Source of the DNA: Filimonas sp.
Lineage (GTDB): Bacteria; Bacteroidota; Bacteroidia; Chitinophagales; Chitinophagaceae
NCBI GenBank assembly: GCA_017306865.1
Contig: JAFKHH010000011.1
Span: 186,001 to 250,000 of the forward strand
Direction: 5' to 3'
DNA length: 64,000 bases
Below, piece by piece: positions 1 to 64,000 of the stretch (its first letter is position 1; every line of letters starts with the position of its first letter). Both the position numbers and the translations under genes were made by a program. The notes under the pieces were generated by a model. The model was given only the letters and a program-made list of their open reading frames with translations. It did no database searches and was not told the origin of the DNA.

Positions 1-183
1 CCGCAGAGGGCGGAGAGTCTCGCGGAGATTTGCTAATGAAGTAGTAATTCAAAATTCTCCTCTGTGTACTCTGCGTTTCCTCCGTGTCCTTTGCGATACA
101 ATTTGCGATACAATAACGCAGAGCGCGCAGAGGATACGCAGAGAACACAGAGACTGTACTCACAACTGACCACTCACCACTCA
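1..183. repeat. Low-complexity intergenic repeat (CTCTGCG/TTTGCG family)
   Basis: The stretch is made of degenerate units such as ctctgtgtactctgcg, tcctttgcgataca and, further on, complementary units such as cgcagagaacacagag. The two halves could pair as an imperfect hairpin. Similar text recurs near 1.5, 8.7, 10.15, 13.4, 15.9 and 18.4 kb. The end nearest the ROK gene carries a caccactcac motif that also recurs elsewhere. No gene is seen here. Confidence 0.6.
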
Positions 184-1362
184 CTATTGAAATTCCCTAT
201 CAAACACCAAACTAAATGCACCCAATATCGTTGCTCTTTCACCTAAGGAAGAAATTTTCAGATCACAATCAGCTACGAGTTGTGGGAGTCCGTAGAGGTT
301 CATGCCGCGGGCAATAGGGTAGATCAGTTTATCGCCGACTGAAGTAAAGCCGCCACTGATGATCACCAGTTCCGGATTTAATAAATGTATGAGCGAAGAG
401 ATTGCCTGCCCCAGGTCTTCGCCCATGCGACTTAAAGTAGCGTCCAGCTTTGGGTCGTTCTTTTTTGCACGTTGCAGGATCTCTTTATAATGTGTTTTCC
501 TGGTTTTGCTTTTGGTGGCATCTTCATCATTAAATTCATTCTCCAATGCACGTCCTGATACAATGGTTTCAAGGCAACCTTTCTTGCCGCAAATGCACAA
601 CCTGTTATTGTTTGTTATATGAATATGTCCAAACTCGCCCGCAAAGCCGGAGCGGCCTGTTTGTATTACACCATTGGCAATAATGCCTGTACCCACGCCG
701 CGGCTTAGGTTTACGATCACTACATCAGATTTATTTTTTGCATGGCCGTAGTTCATTTCACCCAAAGCCATCAGGTGCGTATCATTATCTACATACACAG
801 GCAACTGCCATTCATTACTTAGTAGTTCAGGTAAAGGCGTATCAAAATTTAAATAGGTATAGCTGGCGCCATTCACTTTGTTTACGCGGCCTGTAATGCC
901 TATGCCAATGCCGACGATTTTTTCTTTGGAGATTTTCTGTTGCTTGATGGTTGCAGGCACGGCTGACTTCAGGTAAGCAAGTGCTTCTTCATCTTTTGTT
1001 ATGTCAAATTTGTTGTCCTCGTATTCATACACCACATCGTGATTCAGGTTAACGATCGTCAGTTTAAAAGATTGTGCGAGTAGTTCAATGCCGATCACAT
1101 AACCCATTGCGCCATTCAGCGTGTACACATCCGGTCTTCTGCCACCGCTGGAATCGCGCTTTCCTTTTGCCAGCAAGATCTTCTTCTTTACCAGTTCTTG
1201 CACCAGCTTTGTGCCTGTAGGTATGCTCCATTTAAATTGTGCGCACAATTCCGGGATTGTTTGTTCCTGTTCCTGCAGCAAAGACTTAATGATCTGCTTT
1301 AAAAACTGTTGCTTCTTCGCATCCCTATGGCTCGCTTCCGAAATGTCAAGAAAATTTCTCAT
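184..1362 (-). CDS. ROK family transcriptional regulator
   Basis: This 392-residue protein has the NagC/XylR layout: an N-terminal winged helix-turn-helix (about residues 18-75) followed by a ROK sugar-kinase fold. Visible landmarks are the glycine-rich GIGIGITGRV (151-160), VDND (191-194), the ExGH motif (E243-H246) and the zinc-binding CxCGxxGCxE motif (C256, C258, C263, E265). Proteins of this type bind operator DNA and respond to a sugar or sugar phosphate; a residual kinase activity cannot be excluded. It is transcribed away from the FAD oxidoreductase/SusC/SusD locus that starts 435 bases upstream, so it is the natural candidate regulator of that locus, but this is inferred from position only. 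The start at 1362 gives a full HTH. Confidence 0.9.
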   Translation of the reverse strand: MRNFLDISEASHRDAKKQQFLKQIIKSLLQEQEQTIPELCAQFKWSIPTGTKLVQELVKKKILLAKGKRDSSGGRRPDVYTLNGAMGYVIGIELLAQSFKLTIVNLNHDVVYEYEDNKFDITKDEEALAYLKSAVPATIKQQKISKEKIVGIGIGITGRVNKVNGASYTYLNFDTPLPELLSNEWQLPVYVDNDTHLMALGEMNYGHAKNKSDVVIVNLSRGVGTGIIANGVIQTGRSGFAGEFGHIHITNNNRLCICGKKGCLETIVSGRALENEFNDEDATKSKTRKTHYKEILQRAKKNDPKLDATLSRMGEDLGQAISSLIHLLNPELVIISGGFTSVGDKLIYPIARGMNLYGLPQLVADCDLKISSLGERATILGAFSLVFDREFQ

Positions 1363-1796
1363 GGGTTATGTTGATTTGTGAATTGTGAATGGTCAGTGAT
1401 GAAAGATAATAACAGCGATTCGTAAAGGCGTAAACCAAAATGTGGCTGGGTGGCTGGTTCGTGAGGACACGAACCAGGGCGAAAAGAAACTGCTTTGCGT
1501 TCTCTGCGTCTTCTTTGCGTCCTTTGCGATACTTCGCGGCTTTGCGAGAAATATACATGTCTAAAGTTTTCACCATTGCCTATTCACAATTCACAATAAA
1601 GATAATATCTAAACCTCCTCATTTATAATATAGTTGCTGAACTTTTTAAAAAAACTTAATAAAAAAAATTATAAAGTTGATAAAATTTGATAAAAAATAC
1701 TATTTTCACCATGAACAACGATTGCTATTCCGGTTATGAATTTGTGCAGCACGCCTTGAGGGGAATAGTGTTTTTGCTCCGAAACAACCTGTCAGT
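1363..1796. repeat. Intergenic region with imperfect inverted repeat and candidate promoter
   Basis: This 434-base gap separates the divergent ROK and oxidoreductase genes. Near 1374-1402 lies gaattgtgaatggtcagtga, and near 1572-1605 the complementary ttcaccattgcctattcaca, which form the arms of an imperfect inverted repeat. The spacer holds the TTTGCG-family text (about 1490-1555). The final 170 bases are very A/T rich and probably hold the promoter of the downstream operon and operator sites, none of which could be defined with confidence. Confidence 0.5.
1677..1707 (+). promoter_or_regulatory. Candidate promoter of the oxidoreductase-SusCD locus
   Basis: TTGA at 1677-1680 is followed after 20 bases by TATTTTC at 1701-1707. 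This resembles the Bacteroidota pattern of a TTTG-like -33 box and TAnnTTTG -7 box, although both boxes are imperfect. It would give a leader of roughly 80 bases before the ATG at 1797. Confidence 0.3.
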
Positions 1797-3695
1797 ATGA
1801 AGAAAATTGCGTCCCTCATTGTTAGCTTTTCATTCGCGCTATTGATCTATACCTGTGCGCACGGGCAGGAAAAAATTTATACTGATGTATTGGTGATAGG
1901 CGGTGGTACCGGTGGTACGGCTGCGGGTATCCAGAGCGCAAGGCTGGGTGCAAAAACGGTGATTGTAGAATCTACACCGTGGCTGGGTGGTATGTTGTCC
2001 GCTGCAGGCGTAACGGCTACGGATGGTAATAATAAACTATACAGCGGTATCTGGCAGGAATTTCGCGAAGCATTATATAAGCACTATGGCACGCGTGACC
2101 TGATGACAGGCTGGGTAAGCAATACACAATTTGAACCGCATGTAGCGGATAGTATTTTCAAAGCGATGGCTGTAAGAGAGAAATCACTACTGGTAAAATA
2201 CAATTACAATTTCTCTGCTGTTTTAACGGATGGTCGTGCAGTGAAAGGTGCAACTTTTAAAAATGTGGCTGGCAATACATTAACGGTGTATGCAACTATT
2301 ACAATAGATGCAACCGAATTAGGCGACGCATTTGCAAAAGCAGGCGTGAAGTACAGTCTCGGCATGGAAGCGAATGACATTACGCAGGAGAATGTTGGCA
2401 TTACGCAGACAAATGATATAGTACAAGACCTGACGTATGCCGCTATCTTAAAAGACTACGGTAAAGGGGCGGACAAAACAATTCCTAAACCCGCAAACTA
2501 CAATCCCAAAGAGTTTGACGGATGTTGTACAGATTATTACCATGATACAACTATAGAAGCGCCAAAGGTAGATGCAGCAAAAATGCTGGACTATGGCAAG
2601 CTGCCAAATGGAAAGTATATGATCAACTGGCCTCCGCGTGGTAATGATACGTATCTGAATATTGTGGAGATTCCAGATGAGCAACGTGCTAAAGCGTTGG
2701 AAGCGGCAAAGAAGACGACACTGCGTTTTATCTACTTTATACAAACACAGTTGGGATATAAAAATCTTGGTCTTGCAGATGATGAGTTTAACACAAAAGA
2801 TCAACTAGCCTATATACCTTACCACAGGGAAGGTCGTAGGGTAGATGGGTTAGTGCGTTTTACTATGCGCAATATTTCAGAGCCTTTCACTTATGGTGAC
2901 CCATTGTATCGTACAGGTATTTCTGTTGGCGATTACCCGATAGATCATCATCACAAGAAAAATAAACAAGCGCCGCAGCATTTATATTTTTACCCGATTC
3001 CATCATTCAACGTGCCGCTGGGTAGCCTTGTGCCAAAAGGTGCAGATAATCTTATAGTAGCGGATAAAGGCATTTCTGTGTCCAATGTAGTAAACGGCAC
3101 TACGCGTTTGCAACCATGTGTATTGCTGACCGGGCAGGCTGCAGGTGTGTTAGCTACGCTGAGTGTACAGCAAAAGAAACAACCTGCTGCAGTAAGCATC
3201 AGGGCGGTACAACAGGCTTTGCTTAATTGTAACGCATACATTATGCCTTATATAGATGTAACACCGGAAGATAAAGCGTTTGCAGCTATGCAGCGTGTAG
3301 GCGCTACAGGTATATTGAAAGGGAAAGGGGTTTCTTATATGTGGGCTAACCAGACATGGTTCTACCCGGATAGCACTGTACAAGGTGCTGCGTTCATAGA
3401 GGATATTAAAGCATATGAGCCTTCATTTACATTGACTGTTCCTGCCGGTACGCTGACTGTGGCGGATGCTATACGCGTTGTGTATCAACTGGCGGCTGTT
3501 ACTACAGGAATAAAAATGCCCATAGAACAATTTGCAACGAAAGTAAAATCAGAACAAAAAAACAAATATACCGTGTTGGGTAATGATACTGCTTTCATTA
3601 CACGGCGCGCACTCAGTGTATTGCTCGACAGTTACGCGAAAGTCTTTACTGCGAAAGATGTAAACTGGAGGGGGCAATTCATACCGGCGCGATAA
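1797..3695 (+). CDS. Secreted FAD-dependent oxidoreductase (FAD_oxidored family)
   Basis: The 632-residue protein starts with a signal peptide (about residues 1-23, cleavage before Q24), so it probably works in the periplasm. A Rossmann FAD-binding motif follows at once (VLVIGGGTGG, 31-40), with the WLGGMLSAAG segment typical of the PF12831 family and a C-terminal region carrying VVNGTTRLQPC and TGQAAG. Bacteroidota homologues are often loosely labelled 'xanthan lyase', but the fold indicates redox chemistry on a small or carbohydrate-like substrate. The true substrate is unknown. It is the first gene of a probable operon, with susC 44 bases downstream and then susD, which suggests that it processes a ligand imported by that pair. 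Confidence 0.85.
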   Translation: MKKIASLIVSFSFALLIYTCAHGQEKIYTDVLVIGGGTGGTAAGIQSARLGAKTVIVESTPWLGGMLSAAGVTATDGNNKLYSGIWQEFREALYKHYGTRDLMTGWVSNTQFEPHVADSIFKAMAVREKSLLVKYNYNFSAVLTDGRAVKGATFKNVAGNTLTVYATITIDATELGDAFAKAGVKYSLGMEANDITQENVGITQTNDIVQDLTYAAILKDYGKGADKTIPKPANYNPKEFDGCCTDYYHDTTIEAPKVDAAKMLDYGKLPNGKYMINWPPRGNDTYLNIVEIPDEQRAKALEAAKKTTLRFIYFIQTQLGYKNLGLADDEFNTKDQLAYIPYHREGRRVDGLVRFTMRNISEPFTYGDPLYRTGISVGDYPIDHHHKKNKQAPQHLYFYPIPSFNVPLGSLVPKGADNLIVADKGISVSNVVNGTTRLQPCVLLTGQAAGVLATLSVQQKKQPAAVSIRAVQQALLNCNAYIMPYIDVTPEDKAFAAMQRVGATGILKGKGVSYMWANQTWFYPDSTVQGAAFIEDIKAYEPSFTLTVPAGTLTVADAIRVVYQLAAVTTGIKMPIEQFATKVKSEQKNKYTVLGNDTAFITRRALSVLLDSYAKVFTAKDVNWRGQFIPAR

Positions 3696-3739
3696 GCCAA
3701 ACTCAATTCTATAAACCAGCCTCAAAACCAAGTACTCGT

Positions 3740-6700
3740 ATGAGAAAGTGTACGCAAACCATTTTTTTGCTGCTAATGCTTTTGCTTGCAGTAAAAATAA
3801 ACGCACAGAACGGCGGTAAAATTACCGGCCAGGTATCTGATGCAACAACTAAACTGCCGCTGGCGAGTGTTTCTGTTTCTGTAAAAGGAACGCAACATGG
3901 AACCATTTCTGACGACCAGGGAAAATTTTCCTTAACTGCAAAACAGGGTGATGTGCTTGTAGTAACTTCTGTAGGTTATGAACCTATGGAGATAAAAGTT
4001 GCGTCAGCAAATGTTTCGATCATATTAAAGTCACAAGGCAATGACCTGACGGATGTAGTGGTGGTAGGTTATGGCAAACAAAAGAAAGTAAATCTTACCG
4101 GTGCTATCACTTCTGTAAAAGGAGAGGAGATGAATGCGCGACAAACAGGTAACGCTTATCTCGCATTGCAAGGGCTTGCACCGGGTTTAACTATCCGCCA
4201 GCTTAATGGGCAGCCGGGTGATAATGGGGCGTTTGTACGTGTGCGTGGCGAAGGTTCTATCAATGCAGGTTCTTCACCATTGGTTTTAGTAGACGGTGTG
4301 GAAATGGATTTTAATAACCTGGATATGTCTACGGTAGAATCTATTTCTGTATTGAAAGATGCGTCATCCGCTTCTATCTATGGTTCTCGCGCGGCGAATG
4401 GTGTAATACTCGTAACAACAAAACGGGGTGTAAATACGGATGGCAAAGCAAGGGTAACACTTAGTAGCTATGTTGCTATTCAGAACCCGACAAACATGCC
4501 TGATCCTGTTTCCGCTGTAGAATACATGCAACTGATAAACCAGGCAAATAAAAATAACAATGCGAATCCGCAGTTTTCTGATCAGTTGATCAACGATTAT
4601 ATCACGCTTGGCCCTGACAACAACACGCGCTATGCAACAGACTGGCGCGGTATGATCCTGAAGAACAGCGCAGTGATGCAGAACCATTCATTTAATATGA
4701 ATGCAGGAACTGAAAAACTGCGTACTGTGCTATCTGGTTCTTTCTACAACCAGGATGGCCTGATCAAGAATAATAATTACAAACGTTACACGCTTAGGTC
4801 TAATACGGACTACTCTTTGACAAAATGGTTACGAGCAACATTAGATCTGAATTTTCGTAATGGTAATTTGTTAGAACCTTCACTAAGTACGCCACAATCT
4901 ATTATTCGCAAGGCGCTCAGCTTCGTGCCTATTTTCTCCGGGAAAAATAATAATGGCACCTGGGGGTATGGTCAGAATGGTGATAATCCGATTGCTGTAA
5001 CAGAAGTAGGCGGTACTACGAATACAAAAACGCCTGAAGTAATTGTAAACGGTGGCATTGTGATCACGCCGCTGAAAGGATTGACGTCTACGACTAACTA
5101 TACAGTAAGAACTTCCACTACACGTGTGTCCTCTTTCATTAGCCCGTACGATACGTACGAAGGTGGTGTGTTCAAAGCAACCTATCCGCCAGATGGTACA
5201 CAGGGCAGCGAATCATGGACGCAGGTGGTGTACAAACTTTTCCGCTCACAATTAAATTATAATACCATACTGGCGCACAAGCATGAGATTGGTTTGCTGG
5301 CTGGTGTGCAAACGGAAGAAACACGTGTAACAGGATTCAATGCAGGCCGCAAAGGATATTACTTTACAGGTTACGATAACCTGAGCAATGGCGATCCGGC
5401 AACAGCAACTAACGCAGGTTCTACATCAGAACTGGCAATGGCTTCTTTCTTCGGCAGGATCAACTATGCTTTTGCAGGAAAATATTTAGTAGAGTTGAAT
5501 GGCAGATGGGATGCTTCTTCAAGATTTGCACGTGAGAACTGGTGGGCATTTTTTCCTTCTGCATCCGTAGGCTGGAGGGTATCGGAAGAGAATTTTATGA
5601 AGACACTGAAACCCGTGTTGTCTAACCTGAAATTCCGTTCTTCTTATGGCCTGTTAGGTAACCAAAGCCTGAGCAGCTATTATCCTGCGGTGTCTACCAT
5701 TGACCTGGGCTGGAGCTATTGGTTCAATAAACAATTGAACTCTGGTGGCGCGCAAACCATTCTTGCAAATCCGAATATACAATGGGAAAAATCAAGACAG
5801 TTTAATATAGGCGTGGACGCTGGCTTCTTCCAGAACAAACTGAACTTTAGCTTCGATTATTATCGCAAATACATTTATGATTTGTTGCAACAATTACCTG
5901 TTCCATACTATGTAGGTATGAGCGCACCGTTTGTAAATGCAGGCTCTATGGAGAACAAGGGGTGGGAAGCATCTGTAAATTATAATAACAAAATAGGAAA
6001 AGTAAACTATAGCATTACCGCAAACCTGTCTGATGTAAAGAATAAAGTGCTGAACCTATATGGTAAACAATACATCAGTAGTACGATCATTAAAGAAGGC
6101 TACGCGATCAATTCTTATTACGGGTATAAAACGAGTGGCTATTTCCAGAACCAGGATGAAATAAATAAAGCCCCTGCGCAGTTCAATGACAAAGCAAATA
6201 CGAAGCCGGGCTATATCCGCTACCAGGATCTAAATGGAAGTGGTATAGTGAATGACAGCGACCGCGTAGTGTTGGGTAATCCTTTCCCGCGTTATGAATA
6301 TAGTCTTGACCTGAAAGTAAATTACAAAGGTTTTGACCTGGACATCTTCCTGCAAGGTGTTGGCAAAAGACAATATTACATCTCCGGCTATGGTGCGCAA
6401 CCTTTCTATGTGGGTAGTACGATCTTTAAAAGCCAGACAGACACATGGAGCCCGACTAATTCGAATGCAGCTTATCCATTGTTGCTGATAGATGGTTCTG
6501 GTGTAAATCCGAATTACAAAATATCTGATAAATGGATTGCTAACGCTGCATACATGCGTGTAAAGCTGGTAACGCTTGGCTATACATTGCCTAAGCGCAT
6601 TACTGATAAAGCTAAAATGGGGCCGGTACGTTTTTATGTGTCTGCACAAAACCTGCTGACCATCTCCAACTTTATCAAAGGGTATGACGTAGAAGCGGAA

Positions 6701-6766
6701 GTTTCTTCCGGGCAATTCTACCCGCTGATGCGTACAACAACGTTTGGTGTAAATGTTAATTTCTAA
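3740..6766 (+). CDS. SusC/RagA family TonB-linked outer membrane protein
   Basis: The 1008-residue protein has a signal peptide (about 1-22), a carboxypeptidase-regulatory-like beta-sandwich (about 27-105), a TonB-dependent receptor plug beginning near VVVVGYGKQ, and a beta-barrel ending in the aromatic NVNF terminus. These are the hallmarks of SusC-type transporters, which import oligosaccharides or other bulky ligands across the outer membrane using TonB energy. There is no N-terminal STN domain, so unlike the copy at 57 kb it is not expected to signal to a FecR anti-sigma factor. The downstream susD begins 18 bases after its stop. The ligand cannot be read from the sequence. Confidence 0.95.
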   Translation: MRKCTQTIFLLLMLLLAVKINAQNGGKITGQVSDATTKLPLASVSVSVKGTQHGTISDDQGKFSLTAKQGDVLVVTSVGYEPMEIKVASANVSIILKSQGNDLTDVVVVGYGKQKKVNLTGAITSVKGEEMNARQTGNAYLALQGLAPGLTIRQLNGQPGDNGAFVRVRGEGSINAGSSPLVLVDGVEMDFNNLDMSTVESISVLKDASSASIYGSRAANGVILVTTKRGVNTDGKARVTLSSYVAIQNPTNMPDPVSAVEYMQLINQANKNNNANPQFSDQLINDYITLGPDNNTRYATDWRGMILKNSAVMQNHSFNMNAGTEKLRTVLSGSFYNQDGLIKNNNYKRYTLRSNTDYSLTKWLRATLDLNFRNGNLLEPSLSTPQSIIRKALSFVPIFSGKNNNGTWGYGQNGDNPIAVTEVGGTTNTKTPEVIVNGGIVITPLKGLTSTTNYTVRTSTTRVSSFISPYDTYEGGVFKATYPPDGTQGSESWTQVVYKLFRSQLNYNTILAHKHEIGLLAGVQTEETRVTGFNAGRKGYYFTGYDNLSNGDPATATNAGSTSELAMASFFGRINYAFAGKYLVELNGRWDASSRFARENWWAFFPSASVGWRVSEENFMKTLKPVLSNLKFRSSYGLLGNQSLSSYYPAVSTIDLGWSYWFNKQLNSGGAQTILANPNIQWEKSRQFNIGVDAGFFQNKLNFSFDYYRKYIYDLLQQLPVPYYVGMSAPFVNAGSMENKGWEASVNYNNKIGKVNYSITANLSDVKNKVLNLYGKQYISSTIIKEGYAINSYYGYKTSGYFQNQDEINKAPAQFNDKANTKPGYIRYQDLNGSGIVNDSDRVVLGNPFPRYEYSLDLKVNYKGFDLDIFLQGVGKRQYYISGYGAQPFYVGSTIFKSQTDTWSPTNSNAAYPLLLIDGSGVNPNYKISDKWIANAAYMRVKLVTLGYTLPKRITDKAKMGPVRFYVSAQNLLTISNFIKGYDVEAEVSSGQFYPLMRTTTFGVNVNF

Positions 6767-6784
6767 CCCTACTAACTGACAGTT

Positions 6785-8581
6785 ATGAAAAAGATATTAT
6801 TCATACTAGCAATCACAATGGGAACCATGTCCTGTAATAAATTCCTGGACAGGAAACCTGTTACCTCATATACAACTGATGGCTTCTACAACAGTGAAGC
6901 GAATATTAAATACGGGCTGAATGGCGTGTACCAGTCTATCTATTGGGAAGTGCCTACGTCGCTGCCACAATATGTACTGTTTGATCATTATACGCCGTTG
7001 GGTATAGAGCGTACAGAAAATTCGTCTTTAGGTGCGGGTGGTGCATTAAACCCTGATAACGGTACTGTGTTAAACACATGGGTAATGGCATACCAGACAA
7101 TAGCGCGTTGCCATTCTGTGCTTGATGGTGCAAAACCTTTTATGGATAAACTAACGCCGGGCGCAAAACAATATTTGGCTGAGGCAAGAGTGATCCGTGC
7201 ATGGGCTTACTATTACCTGGTAAACCTGTATGGCGACGTGCCTTTCTTCACCAGTGCAGTAGGTACGGATGAATTCGCTGCGCCAAGAACACCACAAGTG
7301 CAGATCATAGATTATTTAATGACTGATCTGGATGATGCTGCAACCTATATGCCGTGGGTTTCTTCAGATGCAGGGCGTGCTGATAAATCGGTTGCACTTG
7401 GGCTGAAGGCGCGCATTGCATTGAATGCAGGTAGCCTGAATGTAGGAGGTAAGGGTGTAGAATATTTTAAACTGGCGCGTGATGCTGCAAAGCAGATCAT
7501 TGACAACAGTGGCCGTTCACTCAATCCTAAATTTGATGATCTGTTTACACGTACGGGACAGATAGCTAACGTAAACAAAGAACTGATCTGGCAACTGATG
7601 TATTCAGACCAGGGCGTAACAAGATACCATTACATTACTGTAGGGCAGGTGTCCCGTAACTATGGGCAGTGTGGCCGCTTCCCAACGCAGATCTTGTTTG
7701 ATACGTACGAGTGTACAGATGGTAAACGAATAGATGAATCCCCGCTGTATGATCCTAAACAACCCAACGTAAACCGTGATCCGCGTCTGAAATCTACTAT
7801 CTGGATGAATGGCGATACGATCATTGGTAACACGAGCGGTACGCCTGCAGGCCGTGTGAAATTTGTAATGGATAACTACAGGGCTATTACCTCTTTCTAT
7901 GATTATAATAGCGGTACATGGTCTAACAAAACAAATGCAGACATTAACAGTGCGGCTGCTTATACAAGCCCTGCAAACAGCGGCGTAGGTTTTCTCTGGA
8001 AAAAATATTGCAACGCAGATGATGAAAATGTGTTTAAGACAACGTACAACTGGATCTTTATGCGCTATGCTGAAATATTGCTGACGTATGCAGAGGCAAA
8101 AATAGAATTGAATGAACTGGACAATACGGTATATGATGCGATTGGTAAAGTGCGTAACCGGTCGGGCATGCCAGGCGTAGGAGCAGACAGGATCGGTAAT
8201 CAGGGTAAGCTGCGCCAACTGGTGCGCAGGGAACGTAAGGTGGAACTGGCGTTTGAAGGGCTGCATTTGTTTGACATGAGAAGATGGAAAACAGGTGCGT
8301 TGGAAAACAATAGCCCAACATACGGTTACCCAACTGCAACGGTGGTAAACAATGTAATTACCGCAGGCGGCTATCAGAATGTAACACCGGATATGATCCC
8401 TAACTTTAAAAAGTCTGCGGATGCAGACCTGAATGATATTCCTGATTATAGTGCGTATGCATCTAAATTGAAAAAGAGAGATGCGAATCGTTTTTGGGAT
8501 GATAAATTTTACCTGTGGCCATTGCCGCAAGGTGAAAGAGATAAAGACCCGAATTTGAAACCGCAAAACACGGGATATTAG
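6785..8581 (+). CDS. SusD/RagB family nutrient-binding outer membrane lipoprotein
   Basis: The 598-residue protein has a lipoprotein signal with the acylated Cys at C17 (TMSC), followed by the KFLDRKP start common in SusD proteins. TPR-like helices follow (for example ARVIRAWAYYYLVNLYGDVPF), then the typical C-terminal RRERKVELAFEGLHLFDMRR segment. SusD proteins form the lid over their SusC partner and capture ligand at the cell surface. Its partner is the SusC gene 18 bases upstream. No glycoside hydrolase or lyase gene is adjacent, so the locus is a minimal uptake unit with a redox enzyme. Confidence 0.95.
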   Translation: MKKILFILAITMGTMSCNKFLDRKPVTSYTTDGFYNSEANIKYGLNGVYQSIYWEVPTSLPQYVLFDHYTPLGIERTENSSLGAGGALNPDNGTVLNTWVMAYQTIARCHSVLDGAKPFMDKLTPGAKQYLAEARVIRAWAYYYLVNLYGDVPFFTSAVGTDEFAAPRTPQVQIIDYLMTDLDDAATYMPWVSSDAGRADKSVALGLKARIALNAGSLNVGGKGVEYFKLARDAAKQIIDNSGRSLNPKFDDLFTRTGQIANVNKELIWQLMYSDQGVTRYHYITVGQVSRNYGQCGRFPTQILFDTYECTDGKRIDESPLYDPKQPNVNRDPRLKSTIWMNGDTIIGNTSGTPAGRVKFVMDNYRAITSFYDYNSGTWSNKTNADINSAAAYTSPANSGVGFLWKKYCNADDENVFKTTYNWIFMRYAEILLTYAEAKIELNELDNTVYDAIGKVRNRSGMPGVGADRIGNQGKLRQLVRRERKVELAFEGLHLFDMRRWKTGALENNSPTYGYPTATVVNNVITAGGYQNVTPDMIPNFKKSADADLNDIPDYSAYASKLKKRDANRFWDDKFYLWPLPQGERDKDPNLKPQNTGY

Positions 8582-8760
8582 ATTTGAAATTCGAGATTTA
8601 AGATTTGAGATGATTGAAGCGAAGAATCTTTACCGTAGAGGCAGAGAGAATGGAGGATTTTTATTTACGATCTTTCTTTGCGCCCTTTGCGATACTTGGC
8701 GCCTTTGCGTGAAACAATCTCAAATCTTAAATCTCAAATTTCAAATCATCTCAGCATCTA
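8582..8760. repeat. Inverted repeat between susD and the downstream secreted protein
   Basis: The left arm (about 8581-8614) and right arm (about 8716-8750) are near-perfect reverse complements built from gatttgaaattcgagattt units. The spacer contains the TTTGCG-family text ctttgcgccctttgcgatac. The element sits inside a probable operon and could act as a transcript-processing, attenuating or insulating structure; nothing in the sequence decides which. Confidence 0.7.
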
Positions 8761-8784
8761 TAATTTTTAAACCTTTTTTCTGAT

Positions 8785-9960
8785 ATGAAACGAATATTAC
8801 TAGCAGCGGGATTATTAAGTGCTTGTATGCAATTAAAAGCACAGACGATCACCGTAGAGATGAATAAAGCGATTGTTGAAAGTAAACAAGGAAGTATTGT
8901 AAACCTGCCGGGGATTTTATCAGAGAAATTTCCTTCGCTGGATTACAGCAAAATCGTATTGCCTGGTCCGCAATATTTTATTTCAGATGATCCGGAATAT
9001 ATACGCGTAGAAGAAGCGGTAGCTTTCAGAGGCTATGCAGAGCCGGGGTCAGTGCGCTTTTATGTGTACAATGTAAACGGTGTGAAAGAACCTGCAAAGA
9101 TCGACCGGAAAATAATGGTGGTGATAAAGAATACGGGCAAAGCGCCTTTGCATTTGCGTATGCTGAAATATTCATCACAAAAACCAAGTGGTAATTATTT
9201 CCAGATAGGCAAGCAAGGTTTAGCCGATTACTTTAATGCAAAACCGTCCGACGAAATTAAAACGATAGCACCAGGTGCAGCAATGACGCTCGATCCTAAG
9301 CATGAAAAAAACATCGTGAAGTACGATGAATTGGTACATGGCATCTATGAATTTGTAATAGACCAGCCGGCTGAGTTAAGTGTGATCCAGAGCGATCTTA
9401 AAACGTCCGGCCCGGAGGCGCTAAAGCGTATTACAAATGTGTTGCCGCCAAAAAGCAAAAGCGGTGCAGGCCGTGGCCTCTTCGGTATTAGTAACTACCA
9501 GGTAGCAACAGATAGTGTGTATGATACGAAACAGGGTATTGCGCAAATAGTAGTGGCAGATGGTAAAAAAGACCCATGGGTATTGGGTAAAGAACAGGTG
9601 TCTGGTCAAACGTCTACGTTAGCGGGCAACTATGGCATTTTGTACAACATGGATATTAAATGGAAAAGCACGGATGGTAAAGGGCTTGCTTTAATGACAT
9701 GGAATGCAAGAAGCGATGGTGGCTGGTGCAATGGAATGGCTGCTACAATGGTAACAAGTAAAGGGAAATTTGATGCCGGTGTAATACAGTTGCCTGCTGA
9801 TCAGTTGATCACGAAGCGCGCGCCAGAAGCTATATTGGTACAGGTGTTTACACCTTCGGCAAATGGGGAAGAGCAAACCATTCACCTAACGTATTCCCCG
9901 CCGGGTGCATCGTGTTTGCCAACGCCGTTGTTGCTGATCCCGGTTGATCTGAAGAAATAA
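8785..9960 (+). CDS. Secreted protein of unknown function in the first SusCD locus
   Basis: I do not recognise a family for this 391-residue protein. It has a cleavable export signal: either a signal peptidase I site after A19 (KAQT) or a lipoprotein site at C14 (LSAC), the second being less typical because the hydrophobic core is short. The body looks all-beta, with a segment on joined-ligand-like phrases such as VVIKNTGKAPLHLRML and later YQVATDSVYDTKQG and a WCNG motif. It follows susD by 203 bases, in the position where SusE/F-like surface proteins are often found, so a surface-binding or accessory role is possible but unproven. Confidence 0.7.
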   Translation: MKRILLAAGLLSACMQLKAQTITVEMNKAIVESKQGSIVNLPGILSEKFPSLDYSKIVLPGPQYFISDDPEYIRVEEAVAFRGYAEPGSVRFYVYNVNGVKEPAKIDRKIMVVIKNTGKAPLHLRMLKYSSQKPSGNYFQIGKQGLADYFNAKPSDEIKTIAPGAAMTLDPKHEKNIVKYDELVHGIYEFVIDQPAELSVIQSDLKTSGPEALKRITNVLPPKSKSGAGRGLFGISNYQVATDSVYDTKQGIAQIVVADGKKDPWVLGKEQVSGQTSTLAGNYGILYNMDIKWKSTDGKGLALMTWNARSDGGWCNGMAATMVTSKGKFDAGVIQLPADQLITKRAPEAILVQVFTPSANGEEQTIHLTYSPPGASCLPTPLLLIPVDLKK

Positions 9961-10366
9961 TTCGAGGATATAAGCGAAGGGTTTTAACACATAGGTACAT
10001 AGGAAAAAAGGAGACATAGAATAGTGCAGCGCTTTTCAGTGATAGTAATGTACGATTTGTTCAAGGGAGCATGAGGGCACATAGGGAAAAATGCTTCGCA
10101 TTTTCTTGGTGACAGCTTGGTGTCTTGGAGTCTTCGTGGCCGTTCTTTGCGATCTCTGCGATACTTTGCGCCTTTGCGTGAAAAAAATCGGGGCCTCTTG
10201 TTGCAGCCTTTGCACTACGAAGAAATGAACGCCAAATATGAGAAGTATTCGTTTTGTGCTCGGGAAGAAGCCCCTTTTATCTTTAAGTCAATTAGTCTGT
10301 AGATATTAAGTTACAAGATACTGGTTAACCGGTATCTTGTAACTATTTTAACATCGTTCTTACATC
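9961..10366. repeat. Intergenic repeat-rich region between convergent genes
   Basis: This 406-base gap holds tandem-like cacatagg/catagg text (about 9985-10095), followed by tcttggtgtcttgg and TTTGCG-family text (10137-10190), and ends with a strong hairpin listed separately. No coding potential was supported in either strand. Confidence 0.5.
10309..10344. terminator. Long hairpin between convergent genes
   Basis: agttacaagatactgg (10309-10324) pairs with ccggtatcttgtaact (10329-10344) through 16 positions with one G-T pair and a ttaa loop. It lies 22 bases beyond the stop of the minus-strand outer-membrane gene and is flanked by short A/T tracts, so a two-way terminator is likely. Confidence 0.6.
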
Positions 10367-13180
10367 TTAGAACAAAAACAGCCTGTCTCCTCCCACTTTC
10401 TTCTTCTGGCTGCCTATTGCCCTGATGTTATAGGTAAATGTTGCCATTACATAACGGGATAATACATTTGTTCGCGAGATATTAATCACATTCCGGTACA
10501 CCGAAGTATTAATGCCTGCATTGTTATTTAAGATGTCATATACACTGATGCGTAATACACCTCTTTCATCCTTCAGCATAGTAAAGTTGATCGCCGCATT
10601 CCAGCGTACCACATTCTGCTGCTGTCCCGCAGGTACATTTCCATTATGCCAGTAGTTCAGGCTTGTTTCCCAGATTACGTGCTTCGGCATACGAACGATT
10701 GCTTCAGAGTTAAATCCATACGAGCGAACATCCAACGGTGAGAAAACCTTGCTTGTGTAAGAAGTGAAATTATAATTATAGCTGCCGCTATTGTTCCACT
10801 CAAATTTATCATTCAGGTTTATGCTGAAGCCTGCCCACTGGTTCAGCAACCAGGTGGATTGCCAGCTTGCATCTGCATTATAAAACATCCTGCTGCGGTT
10901 GTAGCTATAGTAAGCGCCTATGTTCCATGAGTAAGTAAATTTTGGATTACTCTTATAGCTCTTGTTGATGTTATAGTTTGCCCATGCATTCTTTGTGCCA
11001 TCTGTATTGATCGGTGTGGATGTTTGTATGCCTTTCTGGTCTACTGTTATATAGTTTACCACATCATTGTTCGCAAGCGCACCGCTTACGTAAATGCTTG
11101 CGTTGAGATTCGTCTTAGGATTATTCATGTAATAATTCAAAGACACATTGTGCCGTTCTGTAGGGCGTAGGTCCGGGTTGCCACGGGAAATATAATAAGG
11201 GTTCGTGTTGTCTGCAACCGGCAGCAGGTAAGTGTAAAACGGTAATGTAATATCCTCGCTGTAGTTAAACGTTAGTTGCTTATATACAACTGTCAGCCCA
11301 GGCAATAAGTTGTTCTGCTTCTGACGCACACTGCTCTTCATGGATGCAAGATTATTATTTACATCCTGTAGCAGGTAGCGGGCAGATGGCGTAATTGTTA
11401 CATTCTTTAGTTTGTATTCCAGGCCTGCCGTTATAAAGAAACGGTTGCTCTCGCGTATAAACTCACTGCTGAGTGCAGGGTTTAATACGTCGTATTTATA
11501 GGTGGCCTGGTCAGGGTTGAACGTGTTAATGCTATTCGTCAGCTTACTGTATTCATAACGCCCGCCAATGCGTGCAGTCCATTGCTTTGCCAGCGGCTCA
11601 CTATAGTTAAAGGCAACATTCGCATCTGTACGAGGAATGTTTTCATCACGCAATTGGTTAAGCAAGCTGTCGTATGTTACCGGGTATAGATACTTTGTTG
11701 TTGAGATCGTTGTGTTGTCATTATACCTGTTATTAATATCCAGGTTATGGGAAATAGTATAACGTCTTCCTTTCTTTGTTTTGGATAACCGGTTGTAAGT
11801 AAAGTTGTGACGATAGTAATAGGTATTTGCTTTATTATTTTGATTGATATTGCCAATGCTAAGTGGTCCTAGCTTATTGTTAATACTGGAAATATCGCTG
11901 AACCTGTCTTCATTCTGCAGCCCGATCGTATAGTTGGCACCAAAGATAATATTCGTAACAGAATCCGGTTTCAGCTTGCCGCCAATACCTATGTTGTGCG
12001 CATGTGTAACAACGCCGCCTGTGAGCAGGCTATTGTTGGTAACTGTGGTATCGCTGTTGAACTGTTGCGTGTTATTTTCATTCCGCCTGTCTATGTTCAC
12101 ATCTCCATAGAAATATTGCGCAAACAAAGATTGCTTTGCGTTAGGGGCATGGTTCAGGTTGAAGCCTGCGCCTCTGCTCGTAGCAATGCCACCGTAGTTT
12201 TGCGCGCCGCCAAAGTTTATACCATTCACAGAAATGCCACTGCCACTGCCGCTGTTCCAGATGGATGTGCTGCGACTATTCAGGTTACTGTTAGACCGTT
12301 CCAGGCCACCGGCCTGCATCAGGTCTGAATAGCCAAAGCCGGGTTTGTTCAGGTCATTTGCATAGCCTAATAAACTTACCTGTAGCGTATCGCGGAACGC
12401 GTTCAATATCGCACCGGTTTCAAAGTGGCCTTCCGTTCCACCACCTGCATACGCTTTGCCGAACCATCCTTTCTTCACACCCTTCTTCAGTGTAATGTTT
12501 ACCACTTTACCTACATTGTTTATATTATCATCTCCATTGCGTAGCAGTTCTTCCTTATCATCTGTTACCTGTACCTTATCTATAATATTGGCAGGCAGGT
12601 TACGCGTAGCCATTTTAGGATCGCTGCCAAAAAATGTTTTACCATCTACCAGTATCCTGTTCACAGGCTTGCCATTTACCATAATGTTGCCATCCGCATC
12701 CACCTGTACACCGGGTAATTTTTTCAGGAGATCTTCCACTAATGCATTGGGTAATGTTTTAAATGCGTTCGCATTAAATTCCAGTGTATCATTTTTGATA
12801 GATACCGGCGGTCGCTCTGCTATCACCACTACTTCATCCAATTGTTTGCTGGTTGCGGAAAGTTTTATGCTATCAAAACGGAGCGATGGGGTAGTGGCAG
12901 TTAAAGTAAAGTCATGCCGGTAAGCTTCATAACCAGAGAATGTAACCAGTATTCTTAACGGGATGTCTAATGGAAGTCCCGGTACTTTAAACTCACCTTC
13001 AGGATTGCTCAGGCGGTACGTGATCAACGCTGTGTCTTTTGCTTTAAATACCGTTACAGTTGCCAACGGCAATAGTTTCCTGGAGCTGGAGTCGAATAGC
13101 CGTCCGTTAATGCTGCCTTGCTGTGCAAACGCAGCGGCAGTCACGAACAGGCACAGAAATAACATCAGTGTCTTTTTCAT
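10367..13180 (-). CDS. Outer membrane beta-barrel protein with carboxypeptidase-like domain
   Basis: The 937-residue protein has a signal peptide (about 1-19, cleavage before QQGS), a carboxypeptidase-regulatory-like domain (about 22-105) and a plug-like segment (LDEVVVIAERPP onward, with LPGVQVDADGNIMVNG). The barrel ends in an aromatic FLF terminus, as in the OMP_b-brl_3 (PF14905) group of TonB-receptor-like proteins. Its barrel is shorter than that of SusC, and it has no SusD partner. Related proteins are thought to transport or secrete across the outer membrane, but the ligand is unknown. It is an isolated gene with its own terminator. Confidence 0.88.
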   Translation of the reverse strand: MKKTLMLFLCLFVTAAAFAQQGSINGRLFDSSSRKLLPLATVTVFKAKDTALITYRLSNPEGEFKVPGLPLDIPLRILVTFSGYEAYRHDFTLTATTPSLRFDSIKLSATSKQLDEVVVIAERPPVSIKNDTLEFNANAFKTLPNALVEDLLKKLPGVQVDADGNIMVNGKPVNRILVDGKTFFGSDPKMATRNLPANIIDKVQVTDDKEELLRNGDDNINNVGKVVNITLKKGVKKGWFGKAYAGGGTEGHFETGAILNAFRDTLQVSLLGYANDLNKPGFGYSDLMQAGGLERSNSNLNSRSTSIWNSGSGSGISVNGINFGGAQNYGGIATSRGAGFNLNHAPNAKQSLFAQYFYGDVNIDRRNENNTQQFNSDTTVTNNSLLTGGVVTHAHNIGIGGKLKPDSVTNIIFGANYTIGLQNEDRFSDISSINNKLGPLSIGNINQNNKANTYYYRHNFTYNRLSKTKKGRRYTISHNLDINNRYNDNTTISTTKYLYPVTYDSLLNQLRDENIPRTDANVAFNYSEPLAKQWTARIGGRYEYSKLTNSINTFNPDQATYKYDVLNPALSSEFIRESNRFFITAGLEYKLKNVTITPSARYLLQDVNNNLASMKSSVRQKQNNLLPGLTVVYKQLTFNYSEDITLPFYTYLLPVADNTNPYYISRGNPDLRPTERHNVSLNYYMNNPKTNLNASIYVSGALANNDVVNYITVDQKGIQTSTPINTDGTKNAWANYNINKSYKSNPKFTYSWNIGAYYSYNRSRMFYNADASWQSTWLLNQWAGFSINLNDKFEWNNSGSYNYNFTSYTSKVFSPLDVRSYGFNSEAIVRMPKHVIWETSLNYWHNGNVPAGQQQNVVRWNAAINFTMLKDERGVLRISVYDILNNNAGINTSVYRNVINISRTNVLSRYVMATFTYNIRAIGSQKKKVGGDRLFLF

Positions 13181-13514
13181 GTAATGACATTGTTTAAATA
13201 AAATCGCTAATACGAATTCTCCGAGTGTAGTTAAAAGTGTGGGAAAATGAGCATTGTTTTTCTTCTTGCAATAGTCAGTTAAGGGTATGAAGAAGCAGTT
13301 AGAACAATTTCATTGTCCCAAATATAGAATATAATTTGAACTTATGATATAGAGCTAAAAAATAATCTGTGAACGGTAACCGGGAAACGGTAATCGTGAA
13401 TAAACTGTTCTGTGTTTCGGTGCTTCTGTGGCAATCTTTGCTCTATTGTAACGCAGGGGCCGCAAAGAATACACAGAGGTAACCCCACTTTATATGTGCT
13501 TAATTTTTTTGTTT
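13181..13514. other. Intergenic region, upstream of the outer membrane gene
   Basis: The 334 bases contain the presumed promoter of the minus-strand outer-membrane gene and, near 13370-13480, degenerate repeat text (cggtaaccgggaaacggtaa, then ctgtgtttcggtgcttctgtgg and a complementary cacagagg). No gene or RNA could be supported. Confidence 0.4.
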
Positions 13515-15311
13515 CTATTGAATAACCTGTAGTGTTGACTGTGCCGTTTTAATATCACCAGACAGCATCACCCATTGTTTGGAGTCAGGTTTTATTTTTT
13601 GTAACGGTTTCATTGGGGCCAGGTGTAATGTATCTGACTGCATTTTAAAATGCCCCCGTGGTACAAACTTAAAATCTTTCTTTTCTACCTTTATTGAATC
13701 TGTTTTTAAAACATAGTTAAACTCGATGTTTTTTCTTAGTTGCACGTCTCTTGTTGCCTGTCCGTGTATCATTGTTTCCGGCTGACGTGTTTTAATCTCC
13801 ATGTGCGTTCTATGTTCTTGTTTGGTGCGGGAATTATTACTTGCTTGTTCTAGTGCATGTAGTTCTGGTAGATGCTCTGCCAGATGAGCTTCGTCTATCT
13901 CTTTGTCATCTATGGAGAAATAAGTGATCTGGCCATTCTTTTTCTTCAGCACATAGGTGGTGCCGGTTGTTGTTACTGCCATTATATCGACAGAGCTGCT
14001 GCTATCTGTAGCCGAAGTTTCCGTTCTCATTTTTTGGAATGAGATTTTTTTTGTTGTGTCTTGCGGAGACGCTGCATTTAGTCTTGGATTGTCAAGAATA
14101 ATATATGTGCTGTCTTTTGTGCCTGCTCTCGAACTGTCGTTGTCGTTTACTACGGCACTTGCTGTTACAGTCTGTGTTTGGGATGAATCTCTTGCCATAT
14201 CCAATACTGCTGTAACGATAAGGTGTGTAGTGTCCTGTTTTCCGGCTGAGGCTGTGCTTTTCTGTTTCTTGTCTGTTACAGTCGTATCTTTTTTGGCCGC
14301 TATAAAGGAGAAACAGATGAGCAGGATAAGGCTGAAAGAAAGAATACTCTTTTCAATGCCATTTAATGTTTTATTTCTTTCGTGTACAATGCGTTTCACC
14401 CTGTTCAGCAAATGATTCTTTTTACCCGGGAATCCCATACTGTGCGCAGGTGCAGACAGGTTGTATTCCTGGAAGGAGATCAGCGCATTGATAAATTTCT
14501 TTTTGTTATTGGTGATCGCAATAGCCATGTCATCGCAACAATTCTCCCTTTCTTCCCGTATCATAGAGGATAACCAAAATACAGCAGGATTAAAGAAGAA
14601 GATTGTTTCCATCAGGCTTTGCAACAGGTTTACCATATAGTCACGACGTTTAATGTGTGCAAGCTCGTGCAGCAGGATCGCTTCTATTTCTTCCACAGGC
14701 AATTTTGTAAGCAACCCAACAGGGACAAGGATCACTGGCTTCGCCATACCGATCACTGCCGGTACTTTTACAATGGCAGACTCTAACAAAGTAATTGTCC
14801 TGGATAAATTCATCTTGGCTGCAAGCACCAGTACATTGTCTTGCCATATAGGCGCAGGTGCAAACGTTTTATAATGTCTGATACGTTGTATATACAAAAG
14901 ATTGCTGGCTAGCTTTATAAAGCGTGCAAGGAAAATAACAAACCATACTGTTATGATTAACGAAGCATGCTGGTTGAAATAAGCCGTGAATTTTTGATAA
15001 AAAGATAGCTCTATTTCTTTTGCTCCTGTAAGTGTAAAATCTGGTGCAAACAAAAACTGTGCGTCAGTATTGGATGATGTTTGTGCAGGAGTAATGCTGA
15101 GATATGTTTTTATAAATGTAATGACAGCGGTAACCACAAACAGGAAGAATAAACCTGTCAATAATTTATAACGAATGGCTGCCCCCGATTTTTTCGTCGC
15201 AACGAGAATGATGCCCGTAATAATAGCAAGGAGCAGGCCCTGCCATAGGGAGTGCAGCAAAGTCCAGCAAAGTGCTTGTACTATTTCGTTTGGAATAATT
15301 GCCAGGTTCAT
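13515..15311 (-). CDS. BlaR1-like M56 family membrane metallopeptidase
   Basis: The chosen start at 15311 (MNLAIIPNE) avoids overlap with the upstream regulator and gives 598 residues; an in-frame ATG at 15350 also exists. About three hydrophobic segments (10-37, 50-70, 119-140) precede the cytoplasmic zinc-protease motif HELAH (H215-H219) and the downstream EERENCCDD region, and a fourth segment lies near 341-360. These are features of BlaR1/MecR1. The C-terminal 230 residues are polar, rich in Thr, Ser, Lys and Gln, and show no penicillin-binding SxxK sensor domain that I could find. This is therefore a BlaR1-like sensor protease for an unknown signal, paired with the BlaI-type repressor 25 bases upstream. 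Confidence 0.85.
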   Translation of the reverse strand: MNLAIIPNEIVQALCWTLLHSLWQGLLLAIITGIILVATKKSGAAIRYKLLTGLFFLFVVTAVITFIKTYLSITPAQTSSNTDAQFLFAPDFTLTGAKEIELSFYQKFTAYFNQHASLIITVWFVIFLARFIKLASNLLYIQRIRHYKTFAPAPIWQDNVLVLAAKMNLSRTITLLESAIVKVPAVIGMAKPVILVPVGLLTKLPVEEIEAILLHELAHIKRRDYMVNLLQSLMETIFFFNPAVFWLSSMIREERENCCDDMAIAITNNKKKFINALISFQEYNLSAPAHSMGFPGKKNHLLNRVKRIVHERNKTLNGIEKSILSFSLILLICFSFIAAKKDTTVTDKKQKSTASAGKQDTTHLIVTAVLDMARDSSQTQTVTASAVVNDNDSSRAGTKDSTYIILDNPRLNAASPQDTTKKISFQKMRTETSATDSSSSVDIMAVTTTGTTYVLKKKNGQITYFSIDDKEIDEAHLAEHLPELHALEQASNNSRTKQEHRTHMEIKTRQPETMIHGQATRDVQLRKNIEFNYVLKTDSIKVEKKDFKFVPRGHFKMQSDTLHLAPMKPLQKIKPDSKQWVMLSGDIKTAQSTLQVIQ

Positions 15312-15336
15312 AATAGTAAGTTTGGAATGAATCAAT

Positions 15337-15729
15337 TTATTTTTTGTCAAGCTTGTTTACAAGCTCTTTAATAGCATCCAGTTCTTTTTTTGAAGTTTTT
15401 TTGTTGCCCAGTAACTGTAGCAGCAAACTGCTAGCCGAGCCATTGTACATCGTCTCTACAAACCTGTCCAGCAGGTAGCCTTTTGTTTTCTGTTCTTCCT
15501 GTGCAGCACTATAGATATGCTTCATCTGGGACTCATCCCGGTTCAGCAATCCCTTCTCTGCCATTATCTGCATCAGTTTTAGCGTAGAAGTGTATTGCAC
15601 CGCGCGCTTTTCCTCATTCAGCGTATCATTTACAAATCTTACAGTAGATGGCCCGAACTGCCATAGTACCTGTAGTATTTCTAATTCTGATTTCGTTGGC
15701 TCCTGTATAGGCGTGTTTTCCTGCTTCAT
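15337..15729 (-). CDS. BlaI/MecI/CopY family transcriptional repressor
   Basis: The start at 15729 (MKQENTPIQEPTKSELEILQ) gives 130 residues and matches the family's N-terminus; the longer open frame adds an unlikely 24 residues. A winged-helix domain covers about residues 10-80 (LEILQVLWQFGPSTV, then YTSTLKLMQIMAEKGLL), followed by a helical dimerisation tail. In the known system the repressor is cleaved after its M56 partner is activated. Here the M56 gene follows 25 bases downstream on the same strand, which strongly suggests one operon and a common pathway. Confidence 0.9.
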   Translation of the reverse strand: MKQENTPIQEPTKSELEILQVLWQFGPSTVRFVNDTLNEEKRAVQYTSTLKLMQIMAEKGLLNRDESQMKHIYSAAQEEQKTKGYLLDRFVETMYNGSASSLLLQLLGNKKTSKKELDAIKELVNKLDKK

Positions 15730-15799
15730 GATTTGAAGGTAGGAAAAATTTCGTACGAACAAAATATTACCTTTCTTTTTGTGATGAACGGCAAAAAAC

Positions 15800-16030
15800 A
15801 AAATTGTTTAATTGTTGCATGGCTAAATTGTTGATCCGCATTATGACTTATGTAACAGCCTAACAATTAGATCATGTAACCATATAACAATTTCTTTATG
15901 AGCATTATATACTTCTCTGTGTTCTCTGCGATACAATAACGCAAAGAGCAAACTCTACTCACAACTGACTACTCACCACTCACTTTATAAACCTTATTTA
16001 CTTTACATACTTCTTCTTATATTTAATTGC
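15800..16030. repeat. Composite of several intergenic repeat families
   Basis: Within 230 bases four recurring families follow one another: aattgttgcatggctaaatt with its complement accatataacaatttc (15803-15895), ctctgtgttctctgcgatac (15910-15945), ctgactactcaccactcac (15963-15983) and taaaccttatttactttaca (15986-16010). It lies in the 336-base gap upstream of the Gfo/Idh/MocA gene, which otherwise shows nothing but the A/T-rich promoter area. Confidence 0.55.
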
Positions 16031-16065
16031 TGCTATGATCCATTATCTAACATTGAAAATGCTTT

Positions 16066-17388
16066 ATGAACGTGAAAACCAAACAACTAAACACGGTCAG
16101 CAGACGTACATTCCTTTCCCAGGCCGCATTGGCATCCGCTGTATTTATTGTACCCCGCCATGTATTAGGTGGTAAGGGCTATATAGCGCCGAGTGATAAA
16201 CTTACGCTTGGCTTTATTGGCGCCGGTAAGCAGGCCTTTGGGCTACAAAGGAGTTTTCTCGATCGCGCAGATGCGCAGATCGTAGCAGTAAGCGATGTGT
16301 ACAAAGTGAAGATGGATAGCTTTGCCACACAAGTGAATGCCGCTTACGCAGCCAAAGGCAACCAGGCTGATTACAAAGGTTGCAATGCGTATGATGATTA
16401 CCTGGAGTTATTACAGCAGAAAAGTATCGATGCTGTAATAATCGCCACACCGGATCACTGGCACGCTGCACAGGCCGTAAAAGCCGCCGAGGCAGGTAAA
16501 GACATTTATTGTGAAAAGCCATTATCCCTTACGGTAAAAGAGGGCAGGGCTATGGTAGATGCTACGCGTAAGTATAAGCGCATCTTCCAGGTAGGTAGTA
16601 TGCAACGCTCCTGGCCTGAGTTCAGGCAGGCGGTAGAGCTGGTACGCAATGGTTACATTGGTGATATTAAAAATGTAAAAGTAAATGTAGGCGGCCCTCC
16701 GGTAGCATACAATTTACCTGAAGAGAAATTGCCCGAAGGGCTGAACTGGGACAGGTGGCTTGGGCCGAACATTGCATATAGTCATTATAACAATGCACTG
16801 AATCCTGCACTGGACGCAAAGTTCTGGGGTAAGTGGCGCGATTATAAAGAATTTGGCGGCGGCATGATGACGGATTGGGGCGCGCACATGTTTGACATTG
16901 CGCAGTGGGGATTGGATATGGATAGTAAAGGCCCAATAGTTGTAACACCGCCGAACGGCAAAGATGTAACGGTGCTTACTTATTTATATGAGAATGGTAT
17001 TGTAATGACGCATGAGCAATTTGCGAAAAATACATTTGGCAGTGGCGTGCAGTTTAACGGTACTACCGGAATAATAGAAGTGTATCGCAAAAAACTGATC
17101 ACTACACCGGAATCACTAGCTACTAAAGTGATCGGCAGTAATGAAAAGAAAGTCTACTTCAGCGATAACCATTACCAGGATTTTATAGATGCGGTAAAGA
17201 AACGTACTACACCGGTTTGCGATGTAGAAACCGGACACCGCACTGCAACTGTGTGCAACATTGGTAACATTGCATACGAACTGAAGAAGCCCCTGAAATG
17301 GGATTATAAAAAAGAAAAATTTGATGACTCCGAAGCAAACGCATTACTTTCCCGGAAAATGAGAAAGCAATTCGGTATCTCTATATAA
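16066..17388 (+). CDS. Gfo/Idh/MocA family oxidoreductase, Tat-exported
   Basis: The 440-residue protein begins with a twin-arginine signal (SRRTFLSQ, R13-R14, then a weakly hydrophobic stretch to about 36), so it probably folds with cofactor before export to the periplasm. The NAD(P)-binding site is GFIGAGKQAFG (49-59), followed by ATPDHWH (127-133) and the catalytic-region EKP (140-142). Members reduce or oxidise sugars and related polyols. The long C-terminal substrate domain includes GGGMMTDWGAHMFDIAQWG, typical of Bacteroidota members. It stands alone with its own terminator, so the substrate cannot be inferred. Confidence 0.92.
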   Translation: MNVKTKQLNTVSRRTFLSQAALASAVFIVPRHVLGGKGYIAPSDKLTLGFIGAGKQAFGLQRSFLDRADAQIVAVSDVYKVKMDSFATQVNAAYAAKGNQADYKGCNAYDDYLELLQQKSIDAVIIATPDHWHAAQAVKAAEAGKDIYCEKPLSLTVKEGRAMVDATRKYKRIFQVGSMQRSWPEFRQAVELVRNGYIGDIKNVKVNVGGPPVAYNLPEEKLPEGLNWDRWLGPNIAYSHYNNALNPALDAKFWGKWRDYKEFGGGMMTDWGAHMFDIAQWGLDMDSKGPIVVTPPNGKDVTVLTYLYENGIVMTHEQFAKNTFGSGVQFNGTTGIIEVYRKKLITTPESLATKVIGSNEKKVYFSDNHYQDFIDAVKKRTTPVCDVETGHRTATVCNIGNIAYELKKPLKWDYKKEKFDDSEANALLSRKMRKQFGISI

Positions 17389-17410
17389 GGATAGTAAGTT
17401 GTCAATTGCG

Positions 17411-17440
17411 AATACGCGGAGCATAGCTCCGCGTATTTTT
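17411..17440 (+). terminator. Rho-independent terminator after Gfo/Idh/MocA gene
   Basis: aatacgcggagc (17411-17422) pairs perfectly with gctccgcgtatt (17426-17437) around an ata loop, followed by a T-run. It begins 22 bases beyond the stop codon. Confidence 0.9.
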
Positions 17441-17492
17441 GTTTAATGTATAGTAATGAGGGTGGAGAGTTGCCTCTCTCTCAACTACTATA

Positions 17493-17576
17493 AAATATTG
17501 CATGGCCAGGTTGTTGCACTGGCATTTAAAGTTTGCAATATGCAGGCAACAATTTAACCATATAACAATTCAATAA
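17493..17576. repeat. Intergenic imperfect inverted repeat (TTAACCATATAACAATT family)
   Basis: atattgcatggccaggttgt at the left is loosely complementary to acaatttaaccatataacaa at the right. The element ends at the stop codon of the VOC gene. Members of the same family lie at 15.8, 19.3, 32.4, 38.95, 42.6 and 54.9 kb. Confidence 0.5.
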
Positions 17577-17975
17577 TTATACTGCACTTTCATCCATATA
17601 CAGTATCTCCCACAAGTGACCGTCCAGGTCTTCAAAGCCCCGTCCATACATCCAGCCATCATCCTGTGCATCTTTAGGTGAGTGTCCTCCGGCAGCAACG
17701 GCCTTTTTTATTATATCATCTACATCCTGCCTGCTATCTGCAGAGAGTGCAATGATCGCTTCGGTGTTTTTCTTTGCGTCAGCTATATCTTTTTTGGTAA
17801 ACGTTTTGAAAAATTTTTCTACCAGTAACATTACATAGATCGTATCACTTACAACCATACACGTAGCCTTATCATCTGTAAACTGTGGGTTGAAGGTGAA
17901 GCCAAGTTTTGAGAAAAAAGAAATTGATTTATCTAAATCCTTAACGGGAAGATTTACAAAAATTTGCTTTGCCAT
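17577..17975 (-). CDS. VOC (glyoxalase/bleomycin-resistance fold) family protein
   Basis: Starting at 17975 (MAKQIFVNLPVKDLDKS) the protein has 132 residues, one VOC unit; the open frame extends 45 residues further upstream but this adds unlikely sequence over a repeat. The beta-alpha-beta pattern and the C-terminal GRGFEDLDGHLWEILYMD fit a metal-binding VOC protein of the lactoylglutathione-lyase-like group. The second half carries the typical acidic metal ligand in the WEIL strand. Its reaction is unknown. It is a single gene, read toward the Gfo/Idh/MocA gene. Confidence 0.85.
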   Translation of the reverse strand: MAKQIFVNLPVKDLDKSISFFSKLGFTFNPQFTDDKATCMVVSDTIYVMLLVEKFFKTFTKKDIADAKKNTEAIIALSADSRQDVDDIIKKAVAAGGHSPKDAQDDGWMYGRGFEDLDGHLWEILYMDESAV

Positions 17976-18486
17976 ACATGGAGTTTTAAGCTGAAATAAT
18001 ACCACAAACTTATACAGTCCTTTACGTAATGATGCTGTGTGGAGACGACAGAATGCGGGGGTAAATACGACAAGCAGATTTGAAATTTGAGATTTGAAAT
18101 GAGTATCCAATGTTCTGCTGAGAAATACGAAGTATTTCCATTTATGTGCCCTGTTGTTTCCTGGAATGAAATCGTATTGCTATCGGGAAAAAGCTATGGG
18201 CTTGTTCTATGTCCCTGTTTCCTTATGTTCCTATGTGTTTAACATTTCACTTATATCATCGTCGTGCTTCTTTGGTAAGTCCGCAAGAAACGGATTGCTG
18301 GCGAAGTGCCGGGAGTGCAATTTTGACTTTTCAAAATATTCGTCGTAGAGGCAGAGCGTTTCGTAGAGAAGGGTTTAATCACAGTTGATTTCACCGGAAT
18401 GATAGTCGTCGGGCAGGGGTTTACATCTCACGGTTTTTCTTTGCGCTACTTATGCGGCTTGGCGTGAAATTCTTAAAATTTAAATA
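17976..18486. other. Repeat-filled intergenic region
   Basis: This 511-base gap between divergent genes contains gatttgaaatttgagatttg (18079-18105), ctatgtccctgtttccttat and ttcctatgtgtttaac (18198-18245), and cgtagaggcagagcgtttcg with tttgcgctacttatgcggct (18345-18470). These match repeat families seen in other gaps. A short open frame at 18154-18348 has no recognisable features and overlaps the repeats, so it was not accepted. Confidence 0.5.
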
Positions 18487-19236
18487 ATGGTAACACTGGA
18501 AAACAAAGTAGCCCTGGTAACAGGTGGTAGTCGCGGCATCGGAGCCGCTATAGTAAAGCGATTGGTAAAAGAAGGTGCAAAAGTTGCCTTTACTTATCTG
18601 AATGCAACAGAAAAAGCTAATGCTGTAGTAAAAGAACTAAGCGATGCAGGCGGTAGTGTAGTTGCTATAAAAGCAGACAGTGCCGATGCTGCTGCAGCAA
18701 AGGATGTGATAGCGCAGGTGATCAGTGCGTTTGGCAGGCTGGATATATTGGTCAATAGCGCAGGCGTGTTTGTAATCAGCCCGGTAGATGAGTTGCAATA
18801 TGATGTGAACGCGCTTGCAACACAATATGCAGTGAATGTAGCAGGCGTGGCTGCAACTACAAGAGCCGCGGCACAATATATCAGCAATGGAGGGCGGATC
18901 ATTTCTATTGGTTCTGTAGTAGCACAAAGGATAGGAGGCCTGTCTGGCTTTGCAGATTATGCTGCATCTAAGGCTGCTGTGACAGCCTATACAAGAGGTT
19001 GGGCATGGGACTTGGGTAAGAAAGGTATTACGGTAAATACAATAGAGCCTGGCCCTATCAATACGGATATGAGTCCCGAAGATCACGAGTTTGCAGAAGT
19101 GCTAAAGAAAACGTTGCCGCTTGGCCGCTACGGGCAACCGGAAGAGATAGCTGCATTGGTTGCATTTCTTGCAGGCCCTGAAGCCTCGTTTATAACCGGC
19201 TCTACGTTAACGATAGATGGGGGAAGGAATGCGTAA
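18487..19236 (+). CDS. SDR family NAD(P)-dependent oxidoreductase
   Basis: This 249-residue classical short-chain dehydrogenase shows the cofactor motif TGGSRGIG (12-19), NSAG (90-93), the catalytic Ser143 and the YxxxK pair Y158/K162. It ends with the usual SFITGSTLTIDGG strand. It resembles 3-oxoacyl-ACP-reductase-like SDRs that are commonly annotated with uncertain substrate. No neighbouring gene suggests a pathway; it is bounded by repeat-rich gaps on both sides. Confidence 0.92.
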   Translation: MVTLENKVALVTGGSRGIGAAIVKRLVKEGAKVAFTYLNATEKANAVVKELSDAGGSVVAIKADSADAAAAKDVIAQVISAFGRLDILVNSAGVFVISPVDELQYDVNALATQYAVNVAGVAATTRAAAQYISNGGRIISIGSVVAQRIGGLSGFADYAASKAAVTAYTRGWAWDLGKKGITVNTIEPGPINTDMSPEDHEFAEVLKKTLPLGRYGQPEEIAALVAFLAGPEASFITGSTLTIDGGRNA

Positions 19237-19256
19237 ATAATTGTAGCAGTGTTCTA

Positions 19257-19327
19257 TTGTTTAATTGTTATATGGTTACATGGTTTCGAGTGCGCACCAA
19301 CAATGTAACCATATAACAATTAAACAA
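19257..19327. terminator. Perfect 25-base inverted repeat between convergent genes
   Basis: The arms 19257-19281 and 19303-19327 are perfect reverse complements of 25 bases (inner part ggttacat/atgtaacc) separated by 21 bases. It lies between the convergent SDR and PhnB-like genes and belongs to the TTAACCATATAACAATT repeat family. It could work as a two-way terminator, but there is no proper T-run. Confidence 0.65.
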
Positions 19328-19334
19328 TTCAGCT

Positions 19335-19763
19335 TTACGCATTTTCCAGTCTCTTTATATCCAGTTTCTTCATTGTCATTAGTTCTTTCATAGCACGTTG
19401 GCCCCTTTCAGGATCGGTCATGATCTTGCCAATATTTGCAGGGATGATTTGCCATGACAAGCCAAATTTATCTTTCAGCCAGCCGCACATACTTTCCTGC
19501 CCGCCATCTGCAGTCAGCTTATCCCAGTAATGATCTATTTCTTCCTGTGTATCACAAGGCACTACAAATGACACTGCTTCGGTGAATTTAAATTGCGGGC
19601 CACCATTCAGTCCCATAAACTTTTTGCCATCTATTTCGAAAGTTACCACCATTGGGTGCTCTTCCAGGATCTTTACACTTTTGAAAACAGTTGCATAAAA
19701 TGTTGCTGCTTCTTTTGCGTTGCCGTCAAACCAGAGGCATGGATAAATTGTGTTGTTTGCCAT
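19335..19763 (-). CDS. PhnB-like VOC family protein
   Basis: The 142-residue protein matches the '3-demethylubiquinone-9 3-methyltransferase'/PhnB-like branch of the VOC fold: IYPCLWFDGNAKEAATFY at the start, FKFTEAVSFVVPC in the centre, CGWLKDKFGLSWQIIP near 97-112 and a basic MKKLDIKRLENA tail. Despite the database name these small proteins are not methyltransferases, and their role is unknown. It converges with the SDR gene across a perfect inverted repeat. Confidence 0.88.
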   Translation of the reverse strand: MANNTIYPCLWFDGNAKEAATFYATVFKSVKILEEHPMVVTFEIDGKKFMGLNGGPQFKFTEAVSFVVPCDTQEEIDHYWDKLTADGGQESMCGWLKDKFGLSWQIIPANIGKIMTDPERGQRAMKELMTMKKLDIKRLENA

Positions 19764-19854
19764 TGTATGTCGTTTTTATTGTTACACAAGATTAGGTTGA
19801 ATAGCTGACTTTCGTTGAGTCAGAAAGCGACAAAAAGTAGGGTGTATTGCGACG

Positions 19855-19962
19855 AGGGGGAATTTGAAATTTCAAATTTGATATTTGATATTTGATATTT
19901 GAGATGAATATCCCTGCTAATCGTTTCATTTCAAATTTTAAATCTCAAATTTCAAATTCTCC
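19855..19962. repeat. Intergenic inverted repeat (ATTTGAAATTTGAGATTT family)
   Basis: The left arm is built from aatttgaaatttcaaatttg and tatttgatatttgagatg, and the right arm from the complementary catttcaaattttaaatctc and aaatttcaaattctcc. It fills most of the gap between the PhnB-like and DUF1343 genes. Confidence 0.65.
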
Positions 19963-19967
19963 ACGAT

Positions 19968-21146
19968 TTATTCATACAACAAAAACGGTGCTATCTCTTT
20001 CTTCCATTCCTCCGCATCAAGCAATTCTTTTGCCTCTTCTATAAACTCCTTAACCGGTAAGTCAAACAAATGTTCAGCATTTAATATACCTAACAGTAAA
20101 TTCAAATGCTGCTTGCCTGTAGGGTTTACATGTGTTGGGTAAGTTGCCCATTCAAATTGTGCAGGATGTAATTCTTTAATGACGCGTATCAGTAACAAGC
20201 CGGCCAATACTGCTTTGTATTGCGCAGGCTCATTAACATGCAGCATTACTCCATTACATTTTTCTCCCTTGTATTTGGCTTCTGTAGGTGTAAAGGTCAT
20301 TGGTCTTGCGTGTACAGGTGAATGCAAGGTTTTTGCAAGCGTATTGAAGTGTATGGCTGTTTCATTGGCATTTATCCACGGTGCGCCTGCAATTCTGAAT
20401 GGTGTAGCAGTGCCCCGGCCTTCACTGATGTTTGTTGCTTCCAGGAAACAAAGCCCGGGATATAATAATGCAGATTCAAATGTAGGTATGGCAGGAGAGA
20501 GCGGTACAAATGAATGGCTCCATTCTGTATAGCGCATACTTCTTTTCCATCCGTTGCATGGAATTATATCCAGCTTGCAATGAATGTTTCTTGTGGTGTT
20601 GAAATACTTTGCCAGTTCACCAAGCGTACAACTGTGCTTAACAGGTAAGCGCCATCTGCCAATGAAGCTGTTGCAATGCGCTTCATCTAATAAAGGGCCT
20701 TCTGCCAGATCGCTATTCCCACTTAATGGATTTGGCCTGTCTGCTATTACCAATGGAATATTCTGCCTCGAGCAGGCTTCCATTACATGCGTCATCGTCC
20801 ATAAATATGTATAAAATCTGCAACCGATATCCGGTATGTCAAACAACATAATATCAATGCTTGCCAGGTCATTGGCTGAAGGTGCCAATTTATCACCATA
20901 TAAACTGATAATTGGTAAGCCCGTTAAAGGATCAGTGCCATCTTTCATTAAGTGACCATCAGCACCAGTAGTATCCAGCCCATGCTCCGGCGAAAACAAT
21001 GTTGTGATATTGAATCCGTGTTCTAACAATGCCTGCCGTGCTGGTTGAAATGTTGCGGTACAAGCTGCATGATTGGTAACGAGTCCAATACGTTGTTGTT
21101 GCCACATGGGTGGGTGGGAAAGAAGTATGTCGATGCCTGTTTGCAT
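19968..21146 (-). CDS. DUF1343 / NamZ-like exo-N-acetylmuramidase family protein
   Basis: The 392-residue protein shows DUF1343 landmarks: RIGLVTNHAA (about 19-28), TTLFSPEHGLDTTG, LYGDKLAP, LMLFDIPDIGCRFYTYLWTM-type segment, DRPNPLSG, and the C-terminal half with LYPGLCFLEATNISEGRGT. The characterised member NamZ of Tannerella removes terminal N-acetylmuramic acid from peptidoglycan fragments. This protein lacks a signal peptide; an in-frame stop lies a few codons upstream of the ATG, so it appears cytoplasmic. It could then act in recovery of imported muropeptides, which is an inference. No other recycling gene is adjacent. Confidence 0.88.
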   Translation of the reverse strand: MQTGIDILLSHPPMWQQQRIGLVTNHAACTATFQPARQALLEHGFNITTLFSPEHGLDTTGADGHLMKDGTDPLTGLPIISLYGDKLAPSANDLASIDIMLFDIPDIGCRFYTYLWTMTHVMEACSRQNIPLVIADRPNPLSGNSDLAEGPLLDEAHCNSFIGRWRLPVKHSCTLGELAKYFNTTRNIHCKLDIIPCNGWKRSMRYTEWSHSFVPLSPAIPTFESALLYPGLCFLEATNISEGRGTATPFRIAGAPWINANETAIHFNTLAKTLHSPVHARPMTFTPTEAKYKGEKCNGVMLHVNEPAQYKAVLAGLLLIRVIKELHPAQFEWATYPTHVNPTGKQHLNLLLGILNAEHLFDLPVKEFIEEAKELLDAEEWKKEIAPFLLYE

Positions 21147-21300
21147 GTATATTATTTAGATTTGAAATTTGAGATTTAAAATTTGAAATTATTGTCCTGA
21201 TGTACAATAGCCTATGTGCTTATGCCTTCGCTCGAATCATCTCAAATCTCAAATTTTAGATTTCAAATCTCTTCCGAATCTACGCAAAGAACCGTATTTC
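21147..21300. repeat. Intergenic inverted repeat (ATTTGAAATTTGAGATTT family)
   Basis: tttgaaatttgagatttaaa (21161-21180) and its extension face the complementary ctcaaatctcaaattttaga (21240-21260). The spacer is about 50 bases. It lies between the divergent NamZ-like and cytochrome genes. Confidence 0.65.
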
Positions 21301-21378
21301 AACGTGCCTAAGGGGGTAAAAAACCCGTTGCGACCGGCTTGGCGTGTTTCTATCTTTCGTTTCATTAAACCCTTTTAT

Positions 21379-22599
21379 ATGAAACTGAGATACGCTTTTG
21401 TTTACTTAACTGCTTTCGTATCTGTTACCCTCTTATTTAATGCCTGTAAAGATCAAGGCAATAAAGAGCCTGAAAACAAACCTACATCATCATCAGATTC
21501 GGACTCGCTGTTCCTGGCAACGTCGGGAAGCCTGGCTGTAAACAGCCCTGATGAGTTTAGCTGGACCATGTTTGCACGCATCTGTGCTAAAGCGCAGCAG
21601 CAAAGCAAAGTCGGGCCTAATAATGTAGAAACGAACAATGCAATCTGGGAAACCTGGGCAGATGATCCGACTACGTATCCTTCGAGTCCTGACACTGCGA
21701 ATCCGCCTGTATTTGGCGCCGTGCAGAAAAAAGGCAAGGTGCTGGAAAGTATTCAGCAACAGGAATTCCGCAGACGCCTGTTCTTAAAAAATCCCCAGGC
21801 GCATGTAACTATTGCGCCGAGTGGTAGCAGCGAAGAAACAAGAAGAAATGCTGCCAGTTTCAACTTCATTATCAACAATGGACTGTGGTACACACAGGGG
21901 TTGATGGCTGCGTTTAAGAAAAATGTAAACGGCGGTACGTACAATCCGCTAACGTTTCCTATAGATGCAGTAGAAGTAAAAGCTGTATGGAAACCGATCA
22001 CTAAAGATTCTATGCAGTACTATCACTGGAACTATGATGCACAAGGAAACCTGTATGGTATGGTTGCGTTTCACATTATGACTAAAGCATTGCCTAACTG
22101 GACATGGGCTACATGGGAGTGGACAGGTAATGCGGGCAGATGTGATTACATGGGCTGTATAGATAGTTTTGGTGTAACGCCTTCTTATGAAGCGCCGAAT
22201 GCAACATTGAATCAGCAGTATGCGCCAGGAACATTAACACCGCAATTGCTTGCCATCTTTAAACAATTTGGCTTAGGCGATGAATGGAAAAATTACCGCC
22301 TGAAGGGCGCGCAGATAGATTGGATAGATGCAACGGGCAGAACAATCCTGTTGGGTAACTCCGTAACAGAAGCTGGCTTTGTACAGTCTTCATCGTGCAT
22401 TACCTGTCACTCAAATGCCAGCTTTGATAGCGGCGGCAACTTTATGCCATCTGTAGGATTTACTAATTCGGGCCAAAGCCAGAACGGTGCGGTAAACCCG
22501 GCTAATTTCTGGCAGAATGGTTCCGCTCCTTATGGAAACCTTGTTTACTTACCTTACGATTTTGTATGGGGTGTTCTCCGCGTGTCCCCTGCAAAATAA
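21379..22599 (+). CDS. Cytochrome c-type lipoprotein
   Basis: Starting at 21379 (MKLRYAFVYL) gives 406 residues with a lipoprotein-like signal (NAC, acyl Cys C23); the longer frame upstream runs through a repeat and was discarded. A Ser/Asp-rich linker follows. One heme-binding CITCH motif is present at C340-H344, near the C-terminus, with a Met-containing GGNFMPSVGF segment about 15 residues later that could supply the axial ligand. The first 300 residues match no family that I recognise, although WTWATWEWTG and related aromatic motifs suggest a compact domain. A surface or periplasmic electron-transfer or peroxidase-like role is possible. No partner oxidoreductase is adjacent. Confidence 0.75.
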   Translation: MKLRYAFVYLTAFVSVTLLFNACKDQGNKEPENKPTSSSDSDSLFLATSGSLAVNSPDEFSWTMFARICAKAQQQSKVGPNNVETNNAIWETWADDPTTYPSSPDTANPPVFGAVQKKGKVLESIQQQEFRRRLFLKNPQAHVTIAPSGSSEETRRNAASFNFIINNGLWYTQGLMAAFKKNVNGGTYNPLTFPIDAVEVKAVWKPITKDSMQYYHWNYDAQGNLYGMVAFHIMTKALPNWTWATWEWTGNAGRCDYMGCIDSFGVTPSYEAPNATLNQQYAPGTLTPQLLAIFKQFGLGDEWKNYRLKGAQIDWIDATGRTILLGNSVTEAGFVQSSSCITCHSNASFDSGGNFMPSVGFTNSGQSQNGAVNPANFWQNGSAPYGNLVYLPYDFVWGVLRVSPAK

Positions 22600-22634
22600 A
22601 ATACTTTCTATGCAACGGCGACGGTGTACTAAAC

Positions 22635-22661
22635 AATGGGCTGCGTATGCAGCCCATTTTG
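22635..22661. terminator. Hairpin between convergent genes
   Basis: aatgggctgc (22635-22644) pairs perfectly with gcagcccatt (22649-22658) around gtat, followed by TT. The opposite strand also has a short T tract. It serves the cytochrome gene and perhaps the convergent unknown gene. Confidence 0.75.
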
Positions 22662-22682
22662 TTATGAAGAAGTATATATTGT

Positions 22683-23894
22683 TTAGTCACAGGTTGGAAG
22701 GATCCCTTTTTGTTTCCAGTTGTGCAATGTGTCTGTGTGTACGCCGCATTGGAGTAATATTTCTTCAAAATCTTTATCACTATGCCCTTCGATAGACCAG
22801 TCAATTGCGTAAGCTGCGAAGTCGTCTGTAACTTTTATTTTGCCCTCTAATTTGGTTTGATTTAATAAACTGGCTGCTTTCAAAAGCATTATTCTTCCTA
22901 AATCCGGATCATCATTATCGTTCATTAGTTGCTCCAATTGGGAAAATACATCTTCGAAAGAAGTATGTTCAATATGGATAAAGTTATTGTAGTCGCTAAT
23001 GAAAATGTATTCCTTCGCTTGTAATTTTGTTTCTATTGTGGTGCCTGACTGATATGTTAGGATTGGTAAATAGGAATCTGCATAGTGATAGCTTAATTCA
23101 AGTAAGGCAATCGGTTCGTCAATGTTTTGCTTTTGTAGAGCTTCTATACCTGCCCTTGCGATAGCTGTTGCAATGTGTTCTATGACGTCTTCTTGTGTCA
23201 TGTCTTTTGTGGCCTTGCTGTAAGCAATGCGGGATTCACCATTCTCAAAGTGTTTTCTGATCGTAGCAAGCTGTCCGATTTCATCATAAGTATAACTATC
23301 GTAGCTCATATATTTTCCGGCTCCCGGAGTTATATGTATGCTGGATGAAGTGTTGAGCCTATCAGTTTTATCGTACTCAAACACAGTAACCGTTAAGAAA
23401 AAAGCATTTTCATCATCTTTGATTGATTGTATGATTTCAGATTTAGCTTGTTGGATAAAACTCGAATTGCCGGCTCTTCCATTGATAGCGAGTCGTTGTG
23501 ATGATATCTTGTGACCATTGTCGAATTCAATACAATGGATAATAGAAGGTACACCGGTTTCTAGGCAATATTCTACAAACTCAACAAGGTTGGGCGAATA
23601 GCTGTAATAACCAGCCCAATGTACGTTGTTATGTGTATGTTGAAATTTTACATAACAAGGTTGGTCAGCATCATTTAGCCCATATTCATATAAATCTTCT
23701 GATAAATGATCGCCGGTATTTGTTAGTAGCGGGCCGCTGCTGGGAAAGTGTGTGAAATCAAACTTGTCAATATCGAAACGGGATCCTTTTGCATACACAA
23801 TAGTCTTCGCTTGCTCCTGTTGCTGCGCAAGCCTAGGAATTTCATCAAAAGCAAGCTCCCAACGTGTAAATAGTTTTTCAATTAGCTGTTCCAT
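22683..23894 (-). CDS. Large cytoplasmic protein of unknown function
   Basis: I do not recognise this 403-residue protein. It has no signal peptide or membrane segment, is acidic, and is rich in Asp, Glu and aromatic residues. About residues 60-120 contain CYVKFQHTHNNVHWAGYYSY, later YDSYTYDEIGQL, and the C-terminal third is helical (DVIEHIATAIARAGIEALQ, then FEDVFSQLEQL). The last 50 residues (DFAAYAIDWSIEGHSDKDFE, then VHTDTLHNWKQKG) resemble a small DUF4303-like or immunity-type helical tail only by general appearance. The codon use looks like that of the neighbours. It may be a soluble accessory or immunity-like protein, but no toxin gene lies nearby. Confidence 0.7.
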   Translation of the reverse strand: MEQLIEKLFTRWELAFDEIPRLAQQQEQAKTIVYAKGSRFDIDKFDFTHFPSSGPLLTNTGDHLSEDLYEYGLNDADQPCYVKFQHTHNNVHWAGYYSYSPNLVEFVEYCLETGVPSIIHCIEFDNGHKISSQRLAINGRAGNSSFIQQAKSEIIQSIKDDENAFFLTVTVFEYDKTDRLNTSSSIHITPGAGKYMSYDSYTYDEIGQLATIRKHFENGESRIAYSKATKDMTQEDVIEHIATAIARAGIEALQKQNIDEPIALLELSYHYADSYLPILTYQSGTTIETKLQAKEYIFISDYNNFIHIEHTSFEDVFSQLEQLMNDNDDPDLGRIMLLKAASLLNQTKLEGKIKVTDDFAAYAIDWSIEGHSDKDFEEILLQCGVHTDTLHNWKQKGILPTCD

Positions 23895-23951
23895 AGATTA
23901 AGAAGTGATTTGTATAAATACCATCAAATTTTGTGTTTAGCAAGTCTACCC

Positions 23952-24461
23952 CTACTTCAACACCTCCAAACACTTCTTCAACACATCCCTGTTTTGTTCT
24001 TTTACTTCAACGGTCTCGGCTCCTTTGCTGAAGTCGATGCTGAGGGATGTGATGTCATTTGTCTGTAAGAGTGGTAGGGCAGAAGTGGGTATGTCAAACG
24101 ATACTTCAATGCCTTCAGATGCCCGCGGTGGCGTGCCAAAGGTAAAACTGCCGCGGTTGGATACAGCGGTCTTTAGCGCTGGTAGTGTAATTGTGCTGTC
24201 ATTGCTAAGTTTCAGCGTAAGGTTTTCTCCTTCTACTATAGATAATCTTTTGCCTCCTAGTACTATTCTTGTCTCAAGTGTATAAGCGGAGTCCAGTTTT
24301 AGTATGCGTATGCCTACGTATGACCAGCCAGATATATACAATGTTTCCCATGTAGTACGCACTACATTATTGGTCGATTCCTCTTTTTTGCCTCTTAGTT
24401 TTTGTGCGGTTACGGTAAATGAAATGAATAAAAATAGAATTACAGTAAAAACAGTTTTCAT
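23952..24461 (-). CDS. Small secreted protein of unknown function
   Basis: The likely start at 24461 (MKTVFTVILFLFISFTVTAQ) gives 169 residues with a clear signal peptide ending near A19-Q20; 17 further upstream codons are open but unlikely. The mature part is beta-rich with alternating polar and hydrophobic residues (YTLETRIVLGGKRLSI, LTLKLSNDSTITLPAL) and ends in a helical LKKCLEVLK tail. No domain was recognised. It is read in the same direction as the 403-residue gene, 57 bases upstream of it, so the two may share a transcript. Confidence 0.7.
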   Translation of the reverse strand: MKTVFTVILFLFISFTVTAQKLRGKKEESTNNVVRTTWETLYISGWSYVGIRILKLDSAYTLETRIVLGGKRLSIVEGENLTLKLSNDSTITLPALKTAVSNRGSFTFGTPPRASEGIEVSFDIPTSALPLLQTNDITSLSIDFSKGAETVEVKEQNRDVLKKCLEVLK

Positions 24462-24604
24462 GCTTGCTGATAATTGTTTAAGGTTGATGATGGATAATTT
24501 ATCCGTATGCAATTTAGTAAAAAGAATGCACGGAAAATTTGTGCCGGCGCTTTTAAAATTACTTGCACTGCTATATGGATAATTTGCTGAAATAGATAGT
24601 AATC

Positions 24605-25225
24605 TTATTGCTTTCTGCAGGTGATTAAGTAAAGTGGATAATTCTCCTGCACTTCGCTTATTTCAACTAAACCATGTCCCCCAAACTCCTCCTGTATGGA
24701 TGCTTCATCATAGAAAAACATATTCACGCCGCCAAACATTTCATAACGGTCTTTGCTAATAAGTGTGCCTTGTCCGTACGTATGCGCTTGCTTAGTAATG
24801 GCCGTGAAGATCATGTAGCCATTCTCTGTTAACTGGTCATAACAATCGCGGATCAGCTTTTTTCTTTCATCACAGTCGAGCAAGTGAATGAGTGCATAAC
24901 AAAAGATGCCATCATATTTGTTGCTATCAAATGGCATGTTAGTTACAGAGCCGTGATAAATGATCATGTCTGAACCGTAGTGTTTTCTCGCTATATCAAT
25001 GGCTGTTTGCGAAATTTCAATACCTGTTACGTGTATGCCCTCCTCTCTAAATACCTGGGCGTTCCTGCCATAGCCAATGCCGGGAATGAGAATGCTTTTA
25101 ATACCTTTCTTTACAAAAAAATCCTTCGCTAACACAGCCGAGTTTGCCGGTTCAAAACCCCACATTTCCTGTTTCTCTGTAAAGGCCTTTTCCCAAAATT
25201 CCGGCTTGTTGTTTTCTGTGCTCAT
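24605..25225 (-). CDS. Class I SAM-dependent methyltransferase
   Basis: From the start at 25225 (MSTENNKPEFWEKAF) the protein has 206 residues; an upstream ATG at 25273 is less likely. Motif I IPGIGYGRNA (47-56) and the acidic GIEIS that follows form the SAM-binding site, with MPFDSNKYDGIFCYALIHLL as motif III/IV. The layout is close to thiopurine-methyltransferase or TehB-like small-molecule methyltransferases. The acceptor is unknown. It appears to be a single gene. Confidence 0.88.
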   Translation of the reverse strand: MSTENNKPEFWEKAFTEKQEMWGFEPANSAVLAKDFFVKKGIKSILIPGIGYGRNAQVFREEGIHVTGIEISQTAIDIARKHYGSDMIIYHGSVTNMPFDSNKYDGIFCYALIHLLDCDERKKLIRDCYDQLTENGYMIFTAITKQAHTYGQGTLISKDRYEMFGGVNMFFYDEASIQEEFGGHGLVEISEVQENYPLYLITCRKQ

Positions 25226-25276
25226 CTTATAAATTGAAATTGCAACAAAGTTACAATAAACAAAAGCTTTCAAACC

Positions 25277-25357
25277 CGGTAAAAGAGTGGTCCACTTTTG
25301 TTATGTTGATAATGAGTTGAATTGCATGCTCCAAAAAAGTGGACCACTCTTTTACCG
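25277..25357. repeat. Perfect inverted repeat with 23-base arms (AGAGTGGTCCACTTT element, copy A)
   Basis: The arms 25277-25299 and 25335-25357 are perfect reverse complements (core agagtggtccacttt / aaagtggaccactct) separated by 35 bases. A second element with the same core and almost the same total length lies at 37451-37515. The pair looks like a small mobile palindromic element or leftover insertion-sequence ends. No transposase is present. Confidence 0.75.
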
Positions 25358-25473
25358 AAATGTTCAATAGCGAACTAAATGCTGAAGTGTGCGACGCAAC
25401 GAAGATCAACCAGGGGTGTGCTGCCCGGTTCAAAAAAACAGTAATGTAATCGCTTGAGAGTGGAGTAAAATAA

Positions 25474-25500
25474 AAAAGGCTTCTGCCTTAGAAGCCTTTT
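25474..25500 (-). terminator. Terminator after tRNA-Met
   Basis: aaaaggcttct (25474-25484) pairs perfectly with agaagcctttt (25490-25500) around gcctt. On the minus strand it follows the 3' end of the tRNA by a few bases and is followed by a T-rich tract. Confidence 0.85.
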
Positions 25501-25505
25501 ATTTG

Positions 25506-25579
25506 TAGCGAAGACGGGAGTTGAACCCGTGACCTCAGGGTTATGAATCCTGCGCTCTAACCATCTGAGCTACCTCGCC
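25506..25579 (-). tRNA. tRNA-Met (CAT anticodon)
   Basis: The minus strand folds into a full 74-base cloverleaf: acceptor GGCGAGG/CTTCGCT, D arm GCTC...GAGC, anticodon loop TTCATAA with CAT at its centre, variable loop AGGTC and T arm ACGGG TTCAACT CCCGT. The discriminator base is A and CCA is not encoded. The base below the anticodon loop forms an A-C mismatch. The CAT anticodon could in principle be the lysidine-modified Ile form, but the acceptor and arms fit elongator Met better. Confidence 0.93.
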
Positions 25580-25609
25580 AATGGGCGGCAAAAATAAGGG
25601 AAAAGCTAT

Positions 25610-25820
25610 TATGAATGAGCATGTTTGGGAAGAAAAATTTTGGGAAGGCCACCAAGGCTCTACGACACCAAGATTCACCAAGAAAATGCAACGCATTTTT
25701 CCTATGTGCTCTATATACTCTTGAATAGATCAAACTTATCTATTAAAAAAGCACTTGATCGAGTGCTATGTGCCTTTATCCCTATGTTTACTATGTGTTT
25801 AAAATACTTCGCTATGGTCT
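25610..25820. other. Intergenic region with repeat text
   Basis: Between the tRNA and the candidate small RNA lie ggccaccaaggctctacgac, ttcctatgtgctctatatac and ccctatgtttactatgtg units of the same kinds found in other gaps, plus a short near-palindrome agcacttgatcgagtgct (25750-25767). A 68-residue frame here is not convincing. Confidence 0.4.
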
Positions 25821-25844
25821 TATTGCAGTAAAAATGTAAGAAAC

Positions 25845-25983
25845 AAAAAGCCCTCCTGTAGAAACAGAAGGGCGTCTTCGATTGCTTGCCATATGAAAAT
25901 TCTTCAAACCTTTCGGTCAAGAAGTTTAGTATAATGTTGTTTCGATATAAATTATTGTCCTTTGACTGGACATCTGTTTATTC
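25845..25983 (-). ncRNA. Candidate small RNA with intrinsic terminator
   Basis: On the minus strand, an exact TAnnTTTG box (TATTTTTG, 25989-25996) is followed by about 140 bases with no convincing ORF that contain three hairpins. GTCC/GGAC lies at 25957-25971. A stem with a GAAA tetraloop (GACC-GAAA-GGTT, extended by CTTC/GAAG) lies at 25902-25924. The third is a strong terminator, GCCCTTCTGT/ACAGGAGGGC at 25850-25873 followed by TTTTT. No gene ends here to need the terminator: the aminotransferase stop is 320 bases upstream. A separate small RNA is the simplest reading. I cannot match it to a known RNA family. Confidence 0.4.
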
Positions 25984-25988
25984 GTTCG

Positions 25989-25996
25989 CAAAAATA
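25989..25996 (-). promoter_or_regulatory. -7 box upstream of the candidate small RNA
   Basis: TATTTTTG on the minus strand is an exact match to the Bacteroidota TAnnTTTG -7 consensus. No clear TTTG -33 box lies at the expected distance, which lowers confidence. Confidence 0.35.
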
Positions 25997-26192
25997 AGCG
26001 GCCTTTATGGCGTGATGCTTTTTCCTGCGTTAATTAAACATAAAATTTATATGAAAGATCTTTGAGGAGCGAAAAACATATTATAAAATAATCAATGTTT
26101 TTATTTTTCCTTTGTTGAAACAAAATAAAGGAGTTTTGTCGATAAAACAATAATATATTTTTAAATATTATATGATTTATCTTCTTTGTACC

Positions 26193-27392
26193 TTATTTTT
26201 TGTTAGGATAAACCTCCAAGGCTTTTTCCAGGCAGTCCATAGCAGCGTTGATCTCATCTGTGTTTAGCACATAAGCCAACCTTACTTCCTGTTTGCCTAA
26301 ACCTTCTGTGCCGTAGAAACCCGTGGCTGGAGCCAACATAACTGTTTGTTTATTATACTCAAAGTTTTCCAGCAGCCATTGGCAGAAGGTGTCGGAATCG
26401 TCTATCGGCAGCTTTGCCATAGCATAGAATGCGCCACCCGGGTTAGGGCAGAACACGCCAGGCATAGCGTTCAGTCTTTTTACCAACAGGTCTCTCCGGG
26501 ACTGGTATTCTTTTTTAGTTACGTCAAAATAATCTGCCGGCAGGTCTACAGCAGCTTCACCCGCTATCTGTGCAAAGCTTGGCGGACTTAGTCTTGCTTG
26601 CGCAAACTTCATCACCGTATCCAGCAACGTTTTGTTACGTGTTACCAATGCACCAATCCTGCCGCCACATGCGCTATATCTTTTACTGATCGTGTCCATC
26701 ATTACCACATTGTCTTCCACACCGTCCAGTTTCAATGCACTGAACTGTGTGCCGTCGTAGCAAAACTCGCGGTATGCCTCATCGGAGAACAGGTAAAGAT
26801 TGTGCTTCTGTACGATTGTGCGCAATGTTTCCATTTCTTCCTTACTATATAAGTAACCGGTAGGATTGTTGGGGTTACATATAACGATGGCTTTTGTCTT
26901 TGGCGTGATTGCTTTTTCAAAAGCACTGATTGGAGGCAATGCAAAACCGCTTTCTATATTAGAAGTGATGGGTACTACTTTTACGCCTGCTTCTACTGCA
27001 AAGCCGTTATAGTTTGCATAGAAGGGTTCAGGTATAATTACTTCATCTCCCGGATCCAGGCAGGCCATAAAGCCGAACAGTATTGCTTCAGAACCACCTG
27101 TGGTTACTATGATCTGGTTATAGTCAAGTTCAATGCCTACAGATTTGTAGTACTGCACCAGTTTTTTACGGTAGCTTTCATTACCCGCACTGTGGCTGTA
27201 TTCCAGTACTTTAAAATCAGAATGACGAACTGCGTCCAATACTTGTTTGGGCGTTTCTATATCTGGCTGGCCGATATTCAGGTGATAAACTTTTACACCT
27301 TTTTTCTTTGCTGCTTCAGCATAAGGAACCAGCTTTCTGATGGGAGAAGCCGGCATTTCCTGGCCTCTGTTGCTTATACTTAACTTTGACAT
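26193..27392 (-). CDS. Class I/II PLP-dependent aminotransferase (aspartate aminotransferase family)
   Basis: The 399-residue enzyme has the complete fold-type I set: ICNPNNPTG with N173, D204 and Y207 in SDEAYREF, the PLP-binding K237 in SKRYSACGGRIG, and the carboxylate-binding R245 region. The N-terminal HLNIGQPDIETP loop is typical of the Igamma subgroup. The substrate is probably aspartate or an aromatic/branched amino acid; the sequence alone does not decide. It is a single gene with a 139-base gap to the DUF1573 operon. Confidence 0.93.
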   Translation of the reverse strand: MSKLSISNRGQEMPASPIRKLVPYAEAAKKKGVKVYHLNIGQPDIETPKQVLDAVRHSDFKVLEYSHSAGNESYRKKLVQYYKSVGIELDYNQIIVTTGGSEAILFGFMACLDPGDEVIIPEPFYANYNGFAVEAGVKVVPITSNIESGFALPPISAFEKAITPKTKAIVICNPNNPTGYLYSKEEMETLRTIVQKHNLYLFSDEAYREFCYDGTQFSALKLDGVEDNVVMMDTISKRYSACGGRIGALVTRNKTLLDTVMKFAQARLSPPSFAQIAGEAAVDLPADYFDVTKKEYQSRRDLLVKRLNAMPGVFCPNPGGAFYAMAKLPIDDSDTFCQWLLENFEYNKQTVMLAPATGFYGTEGLGKQEVRLAYVLNTDEINAAMDCLEKALEVYPNKK

Positions 27393-27480
27393 GGTGCAAA
27401 CCTACATGAATAAGTGAAATGAAAACGTTTGTTTGTTTTGTTTTTTAGCAGTAAAATCTTGCGGGGATGCGCGGGAATGA

Positions 27481-27511
27481 AAAAGCCATCCGCCCAAGGG
27501 GGATGGCTTTT
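27481..27511. terminator. Terminator downstream of the DUF1573 pair
   Basis: aaaagccatcc (27481-27491) pairs perfectly with ggatggctttt (27501-27511). On the minus strand it lies 20 bases beyond the stop of the 123-residue DUF1573 gene and has a T-run. Confidence 0.88.
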
Positions 27512-27531
27512 TTATAGCGAAATGCCAAGTA

Positions 27532-27903
27532 TTATTTTGTGGCAGGAACAACTTCGCCGTCAATAGTTAATACAACTACATCTGGCACGTTTGCAAACTT
27601 CACATTTACTTTTTTAGTGAACTGTCCCGGAGTGGCAGCATTATAAGTTACCTTGATTGTTGCCGTTTTTCCTTTTGCAATTGGCGCTTTTGGATACTCT
27701 GGTGTAGTGCAACCGCACTCTGCAGTAGCTGTTTCTATAATAGCAGGTTTTGCGCCTGTATTGGTAAAGCTAAAGATGTACGTGGCAGGAACATTTTGTT
27801 TCAACTTGCCAAAGGAGTGTTTGGTTTCCTTAAACTCTACAGGAGCCTGTGAAAACGCTGCAACGCTGATTAACAGGAAAGAAAAGAGTAAGAATTTTTT
27901 CAT
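27532..27903 (-). CDS. Secreted DUF1573 domain protein
   Basis: The 123-residue protein has a signal peptide (about 1-18, FSQA) and one DUF1573 unit, an Ig-like beta fold of the ASPM/SPD-2/Hydin type. Landmarks are FKETKHSFGKLKQ, YIFSFTNTGAKPAIIETATAECGCTTPEYPKAP split by the CGCTTP motif, and the closing VVLTIDGEVV. Such proteins are common in Bacteroidota envelopes; their role is unknown. It lies 20 bases after the larger paralogue, so both probably share one transcript. Confidence 0.9.
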   Translation of the reverse strand: MKKFLLFSFLLISVAAFSQAPVEFKETKHSFGKLKQNVPATYIFSFTNTGAKPAIIETATAECGCTTPEYPKAPIAKGKTATIKVTYNAATPGQFTKKVNVKFANVPDVVVLTIDGEVVPATK

Positions 27904-27923
27904 ACAATAAGATTTTTAAAAAA

Positions 27924-28358
27924 TTATTTAGTTGCACCCGGAGCTTTAGTTGTCGCTTCTTTAAACGTATCACCGTGGAATTTCAACACTTTAGTCAATC
28001 CGCCGGAGAAAAATACGGTAACCACTTTTTCAAAGTGTCCCTCTGTATAACCATTAAAGCCTAAGGTAATTTTGAATGTCTGGCCTGCAGCGTATGGGCC
28101 GGCTTGCCATTTTGGAGTTGTACATCCGCAACCAACCTGTACGTTTTCGATTTTTACAGAGTCTTTGCTGATGTTGGAGATCGTTACATCGTACTCAATC
28201 GGTTTGCCATAAGGGATTTTACCCATTTCATGGTCATCTTCTTTAAATGTGAGCACTTTGTCGATGGTGTTAGACGGGGTTAGCTGATTTGGGTTGTTCT
28301 GTGCTTTTGCAAAAGCAACAGCGAGTGTCATCACAGCTAAGAAAAATACTTTTTTCAT
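27924..28358 (-). CDS. Secreted DUF1573 domain protein (larger paralogue)
   Basis: The start at 28358 (MKKVFFLAVMTLAVAFAKAQ) gives 144 residues with a clear signal peptide; the upstream 19 residues are unlikely. The single DUF1573 domain keeps the CGCTTP motif (VGCGCTTPKW) and the KFHGDTF end strand. It is the first gene of a two-gene operon with the 123-residue paralogue; the pair probably arose by duplication. Confidence 0.9.
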   Translation of the reverse strand: MKKVFFLAVMTLAVAFAKAQNNPNQLTPSNTIDKVLTFKEDDHEMGKIPYGKPIEYDVTISNISKDSVKIENVQVGCGCTTPKWQAGPYAAGQTFKITLGFNGYTEGHFEKVVTVFFSGGLTKVLKFHGDTFKEATTKAPGATK

Positions 28359-28509
28359 TGCATATACGATTTGAAAAACAAAATTATAGATAAAGTATAA
28401 AAGTAACGTTCCCACAGGTTATTTTAGCATGCCCATTGAAAAAGAAAGTTTTTTTTCTTTTTGCTAACAATTGGTAGCTAAAATGGTGCTACGGAGGGTT
28501 GAAAATCAA

Positions 28510-28517
28510 TATTTTTG
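28510..28517 (+). promoter_or_regulatory. -7 box just upstream of the E1 gene
   Basis: TATTTTTG exactly matches TAnnTTTG. It ends only four bases before the ATG at 28522, so the transcript would be leaderless, or translation would begin at the downstream ATG at 28555, which is preceded by caggaga. No -33 TTTG is at the usual distance. Confidence 0.35.
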
Positions 28518-28521
28518 CCGA

Positions 28522-30903
28522 ATGGAAAATACATTTAATGTTCAGGAGAGCGATATGCTATCGTACGAGGGGTTCAGAACAGCCGTTTTGAATGATTATA
28601 AGATAGCGATAGAGAGCCGTGAGGCCAGCCTGCTTGGGCGTAGGGAGGTATTGACTGGAAAAGCCAAATTTGGCATTTTCGGAGATGGTAAGGAAGTGGC
28701 GCAAGTAGCAATGGCAAAGTTTTTTCAGCCGGGCGACAGCCGTTCGGGGTATTACCGTGACCAGACTTTTATGTTTGCGTCTGGCGTGTCTACTCCTGAG
28801 CAGTTCTTTTCCCAGTTGTACGCTGACGTAGAAAATGATCCTTTTAGCAAAGGCCGGCAAATGAACGGGCACTTTGCTACCCATAATACGAAGGAGGATG
28901 GCGAATGGGCGGATATGGTGAATATTAAAAATGTATTCTCCGATATTTCTCCAACTGCCGGCCAGATGCCGCGCGCACTTGGTTTGGCATTTGCATCGAA
29001 GCTTTTTAGAAATTCACCGGTATTGCACCAGTTTCCAAACCTGTCTAATAATGGTAATGAAATATGTTTTTGCACTATAGGTGATGCTTCTACATCTGAA
29101 GGGCACTTTTGGGAAACCATTAATGCGGCAGGTGTACTACAGGTGCCATTAGCAGTGTTTGTATGGGATGATGGGTATGGTATATCTGTACCTAAAAAAT
29201 ACCAGACAACTAAAGGTTCTATCTCTGCTGCCCTGAAAGGGTTTCAGAAAAAAGAAGATACCAATGGTATAGATATTTATCGTGTGAAGGGATGGGACTA
29301 TGCTGGTATGTGTGAAGTGTTTGAAGCAGGGTTACAAAAGGTAAGAGATACGCATGTACCTGCTGTCTTCCATGTAGAAGAGATTACACAACCGCAGGGA
29401 CACTCTACATCCGGCAGTCACGAGCGCTACAAAGATGCAGAAAGGCTGGAGTGGGAAAAGGAATGGGATTGTATTAAAAAAATGCGTGAGTGGATTATAG
29501 AGAATGGAATAGCAGAAGAGGATGATCTGAGCAAGATGGAAATAGATGCGAAGACTTTTATTCGCGATAGTAAAAATACTGCGTGGGAAAAGAACCAATC
29601 GCCTATTCATGCGCAAGTGCAGGAGGTAACGACTTTGTTGCGTGGAATGATTGTGAATGATATGGATGCTTATGGAAAAATACAGAACCTTGCAAAGGAC
29701 CTGGAAACTAACCGTGAGCCGATGCGTCGCGATGTATTGCGCAGCATTTCACTTGCATTGGAAGTTGCACCGGCTTCGCCTTCGGCAGAAGAGCTGAAAG
29801 CATACAGGCAGCAATTAAGAGCGCGTAATAAAGATTTATATAATTCCACTTTATATACAGAAGGGGAGAAAAGTGCATTGAAGGTGCCTGCTGTATCTGC
29901 TGATATACCATCAGATGCTGCCACGATCAATGGCTATGAAGTGTTGAATAAATACTTTGATCAATTGTTTACCGCTAACCCTAAAGTAGTTGCTTTTGGT
30001 GAAGATGTAGGTAAGATTGGTGACGTGAACCAGGGTTTTGCCGGCTTACAGGATAAGCATGGTGATCAAAGAATTTTTGATACAGGTATTCGTGAATTAA
30101 CGATCATAGGACAAGGCATTGGTTTAGCCTTCAGAGGACTAAGGCCGATAGCTGAAATACAATATCTCGACTATTTGTTGTACGGCTTGCAACCACTGAG
30201 TGATGATGTGGCTACGCTGCATTACCGTACCGGCGGTATTCAAAGCTGTCCGCTGATCGTGCGCTCAAGAGGGCACAGGCTGGAAGGTATCTGGCATAGT
30301 GGCTCGCCAATGGGCATGATCATCAACTCGCTTCGTGGTATGTATGTATGTGTGCCGCGCAATATGGTGCAGGCTATCGGTATGTACAATACATTACTGA
30401 AAGGCAACGATCCGGCAATAGTGATCGAGTGCCTGAATGGTTACAGGCTGAAAGAGCAACTGCCGGCTAACCTGCTGGAATATACAGTGCCATTGGGTAT
30501 TCCGGAAGTAGTGAGGGAAGGCGCTGATATTACTGTTGTATCGTATGGTTCTACCTTACGCATAGTACAGGATGCGGCAGTAAGGCTTGCTCAGGCAGGC
30601 ATTGATTGTGAAATAGTGGATGTGCAAACGTTACTTCCGTTCGACATAAACCATATGATCATAGAATCATTGAAGAAAACAAACCGCATTTTGTTTGTGG
30701 ATGAAGATGTGCCAGGTGGCGCAGCGGCCTTCATGTTTAATCACGTAATGGAGCAACAAGGTGGTTATAAATGGCTGGATGTTGCACCGCGTACGCTTAC
30801 TGGTAAAGAGCATCGTCCTGCGTATGGTAGCGATGGCGACTACTTCAGCAAACCTAATGCTGAGGATGTGATAGAAGTGATACAGGAGATGATGGGAGAA
30901 TAG
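28522..30903 (+). CDS. Fused alpha/beta 2-oxoacid dehydrogenase E1 component
   Basis: The 793-residue protein joins the E1-alpha and E1-beta halves of a branched-chain-type 2-oxoacid dehydrogenase. The alpha half shows GYYRDQTFMFASG and the thiamine-diphosphate/Mg motif GDASTSEGHFWETINAA; the beta half starts near residue 450 with VVAFGEDVGKIGDVNQGF and contains RGHRLEG and a transketolase C-terminal domain (ITVVSYGSTLRIVQDA). The complex would decarboxylate branched-chain 2-oxoacids or pyruvate; E2 and E3 are not in the window. Fusion of the halves is usual in Bacteroidota. The start at 28522 is favoured over the ATG at 28471, and 28555, with an AGGAG upstream, is a real alternative. Confidence 0.93.
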   Translation: MENTFNVQESDMLSYEGFRTAVLNDYKIAIESREASLLGRREVLTGKAKFGIFGDGKEVAQVAMAKFFQPGDSRSGYYRDQTFMFASGVSTPEQFFSQLYADVENDPFSKGRQMNGHFATHNTKEDGEWADMVNIKNVFSDISPTAGQMPRALGLAFASKLFRNSPVLHQFPNLSNNGNEICFCTIGDASTSEGHFWETINAAGVLQVPLAVFVWDDGYGISVPKKYQTTKGSISAALKGFQKKEDTNGIDIYRVKGWDYAGMCEVFEAGLQKVRDTHVPAVFHVEEITQPQGHSTSGSHERYKDAERLEWEKEWDCIKKMREWIIENGIAEEDDLSKMEIDAKTFIRDSKNTAWEKNQSPIHAQVQEVTTLLRGMIVNDMDAYGKIQNLAKDLETNREPMRRDVLRSISLALEVAPASPSAEELKAYRQQLRARNKDLYNSTLYTEGEKSALKVPAVSADIPSDAATINGYEVLNKYFDQLFTANPKVVAFGEDVGKIGDVNQGFAGLQDKHGDQRIFDTGIRELTIIGQGIGLAFRGLRPIAEIQYLDYLLYGLQPLSDDVATLHYRTGGIQSCPLIVRSRGHRLEGIWHSGSPMGMIINSLRGMYVCVPRNMVQAIGMYNTLLKGNDPAIVIECLNGYRLKEQLPANLLEYTVPLGIPEVVREGADITVVSYGSTLRIVQDAAVRLAQAGIDCEIVDVQTLLPFDINHMIIESLKKTNRILFVDEDVPGGAAAFMFNHVMEQQGGYKWLDVAPRTLTGKEHRPAYGSDGDYFSKPNAEDVIEVIQEMMGE

Positions 30904-30906
30904 GTG

Positions 30907-30990
30907 TCTGCCACTAAGGCACGAAGGCTCTAAGAAACACAAAGTATATTTTATCTTGGTGTAACTTAGGGCCTTTGTGCCTCCGTGGCT
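30907..30990. repeat. Inverted repeat that reaches into the 3' end of the peptidase gene
   Basis: ccactaaggcacgaaggctc at the left (30912 on) is complementary to gggcctttgtgcctccgtgg at the right (30969-30988), with about 30 bases between. The right arm forms the last codons of the minus-strand MtfA-like gene, encoding ATEAQRP before its stop. Confidence 0.65.
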
Positions 30991-31745
30991 ATCCCAAATG
31001 CTTTCTCCATTAGCTCGTACAATTCCGGGTGATGTTCCTTGAACTGCGCGGGTTGTTTGAAAAAATATTCTGAAGCAACAGCAAAAAATTCTGCATGGTT
31101 TGTTGCACCGTAAATATTGATGTCGGAATGTCCCTTCTTTATCTCCGCTATTTCTTCAGACATAAACTTTAGCCAGGGTAATGTGTATTGCTTATCTAGC
31201 AATGCATCGGGTATGCCATCTGTTACACCATCTTCTTTGTCCAGCAAGTGTACAAACTCATGTATGCCTGTGTTGTTCTTGTCTTTTTCGTTTTTGAACC
31301 CCTCTCTTAATGCAGGTTGCGATAAGATCATCATGCGTTGCATAGCACCGGAGCCAACCATGCCGAGTGTATTCCGATTGCCCTCTACAGTAGAAAAATT
31401 GTCTGCATCAAACGAGTCTTTGTACAGCAATACATCTGTGAGATTGTGATAGTGCCAGTTATTAAAATGGAAAATAGGGATCACTGCACTGGATGCTACC
31501 AGCAGCTTGTCTAATTCGCTTACTGTGGTATTTACGCCATGTACACGTACATAAGAAAGAAAATCCATTGCCTTTTGTTGAAAGATCAATTGATCTTCTT
31601 TGGATAAATACTGGTAGAACGGAACATGCTCCTGCAGCAATTGTGTATCTGTAGCAGGCATAGGCGCACTTACAGATTTCCTGGGGCGGAGAATGAAATA
31701 ACCGATTGGAATAATCAATATTAAAAAGAGAATAAGTCCTTGCAT
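30966..31745 (-). CDS. MtfA-like (M90) zinc-dependent peptidase
   Basis: The 259-residue protein has an N-terminal membrane segment (3-20), then a cytoplasmic or periplasmic domain with the zinc motif HEFVH (H162-H166) and the downstream EFFAVASEYFF helix that supplies a further ligand. These are signatures of MtfA, a glucose-related metallopeptidase in enterobacteria. E. coli MtfA has no such membrane anchor. The last seven residues are encoded by an intergenic-type repeat and probably play no part in catalysis. It is a single gene, convergent with the E1 gene. Confidence 0.87.
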   Translation of the reverse strand: MQGLILFLILIIPIGYFILRPRKSVSAPMPATDTQLLQEHVPFYQYLSKEDQLIFQQKAMDFLSYVRVHGVNTTVSELDKLLVASSAVIPIFHFNNWHYHNLTDVLLYKDSFDADNFSTVEGNRNTLGMVGSGAMQRMMILSQPALREGFKNEKDKNNTGIHEFVHLLDKEDGVTDGIPDALLDKQYTLPWLKFMSEEIAEIKKGHSDINIYGATNHAEFFAVASEYFFKQPAQFKEHHPELYELMEKAFGIATEAQRP

Positions 31746-31784
31746 AGTTGAGATAACAGGATTTGTAAGAATAAGTTTATGAAA

Positions 31785-31866
31785 GATATAGAAGAAAAGT
31801 CTCTCGCGGAAAACGCAGAATGCGCAGAAATGATTTTTCCGCGATTTCCGTGTTTTCTGCGAGAAA
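31785..31866. repeat. Imperfect inverted repeat upstream of the MtfA-like gene
   Basis: tctctcgcggaaaacgcaga (31799 on) is complementary, with a few mismatches, to ccgtgttttctgcgagaaat (31848-31867). It belongs to the CTCTGCG/TTTGCG family. Confidence 0.55.
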
Positions 31867-31871
31867 TATTT

Positions 31872-32294
31872 TTAATCGTTAATAAACAGGCTTTGCAATT
31901 CTTTTGTAGGTATCATACAGCTATCTCTTTTGCCAAACCATTTATACCTGTTGCGGGCAATGAAATTATATATGCCATTGCGTATAAAAGGAGGGATGAT
32001 AATAAACCCATAAAGCACGGGATACAAGGCATTCAGCTTTTTTGCTACGCGCAATGCCGCCGTTGATTGACTATACAATTTGTTATCTTCCAGCAGTAAA
32101 AAGGAGTCAAGCGATGCAGGTATGTTATGCGTTTGTTTGACTGTCTGCCCAAAGGCAGATTGTAAAGCCGCAAACCTGAAGCGTTGCGTTTTATCGTGCC
32201 GGATCACAAACTGTACAGCGCCATTACACAGGTTGCATTCGCCATCAAATAAAATCACGGGATCTTGTGTTACAGGTGCTGATTGTCCGGGCAT
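31872..32294 (-). CDS. DCC (DUF393) thiol-disulfide oxidoreductase-like protein
   Basis: The start at 32294 (MPGQSAPVTQDPV) gives 140 residues; the ATG at 32312 lies inside the terminator of the upstream yebC gene and is rejected. The DxxCxxC motif is D17-G-E-C20-N-L-C23, followed by the family's FVIRHDKTQRFRFAALQS strand-helix and NGIYNFIARNRYKWFG near the C-terminus. These proteins have a thioredoxin-like fold and are presumed to carry out disulfide chemistry, but substrates are unknown. Confidence 0.9.
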   Translation of the reverse strand: MPGQSAPVTQDPVILFDGECNLCNGAVQFVIRHDKTQRFRFAALQSAFGQTVKQTHNIPASLDSFLLLEDNKLYSQSTAALRVAKKLNALYPVLYGFIIIPPFIRNGIYNFIARNRYKWFGKRDSCMIPTKELQSLFIND

Positions 32295-32299
32295 AAAAA

Positions 32300-32325
32300 A
32301 GCCGCTTAACAATTATTAAGCGGCT
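32300..32325 (-). terminator. Terminator after yebC
   Basis: agccgcttaa (32300-32309) pairs perfectly with ttaagcggct (32316-32325). On the minus strand it is followed by TTTTTT. It overlaps the upstream edge of the DCC gene, which supports the shorter DCC start. Confidence 0.9.
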
Positions 32326-32366
32326 ATAAAATTACATATTTAAAATGTCAGAATGCTATTGGGAGA

Positions 32367-32398
32367 GTTATTGGGTTATTGATCAATAAGCCAATAAC
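32367..32398. repeat. 32-base near-perfect palindrome
   Basis: gttattgggttattga is followed directly by tcaataagccaataac, its reverse complement with one mismatch, with no loop. It lies between the yebC terminator and the yebC stop and next to TTAACCATATAACAATT-family text (accatataactatccaacaa). It could be a protein-binding site or a repeat remnant. Confidence 0.6.
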
Positions 32399-32429
32399 AA
32401 TGCAACCATATAACTATCCAACAATTATC

Positions 32430-33152
32430 CTATCCCATATTATGGAACACCTTGTTCACATCATCATCCTGCTCCAGCCTGTCAATCAGTTTACTGATCT
32501 CTTCTGCCTGCTCATCCGTTACAGGAACGGTTGTGCCTGGTATCCATTCAAACTCTGCACTGATAGGAGTCAGGCCTTTATCTTCCAGCGCTTTTTGCAG
32601 TTTGCCGAAATCGGTAAATGCGCAACGTAGTACTAATACAGCTTCGCCATTTTCGCCAGTACCTTCACCTAGCTCTTCCAGGCCGTGGTCTATCAGTTCC
32701 AGTTCCAGGTCATCCATATTCAAACCTTCCGGTTTCAATTTGAACACACCCATTTTTTTGAACTGGAAGCTCACGCTGCCGCTTGTGCCCATAGCGCCGC
32801 CGCCTTTGTTGAAATGGCTCTTTACGTTTGCCACCGTTCTTACGTGGTTATCAGTAGCAGTTTCTACCAGTATAGCCACGCCGTGCGGTGCATAACCTTC
32901 GTATAAAATTTCTTCGTAGTTCGTAGTGTCTTTGCCTTGTGCTCTTTTTATGGCCGCTTCTACACGGTCTTTAGGCATACCAACGCTTCTCGCGTTCTGA
33001 AAGCATCTGCGGAGCCCCGGGTTTGTAGCAGGGTCAGGTCCGCCAGCTTTAACAGCTATCACGATTTCCTTGCCGATACGTGTAAATTGTTTTGCCATCC
33101 TGTCCCAGCGGGCAAACATGGTGGCTTTACGTACTTCAAAAATCCTACCCAT
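32430..33152 (-). CDS. yebC: YebC/PmpR family DNA-binding regulator or translation factor
   Basis: The 240-residue protein follows the family along its whole length: [30 protein letters not shown] near the N-terminus (basic start), [35 protein letters not shown], and [11 protein letters not shown]. The N-terminal wording differs slightly from the usual 'AGHSKW' start, as in several Bacteroidota. Members act as transcription regulators, and recent work links some to relief of ribosome stalling at proline-rich stretches, interesting next to an EF-P with an unusual loop in this window. It is a single gene with its own terminator. Confidence 0.93.
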
Positions 33153-33261
33153 AAAAACTATTATTTCTAGTTTGAGATTTGTAAAAACAAAAGCCCCGGA
33201 AGGCTTTAGAATCCTGCAAAATTACGGTTTGCAAGGCAATAATCCATGTGCGATGTGCGAG

Positions 33262-33345
33262 TCTTTGCCACAAAGTCACTAAGGCTCTAAGCGACACTAA
33301 GAAAAGCCTTTGCGTTCCTTAGTGTCGTTGTGTCTTTGTGGCCTG
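33262..33345. repeat. Imperfect inverted repeat between yebC and the permease
   Basis: gccacaaagtcactaaggct at the left is complementary to tccttagtgtcgttgtgtct and ctttgtggc at the right. It belongs to the same cactaaggc/ctttgtgcc group as the element at 30907-30990. Confidence 0.6.
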
Positions 33346-33369
33346 TTTTCCGCGAGAGATATTGCCACA

Positions 33370-33394
33370 AAAAAACCGCCCGGAGGCGGTTTTA
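33370..33394 (-). terminator. Terminator after the APC permease
   Basis: aaaccgcc (33373-33380) pairs with ggcggttt (33385-33392) around cgga; on the minus strand a T-run follows. It lies about 20 bases past the permease stop. Confidence 0.88.
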
Positions 33395-33414
33395 AAATAT
33401 CATGTAATAAACAT

Positions 33415-35016
33415 TTATTCGAAATCTGATTTCTTTGGAAGTATTTCACCTGGCACGCGCAGTTTACTTCTGCTGCGGCTGTAGCCAAAGTACACAAACA
33501 AACCGATGATCATCCATATAAACGCTACGGTAAGTGTTTGTTTATCCAATGCCACGATCATACCAGCGCAAATAATAATGCCAAGGATCGGAACCAACGG
33601 AACCAGCGGTGCTTTGAAAGGACGCTCAATGCCTGGTTGTTTCTTACGTAAGATCCATACACCTGCGCTTACCAGTACAAACGCGAAGAGTGTACCAAAT
33701 GAAGTAAGGTCACCGGCAACACTACCCGGTACAAACGCTGCGAATAAGCCTACGAATACAAACAGTATCCAGTTAGCCATGTACGGCGTTTTGTATTTCG
33801 GATGCAGTTTGCCAAATACAGGCGGGATCAAACCGTCATTACTCATGGTATAGAAGATGCGGCTCTGGCCCATCAACATCACCAGTATTACAGAAGAGAA
33901 TCCGGCAAGGATGGCAACTGTTACGCTTGTGCCTAACCAGCCGTAGCCTTTCATATAAGTCTGGATCGCGTAAGCTACTGAAGCTTCTTTACCAGCAGTT
34001 TTAAATTCCTGCCAGTTAGCAACACCTGTCAGTACGTGACCAAATAAGATATAAAGGATTGTACAAACTACAAGTGAACCAAGAATACCGATAGGCATGT
34101 CTCTCTTTGGATTCTTTGCTTCCTGGGCTGCAGTACTTACCGCATCGAAACCAATGAAGGCAAAGAATACGATAGCAGCGCCACCGAGTACACCGCCCCA
34201 GCCATGCTTGAAGAAACCTTCGTGGCCCAGTGTGCCATCTGGTATCAGGTATGGCGTGTGGTTTTCTGGTTTGATAAACTGCCAGCCAAACGCGATAAAC
34301 AGTAATACGATAGCTACTTTAATAAATACGATGATCGCATTTACCATAGCAGATTCCTGTGTACCTTTTATCAATAACAAAGTCAATAAGATCAGGATGA
34401 TCAAAGCTGGCCCGTTGAATACACCACTGTGTGTTACTACCAGTGATTTCAGGTCCGGTGTCAATATTTTCATCTGGTCATCCGTCAACAGCAATACACC
34501 TTCTTTTGCTGCTTTCGCAATATCAGCAGGGAACTTAGTGATCGCATCGCCTATAACACTATTAATGTGTTCAAAAGGCGAGTGGCACCATTCATACGGA
34601 ATGCTCCCTCCCAAAAGCTTATTTAAATATTCACTCCATGCAATAGATACGGTAGCTGCACCAAGCGCATACTCCATGATCAAAGCCCAGCCAATGATCC
34701 ATGCGATCAGCTCACCCATAGTTACATAAGAGTAAGCATAGGCACTACCAGCAATAGGGATCATGGAAGCAAACTCTGCATAGCAAAGGCCTGCAAAAGC
34801 ACAACCTATAGCTGCAACGATGAAAGAGAGTGTAACCGCAGGACCGGCAGCTTCTGCAGATGCAGCGGCGGTCCTTACAAATAAACCTGCACCAATGATG
34901 GCGCCAATACCGAGCGCGACAAGATTGCCAGCGCCAAGAGTACGTTTGAGGCCTTTCTCAGAATCATCGGCCTGTTTAAGCAGTTGGTCTAATGGCTTTT
35001 TTACGAATAAACTCAT
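33415..35016 (-). CDS. APC family amino acid permease (cationic-amino-acid-transporter-like)
   Basis: The 533-residue protein has about 13-14 hydrophobic segments. The first carries the APC signature GIGAIIGAGLFV (about 35-46), and PAVTLSFIVAAIGCAFAGLCYAEFA-type text (split by short loops) follows as TM2-3. KGTQESAMVNAIIVF and GFDAVSTAAQEAKNP are further family landmarks. It probably imports amino acids by proton symport; the CAT-like layout suggests basic or branched-chain substrates. It is divergent from the symporter gene at 35167, across 150 bases that hold both promoters. Confidence 0.93.
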   Translation of the reverse strand: MSLFVKKPLDQLLKQADDSEKGLKRTLGAGNLVALGIGAIIGAGLFVRTAAASAEAAGPAVTLSFIVAAIGCAFAGLCYAEFASMIPIAGSAYAYSYVTMGELIAWIIGWALIMEYALGAATVSIAWSEYLNKLLGGSIPYEWCHSPFEHINSVIGDAITKFPADIAKAAKEGVLLLTDDQMKILTPDLKSLVVTHSGVFNGPALIILILLTLLLIKGTQESAMVNAIIVFIKVAIVLLFIAFGWQFIKPENHTPYLIPDGTLGHEGFFKHGWGGVLGGAAIVFFAFIGFDAVSTAAQEAKNPKRDMPIGILGSLVVCTILYILFGHVLTGVANWQEFKTAGKEASVAYAIQTYMKGYGWLGTSVTVAILAGFSSVILVMLMGQSRIFYTMSNDGLIPPVFGKLHPKYKTPYMANWILFVFVGLFAAFVPGSVAGDLTSFGTLFAFVLVSAGVWILRKKQPGIERPFKAPLVPLVPILGIIICAGMIVALDKQTLTVAFIWMIIGLFVYFGYSRSRSKLRVPGEILPKKSDFE

Positions 35017-35166
35017 AAAATGGGGTTAAAACAATGTTTTTAGTTTAGTAACGAGACGGAAAAATAATGATTTATTTATTTCACACGCCAAACTTTTCTT
35101 ACGAACGCTTGTTTACCCCTTTTACGTTTTTAGTCCTATATTGCGTCGCCTAACGTAATAACATAT

Positions 35167-36576
35167 ATGGAAGTTGCTGCGCCAGCGTCAAAAAAGAAAA
35201 ATAAGCTTACCCTTTTTATCATTATTGCCTTACTCGCAGGCATTGTTCTCGGCTTTATTCTAAATACCACCTACGTTCATGAGGATAATAAAGCACTGGA
35301 TATCATAGAAGTAAAAGTAGAACAGGCTAATAAAAACCTTCATTTAATTACAGATACTGCCTCTGCTGCTTACAAACAACTGGAGGCGGACAAGAAAGCA
35401 ATAACCAAAGAACGAAACGTCATCCTGGCGGCAAGGGAGAAAAAGGTAGAGCCCTTTTCCCTTATAGCGGATGTATTTCTGCGTCTCATCAAAATGATTG
35501 TGGCGCCACTCGTATTTACTACACTGGTGGTAGGCGTAGCCAAAGTTGGTGATATAAAAGCTGTAGGCCGCATTGGGGGCAAAACCCTCTTATGGTTTAT
35601 TGGCGCTTCGTGGATGAGCCTTTTACTGGGTATGCTGCTGGTAAACCTGTTTAAGCCGGGTATTGCCATGCACCTGCCTGTGCCGGAAGTAACAGAAAGT
35701 ACGGGTATAGATAAAGTGGCCTTCTCCTTAAAGAATTTCCTTCACCATGTGTTTCCAAGTAGCGTAATAGAATCAATGGCAAACAATGAGATATTGCAGA
35801 TCGTAGTATTTGCATTATTCTTTGGGGTTGCCACTGCGGCTATTGGTGAGCAGGGTAAAATAGTTATAAAGGCGTTTGATGCTTTGGCACACGTTATATT
35901 AAAAGTAACGGGTTATGTAATGAACCTCGCGCCGCTTGCTGTATTTGGCGCCATGACAGCCATTGTTGCAAAACAAGGCCCTGGGATCTTAAAAACATAT
36001 TCCATTTTCATAGGCGAATTCTATTTTAGTTTATTCACCTTATGGTTATTGTTGGCCTTTGCCGGCTTCCTCGTGGTAGGCAAGCGCATTGGTAACATGA
36101 TCAAACGTATAAAAGAGCCAGCCTTGCTGGCATTTACTACAGCCAGCAGTGAAGCAGCGTTCCCCACTACAATGGAGGAGCTGAAGAAATTTGGCTGTAA
36201 GGATAAGATTGTAAGTTTTGTATTGCCGCTGGGCTATTCATTTAACCTTGATGGCAGTATGATGTATATGACCTTTGCATCATTGTTCATAGCCCAGTCC
36301 TATGGTATTCACCTGGATTTTGGTACGCAGCTAAGTATGCTCCTTGTACTTATGCTTACCAGTAAAGGGATTGCGGGCGTGCCTCGCGCGTCGCTGGTAG
36401 TAATTGCCGGTACGTTAGCAACATTTAACATTCCTGAAGCAGGTTTAGCTTTATTATTGGGGATTGATCCCCTGCTGGATATGGGCCGTAGCGCTACTAA
36501 CGTGGTAGGCAATAGTATTGCCGCCGTAGCCGTTAGTAAGTGGGAAGGCGAATTGGCAGAAGAACAAGTAGCTTAA
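35167..36576 (+). CDS. Dicarboxylate/amino acid:cation symporter (DAACS family)
   Basis: The 469-residue protein has the GltP/GltS layout: TM1 (13-33), RLIKMIVAPLVFTTLVVGVA in TM2-3, the re-entrant serine-rich TTASSEAAFPTTMEE loop, SFNLDGSMMYM in TM7 and GIAGVPRASL in the second hairpin. It should import glutamate, aspartate or C4-dicarboxylates with Na+ or H+. A charged, helical insert of roughly 40 residues (about 36-92, with KVEQANKNLHLI and QLEADKKAITKER) enlarges the loop after TM1 compared with E. coli GltP. It is followed closely by dedA. Confidence 0.93.
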   Translation: MEVAAPASKKKNKLTLFIIIALLAGIVLGFILNTTYVHEDNKALDIIEVKVEQANKNLHLITDTASAAYKQLEADKKAITKERNVILAAREKKVEPFSLIADVFLRLIKMIVAPLVFTTLVVGVAKVGDIKAVGRIGGKTLLWFIGASWMSLLLGMLLVNLFKPGIAMHLPVPEVTESTGIDKVAFSLKNFLHHVFPSSVIESMANNEILQIVVFALFFGVATAAIGEQGKIVIKAFDALAHVILKVTGYVMNLAPLAVFGAMTAIVAKQGPGILKTYSIFIGEFYFSLFTLWLLLAFAGFLVVGKRIGNMIKRIKEPALLAFTTASSEAAFPTTMEELKKFGCKDKIVSFVLPLGYSFNLDGSMMYMTFASLFIAQSYGIHLDFGTQLSMLLVLMLTSKGIAGVPRASLVVIAGTLATFNIPEAGLALLLGIDPLLDMGRSATNVVGNSIAAVAVSKWEGELAEEQVA

Positions 36577-36615
36577 TTAAGTACCTATTTTTTGGCTTAG
36601 ATAAAAAGTAAAGGC

Positions 36616-37293
36616 ATGCATGATTTTTTGGAATTCCTGAAACATTTGATCGATCCAGTTTGGATACACGCACACGGAGGCTTGTACCTGGTGGCTTTAA
36701 TTGTATTTGCAGAGACAGGTTTGTTTGTCGGCTTTTTCCTGCCCGGCGATTCCCTGCTCTTTGTAACCGGTATGTTGATTGCAAAACATAAAGCGCCATT
36801 TGCAAGCGACCCGGTAAACCTGTTGTATTGGATATGCCTTATTACGATATGTGGTATTATCGGGAACTTTGTAGGGTATTGGTTTGGTAAAAAATCAGGG
36901 CACATGCTCTTCGAGCGAAAAGATACATGGCTCTTTAAAAAGAAACATCTGTACCAGGCAAAAGCGTTTTATGAAAAACGCGGCGGAACAGCAATCATCG
37001 TTGCACGCTTCCTGCCTATTGTCCGCACATTTGCACCTATAGTAGGTGGTATTGTAGGCATGGATAAGAAAAAATTTCTCTTCTACAATGTTGTAGGTTG
37101 TATAGCATGGGTAGGTAGCATCGTACTTGTAGGGTATTTGTTAGGAGAGAATGAATGGGTAGCTAATAACCTTGAAAAGGTGATCATTGGGCTTGTATTA
37201 GTCACTACTGCGCCCGTATTGTTCAAAATGATCTTTGGCAAACATACACCTCCACCACCTCCTGCGGAAGGTGACTCTGCCGGTAATGCATAG
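36616..37293 (+). CDS. DedA family membrane protein
   Basis: The 225-residue protein shows the DedA/SNARE-associated domain: FAETGLFVGFFLPGDSLLF (about 32-50), GNFVGYWFGKKSG, KRGGTAIIVARFLPIVRTFAP with the conserved basic/acidic pattern, and VGGIVGMDKKKF. DedA proteins act in the inner membrane as phospholipid or undecaprenyl-phosphate transporters. The C-terminal tail is Pro-rich (PPPPPAEG). It starts 39 bases after the symporter stop and may share its transcript. Confidence 0.93.
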   Translation: MHDFLEFLKHLIDPVWIHAHGGLYLVALIVFAETGLFVGFFLPGDSLLFVTGMLIAKHKAPFASDPVNLLYWICLITICGIIGNFVGYWFGKKSGHMLFERKDTWLFKKKHLYQAKAFYEKRGGTAIIVARFLPIVRTFAPIVGGIVGMDKKKFLFYNVVGCIAWVGSIVLVGYLLGENEWVANNLEKVIIGLVLVTTAPVLFKMIFGKHTPPPPPAEGDSAGNA

Positions 37294-37321
37294 ATAATTC
37301 ATCGATAAAAAATACTCAACG

Positions 37322-37370
37322 CAGCGTTTCATATTCTGTATCCAAACAGATATTGAAACGCTGTTTTTTA
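37322..37370 (+). terminator. Terminator after dedA
   Basis: cagcgtttcatattctgt (37322-37339) pairs with acagatattgaaacgctg (37346-37363) with one mismatch, followed by TTTTTT. Confidence 0.9.
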
Positions 37371-37450
37371 TTATTGCCTGCAAGCAAGTATGCTGCGCGC
37401 AGACCTGTAATTTTTTTAAAACCTTATAGGTCTTTCTTATTAGCGGGCTA

Positions 37451-37515
37451 AGAGTGGGTCACTTTCAGAAGACATATTTTACTATTATGGATACACCTAA
37501 AAAGTGGCCCACTCT
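37451..37515. repeat. Inverted repeat with AGAGTGG core (copy B)
   Basis: agagtgggtcacttt (37451-37465) and aaagtggcccactct (37501-37515) pair at 14 of 15 positions with 35 bases between. The arms and length match the element at 25284-25350, and the sequence before the right arm (atacacctaaaaagtgg) is similar to that in copy A (atgctccaaaaaagtgg). Confidence 0.7.
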
Positions 37516-37646
37516 GGCGTATGTGTTTTTCAGGCTCCCTTAACTTGATGACATTGCTCTTCGCTGTACAAACAAACATTTGTGTAAACAATTTACTAAA
37601 CTAAGTACGGCTACTTTGTAAATAATTTTACTATCTTGAACGCCAT

Positions 37647-38894
37647 ATGAAAAATGGAACCCCTTCAAAACTACTGGCATTACCCATCTTAGTAGCGGCA
37701 TTAGGCTATTTTGTAGACATCTACGACCTTCTTTTATTCAGCATTATACGTGTACCCAGCATACGCGATCTGTACGCACATTTACCGGCAGCGGAAATAG
37801 ATAACCTTATTACCACAAAAGGTGAGATGATTATCAGCTTGCAGATGGTTGGCCTGTTGGTAGGCGGTATTATCTGGGGCGTAATAGGAGATAAGAAAGG
37901 GCGCCTGAGCGTACTGTTTGGCTCTATTTTATTATACTCATTGGCAAATATTGCCAACGGGTTTGTTACAACGGCTGATCAATATGCGTGGGTGCGCTTT
38001 GTAGCCGGCCTTGGTCTTGCAGGAGAGCTAGGCGCAGGCATTACACTGGTATCAGAATTAACGCCGAAAGAAAAACGCGGTATTGCAACCTCTCTCGTTG
38101 CTGGTATCGGTTTAACCGGGGCGATCGTAGCCTTTTTTATCAAAGAAGAATTTGCGTGGCGTACTTGTTATTTTATCGGAGGCGGTTTAGGTTTCCTATT
38201 GCTCATACTACGTATCTCTGTGTTTGAGAGTGGCATGTTCCATGAGGTGAAAAAGATGGATGTGCAACGTGGCAACTTCTGGATGTTGTTTGCAAAATGG
38301 GAACGTTTCAAACGCTACCTCACAGGTATTTTAATTGGTTTGCCTACCTGGTTTGTAATAGGCGTCTTGGTTTCATTCAGCAAAGAGTTTGCAAAATATT
38401 TCGGCATTCTGGAGCCGGTAGATCCGGGTAAAGCAGTGATGTATGCTTACGCCGGTATTTCTATTGGTGATATTTTAATAGGCTTTGTAAGCCAGTGGTT
38501 GAAAAGCCGTAAGAAAGCATTGTATGTTTTCTATGGCATCACCATCATCTTCATGATACTCTACTTTACCACACAGCAGAATGGTACGGCCTCTGGTATG
38601 TACTGGATCAGTGCGGGGCTTGGTTTTGGTACAGGGTTCTGGGCCATCTTTGTAACAATGGGAGCGGAGCAGTTCGGTACGAACCTGCGTGCTACAGCCG
38701 CTACTACTATTCCTAATATGGTACGTGGTATGTTACCATTGGTTATTATTTTATTCAAATACCTGCGCGAGACTACCGGCAGTTATATTACCGGCGGCTG
38801 GATCACGGGTATTATCGTTATGTCTATCGGTCTTATCGCCGTAGCCACATCTAAAGAAACATTTGGAAAAGATTTGAATTTTGTAGAGGAATAG
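37647..38894 (+). CDS. MFS transporter
   Basis: The 415-residue protein has 12 predicted membrane segments and the MFS loop 2-3 motif GDKKGRLSVLFGS (about 82-94). FVAGLGLAGELGAGITLVSELTPKEKRG lies around TM4-5 as in sugar/organic-acid porters. FVDIYDLLLF in TM1 resembles the aromatic acid/metabolite:H+ symporter and sialate subgroup. The substrate cannot be assigned. It stands alone upstream of a repeat-filled gap. Confidence 0.9.
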   Translation: MKNGTPSKLLALPILVAALGYFVDIYDLLLFSIIRVPSIRDLYAHLPAAEIDNLITTKGEMIISLQMVGLLVGGIIWGVIGDKKGRLSVLFGSILLYSLANIANGFVTTADQYAWVRFVAGLGLAGELGAGITLVSELTPKEKRGIATSLVAGIGLTGAIVAFFIKEEFAWRTCYFIGGGLGFLLLILRISVFESGMFHEVKKMDVQRGNFWMLFAKWERFKRYLTGILIGLPTWFVIGVLVSFSKEFAKYFGILEPVDPGKAVMYAYAGISIGDILIGFVSQWLKSRKKALYVFYGITIIFMILYFTTQQNGTASGMYWISAGLGFGTGFWAIFVTMGAEQFGTNLRATAATTIPNMVRGMLPLVIILFKYLRETTGSYITGGWITGIIVMSIGLIAVATSKETFGKDLNFVEE

Positions 38895-39060
38895 GAAAGG
38901 AATTTGAAAATTTGAAGATGTGATAATTTGAAAATTGCTTAATTGTTGGATGGTTAAATTGTTATGAAAACAACAATTTAACCATTCAACAATTAAACAC
39001 GTTTCGCCGCCGATTCTCAAATTTTCAAATTATTACATTTTCAAATTCCATTTCTTTGCA
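38895..39060. repeat. Nested inverted repeats (AATTTGAAAATTTG and TTAACCATTCAACAATT families)
   Basis: An outer pair of arms, aatttgaaaatttgaagatg (38901 on) and its complement near tctcaaattttcaaattatt (39013 on), encloses an inner pair, attgttggatggttaaattg and caatttaaccattcaacaat. Both form imperfect hairpins. The whole gap between the MFS and glycosyltransferase genes is occupied. Confidence 0.7.
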
Positions 39061-39062
39061 TC

Positions 39063-40052
39063 ATGAAATGCCTCATTATCCGTTTTTCTTCGATTGGTGA
39101 TATTGTGTTGACTACGCCGGTTATACGTTGCCTTAAACAGCAGGTGGAAGGCGTAGAAGTGCATTATCTTACCAAGAAAAGTTTCAGGGGCATTCTGGCT
39201 TCCAATCCTTATATAGATAAACTGCATTTGCTGGAAGATGATTGGGATGGGATGATAAAAGAATTACAGGCTGAAAAGTTTGACTACGTTATAGATCTGC
39301 ATCACAACCTCCGCACACTACGTATTAAACGTGCGTTGAAAAAAGTTCCTTCCTTCTCTTTTAATAAACTGAATATTCAAAAGTGGTTGCTCACTGCGCT
39401 TAAAATAAACCGTATGCCTCCTGTACATATTGTAGACAGGTGTATGGACACGGTGAAATCATTGGGCGTAGTAAATGACGGCCAGGGATTAGACTACTTT
39501 ATTCCTGCTAAAGATGAAGTGCGTGCAGAAGACCTGCCTATGAGCCACCATGGGGGTTATATAGGTGTAGTGATCGGTGCTGCGCTGAATACTAAAAAGC
39601 TACCCGTAGAAAAATTAAAAGAGTTGTGCGCACAAATACAGCATCCCGTTGTATTGTTGGGCGGTCCTGAAGATAAAGCGGAAGGAGATGAAATAGCAAC
39701 GACAGACAATGTGAAAATATACAATGCCTGCGGCAAGTTTAACCTGAATGAAAGCGCATCGCTGGTTAGAAATGCAAAGCTCATTGTGTCGCACGATACG
39801 GGGCTGATGCATATAGCTGCTGCATTTAAAAAGCCCGTTGTATCTGTTTGGGGCAATACCGTTCCTGAGTTTGGCATGACGCCTTATTATGGTAAATATG
39901 AGGTGCCTAATCAAATATTTGAAGTGAAAGGTTTATCCTGTCGTCCATGTAGTAAGATAGGGTACAAAAAATGCCCCAAAGGGCATTTTAAATGTATGAT
40001 GCAGCAGGAGATACCCGCAATTGCAAATGCTGCAATTACTTTAAAGAAATAA
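39063..40052 (+). CDS. Family 9 glycosyltransferase (heptosyltransferase-like)
   Basis: The 329-residue protein begins with MKCLIIRFSSIGDIVLTTPV, the nucleotide-fold start of GT9 heptosyltransferases, and later has GGPEDKAEGDEI, SLVRNAKLIVSHDTGLMHIAAAF and KPVVSVWGNT in the donor-binding domain. Such enzymes transfer ADP-heptose to lipid A core. That fits the heptose epimerase gene hldD at 53.9 kb, although the two are not adjacent. A Cys cluster near the C-terminus (CRPCSKIGYKKCPKGHFKC) is common in Bacteroidota members and may bind metal. Confidence 0.92.
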   Translation: MKCLIIRFSSIGDIVLTTPVIRCLKQQVEGVEVHYLTKKSFRGILASNPYIDKLHLLEDDWDGMIKELQAEKFDYVIDLHHNLRTLRIKRALKKVPSFSFNKLNIQKWLLTALKINRMPPVHIVDRCMDTVKSLGVVNDGQGLDYFIPAKDEVRAEDLPMSHHGGYIGVVIGAALNTKKLPVEKLKELCAQIQHPVVLLGGPEDKAEGDEIATTDNVKIYNACGKFNLNESASLVRNAKLIVSHDTGLMHIAAAFKKPVVSVWGNTVPEFGMTPYYGKYEVPNQIFEVKGLSCRPCSKIGYKKCPKGHFKCMMQQEIPAIANAAITLKK

Positions 40053-40057
40053 ATAGA

Positions 40058-40474
40058 TTAACCAGGGAACGCTACCCGCTTTAGCTTAACGCCGCAACCT
40101 TCAATGCAGGCAGAGAACCAGATCGTAACAGTATTGCCGTTATCAGTAAATTTAAAAAAGTAACTACCCATTGCACTTGAGTTCGGCATGGTAAACGTGC
40201 TATCACTTTTCAATACTATCGATCCTCCCGTTCCAAAAAATGTTACAGGTTTACTCGTTTTGTATTCTCCGTTAGGGTTAATCATAACTTTTCCACCATC
40301 AGGCACATCTGTCCATGAGGCCAACGAGCCTGGCGATACATAATATTGCACTTCCTTCCATTGGCCTAAAAGCGTTGGTACTACGGGATCTATCGGGTTA
40401 GGCCTTTCCGATTCATTCTTTTTACACGCGGCAAAAAATACCACAACAAGCAATACAAGAGACAGTCGCTTCAT
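40058..40474 (-). CDS. Small lipoprotein, tandem copy 1
   Basis: The 138-residue protein has a lipoprotein signal with C17 (FFAACKK). The remaining 120 residues resemble a lipocalin-like beta-barrel: GQWKEVQYYVSPGSLASW, KSDSTFTMPN, and the C-terminal CIEGCGVKLKRVA. It is a paralogue of the protein encoded at 40557-40991. The pair probably binds a small ligand at the cell envelope, but the function is unknown. Confidence 0.82.
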   Translation of the reverse strand: MKRLSLVLLVVVFFAACKKNESERPNPIDPVVPTLLGQWKEVQYYVSPGSLASWTDVPDGGKVMINPNGEYKTSKPVTFFGTGGSIVLKSDSTFTMPNSSAMGSYFFKFTDNGNTVTIWFSACIEGCGVKLKRVAFPG

Positions 40475-40556
40475 AACAGAGCATTTTTACACTTGAAAAC
40501 GAATGAGAGAAAAACGTTGCAACACGAAATAAAAAAAGAGCATGCCTTTGCTTACA

Positions 40557-40991
40557 TTATTTAGAATCTGTACTGGCTACCCGTTTCAATTTTACACCAC
40601 AGCCTTCTATGCAGTACATAAACCAGATTTCCAGCGTATTGTTGTTGTCTTTAAACTTTACAGAATAGTTGCCGGCAAGACTGCTTGTCTTTACCGTAAA
40701 GACGCTGTCATTAATGGCAGATATCTTACCACTTGCACCAAGCAGGAAGATGGGTTTGGTAGCAGTAAATGTGCTATCTGTTTTAAAAGTAATAATTCCC
40801 CCGTCTACATCTTTCCAGTCAGTCAGATTGCCTGGGGATGAATAGGTTTGCACTTCTTTCCAGTTACCCAATATTGTTTTTGTGCCTGGTTCCGGGCATA
40901 CGGTAATATCATTATTGTCCGTATTTTTTTTACAGGCAGTGAAGGAGGTTATTGCAATAATCGCAAGCAATGCGAAATATAGACGCTTCAT
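40557..40991 (-). CDS. Small lipoprotein, tandem copy 2
   Basis: The 144-residue protein has a lipoprotein signal with the acyl Cys at about C20 (FTACKK), then the same lipocalin-like pattern as its neighbour: GNWKEVQTYSSPGNL, FKTDSTFTATKP, and the identical CIEGCGVKLKRVA stretch. The two conserved Cys could form a disulfide. It lies 82 bases upstream of copy 1 on the same strand, so co-transcription is likely. Confidence 0.82.
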   Translation of the reverse strand: MKRLYFALLAIIAITSFTACKKNTDNNDITVCPEPGTKTILGNWKEVQTYSSPGNLTDWKDVDGGIITFKTDSTFTATKPIFLLGASGKISAINDSVFTVKTSSLAGNYSVKFKDNNNTLEIWFMYCIEGCGVKLKRVASTDSK

Positions 40992-41100
40992 AATTGTCAG
41001 TTTTCATCATTGAAAACAGTTGTAGATTAAACGTTGCGTGTTTTGGGAAAAATAATATTGGGGAGGGCACAGTATATAAGGTATCATTGTTGTCCGAGTA

Positions 41101-41356
41101 AAGTTTATTTGCCTATTCAATTGTAAGCTTTCATTTGTCTACCGACGGTGTTACTTTTTGTCTTGATACAAAAAGTAACCAAAAAGATCAAGGCTGCAGA
41201 AAAGCAGGCTAAAAATTGTCCTGCCCGCCGAAATCCATTGAACTCGCCGCTTACAGGTTAAATAAGCAAGTTGCTTCTGGCTCAAACAGCAATGGATTTT
41301 TCCGGCGTTCATGCCAATTTTCTTAACGCAGCTTTTCTAAGGCCGGATGCATCTCC
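41101..41356 (+). repeat. Dispersed structured repeat, copy 1
   Basis: This copy and the one at 62246-62503 (opposite orientation) share a 67-base identical block (41119-41185), a 30-base identical block (41197-41226) and further close similarity up to about 41356. It starts with a perfect hairpin gttactttttgt/acaaaaagtaac (41150-41179). A nested imperfect stem follows: ggctgcagaaaagc with gcttttctaaggcc, aaaattg with caatttt, and gaaatccattg with caatggattt. Confidence 0.85.
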
Positions 41357-41501
41357 GCAAAAAATTGACTAGGAAACGCTTCTCCTTTATCAATATCCTT
41401 ACGGAAATTAATTAGAGAATAATGACAAAGCAGTGTACATGATACGATTGTTATATACTATATAAACCTTATATACTTCACACACCTTCCCCTAAACAAA
41501 A

Positions 41502-41523
41502 AGCTGCCTCAAAAGAGGCAGCT
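41502..41523 (-). terminator. Terminator after mdh
   Basis: agctgcctc (41502-41510) pairs perfectly with gaggcagct (41515-41523) around aaaa. On the minus strand it is followed by TTTTTG. Confidence 0.9.
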
Positions 41524-41556
41524 AACCTAAGCAATTAATATGGCAAAGCTGAAAAT

Positions 41557-42486
41557 CTACAATGTTTTGAGAACGTCGTTCATTGAGCGCACAGCTTCTG
41601 CACTTTTAGCAAAAGCAGCCTGCTCATCTTTGTCCAAATCTAACTCAATTATCTTTTCCCAACCATTTTTTCCTATAACTACCGGTACGCCCAGGCAAAT
41701 ATCTTTTTGACCGTATTCGCCGTTCAAGGCTACACAACAGGTAAACAGTTTCTTTTCATCGCGTAGTATAGTTTCTACCAGTGCTGCGCCTGCTGCTCCT
41801 GGTGCATACCATGCAGAAGTACCGATCAGTTTGGTAAGCGTAGCGCCACCAACCATTGTATCGTTAATGATCTGCTGTTGTGCTGCAGCGCTCAGTAACT
41901 TTGTTACAGGTACGCTGTTCCATGTTGCCAACCTGATCAGTGGTATCATCGTTGTGTCGCCATGGCCACCTATTACAATAGCGTTCAGGTCCGCAGGGCT
42001 ACAGTTCAGGTGCTGGCTTAACTGGTATTTGAAACGGCTGCTGTCCAGCGCACCACCCATACCGATGATCTTATTTTTTGGTAACCCGGTAGACTGTAAT
42101 GCGAGATAAGTCATTGTATCCATTGGGTTGGAAATAACAATGATCATCGCATCCGGGGAATGTTTGAGAATGTTTTCTGCAACAGTTTTTACAATGCCTG
42201 CATTTGTGCCGATTAGTTCCTCACGGGTCATGCCGGGCCTGCGTGGAAGACCAGAAGTGATAACCACCACATTACTGCCTGCAGTTTTAGAATAGTCGTT
42301 GGTAACGCCAACAATCTTCGTATCAAAACCCAACAATGCAGCCGTCTGCATCATATCCTGGGCCTTGCCTTCAGCCAATCCCTCTTTAATGTCCAATAAA
42401 ACTAATTCAGATGCCAGTTCCTTACGGGCAATATTATCGGCGCATGTAGCACCTACTGCGCCCGCACCAACAACAGTTACTTTCAT
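41557..42486 (-). CDS. mdh: Malate dehydrogenase
   Basis: The 309-residue enzyme has the NAD-binding GAGAVG (7-12) and LLDIKEG, the substrate loop LPRRPGMTREEL (Arg82, Arg83 and Arg88 region, typical of malate rather than lactate), ISNPMDTMTYLA and the catalytic H175 in GGHGDTTM. It oxidises malate to oxaloacetate in the citric acid cycle. It belongs to the LDH-like MDH group used by Bacteroidota. It has its own terminator. Confidence 0.95.
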   Translation of the reverse strand: MKVTVVGAGAVGATCADNIARKELASELVLLDIKEGLAEGKAQDMMQTAALLGFDTKIVGVTNDYSKTAGSNVVVITSGLPRRPGMTREELIGTNAGIVKTVAENILKHSPDAMIIVISNPMDTMTYLALQSTGLPKNKIIGMGGALDSSRFKYQLSQHLNCSPADLNAIVIGGHGDTTMIPLIRLATWNSVPVTKLLSAAAQQQIINDTMVGGATLTKLIGTSAWYAPGAAGAALVETILRDEKKLFTCCVALNGEYGQKDICLGVPVVIGKNGWEKIIELDLDKDEQAAFAKSAEAVRSMNDVLKTL

Positions 42487-42549
42487 TTTTTTATTTTTTG
42501 GGTGAGCTAATCAAAGAACCGTATTGAATGTAAGATTTTTTTCGAAGAA

Positions 42550-42698
42550 AAAAATAATTTGAAAATATGCAAATTTGAAAATGGTCAAATTGCTACATGG
42601 TTATATTGTTAAATGGTTGAAGTATTATCAAATTCCGATAACAATTCAACCATTTAACAATGCAGCAATTAAGCCTATTGCTACATTTTCAAACTATC
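42550..42698. repeat. Nested inverted repeats upstream of mdh
   Basis: Outer arms aatttgaaaatatgcaaatt (42557 on) and attttcaaactatctt (about 42683 on) enclose inner arms tggttatattgttaaatggt (42597 on) and accatttaacaatgcagcaa (42647 on). The composition is the same as at 38895-39060. Confidence 0.65.
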
Positions 42699-43205
42699 TT
42701 ATTCCCCATTCACTACTTTCACTAACTCTTCTGCCTCTACACCCATTTCATATGTCTTTGTCAATTCTCCTTTCTTATTGTACACTGCAATGAATGGAGT
42801 GAATTTTACGCGGAAGAACGATGGAAGGAAATAAGCCGTGTCGCGACCAAACACTACGTTGCTAAAACCAGCTAATTTATATTTTTCAGCAAAAGCTTTT
42901 ATTTCTGCTGGTGTATGATAGCTAACCATTACAAAAAATGCATTCTTCAATTCTTCCATATGCGATGCGATCTTTTCAGCTTCTATCTGGCAGTGGCTGC
43001 ATTCCGGGCTGAAGTAAACAATAACAACCGGCTTGTTCTTTGGCAGTTTGGTACTTTTAAACCAGGTACTGTCGGTTTGTAAGATCTGGAAAGCAGGAAT
43101 ATGTTTGTCCTTTTTATAAGGTGCTGTTGTATCATAAGCCTGGCTATAACCTATATGACATACCATTATAAATAACAGAGCCGTAAGTATTTTTTTCATG
43201 GACAT
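42699..43205 (-). CDS. Thioredoxin-like (redoxin) periplasmic protein
   Basis: Two closely spaced ATGs at 43205 (MSMKK) and 43199 (MKK) give 168 or 166 residues with a signal peptide ending near SQA (about 20). The thioredoxin fold follows with the CxxC motif CSHC in VIVYFSPECSHCQIEAE, and a cis-Pro in FTPFIAVY. It resembles the TlpA/redoxin group of periplasmic thiol oxidoreductases that keep cysteines reduced or help cytochrome maturation. No obvious partner is adjacent. Confidence 0.87.
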   Translation of the reverse strand: MSMKKILTALLFIMVCHIGYSQAYDTTAPYKKDKHIPAFQILQTDSTWFKSTKLPKNKPVVIVYFSPECSHCQIEAEKIASHMEELKNAFFVMVSYHTPAEIKAFAEKYKLAGFSNVVFGRDTAYFLPSFFRVKFTPFIAVYNKKGELTKTYEMGVEAEELVKVVNGE

Positions 43206-43351
43206 ATTTTTTTCAAAAATGAAGATAAAAAAGATGTTAATCAATAATTTTTTGAAATGCTAAAGTTAAAATCAGCAAGCATAAAAATGCGTTGCTGCAG
43301 TTGCTGGTTACCGGTTAGCCAGCTAGCCCGTAACTTGTAACCAGCATGAAA

Positions 43352-43382
43352 TTTGGATTTGCAACGGAATTTAATATTTTTG
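43352..43382 (+). promoter_or_regulatory. efp promoter
   Basis: TTTG at 43352-43355 and TATTTTTG at 43375-43382 are separated by 19 bases, an exact match to the Bacteroidota -33/-7 pattern. The leader of about 40 bases then carries a short hairpin, ccttcgtcccctgtcgggga (43387 on, CCCC/GGGG stem). Confidence 0.7.
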
Positions 43383-43427
43383 CGCTCCTTCGTCCCCTGT
43401 CGGGGAAGGTTATAAATAAAAACTTAT

Positions 43428-43994
43428 ATGGCAACTACATCAGATATCAGCCGCGGTATGATATTGAAACTGGACGGCAGTTTGTACAGCGTTGTAGAAT
43501 TTGGCGAAAACAAAACGGCTCGTGCTGCCGCTAAAGTATGGGCTAAATTGAAAGGGGTTGATAACAAACGCAGCATTGAAAAAACATGGAACAGTGGTGA
43601 AACCATTTTCCCTGTACGTGTTGAAAAAAGAGCGTTCCAATACCTTTACAAAGATGAATCAGGCTACAACCTGATGAACAACGAAACGTTTGAGCAGATT
43701 GTGTTAGGCGAAGAAATGATTGACGCTCCTCAGTTCCTGAAAGACGGTTCAGAAGTGTTTGTATTTATCAATACCGAGACTGACCAGCCTATCGGCGCTG
43801 AATTGCCAGAAAAAATAATAGTATTGGTAACTTATTGTGAACCAGGACTTAAAGGTGATACTGCTACAAGAGCGTTAAAACCTGCTACAGTAGAAACAGG
43901 CGCTACCGTACACGTACCATTGTTTGTAAACGATGGTGAATTGATCCGCGTAAACACTAAAACAGGTGAATACGTAGAGCGCGTAAAAGAATAA
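43428..43994 (+). CDS. efp: Elongation factor P
   Basis: The 188-residue protein has the three EF-P domains, ending with GLKGDTATRALKPATVETGA, VPLFVNDGELIRVNT and GEYVERVKE. EF-P relieves ribosomes stalled on proline runs. The tip of the domain-I loop, usually PGKG with a modified Lys, reads ENKTARAAAK here. An ungapped alignment to the Bacteroides sequence that I recall places Arg32 at the modified position. Arg32 is the rhamnosylated residue in the EarP group of proteobacteria, but the flanking residues differ and no EarP gene is visible. It heads an efp-accB-accC cluster, a common arrangement. Confidence 0.96.
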   Translation: MATTSDISRGMILKLDGSLYSVVEFGENKTARAAAKVWAKLKGVDNKRSIEKTWNSGETIFPVRVEKRAFQYLYKDESGYNLMNNETFEQIVLGEEMIDAPQFLKDGSEVFVFINTETDQPIGAELPEKIIVLVTYCEPGLKGDTATRALKPATVETGATVHVPLFVNDGELIRVNTKTGEYVERVKE

Positions 43995-44305
43995 TTATAT
44001 CATATATAAGGAAATTCCAAATGCTGATGGGAACATTCGTTCTCAATGGGTTTGGAATTTTCTGTATTAATATTAATAGTTTCATTCGTTTCAAGGGTTT
44101 ACAAGTTTCATTGCCGGTATCTTCGATGGGCTTTTGAAACGCTGAAACTAGTAAACTTTGAAACTATATAAGCAAAGTTTTTGTCGAAAAAGCTAACAAG
44201 CAATTTTGATAAGAAAAAAGCCTTTTTTACGTAAAAAAGAGCTATTTTGCCACCCCTTTTAGGGTAAATTGGTCAAAAAATAACAAAAATTCCAAAATCT
44301 GTCAT
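43995..44305. other. Intergenic region between efp and accB
   Basis: The 311 bases hold the efp terminator-like hairpin, an imperfect inverted repeat of gtttcaagggtttacaagtt and complementary gaaactagtaaactttgaaa text (44085-44175), and an A/T-rich block with the palindrome cttttttacgtaaaaaag (44222-44239). The palindrome lies about 65 bases before accB and could be part of its promoter region. No ORF is supported. Confidence 0.5.
44012..44063 (+). terminator. Probable terminator after efp
   Basis: aaattccaaa (44012-44021) pairs perfectly with tttggaattt (44051-44060); inside it gaac/gttc (44031-44042) forms a second stem. A short T-rich tract follows. Confidence 0.55.
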
Positions 44306-44794
44306 ATGGACTTTAAACAAATCCAGGAGCTGATCAAGATCGTAAACAAGAGCAATATTGGTGAGCTTAGTATTGAAGAGAAAGAGTTTAAAATTACGAT
44401 CAAACAGAAAGAAGACCAGGTTCAAACGATTGTTGCAGCACCTTCTGTACCGGCTTATGCCGCTGCATACCAGGCTGCACCACAGGTAGCCTTACCTGCA
44501 CAGTTACCTGCGACTCCTGCAGCTACTACCCCTACGGCTCCTGCAAAAGCAGACAACCTTATTACCATTAAGAGCCCGATGATCGGTACATTCTACCGCC
44601 GTCCTTCACCTGACAAGCCATTGTTTGCAGAAGTAGGTGACGAGATTGCTCCGGGTAAAGTTGTTTGTATTATCGAAGCAATGAAGTTGTTTAATGAAAT
44701 TGAAAGTGAAGTAAGCGGTAAAATCGTGAAAATACTGGTTGATGACGCGAGTCCTGTAGAGTTTGACCAGCCTTTATTTTTAGTGGAACCATAA
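44306..44794 (+). CDS. accB: Biotin carboxyl carrier protein of acetyl-CoA carboxylase
   Basis: The 162-residue protein has an N-terminal helical domain, an Ala/Pro-rich linker (about 44-82) and a biotinyl domain with the attachment motif EAMK (E124-K127). Lys127 should carry biotin and deliver carboxyl groups from AccC to the carboxyltransferase in fatty acid synthesis. The gene lies upstream of accC, separated by 135 bases filled by a repeat element. Confidence 0.96.
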   Translation: MDFKQIQELIKIVNKSNIGELSIEEKEFKITIKQKEDQVQTIVAAPSVPAYAAAYQAAPQVALPAQLPATPAATTPTAPAKADNLITIKSPMIGTFYRRPSPDKPLFAEVGDEIAPGKVVCIIEAMKLFNEIESEVSGKIVKILVDDASPVEFDQPLFLVEP

Positions 44795-44925
44795 ATAATT
44801 TGAAAATGAAAGCAATTTGAAAATATGAAAACAGGTTTGTGCCTTTTTTCATTTTCAGATTGCTTTTTTGTATCCCGCTTTAGCGGAGCATTTCAGGTTA
44901 TTGAATTTTCAAATTTTCAAATTGC
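44795..44925. repeat. Inverted repeat inside the accB-accC operon
   Basis: aatttgaaaatgaaagcaat at the left (44799 on) faces attttcaaattttcaaattg at the right (44904 on), with catttt...gattgc and a cccgctttagcgga hairpin inside. It belongs to the AATTTGAAAATTTG family seen at 38.9 and 42.6 kb. It separates two genes that normally are transcribed together. Confidence 0.7.
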
Positions 44926-44929
44926 TTAA

Positions 44930-46270
44930 ATGTTAAAGAAAGTACTAATTGCCAATCGTGGTGAAATTGCGTTACGTGTAATACGTACGTGCAGAGAGAT
45001 GGGCATTAAAACAGTTGCAGTATATTCAACAGCAGATAAAGACAGCCTTCACGTAAAATTTGCAGATGAGGCCGTTTGCATCGGTAAACCCCAGAGTAGT
45101 GAATCTTATCTGAATATCCCTCACATTATGGCAGCAGCGGAAATTACCAATGCTGATTCTATTCACCCGGGTTACGGCTTCCTTGCAGAAAACGCACGTT
45201 TTGCGCAGATCTGTATGGACCACAATATCAAATTCATCGGGCCAACGCCGGAAATGATCACCTCTATGGGTGATAAAATGACGGCGAAAGAAACCATGAT
45301 CAAAGCAGGTGTACCTGTTATCCCAGGTAGCGAAGGTCTTTTACAAAGCGTAGAAGAGGCTAAGCACCTTGCTAAAAATGTGGTAGGCTATCCCGTTATA
45401 TTAAAAGCAACAGCCGGTGGTGGTGGTAAAGGTATGCGTGTAGTATGGGAAGAAAGTGAGCTGGAAAAAGCATATGACACTGCAAAAGCCGAAGCGCTTG
45501 CCTCCTTTAAAAATGATGGTATTTACATGGAGAAGTTCGTAGAAGAACCTCGCCATATAGAAATACAGATTGCAGGTGACCGTTACGGCACAGTATGTCA
45601 CCTGAGCGAGCGTGACTGTTCTATTCAGCGTCGTCACCAAAAGCTGGTAGAAGAATCGCCTTCTCCGTTTATGACACCGGAACTGCGCCAGAAGATGGGC
45701 GAAGCGGCTATTAAAGCTGCCTCAGCTATCAACTACGAGAGTGTTGGTACGATCGAGTTCCTGGTAGACAAACACCGCAATTTCTACTTCATGGAAATGA
45801 ACACACGTATCCAGGTAGAACACTGCGTAACGGAAGAGGTGATCAACTTTGACCTTATCAAAGAACAATTGAAAATAGCTATGGGTGAAAAAATTTCCGG
45901 CCGTAACTACGAGCCGCAAATGCACGCCATTGAATGCCGTATCAATGCGGAAGACCCATACAATGATTTCCGCCCATCTCCGGGCAGGATCACAGTATTG
46001 CACACACCTGGTGGCCATGGCGTACGTGTAGACAGCCATGTGTATGCAGGTTATGTAATTCCTCCGTATTACGATTCCATGATCGGTAAACTGATCACCA
46101 TTGCACGTACGCGTGACGAAGCGATCGATACAATGTATCGCGCACTGAGCGAATATGTGATCGAAGGTGTAAAAACAACTATTCCATTCCACCTGCAACT
46201 GATGCACAACGAAGACTTCCGTAAAGGCAACTTTACGACGAAGTTCTTAGAGACATTCAAGATGCAGTAG
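44930..46270 (+). CDS. accC: Biotin carboxylase subunit of acetyl-CoA carboxylase
   Basis: The 446-residue enzyme has the standard layout: [20 protein letters not shown] at the N-terminus, [12 protein letters not shown], the ATP-grasp glycine loop GGGGKGMR (163-170), and [17 protein letters not shown] with the catalytic Glu and Arg residues. It carboxylates the biotin on AccB using ATP and bicarbonate. Length and motifs are normal. It is terminated by a clear hairpin. Confidence 0.97.
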
Positions 46271-46782
46271 GCGGGTAAGTGTATAAAGTATATAGGGTAT
46301 ATAAAGTGGTCAGCTTTATATACCCTTTTTGTTTTTGGTGAAATAGGATGGATTGAGTGACTTTGATTAATTTTTAGTACTTATCTCCTCCTGGGTACGT
46401 TATTTTTTGCATTTTTAAGACAAGTGACGTATTATCGCAACCATCTTCGGGTTATTTACGTTTAATGATCAGTGAGAAAGTGAATATGGGGCTTAAACAG
46501 TAAGGGCGATGCCATAACCCATTTGGGAAGTGCCTGCTGCGCTATACGAGATGTTTTATAAACCAGGCACAGCTACTGATAAAGAAAGAAATGATATGGA
46601 TAGGATGTGAAATTCAGACAGTTGGGTATAGTCATAGGGCCAGCGTAGATGGGTTACAAACGATGTAAAAGGGAAGGGTTAAAGAAATAAAATCGGTGAA
46701 AAATAAATTTTAGGCGGCATGAAACGATTCGCATAGAAATGCTGTCAAAGTAAACATGTATTCAATCTTAAATATCCTAAAG
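46271..46782. other. Intergenic region before the lipoprotein gene
   Basis: The 512 bases begin with the accC terminator. The remaining 450 bases show no repeat family and no convincing ORF; a 30-codon open stretch (about 46517-46609) reads like a fragment of protein sequence but has no recognisable relative. Confidence 0.35.
46294..46336 (+). terminator. Terminator after accC
   Basis: agggtatataaag (46294-46306) pairs perfectly with ctttatataccct (46314-46326) around tggtcag, followed by a tract of T with one G. Confidence 0.88.
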
Positions 46783-47439
46783 ATGAAAAAGGTCATTTCA
46801 ATTTTAGGCGTTTTTTTGTTGCTAACTGCTTGTAGTAAGTCAAAAACTGAACCTGACGGACAAGATAGCCTGTTGCCGGAATATTCCGAAGAAGGGAGAA
46901 ATGTAGCAGGTGCCCTGGTAAACGACACTGCCTGGCGCGCGCAAATGTTGTTCTGTACGGGTTGTGGCAATACGGCCCCTTTCGATATTATTACAAGTAC
47001 CTCCGGCGACTCCACTGTTTTTTTATTTGCCGGGGAATACACGCCAAATTCTGTCAACTACGTTGATACATCAGCAGATAATCTTTCAATGGATTTCAGG
47101 TTTATGGTGAAAGGGCTAAAGATGGAAAAACAGGAAGACCTGTTGAAGCTGAATAACCAGACTTTTTTGCTGAACGGCGTTGATAGCTATGTATCACTTG
47201 CGGGGGCAAATCATATTCCCAGGGGAAAGGGTACAGGTACATTTATAGTAAAGAACGTATCTCTTGACAATTCTTTTGTTGCAGGTGATGGATCGCTTGG
47301 TAACCCTATACGTTACAGGTATATTGTGAGCGGCTACTTTAATTTCACTGTTACAGTAAACAACAAGGTTTATTCTATACAAGAAGGCCGGTATGATATG
47401 GCTGTAATGCTGGAGGATAATTTTTTCATCACACAATAG
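46783..47439 (+). CDS. Lipoprotein of unknown function
   Basis: The start at 46783 (MKKVISILGVFLLLTACSK) gives 218 residues with a clear lipoprotein signal (acyl Cys C17). The mature part begins with a Glu/Asp-rich stretch, contains a CTGCG motif (about residues 58-62) and is otherwise beta-rich, ending with NFTVTVNNKVYSIQEGRYDMAV. It has no recognised domain. It may be a ligand-binding envelope protein; its long upstream gap shows no obvious partner. Confidence 0.75.
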   Translation: MKKVISILGVFLLLTACSKSKTEPDGQDSLLPEYSEEGRNVAGALVNDTAWRAQMLFCTGCGNTAPFDIITSTSGDSTVFLFAGEYTPNSVNYVDTSADNLSMDFRFMVKGLKMEKQEDLLKLNNQTFLLNGVDSYVSLAGANHIPRGKGTGTFIVKNVSLDNSFVAGDGSLGNPIRYRYIVSGYFNFTVTVNNKVYSIQEGRYDMAVMLEDNFFITQ

Positions 47440-47458
47440 CTATTGCTACTATCAGTTC

Positions 47459-47495
47459 TATAGACCTATAAGGTTTATAAAATCGTATAGGTCTG
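47459..47495. repeat. Small inverted repeat, tagacctataagg
   Basis: agacctata (47461 on) and tataggtct (47486 on) are reverse complements across about 15 bases. The motif is related to the gacctgt/aggtctt hairpin groups at 37.4 and 53.8 kb. Confidence 0.5.
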
Positions 47496-47522
47496 CATAA
47501 AATATTGTTATCCGGGTAAAAA

Positions 47523-47561
47523 ATAAAAACGGCTATCATGTAGTATGATAGCCGTTTTTAT
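47523..47561. terminator. Two-way terminator between convergent genes
   Basis: ataaaaacggctatcat (47523-47539) pairs perfectly with atgatagccgtttttat (47545-47561) around gtagt, with T-runs on both strands. Confidence 0.92.
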
Positions 47562-47580
47562 TTTTTGTAGAATGACTAAC

Positions 47581-47961
47581 CTAGCGATTACCACCGCGTC
47601 TTCCACCTCCACCGCCCATGCGGCCTCTGTTTCTTTCCTGGAATGCTTCCAGCTTAGTGATTTCGTCGTCAGTTAATACACCTTTTAATTTTGCTTTGAT
47701 CTTATCCTGCAGATCTTTCATTTTTGTTTGTTTGTCAGCAGGTGTTGCAGATTGGTCTCTCATGATTTCCATGCGCTGAGGCATGAACTCTGCCTGTATG
47801 TCTGCTACTTTAGAAGCCTTGTCATCGCTGAATTGCAATGAATCTTTGTACTGTTGTTTCATCATTTCTTTCATACGCGCCATACGGTCTGCGTCTTGTG
47901 CGAAAGAATGAATGCTTATCAGCGAAAATGCGATAGCCAGACATGCAATAATTTTTTTCAT
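47581..47961 (-). CDS. Small periplasmic Spy/CpxP-like protein
   Basis: The 126-residue protein has a signal peptide ending near SFAQ (about 21). The mature part is helical, rich in Met, Lys, Asp and Gln, with LTDDEITKLEAFQERNRG near the end, and closes with a Gly/Arg-rich tail (GGGGGRRGG). The layout resembles periplasmic Spy/CpxP-type chaperones, which have LTxxQ motifs, although the match is only approximate. A similar protein is encoded just upstream at 48075-48434. Confidence 0.75.
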   Translation of the reverse strand: MKKIIACLAIAFSLISIHSFAQDADRMARMKEMMKQQYKDSLQFSDDKASKVADIQAEFMPQRMEIMRDQSATPADKQTKMKDLQDKIKAKLKGVLTDDEITKLEAFQERNRGRMGGGGGRRGGNR

Positions 47962-48074
47962 ATGAATTTTCTTTTATGAAGGAGAAAATAGGCAGGGCTT
48001 TTTCCTGCCTATTAAAGTTATCTATTATTGTTCCGATGTGCCGACTTTATTTTTGTCAAATTCGGCGAAGCGCT

Positions 48075-48434
48075 CTACTTTTTGGGCGAATTTCCCTTTT
48101 TATTTTTGTGCGCGGCTTGCCATTTTGCCTTTTGTTCATCGGTTAGTGTACCAGCAATATTTTTCTGGTTTGTTTCTCTTAACTCCTTCAGTTGTTTCTT
48201 TTTATCATCTTCAGATAATGAAGCATTGTTCTTAATAGCATCAGCTTTTGCTTTTGAATCTTTGTTGATAGACTTTATTTTATCCTGTTGATCTTGTGTC
48301 AGGTTTAAGTCTTTATACATCTCTTTCTTCTGATGTGCTTCATGTTTATTCTTTTTTACTACTGTAGAATCTTGTGCATTCACACCTACTGCAGCAAACA
48401 AAACGAAGGCGAGTAAAAATGATAATTTTTTCAT
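48075..48434 (-). CDS. Small periplasmic Spy/CpxP-like protein
   Basis: The 119-residue protein has a signal peptide (about 1-20, GVNAQ). It is strongly helical and Lys-rich and carries LTQDQQDKI (about 45-53) and LTDEQKAKWQ, the two LTxxQ-type motifs of the Spy/CpxP group. It lies 113 bases upstream of the similar gene at 47581-47961 and is read in the same direction; the two may form an envelope-stress or chaperone pair. Confidence 0.78.
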   Translation of the reverse strand: MKKLSFLLAFVLFAAVGVNAQDSTVVKKNKHEAHQKKEMYKDLNLTQDQQDKIKSINKDSKAKADAIKNNASLSEDDKKKQLKELRETNQKNIAGTLTDEQKAKWQAAHKNKKGNSPKK

Positions 48435-48687
48435 ACAATATTATTTTTTGAGGTTACATAGAAATAGATATAAACGAAGGCCAGTCGTTTAAAGACAGCG
48501 GGTGAATTTGGATTTTTTTAGCATTTAATCGTATGAACAATGGCTTTTTATCGGCGAATAGGAAAGATTAAAGATTTAAAATTTGAGATTTGAAATGTGT
48601 TGCTTTATAAGACTCTTGTATGTATAAAGAGAAAAGAGTTTGAAGAATTTGTAGGGCAAAAAATAAAGCTCTAAAACGTACAACCTC

Positions 48688-48725
48688 CTTTCCTTTCCGT
48701 TCGATTTATCGAACGGAAAGGAAAG
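48688..48725. repeat. Perfect 18-base-arm palindrome
   Basis: ctttcctttccgttcgat (48688-48705) and atcgaacggaaaggaaag (48708-48725) are exact reverse complements separated by two T. There is no T-run beyond either arm, so a simple terminator is unlikely. Confidence 0.75.
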
Positions 48726-48762
48726 AAATTAAAACATCTCAAATCTCAAATTGATAAAAAGA

Positions 48763-48790
48763 AAACCCCCGCTAATAATAGCGGGGGTTT
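48763..48790 (-). terminator. Terminator after glutamine synthetase
   Basis: aaacccccgcta (48763-48774) pairs perfectly with tagcgggggttt (48779-48790); on the minus strand TTTTCTTTTT follows. Confidence 0.9.
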
Positions 48791-48824
48791 ATTCTCATGT
48801 CAGTGGTTTGTTTTACAAACAATA

Positions 48825-51017
48825 TTATCGTAACAACAACATTTCTCTGTATTTAGGCAATGTCCAAAGATCATCGCTAACAAGGTGTTCCAGTTTATCT
48901 ACCTGGTAACGGATATCGTCAAAGAATGCAGCTTTTACCTGGCTTTCGTAAGCAATAGCTTTTGTACGAGTGTTCTCGATGTTGTTCGCTATTTTACGTG
49001 CTTCCACCAGTTCATGCACTTTTGTATAGATGATCTGAACGCGTTCAGAAATTTCTTTTACAATTGCAAGTTGAGCGGTATAAGCGCTATCAGCTAAACC
49101 GGCTGCTTTTAATGCCGCGATATTTGAAGCTACTTCCTGTTGATATTTCAATGCAGCAGGAATAATGTGGTTCAACGCGAGGTCGCCCATTACACGCGCT
49201 TCGATCTGTACTTTCTTGATGTATTTTTCCAGTTCTATTTCGTGGCGAGCTTCCAGTTCTGAGTGCGTATAAACATTGTTTGATTCAAACAGATGTTTTG
49301 CTTTATCAGTAACCATTGCATCCAGTGCTAAAGGCGTAGTGCGTACGTTAGGTAAGCCTCTGCGCTCAGCTTCGTGGTGCCATTCTTCACTATAGCCATC
49401 ACCTTCGAACAATACTTTTTTGCTATGCACAACATATTTCTGAATAACGTGCATGATAGCGATTTCTTTCTTGTCGCCTTTTTCGATCAAGCCATCAACT
49501 TCTTTCTTAAATGCTTTCAGCGTGTCAGCCATGATCGTATTCAATACAGTCATTGCGTTTGCGCAGTTAGCAGCGGAACCTACAGCACGGAACTCGAATT
49601 TGTTACCAGTGAACGCGAACGGAGATGTTCTGTTACGGTCAGTATTGTCTAATAACAATTCAGGAATGCTGCGGTGAAGATCTAATTTCAGAATAGCTTC
49701 ATCTTGTTCGTCGAATTTCTCACCAACGCGTGATTCGATATCGTTCAATACTTTAGCTAAGTATTGGCCAACGAATACGGAAATGATAGCTGGTGGCGCT
49801 TCGTTTGCACCCAGGCGGTGATCATTACCCGCAGAAGCAATTGCAGATCTCATCAGGTCAGAATAATCATGAACCGCTTTGATGATGTTAACAAAGAATG
49901 TTAAGAACATCAGGTTCGTCTTAGGCGTTTTGCCGGGAGCCAACAGGTTTACACCTGTATCTGTAGCCAGAGACCAGTTATTGTGTTTACCGCTACCGTT
50001 AATGCCAGCAAATGGTTTCTCGTGCAGTAATACTTTTAATTTATGACGTTTAGCCACGCGTGACATAGCGTCCATCAACATAGAGTTGTGGTCAACAGCA
50101 ATGTTCACTTCTTCAAAGATTGGCGCACACTCAAACTGAGCAGGCGCAACCTCATTGTGACGAGTACGTAAAGGAATACCTAACTTGTAACACTCAGCTT
50201 CGTAATCGCGCATGAACGCATATACTCTTTCCGGAATAGCACCGAAGTAGTGGTCTTCCAATTGCTGGCCTTTTGCAGGAGATGCACCAAATACAGTACG
50301 GCCGCACTGTACTAAGTCAGGACGTGCATTAGCCAATGCTTCGTCTATTACAAAATATTCCTGCTCCCAGCCTAAAGTAGCAGTTACTTTAGTTACATTC
50401 TTGTCGAAGTAGTTACAAACCTCAACAGCAGATTTATTCAATGCTTCCAATGCTTTCAGCAACGGAGCTTTATAGTCAAGAGATTCACCAGTATAAGAGA
50501 TGAAGATAGTAGGAATGCAAAGTGTTTTGCCTTGTCCTATTTCAATAATGAAAGCAGGAGAGTTAGGGTCCCATGCAGTATAGCCACGCGCTTCGAATGT
50601 AGCACGCAGGCCACCATTAGGGAAAGAAGAGGCATCAGGCTCCTGTTGGATCAAAGCTGCGCCGTCAAATTCTTCTATTGCAGTTCCGTCACCCTTTAAT
50701 GTAAAGAAAGAGTCATGCTTCTCAGCAGTAGTACCAGTCAGCGGCTGGAACCAGTGTGTGTAGTGCGTTACACCTTTGCTTTCAGCCCAGGCGCGAATAC
50801 CATTAGCTATTTGATTAGCAACAGCACGATCTATTTTCTTGCTGCCTTTAATACTAGCGTTTAAGCTTTTGTAAGCTTCGTCGCTCAGAAATTCTCTGGC
50901 TGTTTTTAACGTGAATACGTTACTGCCAAAAATGGCTGTGATCTTAGAAGGGCCGGTAACTTCAACCTCTTTTGTTTCACTAGTGAGGTCGTTGATCGCC
51001 TGGAATCTTAATGACAT
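48825..51017 (-). CDS. glnN: Glutamine synthetase type III
   Basis: The 730-residue protein has the long GSIII form found in Bacteroidota and some cyanobacteria. Landmarks are YTHWFQPLTG near the N-terminus, GWEQEYFVID with catalytic Glu residues, NEVAPAQFECAP, HEKPFAGINGSGKHNNWSL and NRTSPFAFTGNKFEFRAVGS. It combines ammonia and glutamate using ATP. The gene has its own terminator and a 393-base divergent gap to purL. Confidence 0.97.
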   Translation of the reverse strand: MSLRFQAINDLTSETKEVEVTGPSKITAIFGSNVFTLKTAREFLSDEAYKSLNASIKGSKKIDRAVANQIANGIRAWAESKGVTHYTHWFQPLTGTTAEKHDSFFTLKGDGTAIEEFDGAALIQQEPDASSFPNGGLRATFEARGYTAWDPNSPAFIIEIGQGKTLCIPTIFISYTGESLDYKAPLLKALEALNKSAVEVCNYFDKNVTKVTATLGWEQEYFVIDEALANARPDLVQCGRTVFGASPAKGQQLEDHYFGAIPERVYAFMRDYEAECYKLGIPLRTRHNEVAPAQFECAPIFEEVNIAVDHNSMLMDAMSRVAKRHKLKVLLHEKPFAGINGSGKHNNWSLATDTGVNLLAPGKTPKTNLMFLTFFVNIIKAVHDYSDLMRSAIASAGNDHRLGANEAPPAIISVFVGQYLAKVLNDIESRVGEKFDEQDEAILKLDLHRSIPELLLDNTDRNRTSPFAFTGNKFEFRAVGSAANCANAMTVLNTIMADTLKAFKKEVDGLIEKGDKKEIAIMHVIQKYVVHSKKVLFEGDGYSEEWHHEAERRGLPNVRTTPLALDAMVTDKAKHLFESNNVYTHSELEARHEIELEKYIKKVQIEARVMGDLALNHIIPAALKYQQEVASNIAALKAAGLADSAYTAQLAIVKEISERVQIIYTKVHELVEARKIANNIENTRTKAIAYESQVKAAFFDDIRYQVDKLEHLVSDDLWTLPKYREMLLLR

Positions 51018-51410
51018 AGTGATTTTAATTTTTTTGCGTGACTAAACAAAAGCAATTCAGAAAGGATTTTCTCAATAGGTTGTAAAAATCATAAAAAAAT
51101 CATTCAAAACAATAGAAATTTTATATTATTTATGCGTATGAATGTTAGTTTCATGGATAAAGTGTGCAAAAAGTAAATATTAAAATTTTCGTAATTCGTT
51201 TTCGCATAAGTTGTTGCCAATATAGCTGAGATAAAGAAAAATTTCAATGCTTTCAGGAGTTTCAGTGTTTCATAAAAGAAACAGTATAAGCCGGTAAAAA
51301 TGAAACTTTGAAGCAATTGAAACAACGAAACCTGTATTTGCTTCTCGGAACTCTCATGGTTTTGGCGTAGTTTCGCGCCGTCTTTCAACATCTCAATATT
51401 CAATCATACA
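51018..51410. repeat. Divergent intergenic region with inverted repeat
   Basis: The 393 bases between glnN and purL contain imperfect inverted arms of gtttcagtgtttcataaaag and gaaactttgaagcaattgaa text (51243-51345), the same family as near 44.1 kb. Both promoters should lie here; TAGTTTCG (about 51369-51376) is a weak -7 candidate for purL. Confidence 0.5.
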
Positions 51411-53618
51411 ATGGAGATAACCGTTAAAACCGCTGAGGAACTTCGCCTCACTGCTGAAGAATTTGAATTAATTAAGCAAAAGCTGGGACGCACGCCGAAT
51501 TTTACTGAGTTATGCACGTTTAGCGCCATGTGGAGCGAACACTGCAGTTATAAGAACTCAATTAAATGGCTAAAAACATTGCCTAGGGAAGGTGGTCGTA
51601 TGCTGGTAGCTGCGGGTGAGGAAAATGCAGGTTTGATGGATATGGGCAATGGCTTTGGTGTTGTATTCAAGATAGAAAGCCACAACCATCCTAGTGCGAT
51701 AGAACCATTCCAGGGCGCTGCAACAGGTGTGGGCGGTATCCAGCGTGACATTTTCACGATGGGCGCAAGACCTATTGCGTCATTGAATAGCTTACGTTTT
51801 GGCAAACTGGAAGATAAAAAAACACAACGCCTACTTGGTGGTGTAGTACATGGTATTGGCCACTATGGCAACTGCTTTGGTGTACCTACTGTTGCGGGCG
51901 AGGTTTATTTTGAAGAGTGTTATCACACCAACCCATTGGTAAACGCGATGAGCGTAGGTATCGTAAAGGTTGGTAAAACAATATCTGCAACTGCAGAAGG
52001 AGAGGGCAATCCGGTATTTTTTGTAGGTAGTGCAACGGGTAAAGATGGTATTGGCGGTGCGTCATTCGCATCTGCAAACATCACAGAAGAAAGTACAGAA
52101 GAGTTACCTGCTGTACAAGTAGGTGATCCTTTCCAGGAAAAGAAATTATTGGAAGCTTGCCTTGAAGTAATAGAAACAGGCGCAGTAGTAGGTATGCAGG
52201 ATATGGGCGCAGCCGGTATCATTTGCTCTACTGCAGAGATGAGCGCAAAAGGTGGCGTAGGCATGCGTATAGACCTGGATAAAGTACCTACACGCCAGAA
52301 AAACATGAAAGCATGGGAATTGTTGCTGAGTGAAAGCCAGGAACGCATGCTGATGGTGGTAGAGAAAGGTAAAGAAGCAGCTGTACTGAAAGTATTTGAG
52401 AAATGGGACTTGTCTTGCAGTGAGATTGGTGAAGTGACAACTGATGGCAGACTGAAGTTCTATATGCACGGCGAATTGGAAGCTGACTTGCCTGCTGAAG
52501 AGTTAGTATTAGGCGGCGGCGCACCGCAATATACAAGAGAGTACACAGAACCTGCTTACCTGGAAAAAGTAAAAGCATTTTCTATAGACAGCGTTGCAGA
52601 TATAACTGATCTGAAAGCAACGACTGAGCGATTAATACAAATACCAAACATTGCCAGCAAACGTTGGGTAGCCGTACAGTACGACAGCACAGTAGGCGCT
52701 GCTAACGCAAGTACAAACGCACCAAGCGATGCTGCTATTGTATTGGCGCACGGCACAGGTAAGGCTTTGGCTATGACGGTGGATTGTAACAGCCGTTATG
52801 TATATGCTGATCCTTATGTGGGTGGTATGATTGCTGTGGCAGAAGCTGCACGTAACGTAGTAGTAAGCGGTGGCGAACCTTTAGGTGTTACCAACTGCCT
52901 GAACTTCGGTAATCCGTACAATCCTGAAGTGTACTACCAGTTTGTAAAAGCAGTAACGGGTATGGGCGATGCATGTCGCAAATTCAATACACCTGTAACT
53001 GGCGGTAACGTTAGCTTCTACAACCAGAACCCTGACGGGCCGGTGTATCCTACACCAACCATTGGTATGGTAGGCGTACTGGACGATATTGCTACACAAA
53101 CAACGCTGGATTATAAAGAAGCAGGCAATGAGATCTTACTCGTAGGCCAGCAGCAAAATGATATTGCATCATCTGAATACCTGCATAAGCTGAAGGGTGT
53201 AGAGTTTTCTCCGGCGCCGCATTTCGACCTGGATGAAGAATTTGCTATCCAGAAATTTATTGCGTCTGCAATTAAAGAAAAGCTGGTAAGCAGCGCGCAT
53301 GATACTGCAGAAGGTGGCTTGATCGTTTCTTTGTTAGAAAAAGGGTTCAACCGCAATCTTGGATTTGATGTAAAAGCAGATACTGATCTGCGTACAGATG
53401 CTTACTGGTTAGGTGAAGCACAAAGCCGCGTAGTTGTTAGCTGTACAAAACAACAGGCTGAAGCGCTTAAAAAGAAAGCTGCTGCAAGCAATATCCCTGT
53501 TACTGTATTGGGCACTGTTACCACAGGCGCCATTAAAGTAAACGGAGAAGATTGGGGTACGATCGATAGCTGGAAAAATAAATATGATACAGCGATTGAG
53601 AAGATCATCAATAAGTAA
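51411..53618 (+). CDS. purL: Phosphoribosylformylglycinamidine synthase, small-type PurL
   Basis: The 735-residue protein is the short PurL that works with separate PurS and PurQ, unlike the 1200-1300-residue fused form common in other Bacteroidota and enterobacteria. It has TFSAMWSEHCSYKNS with H44, the ATP-binding IESHNHPSAIEPFQGA region, two AIRS-like ATP domains and TGGNVSFYNQNP. It converts FGAR to FGAM in purine synthesis. Neither purS nor purQ is adjacent. A two-hairpin terminator follows. Confidence 0.96.
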   Translation: MEITVKTAEELRLTAEEFELIKQKLGRTPNFTELCTFSAMWSEHCSYKNSIKWLKTLPREGGRMLVAAGEENAGLMDMGNGFGVVFKIESHNHPSAIEPFQGAATGVGGIQRDIFTMGARPIASLNSLRFGKLEDKKTQRLLGGVVHGIGHYGNCFGVPTVAGEVYFEECYHTNPLVNAMSVGIVKVGKTISATAEGEGNPVFFVGSATGKDGIGGASFASANITEESTEELPAVQVGDPFQEKKLLEACLEVIETGAVVGMQDMGAAGIICSTAEMSAKGGVGMRIDLDKVPTRQKNMKAWELLLSESQERMLMVVEKGKEAAVLKVFEKWDLSCSEIGEVTTDGRLKFYMHGELEADLPAEELVLGGGAPQYTREYTEPAYLEKVKAFSIDSVADITDLKATTERLIQIPNIASKRWVAVQYDSTVGAANASTNAPSDAAIVLAHGTGKALAMTVDCNSRYVYADPYVGGMIAVAEAARNVVVSGGEPLGVTNCLNFGNPYNPEVYYQFVKAVTGMGDACRKFNTPVTGGNVSFYNQNPDGPVYPTPTIGMVGVLDDIATQTTLDYKEAGNEILLVGQQQNDIASSEYLHKLKGVEFSPAPHFDLDEEFAIQKFIASAIKEKLVSSAHDTAEGGLIVSLLEKGFNRNLGFDVKADTDLRTDAYWLGEAQSRVVVSCTKQQAEALKKKAAASNIPVTVLGTVTTGAIKVNGEDWGTIDSWKNKYDTAIEKIINK

Positions 53619-53703
53619 ATTGTGAGTGGTCCGTTGTGAGGAGTGAATGGTCAATGGTGAAAATTTCATAGTTCATCATTAATAATAAATAGTTGTTATA
53701 ATA

Positions 53704-53740
53704 AAAACGGCTGACATCTTTGATAGGTGTCAGCCGTTTT
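53704..53740 (+). terminator. Terminator after purL
   Basis: aaaacggctgaca (53704-53716) pairs with tgtcagccgtttt (53728-53740), followed by T-rich sequence. It lies after caccactcac-type repeat text (53612-53675). Confidence 0.85.
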
Positions 53741-53775
53741 ACTGTTCACCATTAATTCGCTGCGGCGAAGACGCT

Positions 53776-53810
53776 AAACCTGACAGGTCTTTAAGACCTG
53801 TCAGGTTTTT
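53776..53810 (+). terminator. Second hairpin after purL, aaacctgacaggtct repeat
   Basis: aaacctgacaggtct (53776-53790) pairs perfectly with agacctgtcaggttt (53794-53808) around tta, and a T-run follows. The same hairpin sequence is, from memory, abundant in many Bacteroidota genomes. Confidence 0.8.
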
Positions 53811-53891
53811 GCAAATAACTATAAACCTAACGAACAGCTTTTTCCTCAATCCGCACACCTTCCACCTCACACCTTTTCTTATCTTTACCGC

Positions 53892-54875
53892 ATGAACACA
53901 CAATCACAGATTATCGTTACGGGTGCTGCAGGCTTTATCGGTTCTTGTATGGTAGGCTACTTAAATGCAGCAGGCTATCATAATCTCATCCTCGTAGATG
54001 ACTTTGGTGTAGAAAATAAAAGAAAGAATTGGGAAGGAAAAGAGTACGTACGTACGGTAGAGCGCCAGGGATTGTTTGAGTGGCTGAAAGAAAACGATCC
54101 TGCTGTTGAATATGTGATTCATCTAGGTGCGCGTACAGATACCACAGAGTTTGACTATGCAGTGCATGAAGAGCTGAACGTGCAGTACTCAAAAGATATG
54201 TGGGCATACTGCACCGAAAAACAAATACCATTGATCTATGCGTCATCTGCTGCTACTTATGGTGCAGGTGAGCATGGCTATGATGATAATCATGAAGTGG
54301 TAGAAAAATTACATCCACTTAATCCTTACGGCGTAAGTAAAAATGAATTTGATAAATGGGCATTGAAGCAAACTGCAATGCCTCCGTTTTGGGCCGGGTT
54401 GAAATTTTTCAACGTATATGGCCCGAATGAATCACATAAAGCCCGCATGGCAAGTGTGATCTTTCATTCCTTTAACCAGGTTAATAAAGATGGTATTGTA
54501 AAGTTGTTCAAAAGCCACAGGCCCGATTTTGAAGATGGGCAACAGTTACGCGATTTCGTATATGTAAAAGACCTGGTGAAAGTGATCACCTGGCTAATGA
54601 CAACGCCTGGCGTTGCAAATGGTTTATATAATTTAGGAACAGGGCAGGCGCGTAGTTTTTACGATCTTGCTGCTGCTACTTTCCGCGGCTTAGACCTTGA
54701 GCCCAATATAGTGTTCATCGATATGCCGGAAGATATACGCGATAAATATCAATACTTCACTGAAGCAAATATGCAAAAGCTGCGCAATGCAGGTTATACA
54801 GAATCATTCTATTCCCTGGAAGAGGGCGTAGATGATTATGTACGCAATTATTTGAGAACCGGTTCTCTTTATTAG
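53892..54875 (+). CDS. hldD: ADP-L-glycero-D-manno-heptose 6-epimerase
   Basis: The 327-residue extended SDR has the NADP-binding GAAGFIGS (about 12-19), HLGARTDTTE with the family's distinctive Thr-rich loop, and the catalytic YGVSK pair (YxxxK). LKFFNVYGPNE is also typical. It epimerises ADP-heptose for lipopolysaccharide core. Together with the GT9 gene at 39 kb it indicates a heptose-containing LPS core. The C-terminal region ends with YVRNYLRTGSLY. Confidence 0.95.
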   Translation: MNTQSQIIVTGAAGFIGSCMVGYLNAAGYHNLILVDDFGVENKRKNWEGKEYVRTVERQGLFEWLKENDPAVEYVIHLGARTDTTEFDYAVHEELNVQYSKDMWAYCTEKQIPLIYASSAATYGAGEHGYDDNHEVVEKLHPLNPYGVSKNEFDKWALKQTAMPPFWAGLKFFNVYGPNESHKARMASVIFHSFNQVNKDGIVKLFKSHRPDFEDGQQLRDFVYVKDLVKVITWLMTTPGVANGLYNLGTGQARSFYDLAAATFRGLDLEPNIVFIDMPEDIRDKYQYFTEANMQKLRNAGYTESFYSLEEGVDDYVRNYLRTGSLY

Positions 54876-54886
54876 TCTGATAGATA

Positions 54887-54960
54887 GGGTTGCATGGCTA
54901 CATGATTTAATTGTTTGAAGACAGCGTAACAATTAAACCATTACACCATGTAAGAATGTA
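54887..54960. repeat. Imperfect inverted repeat (TTAACCATTACACC family)
   Basis: gcatggctacatgatttaat (54891 on) and attaaaccattacaccatgt (54931 on) are approximate reverse complements. Confidence 0.5.
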
Positions 54961-54989
54961 TTTAGGCAGGAAATTTACCGGATGTAATC

Positions 54990-55018
54990 TTTTTTGTTAA
55001 CAAAAAAATTACTTTCGG
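54990..55018 (+). promoter_or_regulatory. Candidate promoter with palindrome upstream of the ECF sigma gene
   Basis: The perfect palindrome ttttttgttaacaaaaaa (54990-55007) overlaps the presumed -33 area, followed by TACTTTCG (about 55010-55017), an imperfect TAnnTTTG box. The ATG at 55022 follows at once, so the transcript would be nearly leaderless. Confidence 0.35.
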
Positions 55019-55021
55019 GCA

Positions 55022-55651
55022 ATGGCATCCTCCCTATCATCATGCACAGACCAGGATCTGCTGGTTCAACTGCGTCAAGATGACCGGCAAGCTTTTATAG
55101 CTATCTACGACCGGCATTGGGCTGGCTTGTTGCAATACGTGATAGGGATTGTTAAGAACCTGCCTGATGCAGAAGATATATTACAGGAACTTTTTACTTC
55201 TATCTGGCGCAGGCGTACCGAATTGCAAATAGAGCAATCCCTTGCTACCTACTTATATGCCGCAGCTAAATATTTATCCATCAGGTATGTTGAGAAAAAT
55301 ATGGACAGGTATGCGAAGCTGTCCAGCCTCGTTACGCCATCCTTTCACAATGAAACAGGAGAGCAGGCATTAACGCTAAAAGAGATCCAGTTTCAGACCG
55401 AACAAGTGGTAAGCGCTATGCCGGCACGCATGCGCCAGGCTTTTACACTTAGCCGCAACAGTCATCTCAGTTATAAAGAAATAGCAAAGCAGATGAATGT
55501 TTCTGAAGAAACCGTGAAAAAGCAGATCAAGCGGGCATTACGCATACTTCGCGCCCGGCTTGGCGATCGTGTTTTTCTTCTTGCACTGCTTACTTCCCCA
55601 CAATTATTATATTTTTTTTCTGCTGCTGTCCCCCTGCCATCCTTCCAATGA
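55022..55651 (+). CDS. ECF sigma factor (FecI-like)
   Basis: The 209-residue protein has sigma region 2 (about 28-95, with NLPDAEDILQELFTSIWRRR) and region 4 (about 130-185, with SYKEIAKQMNVSEETVKKQI as the helix-turn-helix). It fits the Bacteroidota FecI-like group. It is the first gene of a sigma-FecR-SusC-SusD unit, and the STN domain of the SusC should relay ligand binding to FecR and release this sigma. Confidence 0.92.
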   Translation: MASSLSSCTDQDLLVQLRQDDRQAFIAIYDRHWAGLLQYVIGIVKNLPDAEDILQELFTSIWRRRTELQIEQSLATYLYAAAKYLSIRYVEKNMDRYAKLSSLVTPSFHNETGEQALTLKEIQFQTEQVVSAMPARMRQAFTLSRNSHLSYKEIAKQMNVSEETVKKQIKRALRILRARLGDRVFLLALLTSPQLLYFFSAAVPLPSFQ

Positions 55652-55713
55652 CACCTATATGAGGAAACTGGTATCCTAAACCCAAGAAGGATAATAATGC
55701 CGGTTGTTCATAT

Positions 55714-56874
55714 ATGGAAAACAAAGTATTTCAAGAGTTATTACAAAAATACCTGGCCGGACTTTGCAGCCCGGAAGAGCTGGTTATAATAGATAACTGG
55801 CTGGCTTCCGTACAGCAGGTGGATCATACGCCATTGTCTGATGCTGAGCAGCTCGCCGCAGGCCAGCGTATGCGTGAACGCATGTTGGACATGCTGGATA
55901 AGGACGTTGCAGCACAAACATCTGTACGCAGAATGAACTTTAAGTGGATGGCTGCGGCTGCCATATTGCTTTTGATTGCCGGGGCAGCTACTGTATGGTT
56001 TATGAACAGGCCCGCTGCTGTGAATGATGCGAGACGTGAGGCCAGTTTTAAAATTATGCCGGGCAAAGAAGGTGCGATTCTTACACTCAGTAATGGGAAA
56101 CAAATACTCCTTGATAGCACGTCCGATGGTGTAGTTGCACATGAAGAAAACAGTACGGCAATGAAGTCGAATGGCGAGCTTGTTTATACCGGTGTTACAG
56201 ATGAAACGCCGGTGTACAATACATTAACAACCCCTGCTGGCAGAACATTCGCAATTACGCTTCCTGACGGAACAAAAGTGTGGTTGAACGCATCCAGTTC
56301 TATCACCTATCCCATAAGCTTTCCGGGTAAAGAAAGAAGGGTTTCCATGACAGGGGAGGCCTATTTCGAAGTAAAGCATGATGAGCAAAAGCCCTTTTAT
56401 GTAGTTACTGAAGGACAGGTAACCGAAGATCTGGGCACCAGCTTCAACATAAATGCTTACGCGGATGAAGATGCTGTACGTACCACATTGCTGGAAGGTG
56501 GCGCGCGCGTATGGAAAGAGGATGCAAAGTCTGCTACACCAGCAACAGGCAAAAATCTTGTGTTGCGACCAGGGGAGCAGGCAGAGCAATCAAAAGGTGA
56601 ATTAGTATTACGGAAATCAGTAGATACCGAAGCCGTTATTGCATGGAAGAATGGCAAATTCCAATTCAACAGTGCAGACCTGCCATCTATTCTGCGCCAG
56701 GCAGCACGCTGGTATGGAGTAACTATTGTGTATGAGACACAAGTGCCGGATACTTTTACCGGGGGACTACCGCGTAGCTCAGATATAAACGAATTACTGC
56801 ATATACTGGAGGGTACAGGCAAAGTGCGCTTTGCAATCCAGGGACAAAAAATTATCGTTCACCCTGTTAAATAA
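55714..56874 (+). CDS. FecR family anti-sigma/sigma regulator
   Basis: The 386-residue protein has a cytoplasmic N-terminal part, one membrane segment (about 78-96, AAAILLLIAGAATVWF), the FecR domain (about 165-265, with PAGRTFAITLPDGTKVWLNAS and FEVKHDEQKPF) and a C-terminal DUF4974 (about 305-386, with DLPSILRQAARWYGVTI). It probably holds the ECF sigma inactive and responds to the SusC STN signal. It starts 62 bases after the sigma gene. Confidence 0.93.
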   Translation: MENKVFQELLQKYLAGLCSPEELVIIDNWLASVQQVDHTPLSDAEQLAAGQRMRERMLDMLDKDVAAQTSVRRMNFKWMAAAAILLLIAGAATVWFMNRPAAVNDARREASFKIMPGKEGAILTLSNGKQILLDSTSDGVVAHEENSTAMKSNGELVYTGVTDETPVYNTLTTPAGRTFAITLPDGTKVWLNASSSITYPISFPGKERRVSMTGEAYFEVKHDEQKPFYVVTEGQVTEDLGTSFNINAYADEDAVRTTLLEGGARVWKEDAKSATPATGKNLVLRPGEQAEQSKGELVLRKSVDTEAVIAWKNGKFQFNSADLPSILRQAARWYGVTIVYETQVPDTFTGGLPRSSDINELLHILEGTGKVRFAIQGQKIIVHPVK

Positions 56875-56913
56875 AACAAACACTGTTATGACTTGATTAA
56901 CTACTAAACAAAA

Positions 56914-56938
56914 ACGCCCCGTGGACTAGACGGAGCGT
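56914..56938 (+). promoter_or_regulatory. Hairpin in the leader between FecR and SusC genes
   Basis: acgccccgt (56914-56922) pairs with acggagcgt (56930-56938) with one mismatch, around ggactag. It may set the large difference in expression usual between regulators and SusC, but its role is not shown. Confidence 0.4.
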
Positions 56939-56966
56939 CAGCATCCTGGCACATCCCAACGGGAAA

Positions 56967-59900
56967 ATGATGGGACATTACTCAGAACTACTAAATCATA
57001 CCAAAACTATGTTTTTAAAAGCTTATTTGTTTCCGGTGCCTATTAAAAAAAGGCCCGGCAGCCCGGCGTATGCTTTTTCATTAACACGCAGGCTGGCAAC
57101 TACAAGAGAAAAATTGAGTACAATTATGAAACTGACTGCTATTATGTTATTGCTCGGTTGTTTTTGTGCAAACGCCCGCGGCATTAGCCAGACGGTAACG
57201 CTCTCCAAAGATGCGACCAGTCTGAAGGCTATCTTTCATGACATTGAAGCACAGACAGGCTACCAGTTTTTTTTCAGTGATAATGACCTGAAAACTGCAG
57301 GAAAAATCTCTATTCATGTAAATAAGGCTTCTCTTGCGGAAGCGCTTCAGCATTGTTTCACAGGTTCTTCACTTGATTACAAGATCATAGGTAAAACAGT
57401 CGTAGTGCGCATAAAAGAGCAGCCGGAGAAAACAACCGGAGCGCAAGTGTTCAATTATGCCTACGTAAAAGAGATCGTGATCAACGGTACTATTACCAAT
57501 GAAGATGGTTTGCCTTTAGAAGGTGCATTGGTAGCCGTAAAAGGAAAGAGTGCAAAAACAACAAGTGATAAAAGTGGTGCATTCACCATTAGGTGCGCAC
57601 TAAATGATGTTTTACAAATATCCTACATTGGCTATCGCAGTAAAGAAATACCTGTAATAAACGAAAACAACATTACGGTGCAACTGGCTACCATGTCTAA
57701 GGAACTGGAAGAAACTGTGGTAGTGGCATACGGAAAAGTAAAGAAGAATGTGTACACAGGTGCGGCAGCGCAAATAAACTCTGCCGTGTTTGAAAACAGG
57801 CCGTTGGACAACGTGAACAATGCGATTGTTGGTGCTGCGCCCGGCATTCAGACTACTACATCCGGCGGTGCGCCAGGTAGTGGTCCTTCTATACGCCTTA
57901 GAGGTTTTGGTTCTTACAGTGCCTCCAGCGCTCCGCTATACGTAGTGGACGGAGCGCCGTATGATGGCGCTATCAGTGCATTGAACCCCGCAGACGTGGC
58001 TTCTATCTCTGTACTGAAAGACGCCTCTACGTCTGCATTATATGGCTCAAGAGCAGCGAATGGTGTGATCATTATTACAACCAAAAATGGCAAGTCCTCC
58101 AAAAATAAATTATCCTTCCGTGGCAGTACCGGCATCGTAAGACGCGGCCTGTCGGAGTATGACCGTGTAAACGCTTACGACTACTATCCGCTGATGTGGG
58201 AAGCGTACAAAAATAGCCTGGTGTATGGCTCTGCTGCCATTCCCTCAGATGATGCAGCCAAACTGGCTTCTGGCTTATATCCACGTAATACTTCCGGCTT
58301 GCAAGTATATAATGGCGGCGCTTACAGCGACATCAGTCAGTTGCTGGTGTACAACCCCTTCAACGTAGGTTCTACGTCTATCGTAGATGTAAATGGTAAA
58401 ATGAATCCATCTGCACAATTGCTGTATGGTGATGATCTTGACTGGAGTAAAGCTGCAGAACAGGGCGGACGTTCCAGGCAGGATTACCAGATGTCTTTCG
58501 GTGGTGGTGGAGATAATGCAGACTATTATGGCTCGTTTGGCTATACCAGTACCAAAGGGTATCTCATAAAGTCGGATATGAAACGTTACAACGGACGTAT
58601 CAATGTTACAGCACGTCCTACTACATGGTTTAAAACCGGCATTAATATGGCTGGCTCTGTTGTAAAAGCAAACCAGGATAACACCGGCAGCAATACCGGC
58701 ATCGTAAACCCGTTTTATTTTTCCAGGTATGCTGCGCCTATTTATCCCGTATATCTGCATGATGCAACTACGGGTGCATACATCCTGGATGCAAATGGTA
58801 ACAAGCAATATGATATTGGTAATGGCAGGCCATACAACGCAGGAAGAAATGCGATACAGGAAAACCTGCTGAATGACAGGGTGAGTAACCGCAACCTGCT
58901 AAACGGACGTGGTTTTGCAGAAGTGTCTTTCCTGAAAAATTTCAAGGCAACAGTTAATATGAGTGTTGACCTGCAAAATGATCTTGAGCAAGACTATGAT
59001 AATACCATAGTTGGTGACGGTGCGCCTGCGGGAAGAGCAAAAAGATATACAGAAAAAACACTTAGCTATACTTTTAACCAGTTAGTTGGCTATACGAATG
59101 GTTGGGGTAAACATCATGTAGATGTATTAGCAGGCCACGAGACATACGATCTTACTTATAATTATCTCTATGGCTACAAGCAAGGTCAGATTGTAGATGG
59201 TATTACCGAATTGCCAAACTTCTCTACGATCAATAGTGTTACCTCACAGACAGACCGTAAGAAAATAGAAAGCTACCTGTCTCGCGCCAGTTATGACTTT
59301 GATGGCAAGTATGCCTTGTCTGCATCTTTCCGTAGAGATGGTAATTCTAAGTTTGCACCGGATGTACGCTGGGCAAATTTCTGGTCAGTAGGTGGCGCAT
59401 GGAACATAACGCAGGAACGATTCATGAAGCCTGTTACGGTACTGAACCAACTTAAATTGAGAGCCTCTTATGGTAAAGTAGGTAATGATGGCGGTATCGA
59501 TTATTATGCTTACCAGGCATTCTATAACCTGGGACGTAACAATGCCGCAGAACCTGGTTTTATACAAGGAACGCTTTCCAATTATGAATTAACCTGGGAG
59601 TCTAACAATAGCCTTGATATTGGTGTTGACTTCTCCTTGCTGAATAACAGGTTGTCTGGTAGCATTGATTATTTCAACAGGCAATCATCTGGTATGATCT
59701 TCAGTGTGCCGCAACCATTATCAAACGGTGGTACAACAAGCGGTGGTTATACTGTAAATACCAACGTAGGTAATATGTACAACAGAGGTATTGAAGTACA
59801 GTTAGTAGGGCAGATAGTGAAAACAAAAGATTTCTCTTATACACTTACAACAAACTTCACCACATTCAGGAACAGGATTACGAAGATGCCTGATGGTCAA

Positions 59901-60620
59901 CCCAACATCATCAACGGTACAAAACAATTAAGTGTAGGGCATTCTATTTATGATTTTTACCTGCGTCACTTTTATGGTGTAGACCAAAACACAGGGGAAG
60001 CGTTGTACACAGCGTTAAGTTATGATCCTGCCAACCCGGGCACAACACGCATTATTGCTAAAGGGGATGGTACACAGGACACGGTAACAAGTACGATCGG
60101 CAATGCAAAATATTCTTATGTAGGTGCATCTTCTATTCCTAAGTTTTATGGAAGTATCAGCAATGAGTTTACATACAAAAATTTCACACTCTCTTTCCTG
60201 TTAACCTATCAGGTGGGCGGAAAAGTATTTGACGGCAGTTATGCAGACCTTATGTCCGGCGGTAAATACGGAACAGCGTTGTCTACAGATGCATTAAGAC
60301 GTTGGCAAAAACCAGGAGATGTAACAGATGTGCCGAGAATGGATAATGCAAGAATGTCTGACTTTGGCGGCACCAGCGACAGATGGCTTACAAATGGTTC
60401 TTACCTGAACATCAATAACGTAATGTTGTCTTACCGCATTCCGAGAAAATGGTTGTCAAGAATAACCGCGCGTGATGCAAGCATCTACGTTTCCGGTGAA
60501 AACCTCCATCTCTTCTCTGCAAGAAAGGGTATGAACGTAATGGAAACATTCTCCGGTACCACTTCCAACTCTTATTCCTATAACCGTATTATGACTGTAG
60601 GTCTTAATCTAAATTTTTAA
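56967..60620 (+). CDS. SusC/RagA family TonB-linked outer membrane protein with STN domain
   Basis: The 1217-residue open frame has an STN/Secretin signalling domain (about 65-150, VTLSKDATSLKAIFHDIEAQ), a carboxypeptidase-like beta-sandwich (about 170-250), the plug (ETVVVAYGKVKKNVYTG) and a barrel ending in VGLNLNF. The STN domain marks it as a transducer that signals to the FecR upstream. The start is uncertain: ATGs at 56967, 57009 and 57126 are all in frame, and 57126 gives an ordinary signal peptide (MKLTAIMLLLGCF). The ligand is unknown. Confidence 0.94.
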   Translation: MMGHYSELLNHTKTMFLKAYLFPVPIKKRPGSPAYAFSLTRRLATTREKLSTIMKLTAIMLLLGCFCANARGISQTVTLSKDATSLKAIFHDIEAQTGYQFFFSDNDLKTAGKISIHVNKASLAEALQHCFTGSSLDYKIIGKTVVVRIKEQPEKTTGAQVFNYAYVKEIVINGTITNEDGLPLEGALVAVKGKSAKTTSDKSGAFTIRCALNDVLQISYIGYRSKEIPVINENNITVQLATMSKELEETVVVAYGKVKKNVYTGAAAQINSAVFENRPLDNVNNAIVGAAPGIQTTTSGGAPGSGPSIRLRGFGSYSASSAPLYVVDGAPYDGAISALNPADVASISVLKDASTSALYGSRAANGVIIITTKNGKSSKNKLSFRGSTGIVRRGLSEYDRVNAYDYYPLMWEAYKNSLVYGSAAIPSDDAAKLASGLYPRNTSGLQVYNGGAYSDISQLLVYNPFNVGSTSIVDVNGKMNPSAQLLYGDDLDWSKAAEQGGRSRQDYQMSFGGGGDNADYYGSFGYTSTKGYLIKSDMKRYNGRINVTARPTTWFKTGINMAGSVVKANQDNTGSNTGIVNPFYFSRYAAPIYPVYLHDATTGAYILDANGNKQYDIGNGRPYNAGRNAIQENLLNDRVSNRNLLNGRGFAEVSFLKNFKATVNMSVDLQNDLEQDYDNTIVGDGAPAGRAKRYTEKTLSYTFNQLVGYTNGWGKHHVDVLAGHETYDLTYNYLYGYKQGQIVDGITELPNFSTINSVTSQTDRKKIESYLSRASYDFDGKYALSASFRRDGNSKFAPDVRWANFWSVGGAWNITQERFMKPVTVLNQLKLRASYGKVGNDGGIDYYAYQAFYNLGRNNAAEPGFIQGTLSNYELTWESNNSLDIGVDFSLLNNRLSGSIDYFNRQSSGMIFSVPQPLSNGGTTSGGYTVNTNVGNMYNRGIEVQLVGQIVKTKDFSYTLTTNFTTFRNRITKMPDGQPNIINGTKQLSVGHSIYDFYLRHFYGVDQNTGEALYTALSYDPANPGTTRIIAKGDGTQDTVTSTIGNAKYSYVGASSIPKFYGSISNEFTYKNFTLSFLLTYQVGGKVFDGSYADLMSGGKYGTALSTDALRRWQKPGDVTDVPRMDNARMSDFGGTSDRWLTNGSYLNINNVMLSYRIPRKWLSRITARDASIYVSGENLHLFSARKGMNVMETFSGTTSNSYSYNRIMTVGLNLNF

Positions 60621-60623
60621 AGA

Positions 60624-62126
60624 ATGAAAAAGATAACGCTCTTCACATACAAAAGATATATGGTGTTAATGCCGTTGATGTTCGCGCTGCTTTTTTCATC
60701 CTGCAGCAAAGATTATCTTGACACTAACCCAACAGACCAGGTGGCAACTGCTGATGCGTTCAGCACTACTAAAAATGCCTGGGCTGCATTGAATGGTATT
60801 CACCGCCTGCTTTATAGCCAGTTCTATAGCAACCAGGACCAGGGCGGACAAAGCGGTAATATGATCTATATGGAATCATTAGGTGAAGACCTGGTGATGA
60901 CAGGCCAGTCAAACGGCTGGTACATTACCGCGTACAAATGGCAGACGCATCGCGTAGCCACAAACAAAGTGCCTTACTATAACTACCTGTTCTATTATAC
61001 CATTATTGGTAATGCAAACATGATCATTGCCAACGTAGATAAAGCTGACGGTCCGGATGCTGATAAAAAAGCGATCAAGGGTGAAGCGCTGGCATACAGG
61101 GCATGGGCGTACCACCAGATGATACAATTGTTTGGCATTCGCTATGACGCCGGTGCAACAAATGAAACCCCAGGCCTGCCGCTCGTGCTGGAGCCAACAA
61201 CTGCGGCTACACCACGCTCAAGCGTAGCAAAAGTGTACTTGCAGATCAATGCTGATCTTAACAGTGCTATGGGCCTGTTGAAAGATTACAAAAGGGCAAA
61301 CGCTTCTCACCTGAACCTGAACGTAGCACAGGGATTGAAGGCAAGAGTTGCGCTTACACAACAGAACTGGGATAGTGCTGCTTACTATGCTAAAGTGGCG
61401 CGTGATGGATTCGCTCTCATGTCCACTACGCAATACACTGCTGGCTTTAATGACTATACCAATCCTGAATGGATCTGGGGTTCTCACCAGGTAGCAGACC
61501 AGACATCTTATGCGTATTCATTCTTCGCTTTTATGTCTGCAAACTATAATTCTACAAATATTAAAACCAATCCTAAAGCTATCTTCTCAAAATTGTATGC
61601 GCAGATCTCTGCAACAGATGTACGTAAACAACTGTGGGATTCAACAGGTAAAAACACAGCCTTCCCGATTCCGCCAAGTGGCACAAGGAAAGCGTATATG
61701 AACAAGAAGTTTCTTGTTGTAGACCAGGGTAGCAGTATAGGTGACCTTCCGCTTATGCGTTCAGCAGAAATGTACCTGATACAGGCAGAAGCTGAAGCAA
61801 GGGCAGGTAAAACGGCTAATGCGCAAGCTACACTGTACACACTGGCTGTACAAAGGGATAGTAAGTACAAGCAAAGTGCAAGAACAGGTGATGACCTGAT
61901 AGCAGAAATACTAGTACAAAGAAGAATAGAGTTGTGGGGCGAAGGCTTCCGCTTCTACGACCTGAAGCGTACAAATGCAGCGCTTGACAGAACCGGCGGC
62001 AACCATGATAATGGCCTGACTGGCGGACTGATGCAAGTGCCTGCGGGTGATGTGCGCTGGCAGTTCCTGATACCACAAGACGAGATCAACAACTCTAATG
62101 GAGTTGTTACGCAGAATCCGCTCTAG
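60624..62126 (+). CDS. SusD/RagB family nutrient-binding lipoprotein
   Basis: The 500-residue protein has a lipoprotein signal with C27 (FSSC) and the SusD start KDYLDTNPTDQV, TPR-like helices (GEALAYRAWAYHQMIQLFG), and the C-terminal RRIELWGEGFRFYDLKR segment. It starts four bases after the SusC stop, so translation is likely coupled. It ends the sigma-FecR-SusC-SusD unit; no catabolic enzyme follows. Confidence 0.95.
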   Translation: MKKITLFTYKRYMVLMPLMFALLFSSCSKDYLDTNPTDQVATADAFSTTKNAWAALNGIHRLLYSQFYSNQDQGGQSGNMIYMESLGEDLVMTGQSNGWYITAYKWQTHRVATNKVPYYNYLFYYTIIGNANMIIANVDKADGPDADKKAIKGEALAYRAWAYHQMIQLFGIRYDAGATNETPGLPLVLEPTTAATPRSSVAKVYLQINADLNSAMGLLKDYKRANASHLNLNVAQGLKARVALTQQNWDSAAYYAKVARDGFALMSTTQYTAGFNDYTNPEWIWGSHQVADQTSYAYSFFAFMSANYNSTNIKTNPKAIFSKLYAQISATDVRKQLWDSTGKNTAFPIPPSGTRKAYMNKKFLVVDQGSSIGDLPLMRSAEMYLIQAEAEARAGKTANAQATLYTLAVQRDSKYKQSARTGDDLIAEILVQRRIELWGEGFRFYDLKRTNAALDRTGGNHDNGLTGGLMQVPAGDVRWQFLIPQDEINNSNGVVTQNPL

Positions 62127-62139
62127 GTAGGGAATTGGT

Positions 62140-62225
62140 ATATAGGGTTTATAAGGTATGTAAAGTATATACTGTCTCGGACTTTATATACCCTATATAC
62201 CTTATAAACCCTATATACTTTTATA
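62140..62225. repeat. Long imperfect hairpin of TATAAACCTTATATAC units
   Basis: The left arm tatagggtttataaggtatg (62141 on) and right arm accttataaaccctatatac (62200 on) are close reverse complements; the same units occur at 46.3 and 41.45 kb. It lies directly after susD. Confidence 0.7.
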
Positions 62226-62245
62226 AAGTTGTCTGACTAAGTCTT

Positions 62246-62503
62246 AAGGAGAAACGTCTGGCCTCAGAAAAGCTGCGTTAAGAAAATTGGAGTGAACGCC
62301 GGAAAAATCCATTGCTGTTTGAGCCAGGCACAACTTACCTGCTCACGCTGTAAGCGGCGAGTTCAATGGATTTCGGTGGGCAGGACAATTTTTAGCCTGC
62401 TTTTCTGGAGCCTTGATTTTTTTGGTTACTTTTTGTATCAAGACAAAAAGTAACACCGTCGGTAGACAAATGAAAGCTTACAATTCAACAATACAGTAAA
62501 CTT
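62246..62503 (-). repeat. Dispersed structured repeat, copy 2
   Basis: The reverse complement matches copy 1 (41101-41356) along most of its length, with identical blocks at 62419-62485 (67 bases) and 62378-62407 (30 bases). The hairpin gttactttttgt/acaaaaagtaac is at 62425-62454. It ends just upstream of the metallophosphoesterase start. Confidence 0.85.
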
Positions 62504-62515
62504 AATTAGACACTA

Positions 62516-63640
62516 ATGAAGCGTTCACACACTTCCCCATTCACCCACATGCGAAGATTATTCAACGCATTCTTGTTGGCCGTTATTACGCTCAGCGTTA
62601 CGGCACAGGATAAAAGCATATCCTGCGATGGCCCTTACATTTTTTATAAGAACAACCTGGTGTATAGTAAAAGTATTATAGATGGGAAGGTGTGTATAGA
62701 TAGTTTTCCTGCGAAAGAAAAAGCAAAACATATTTTACAAGTGCAGGTAGCAGCGCATCCCGAATGGGCATTCCCTGTGCAGTTACAGGAAACAATTACA
62801 CCCCGCCCCGCTGTACATGCTGCTACAGATAAAATGTTTTTTCTGTCAGATATAGAAGGAGAGTTCGAAGCATTCCGGTCGCTTCTCATCGGGAATAAAA
62901 TAATGGATGAAAAGTATAACTGGATATTTGGAAATAACAGGCTGGTAATAGCGGGAGATCTGTTTGACAGGGGGAATGAAGTAGCGCAGTACATCTGGCT
63001 GTTGTATAAACTGGAGTATGATGCGCGCAGCCATGGTGGTGATGTACATGTAGTATTAGGCAATCACGATATTATGAACCTGAAGGGCGACTTCAGGTAT
63101 GTGCAACCAGCATACATGAACAATGCTGCATTGTTAAACGAATCGTATGCTGCACTCTATGGCAATAACACAGAACTAGGCCGCTGGCTTCGAAGTAAAA
63201 ATATTGTAGAAAAGATCGGCGATCTATTGGTATTGCATGGTGGTGTCTCGCCCGAAGCGATCAGTAAACAATTTTCATTGGAAAGGATCAATACTAGTTG
63301 CCGTCCTTTTTATGATACGCCAATTAAACAGATCCCTGATTCAGTAAAAGCTTTTTTAGGAAACACTGGTTTATTCTGGTACAGGGATTATTTTTCAAAA
63401 GATGTGGATTGTACGCGCACAATCGATAGTACTTGTTCGTTCTACGGCGTAAAGCAGATTGTTGTAGGGCATACCATTACTAAAGAAAATATTGCGCTCT
63501 ACAGGCAAGCTACAATAGTAGGATTGGATGTAAACCAGCATAAAGGACAACACGCAGCAGCATTGTGGGAACGCAAGCAATGGCAGGTAACTGATAATAA
63601 AGGAAACCATGCACCTATGCCAGCGATTGCCGCTTTCTGA
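62516..63640 (+). CDS. Secreted calcineurin-like metallophosphoesterase
   Basis: The 374-residue open frame has a signal peptide ending near TAQ (30); the ATG at 62549 (MRRLFNAFLLAV) is an alternative start. The phosphoesterase motifs are SDIEG (D112; the usual His is replaced by Glu114), GDLFDRG (G147-G153), LGNHD (181-185), VLHGGVSPEA and VVGHTITK. It resembles the PPP-type serine/threonine phosphatase layout and probably works in the periplasm. The substrate is unknown. It is upstream of proC, on the same strand. Confidence 0.87.
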   Translation: MKRSHTSPFTHMRRLFNAFLLAVITLSVTAQDKSISCDGPYIFYKNNLVYSKSIIDGKVCIDSFPAKEKAKHILQVQVAAHPEWAFPVQLQETITPRPAVHAATDKMFFLSDIEGEFEAFRSLLIGNKIMDEKYNWIFGNNRLVIAGDLFDRGNEVAQYIWLLYKLEYDARSHGGDVHVVLGNHDIMNLKGDFRYVQPAYMNNAALLNESYAALYGNNTELGRWLRSKNIVEKIGDLLVLHGGVSPEAISKQFSLERINTSCRPFYDTPIKQIPDSVKAFLGNTGLFWYRDYFSKDVDCTRTIDSTCSFYGVKQIVVGHTITKENIALYRQATIVGLDVNQHKGQHAAALWERKQWQVTDNKGNHAPMPAIAAF

Positions 63641-63737
63641 GATCAATTAGCTTACGTTAGTTTATTTCCGCCAATGGCTATCGGCCGGATGCTTAATTAA
63701 TCCGTATTTTTAAAGCAGCAAAGCAACCGAATATTAT

Positions 63738-64000
63738 ATGAGCAACAAAATTGCCATCATTGGCGGCGGTAACTTAGGAACCGCTATCGCTGAAGGACTG
63801 ATCAGCAGTGGCTTTAAAAAGCCAGGGGAAATCATCGTTACGAAAAGGAATACAGCAACATTACAGCCGTTAAAAGAGAAGGGGGTAATTGTCAGCAGCA
63901 GCAATGAAGAAGCTGTGGCATTTGCAGATTGGATCATACTGGCAGTAAAACCATTCCAGGTAAAAGATATTTTAGATACGCTTAAGCCCAACCTGAAAGC
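63738..64000 (+). CDS. proC: Pyrroline-5-carboxylate reductase, 5' part
   Basis: Only the first 87 codons are in the window; the gene runs off the end. The NAD(P)-binding start MSNKIAIIGGGNLGTAIAEG (glycine motif at about 8-13) and WIILAVKPFQVKDIL match ProC, the last enzyme of proline synthesis. It lies 97 bases after the phosphoesterase stop. Confidence 0.9.
   Translation, partial: MSNKIAIIGGGNLGTAIAEGLISSGFKKPGEIIVTKRNTATLQPLKEKGVIVSSSNEEAVAFADWIILAVKPFQVKDILDTLKPNLK

Follow-up and report, generated by a model that had tools for sequence, protein, structure and literature searches.

The window analyzed here, a stretch of 64,000 nucleotides from the Filimonas sp. assembly GCA_017306865.1, contains two copies of a repeat in opposite orientation, at 41101–41356 on the plus strand and at 62248–62503 on the minus strand. 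They are identical at 229 of 256 positions without a gap. An earlier note on this DNA had recognized the pair and its orientation, but gave the start of the second copy as 62246; the identical blocks of 67 and 30 bases named there were recovered, together with a further exact run of 35. The perfect 12-bp hairpin (GTTACTTTTTGT/ACAAAAAGTAAC, 41150–41179) and the three nested pairings listed in that note are all present. ORFs of 100 aa or more are absent from both copies, in agreement with the suggestion that an element without a transposase gene would be mobilized in trans. The 250-base unit of the note belongs to a real family, but its limits were too narrow, as the homology reaches the terminal inverted repeats (TIRs) of a MITE of about 386 bp. 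Most of the 250 bases are a cargo core of about 200 nt inside the MITE, with its own, wider distribution. The coordinates of the features are given in Table 1. In copy 1, the left repeat is perfect and the right one is degenerate, and in copy 2 most of the right arm is gone.

Table 1. Features of the two repeat copies in the window
Feature	Position	Strand	Basis
Left terminal inverted repeat of MITE copy 1, TCATTGTTGTCCGAGTAAA	41084–41102	+	0 mismatches to the TIR pattern; letters checked
P1 hairpin, 5' arm	41150–41161	+	Perfect complement of 41168–41179; P1 covaries
P1 hexaloop CTTGAT, pseudoknot strand 1	41162–41167	+	Loop nucleotide 6 covaries with its partner
P1 hairpin, 3' (purine) arm, ACAAAAAGTAAC	41168–41179	+	Covariation; letters checked
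A-rich spacer CAAAAAG, C plus mirror of P1 purine-arm positions 2–7; proposed third strand	41180–41186	+	Length rule and mirrored letters
Pseudoknot strand 2, ATCAAG	41187–41192	+	Covariation; letters checked
P2 outer stem, 5' strand	41192–41205	+	8 of 11 counted pairs changed on both sides; 97.1% of cells paired
P2 interior: internal-loop motif GCTAAAA/TTAACGC, further nested stems, terminal motif AACTCG..CTCAAACAG	41206–41330	+	Alignment A1
P2 outer stem, 3' strand; right border of the core (GGCC)	41331–41344	+	Covariation; letters checked
Degenerate right terminal repeat of copy 1, right arm internally deleted	41407–41425 (about)	+	5 mismatches; flanking 9-mers match at 5 of 9
Core of copy 2 (P1 at 62425–62454, P2 border at 62260)	62260–62454	−	R1 match at 62380–62456, E = 2.2e-20
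Left terminal repeat of copy 2	62501–62519	−	Copy alignment; letters checked
Right terminal repeat remnant of copy 2	62228–62241	−	Assigned by eye

Other repeats are also found in the window. Degenerate inverted or direct intergenic families lie at 8578–8747, 15792–15833, 17539–17573, 19229–19324, 38886–39062, and 42541–42674; they are AT-rich (...AACAATTTAACCATATAACAATT..., ...ATTTGAAATTTGAGATTT...), and many form local palindromes. A 44-nt repeat of the TTCTTTGCGYCCTTTGCGATACTT type is present in three copies (1511–1554, 8674–8717, and 10143–10186).

A BLAST search of the source genome (6.15 Mb, 42 contigs) gave 112 candidates, of which the best 40 all had E ≤ 1.0e-94. The search for further genomic copies that the earlier note had suggested was also made with R1, a covariance model of the 5' half of the core; with 150 of 4170 candidates scored, it gave 95 matches at E ≤ 1e-3, including 88 at E < 1e-9. 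The genome thus holds about 90 copies of the core, two of which are those in the window. Alignment of the flanks showed that the copies extend in both directions to imperfect TIRs, TCATTRTTGTCCGASTAAA. With up to 3 mismatches allowed, the TIR pattern occurs 103 times in the genome, compared with 12 times for a reversed control, and paired TIRs are spaced by about 386 bp, the length of the MITE. Target duplications of 9 bp are exact in 15 of 51 TIR pairs and match at 8 or more of 9 positions in 26. The mean match of the flanking 9-mers over the 51 pairs, which include two evidently spurious ones (0–1 of 9) from the wide length window, is 6.73 of 9, against 3.95 ± 0.18 when the partners are shuffled (reached in 0 of 5000 shuffles). 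The duplications lean to ATANNNTAT. In line with this lean, several copies sit, as judged by eye, in tracts of the TATATA..CCTTATAAACC type, an intergenic repeat found in the window at 15982–16010, 41457–41485, 46279–46326, and 62138–62227. None of the 30 copies checked in this genome lies within an ORF of 80 aa or more. The TIRs and 9-bp duplications therefore identify the window repeat family as a MITE in its own genome: it is short (about 386 bp) and multi-copy, it has TIRs and a duplication of constant length, and it lacks a transposase gene. By eye, the copies resemble mosaics of left and right arm types.

The same TIR was found in 45 of 294 genomes of the family, including the source genome. 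TIR pairs about 1.41 kb apart occur three times in one of them (G234) and once in each of two others (G278 and G107). An element of G234 (L071) shows by eye an exact 9-bp duplication, ATTTTATTT, and contains two overlapping ORFs with Pfam DUF4372 and DDE_Tnp_1 domains. The IS4-like transposase of this element (199–1406) is split over two overlapping frames, reflecting either frameshifted expression or a broken copy. The right arm of the MITE matches the right end of L071 at 73.6% over 106 nt (score 60, shuffled maximum 25), and 19–20 of the terminal 21 bases of the left arm are as in L071. The MITE is a non-autonomous passenger of an IS4-like (DUF4372 + DDE_Tnp_1) insertion sequence. A transposase binding the terminal repeats would have copied it in trans, making the 9-bp duplications. 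In the draft source genome (42 contigs), no match to the DUF4372 family PF14294 was found, and the DDE part of L071 gave no match at E ≤ 0.01. Since the assembly contains no such transposase gene, the MITE family is probably stranded there now.

The range of the core is wider than that of the MITE. Within the family, BLAST with the core gave matches in at least 80 of 294 genomes and at least 45 of 101 genera, mostly to the first third of the core. Within the phylum, R1 gave matches in at least 105 of 395 genomes and at least 52 of 171 genera, which bears out the impression of the earlier note that similar text exists in other Bacteroidota. The tallies are lower bounds with 2 candidates per genome scored in the family search and 12 in the phylum search, and all genomes searched belong to the phylum Bacteroidota. 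An exact-pattern scan listed at least 111 stretches, from Edaphocola, Terrimonas, Taibaiella, Cytophaga aurantiaca, Bacteroides luti, and Faecalibacter as well as MAGs of Ferruginibacter, Flavobacterium, Melioribacteraceae, Ignavibacteria, and others. Several cores are present in a MAG whose title, Williamsia sp., is that of an actinobacterium (L200, L224, L227, L232, and L259); this MAG is probably a mislabelled or mixed bin. Same-strand arrays of cores with a spacing of about 300–460 bp occur in several genomes. In one of them (L178, 3396–4412), a CysD-like and a CysN-like gene with the same orientation (named by eye) enclose four tandem cores, and in two genomes (L181 and L184) trinucleotide microsatellites (TTA/TAC) border many core copies. 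The source genome also has five copies of a second core subtype, TIR-less and with a short P2 (L334–L338); in L334, a stem change appears by eye to be compensated.

Core and TIR are largely separable. Among 29 cross-genus core loci (L032–L060), two have a weak TIR match (3–4 mismatches) and the others none, and among 29 TIR loci of other genera (L065–L092 and L094), a hairpin match was found only in L077, 1.1 kb from the TIR. In several genomes without the MITE, the copies have the core in common but not the flanks. By eye, the borders of these copies fall at P1 on one side and at the GGCC end of P2 on the other. A different MITE, of about 479 bp and with the ends ACTGAGTATCCGC, contains the core in Edaphocola. 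By these ends, 33 distinct elements were found, mostly at Edaphocola loci, and 30 of them have the core hairpin and its partner. The 8-mers flanking this MITE are identical in 20 of the 33 elements, with a mean match of 6.85 of 8 compared with 4.07 ± 0.22 for shuffled partners. We conclude that the core is carried by at least two different transposons. The end pattern of the Edaphocola MITE was found in 8 of 294 genomes, and 60 of its 68 places (some overlapping) are in two genomes of one genus; a search of the 294 genomes with the exact pattern identified no autonomous partner.

No match to the core was found in phage and plasmid collections or, by exact pattern, in viral contigs, and a phage or plasmid origin was rejected. 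With cmscan and Rfam 15, the window gave only a tRNA, and 14 cross-genus loci gave at E ≤ 5 a single weak match, outside the core. When 825 ORFs of 111 core loci were clustered, inspection of the 25 largest clusters by eye revealed no gene family that recurs beside the core.

The fold of the core consists of the P1 hairpin, a pseudoknot formed by the P1 loop, CTTGA[T/C/A], with a strand immediately downstream, and the long P2 stem. The window segment 41101–41380 folds better than its dinucleotide shuffles on both strands (z = −3.06 for plus and −3.95 for minus). The fold, together with two inner helices, was examined in alignment A1 (n = 22), which comprises the window sequence and 21 of 23 full-length cross-genus elements; L040 and L045 were dropped because of large insertions. 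Variants with a short P2 (L044, L050, L053, L055, L058, and L077) are in alignment A2 only, and L033 and L060, which are cut or masked, are in neither. In A1, 97.2% of the cells are paired, compared with 85.9% in shuffles, and 18 of 32 pairs are changed on both sides, compared with 7.8. The covariation value is 0.317 against 0.099 ± 0.010, and none of 500 shuffles reached the observed pairing, double-change, or covariation values. Sliding the register of the partner strands lowered the pairing to 62.5% or less, and RNAalifold predicted 44 pairs on A1, 34 of which have double changes. The closing pair of P1 is UA in 11 rows, CG in 7, GC in 3, and other in 1, and the pseudoknot column pair 19–43 is UA in 14, CG in 5, AU in 2, and other in 1. 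The pseudoknot was also assessed at loop nucleotide 6, where the parse is free. Its combination with the partner is T-A in 116, A-T in 17, C-G in 13, and C-A in 2, so that 146 of 148 distinct hairpins are Watson–Crick. Many of the 148 are copies from a single genome, and 9 further hairpins have no partner. The pairings of the core, including the pseudoknot, are supported by covariation, and the covariation test suggested by the earlier note came out in favor of its view that the repeat is conserved as a folded molecule. Of the two outcomes that would have refuted this view according to the note, neither was observed, as further copies are numerous and the substitutions follow the pairing. Unpaired letters are also conserved across genera, namely GCTAAAA opposite TTAACGC and AACTCG opposite YTCAAACAG.

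The hairpin singled out in the earlier note is thus part of a pseudoknot, and the spacer behind it mirrors its purine arm. Between P1 and the second pseudoknot strand lie a C and a purine tract, and this tract has as many bases as P1 has base pairs between its second pair and the end of the A-run, both included. This length rule holds in 83 of 99 distinct sequences, compared with 34 ± 4 after shuffling (maximum 51 in 20,000 shuffles). The 99 analyzable pairs came from 119 distinct parses of 315 parsed hairpins, and distinct sequences of one genome are not independent. They were collapsed only in the count of the commonest form per genome group, where the rule holds in 77 of 82 groups (L270–L300 treated as one bin) against 30 ± 4 (maximum 47). 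For a hairpin to be parsed, P1 had to comprise 8 bp or more and the pseudoknot had to match at 5 bases; the evidence for the pseudoknot is the separate count at loop nucleotide 6. Of the 16 exceptions, five (L041, L045, L013, L248, and L298) are interrupted by G and their mirror is exact further out, two are L220 sequences (one off by one, one with a faulty parse), and nine break the rule. The alignment is a mirror and not a direct repeat: with 0, 1, or 2 bases before the A-run, tract length minus run length is −1 (7 of 8), 0 (7 of 7), or +1 (69 of 84). When mirrored, the cells are A-A 482, G-G 13, A-G 3, and G-A 5, compared with A-A 481, G-G 28, G-A 53, and A-G 10 when read as a direct repeat. 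An A at P1 position 2 always faces A (15 of 15) and a G always faces G (5 of 5), and a C faces A 54 times and G 25 times. As an example, the P1 purine arm AAAAGAAA, found in L045 and in Melioribacteraceae, is accompanied by the spacer AAAGAAAA. Since a third strand along a helix requires such a mirror, we infer that the spacer would lie along P1 and form a triple helix with it. A triplex of the purine type, either on the plus strand or in DNA, would also agree with the mirror symmetry.

The earlier note had folded the plus strand, but the asymmetry between the strands favors the minus strand. In all 22 rows of A1, the fold of the minus strand is better than that of the plus strand, by a mean of 9.2 kcal/mol, and it has 142 G.U pairs compared with 59. 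An A.C combination on the plus strand is a G.U pair on the minus strand. In pairs predicted on both strands within seven genome groups of very unequal size, which are pooled in the count, plus-strand A.C outnumbers G.U by 50 to 23 event types (p = 0.002). The L184-type group is reversed (4 G.U, 3 A.C) and Terrimonas is tied (1, 1). The consensus helices across genera show no such excess, with 11 cells each of G.U and A.C. Near the base of P2 there are conserved U.G and G.A mismatches, which are wobble or sheared-type on the plus strand only. Divergence is lower at paired than at unpaired positions in the source genome (0.031 versus 0.061) and in Edaphocola (0.039 versus 0.083), but not in the Terrimonas, L184-type, and L180 copies (assessed with the same plus-strand fold). 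The minus-strand spacer is U-rich and would run parallel to the purine arm, an arrangement compatible with U.A-U and C+.G-C triples. Taken together, the minus-strand RNA is probably the molecule that matters.

The main rival is that the core acts as DNA, in a cruciform, single-stranded, or H-DNA-like form recognized by a recombinase, a nucleoid protein, or a replication factor. Intramolecular DNA triplexes classically form at mirror repeats. The equal counts of 11 in the cross-genus helices, with no G.U excess on either strand, also suit a DNA role, as do the tandem arrays and an orientation to genes that is nearly free. However, the excess of 50 over 23 and the better minus-strand folds in all 22 rows are unexpected for symmetric double-stranded DNA, and we regard this rival as possible but rather unlikely.

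The gene context was scored for 154 copies with flanking ORFs, none of which lies inside an ORF of 200 aa or more. Between codirectional genes, 54 copies are minus-sense and 31 plus-sense; 42 are between convergent and 27 between divergent genes. In one of four sets (L032–L060), other gene pairs of the same loci are skewed likewise, so part of the orientation bias is not specific. The bias is mild and is a weak ally of the minus-strand reading. The absence of these copies from the ORFs, and P2 as a long hairpin on either strand, would also be expected of a transcription terminator or attenuator that tolerates either orientation and has spread between genes. We consider this improbable, because a conserved T-run was not seen by eye after P2 or P1 at the borders, the convergent bias is not strong (42 of 154), and a terminator has no need of a covarying pseudoknot or a mirrored spacer.

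The pairing may also be neutral, kept without any function by template switching at hairpins and gene conversion among copies. Changes on both sides far exceed those on one side (67 versus 7 cells), and the mosaic-like appearance of the copies also points in this direction. However, template switching yields complements and not mirrors; it cannot give the spacer rule or the matching G interruptions, and the unpaired internal-loop letters are kept across genera. The absence of function is therefore unlikely, more so than a terminator. A slightly smaller chance is left to a REP/RAYT-type or IS200/IS605-type element moved by a Y1 (HUH) transposase that recognizes hairpins. The borders of the core do coincide with hairpins, and standalone copies have no IS4-type TIR. 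In the accessible text of PMC6006769, the Bacteroidetes TnpA-REP subclass 2.6 is described as flanked by "atypical secondary structures", which would suit such an element. This explanation is disfavored because the core was not found at E < 0.01 (best E = 0.064) in any of 34 Y1_Tnp loci taken with 1.5-kb flanks, which comprise all 4 of the source genome and 30 of 74 from 20 core-rich genomes, and because no recurring transposase was seen by eye in the 25 largest ORF clusters beside the 111 core loci. At one Y1_Tnp locus (L062), REP-like palindromes (..CGTTCGCTAAAGCGAACGGCAATGAAAGGC..) are repeated downstream of the gene; they are not the core. Least probable of all are attC-like recombination sites of an integron-type cassette system, which would agree with the same-strand arrays but are disfavored by the lack of an ORF of 50 aa or more between the four L178 copies, the sole array checked, and of a recurring recombinase near the cores (111 loci, by eye).

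Here, we propose a two-layer explanation, an IS4-like MITE with a phylum-wide pseudoknot core acting as minus-strand RNA, and we think that it is somewhat more probable than not. In the minus-strand RNA, the U-rich spacer would form U.A-U (and C+.G-C) triples at the 3' end of the folded unit. In read-through transcripts of intergenic regions, the core would then act as a compact 3' structure, either by blocking exonucleases or by binding a protein. Copies of the core would thus be tolerated or useful, and transposons that had picked it up would spread it. The role at transcript ends is the weakest step of this proposal, and we put it forward as a speculation that may well be wrong. Two further observations count against the explanation. 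The hexaloop is paired over its full length without slack, so P1 and the pseudoknot may alternate rather than coexist, and several MITE copies have lost the interior of P2 while their end is still recognizable. The broadest form of the proposal, in which mobile structured RNA modules with a mirror-coded triple-helix pseudoknot function as RNA throughout the phylum and have been captured repeatedly by unrelated transposons, is tentative, and we would lean against it as a whole; in this form, the core would be the bacterial counterpart of a structured RNA that hitchhikes on DNA transposons.

If the two-layer explanation is true, many intergenic repeats of Bacteroidota are one folded family of unrecognized architecture. 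The mirroring of helix and spacer, one-for-one, provides a way to test for triple helices at the level of sequence, and other RNAs can be scanned for it. Finding the core in two different MITEs prompts the question of whether the module helps the transposon or the host. This kind of MITE is already known and the present family is new. For the architecture of the core, no prior description was found in the open-access literature, which does not establish its absence from print.

The window repeat resembles the MITEs of IS4-family insertion sequences in being short and ORF-less, with TIRs, target duplications, and ends in common with an autonomous element. It differs from them in that about half of its length is taken up by a structured core, conserved and independently distributed, and not by a remnant of the insertion sequence. 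ERIC, BOX, and RUP are high-copy, intergenic, palindromic, folding repeats without a transposase, and they are MITE-like in some accounts. The window repeat is likewise high-copy, intergenic, palindromic, and folding, and has no transposase gene; those repeats belong to other phyla, whereas the core is phylum-wide and occurs in at least two different MITEs. We know of no pseudoknot with a mirrored spacer in ERIC, BOX, or RUP. A term search returned no Bacteroidota terms in the accessible text of PMC10969869 and PMC2267715. As to REP/RAYT systems, these are also hairpin-based interspersed repeats of bacteria, Bacteroidetes included according to the accessible text of PMC6006769. The core is longer and pseudoknotted, and it has no Y1 gene nearby in the loci tested. 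In telomerase RNA and the ENE elements, triple helices are formed by a spacer strand along an A-U helix. The core is proposed to have a similar H-type pseudoknot with a spacer strand along an A-U helix, although its triple is deduced from covariation only, and it differs from these RNAs in being mobile and high-copy and in not standing before one gene like a riboswitch. The guanidine-III riboswitch, as described in the accessible text of PMC5696562, is also a triple-helix pseudoknot. In its working, the core would resemble the folding repeats of the ERIC or BOX type and, if the triple is real, the triple-helix pseudoknots, without being a tested member of either group.
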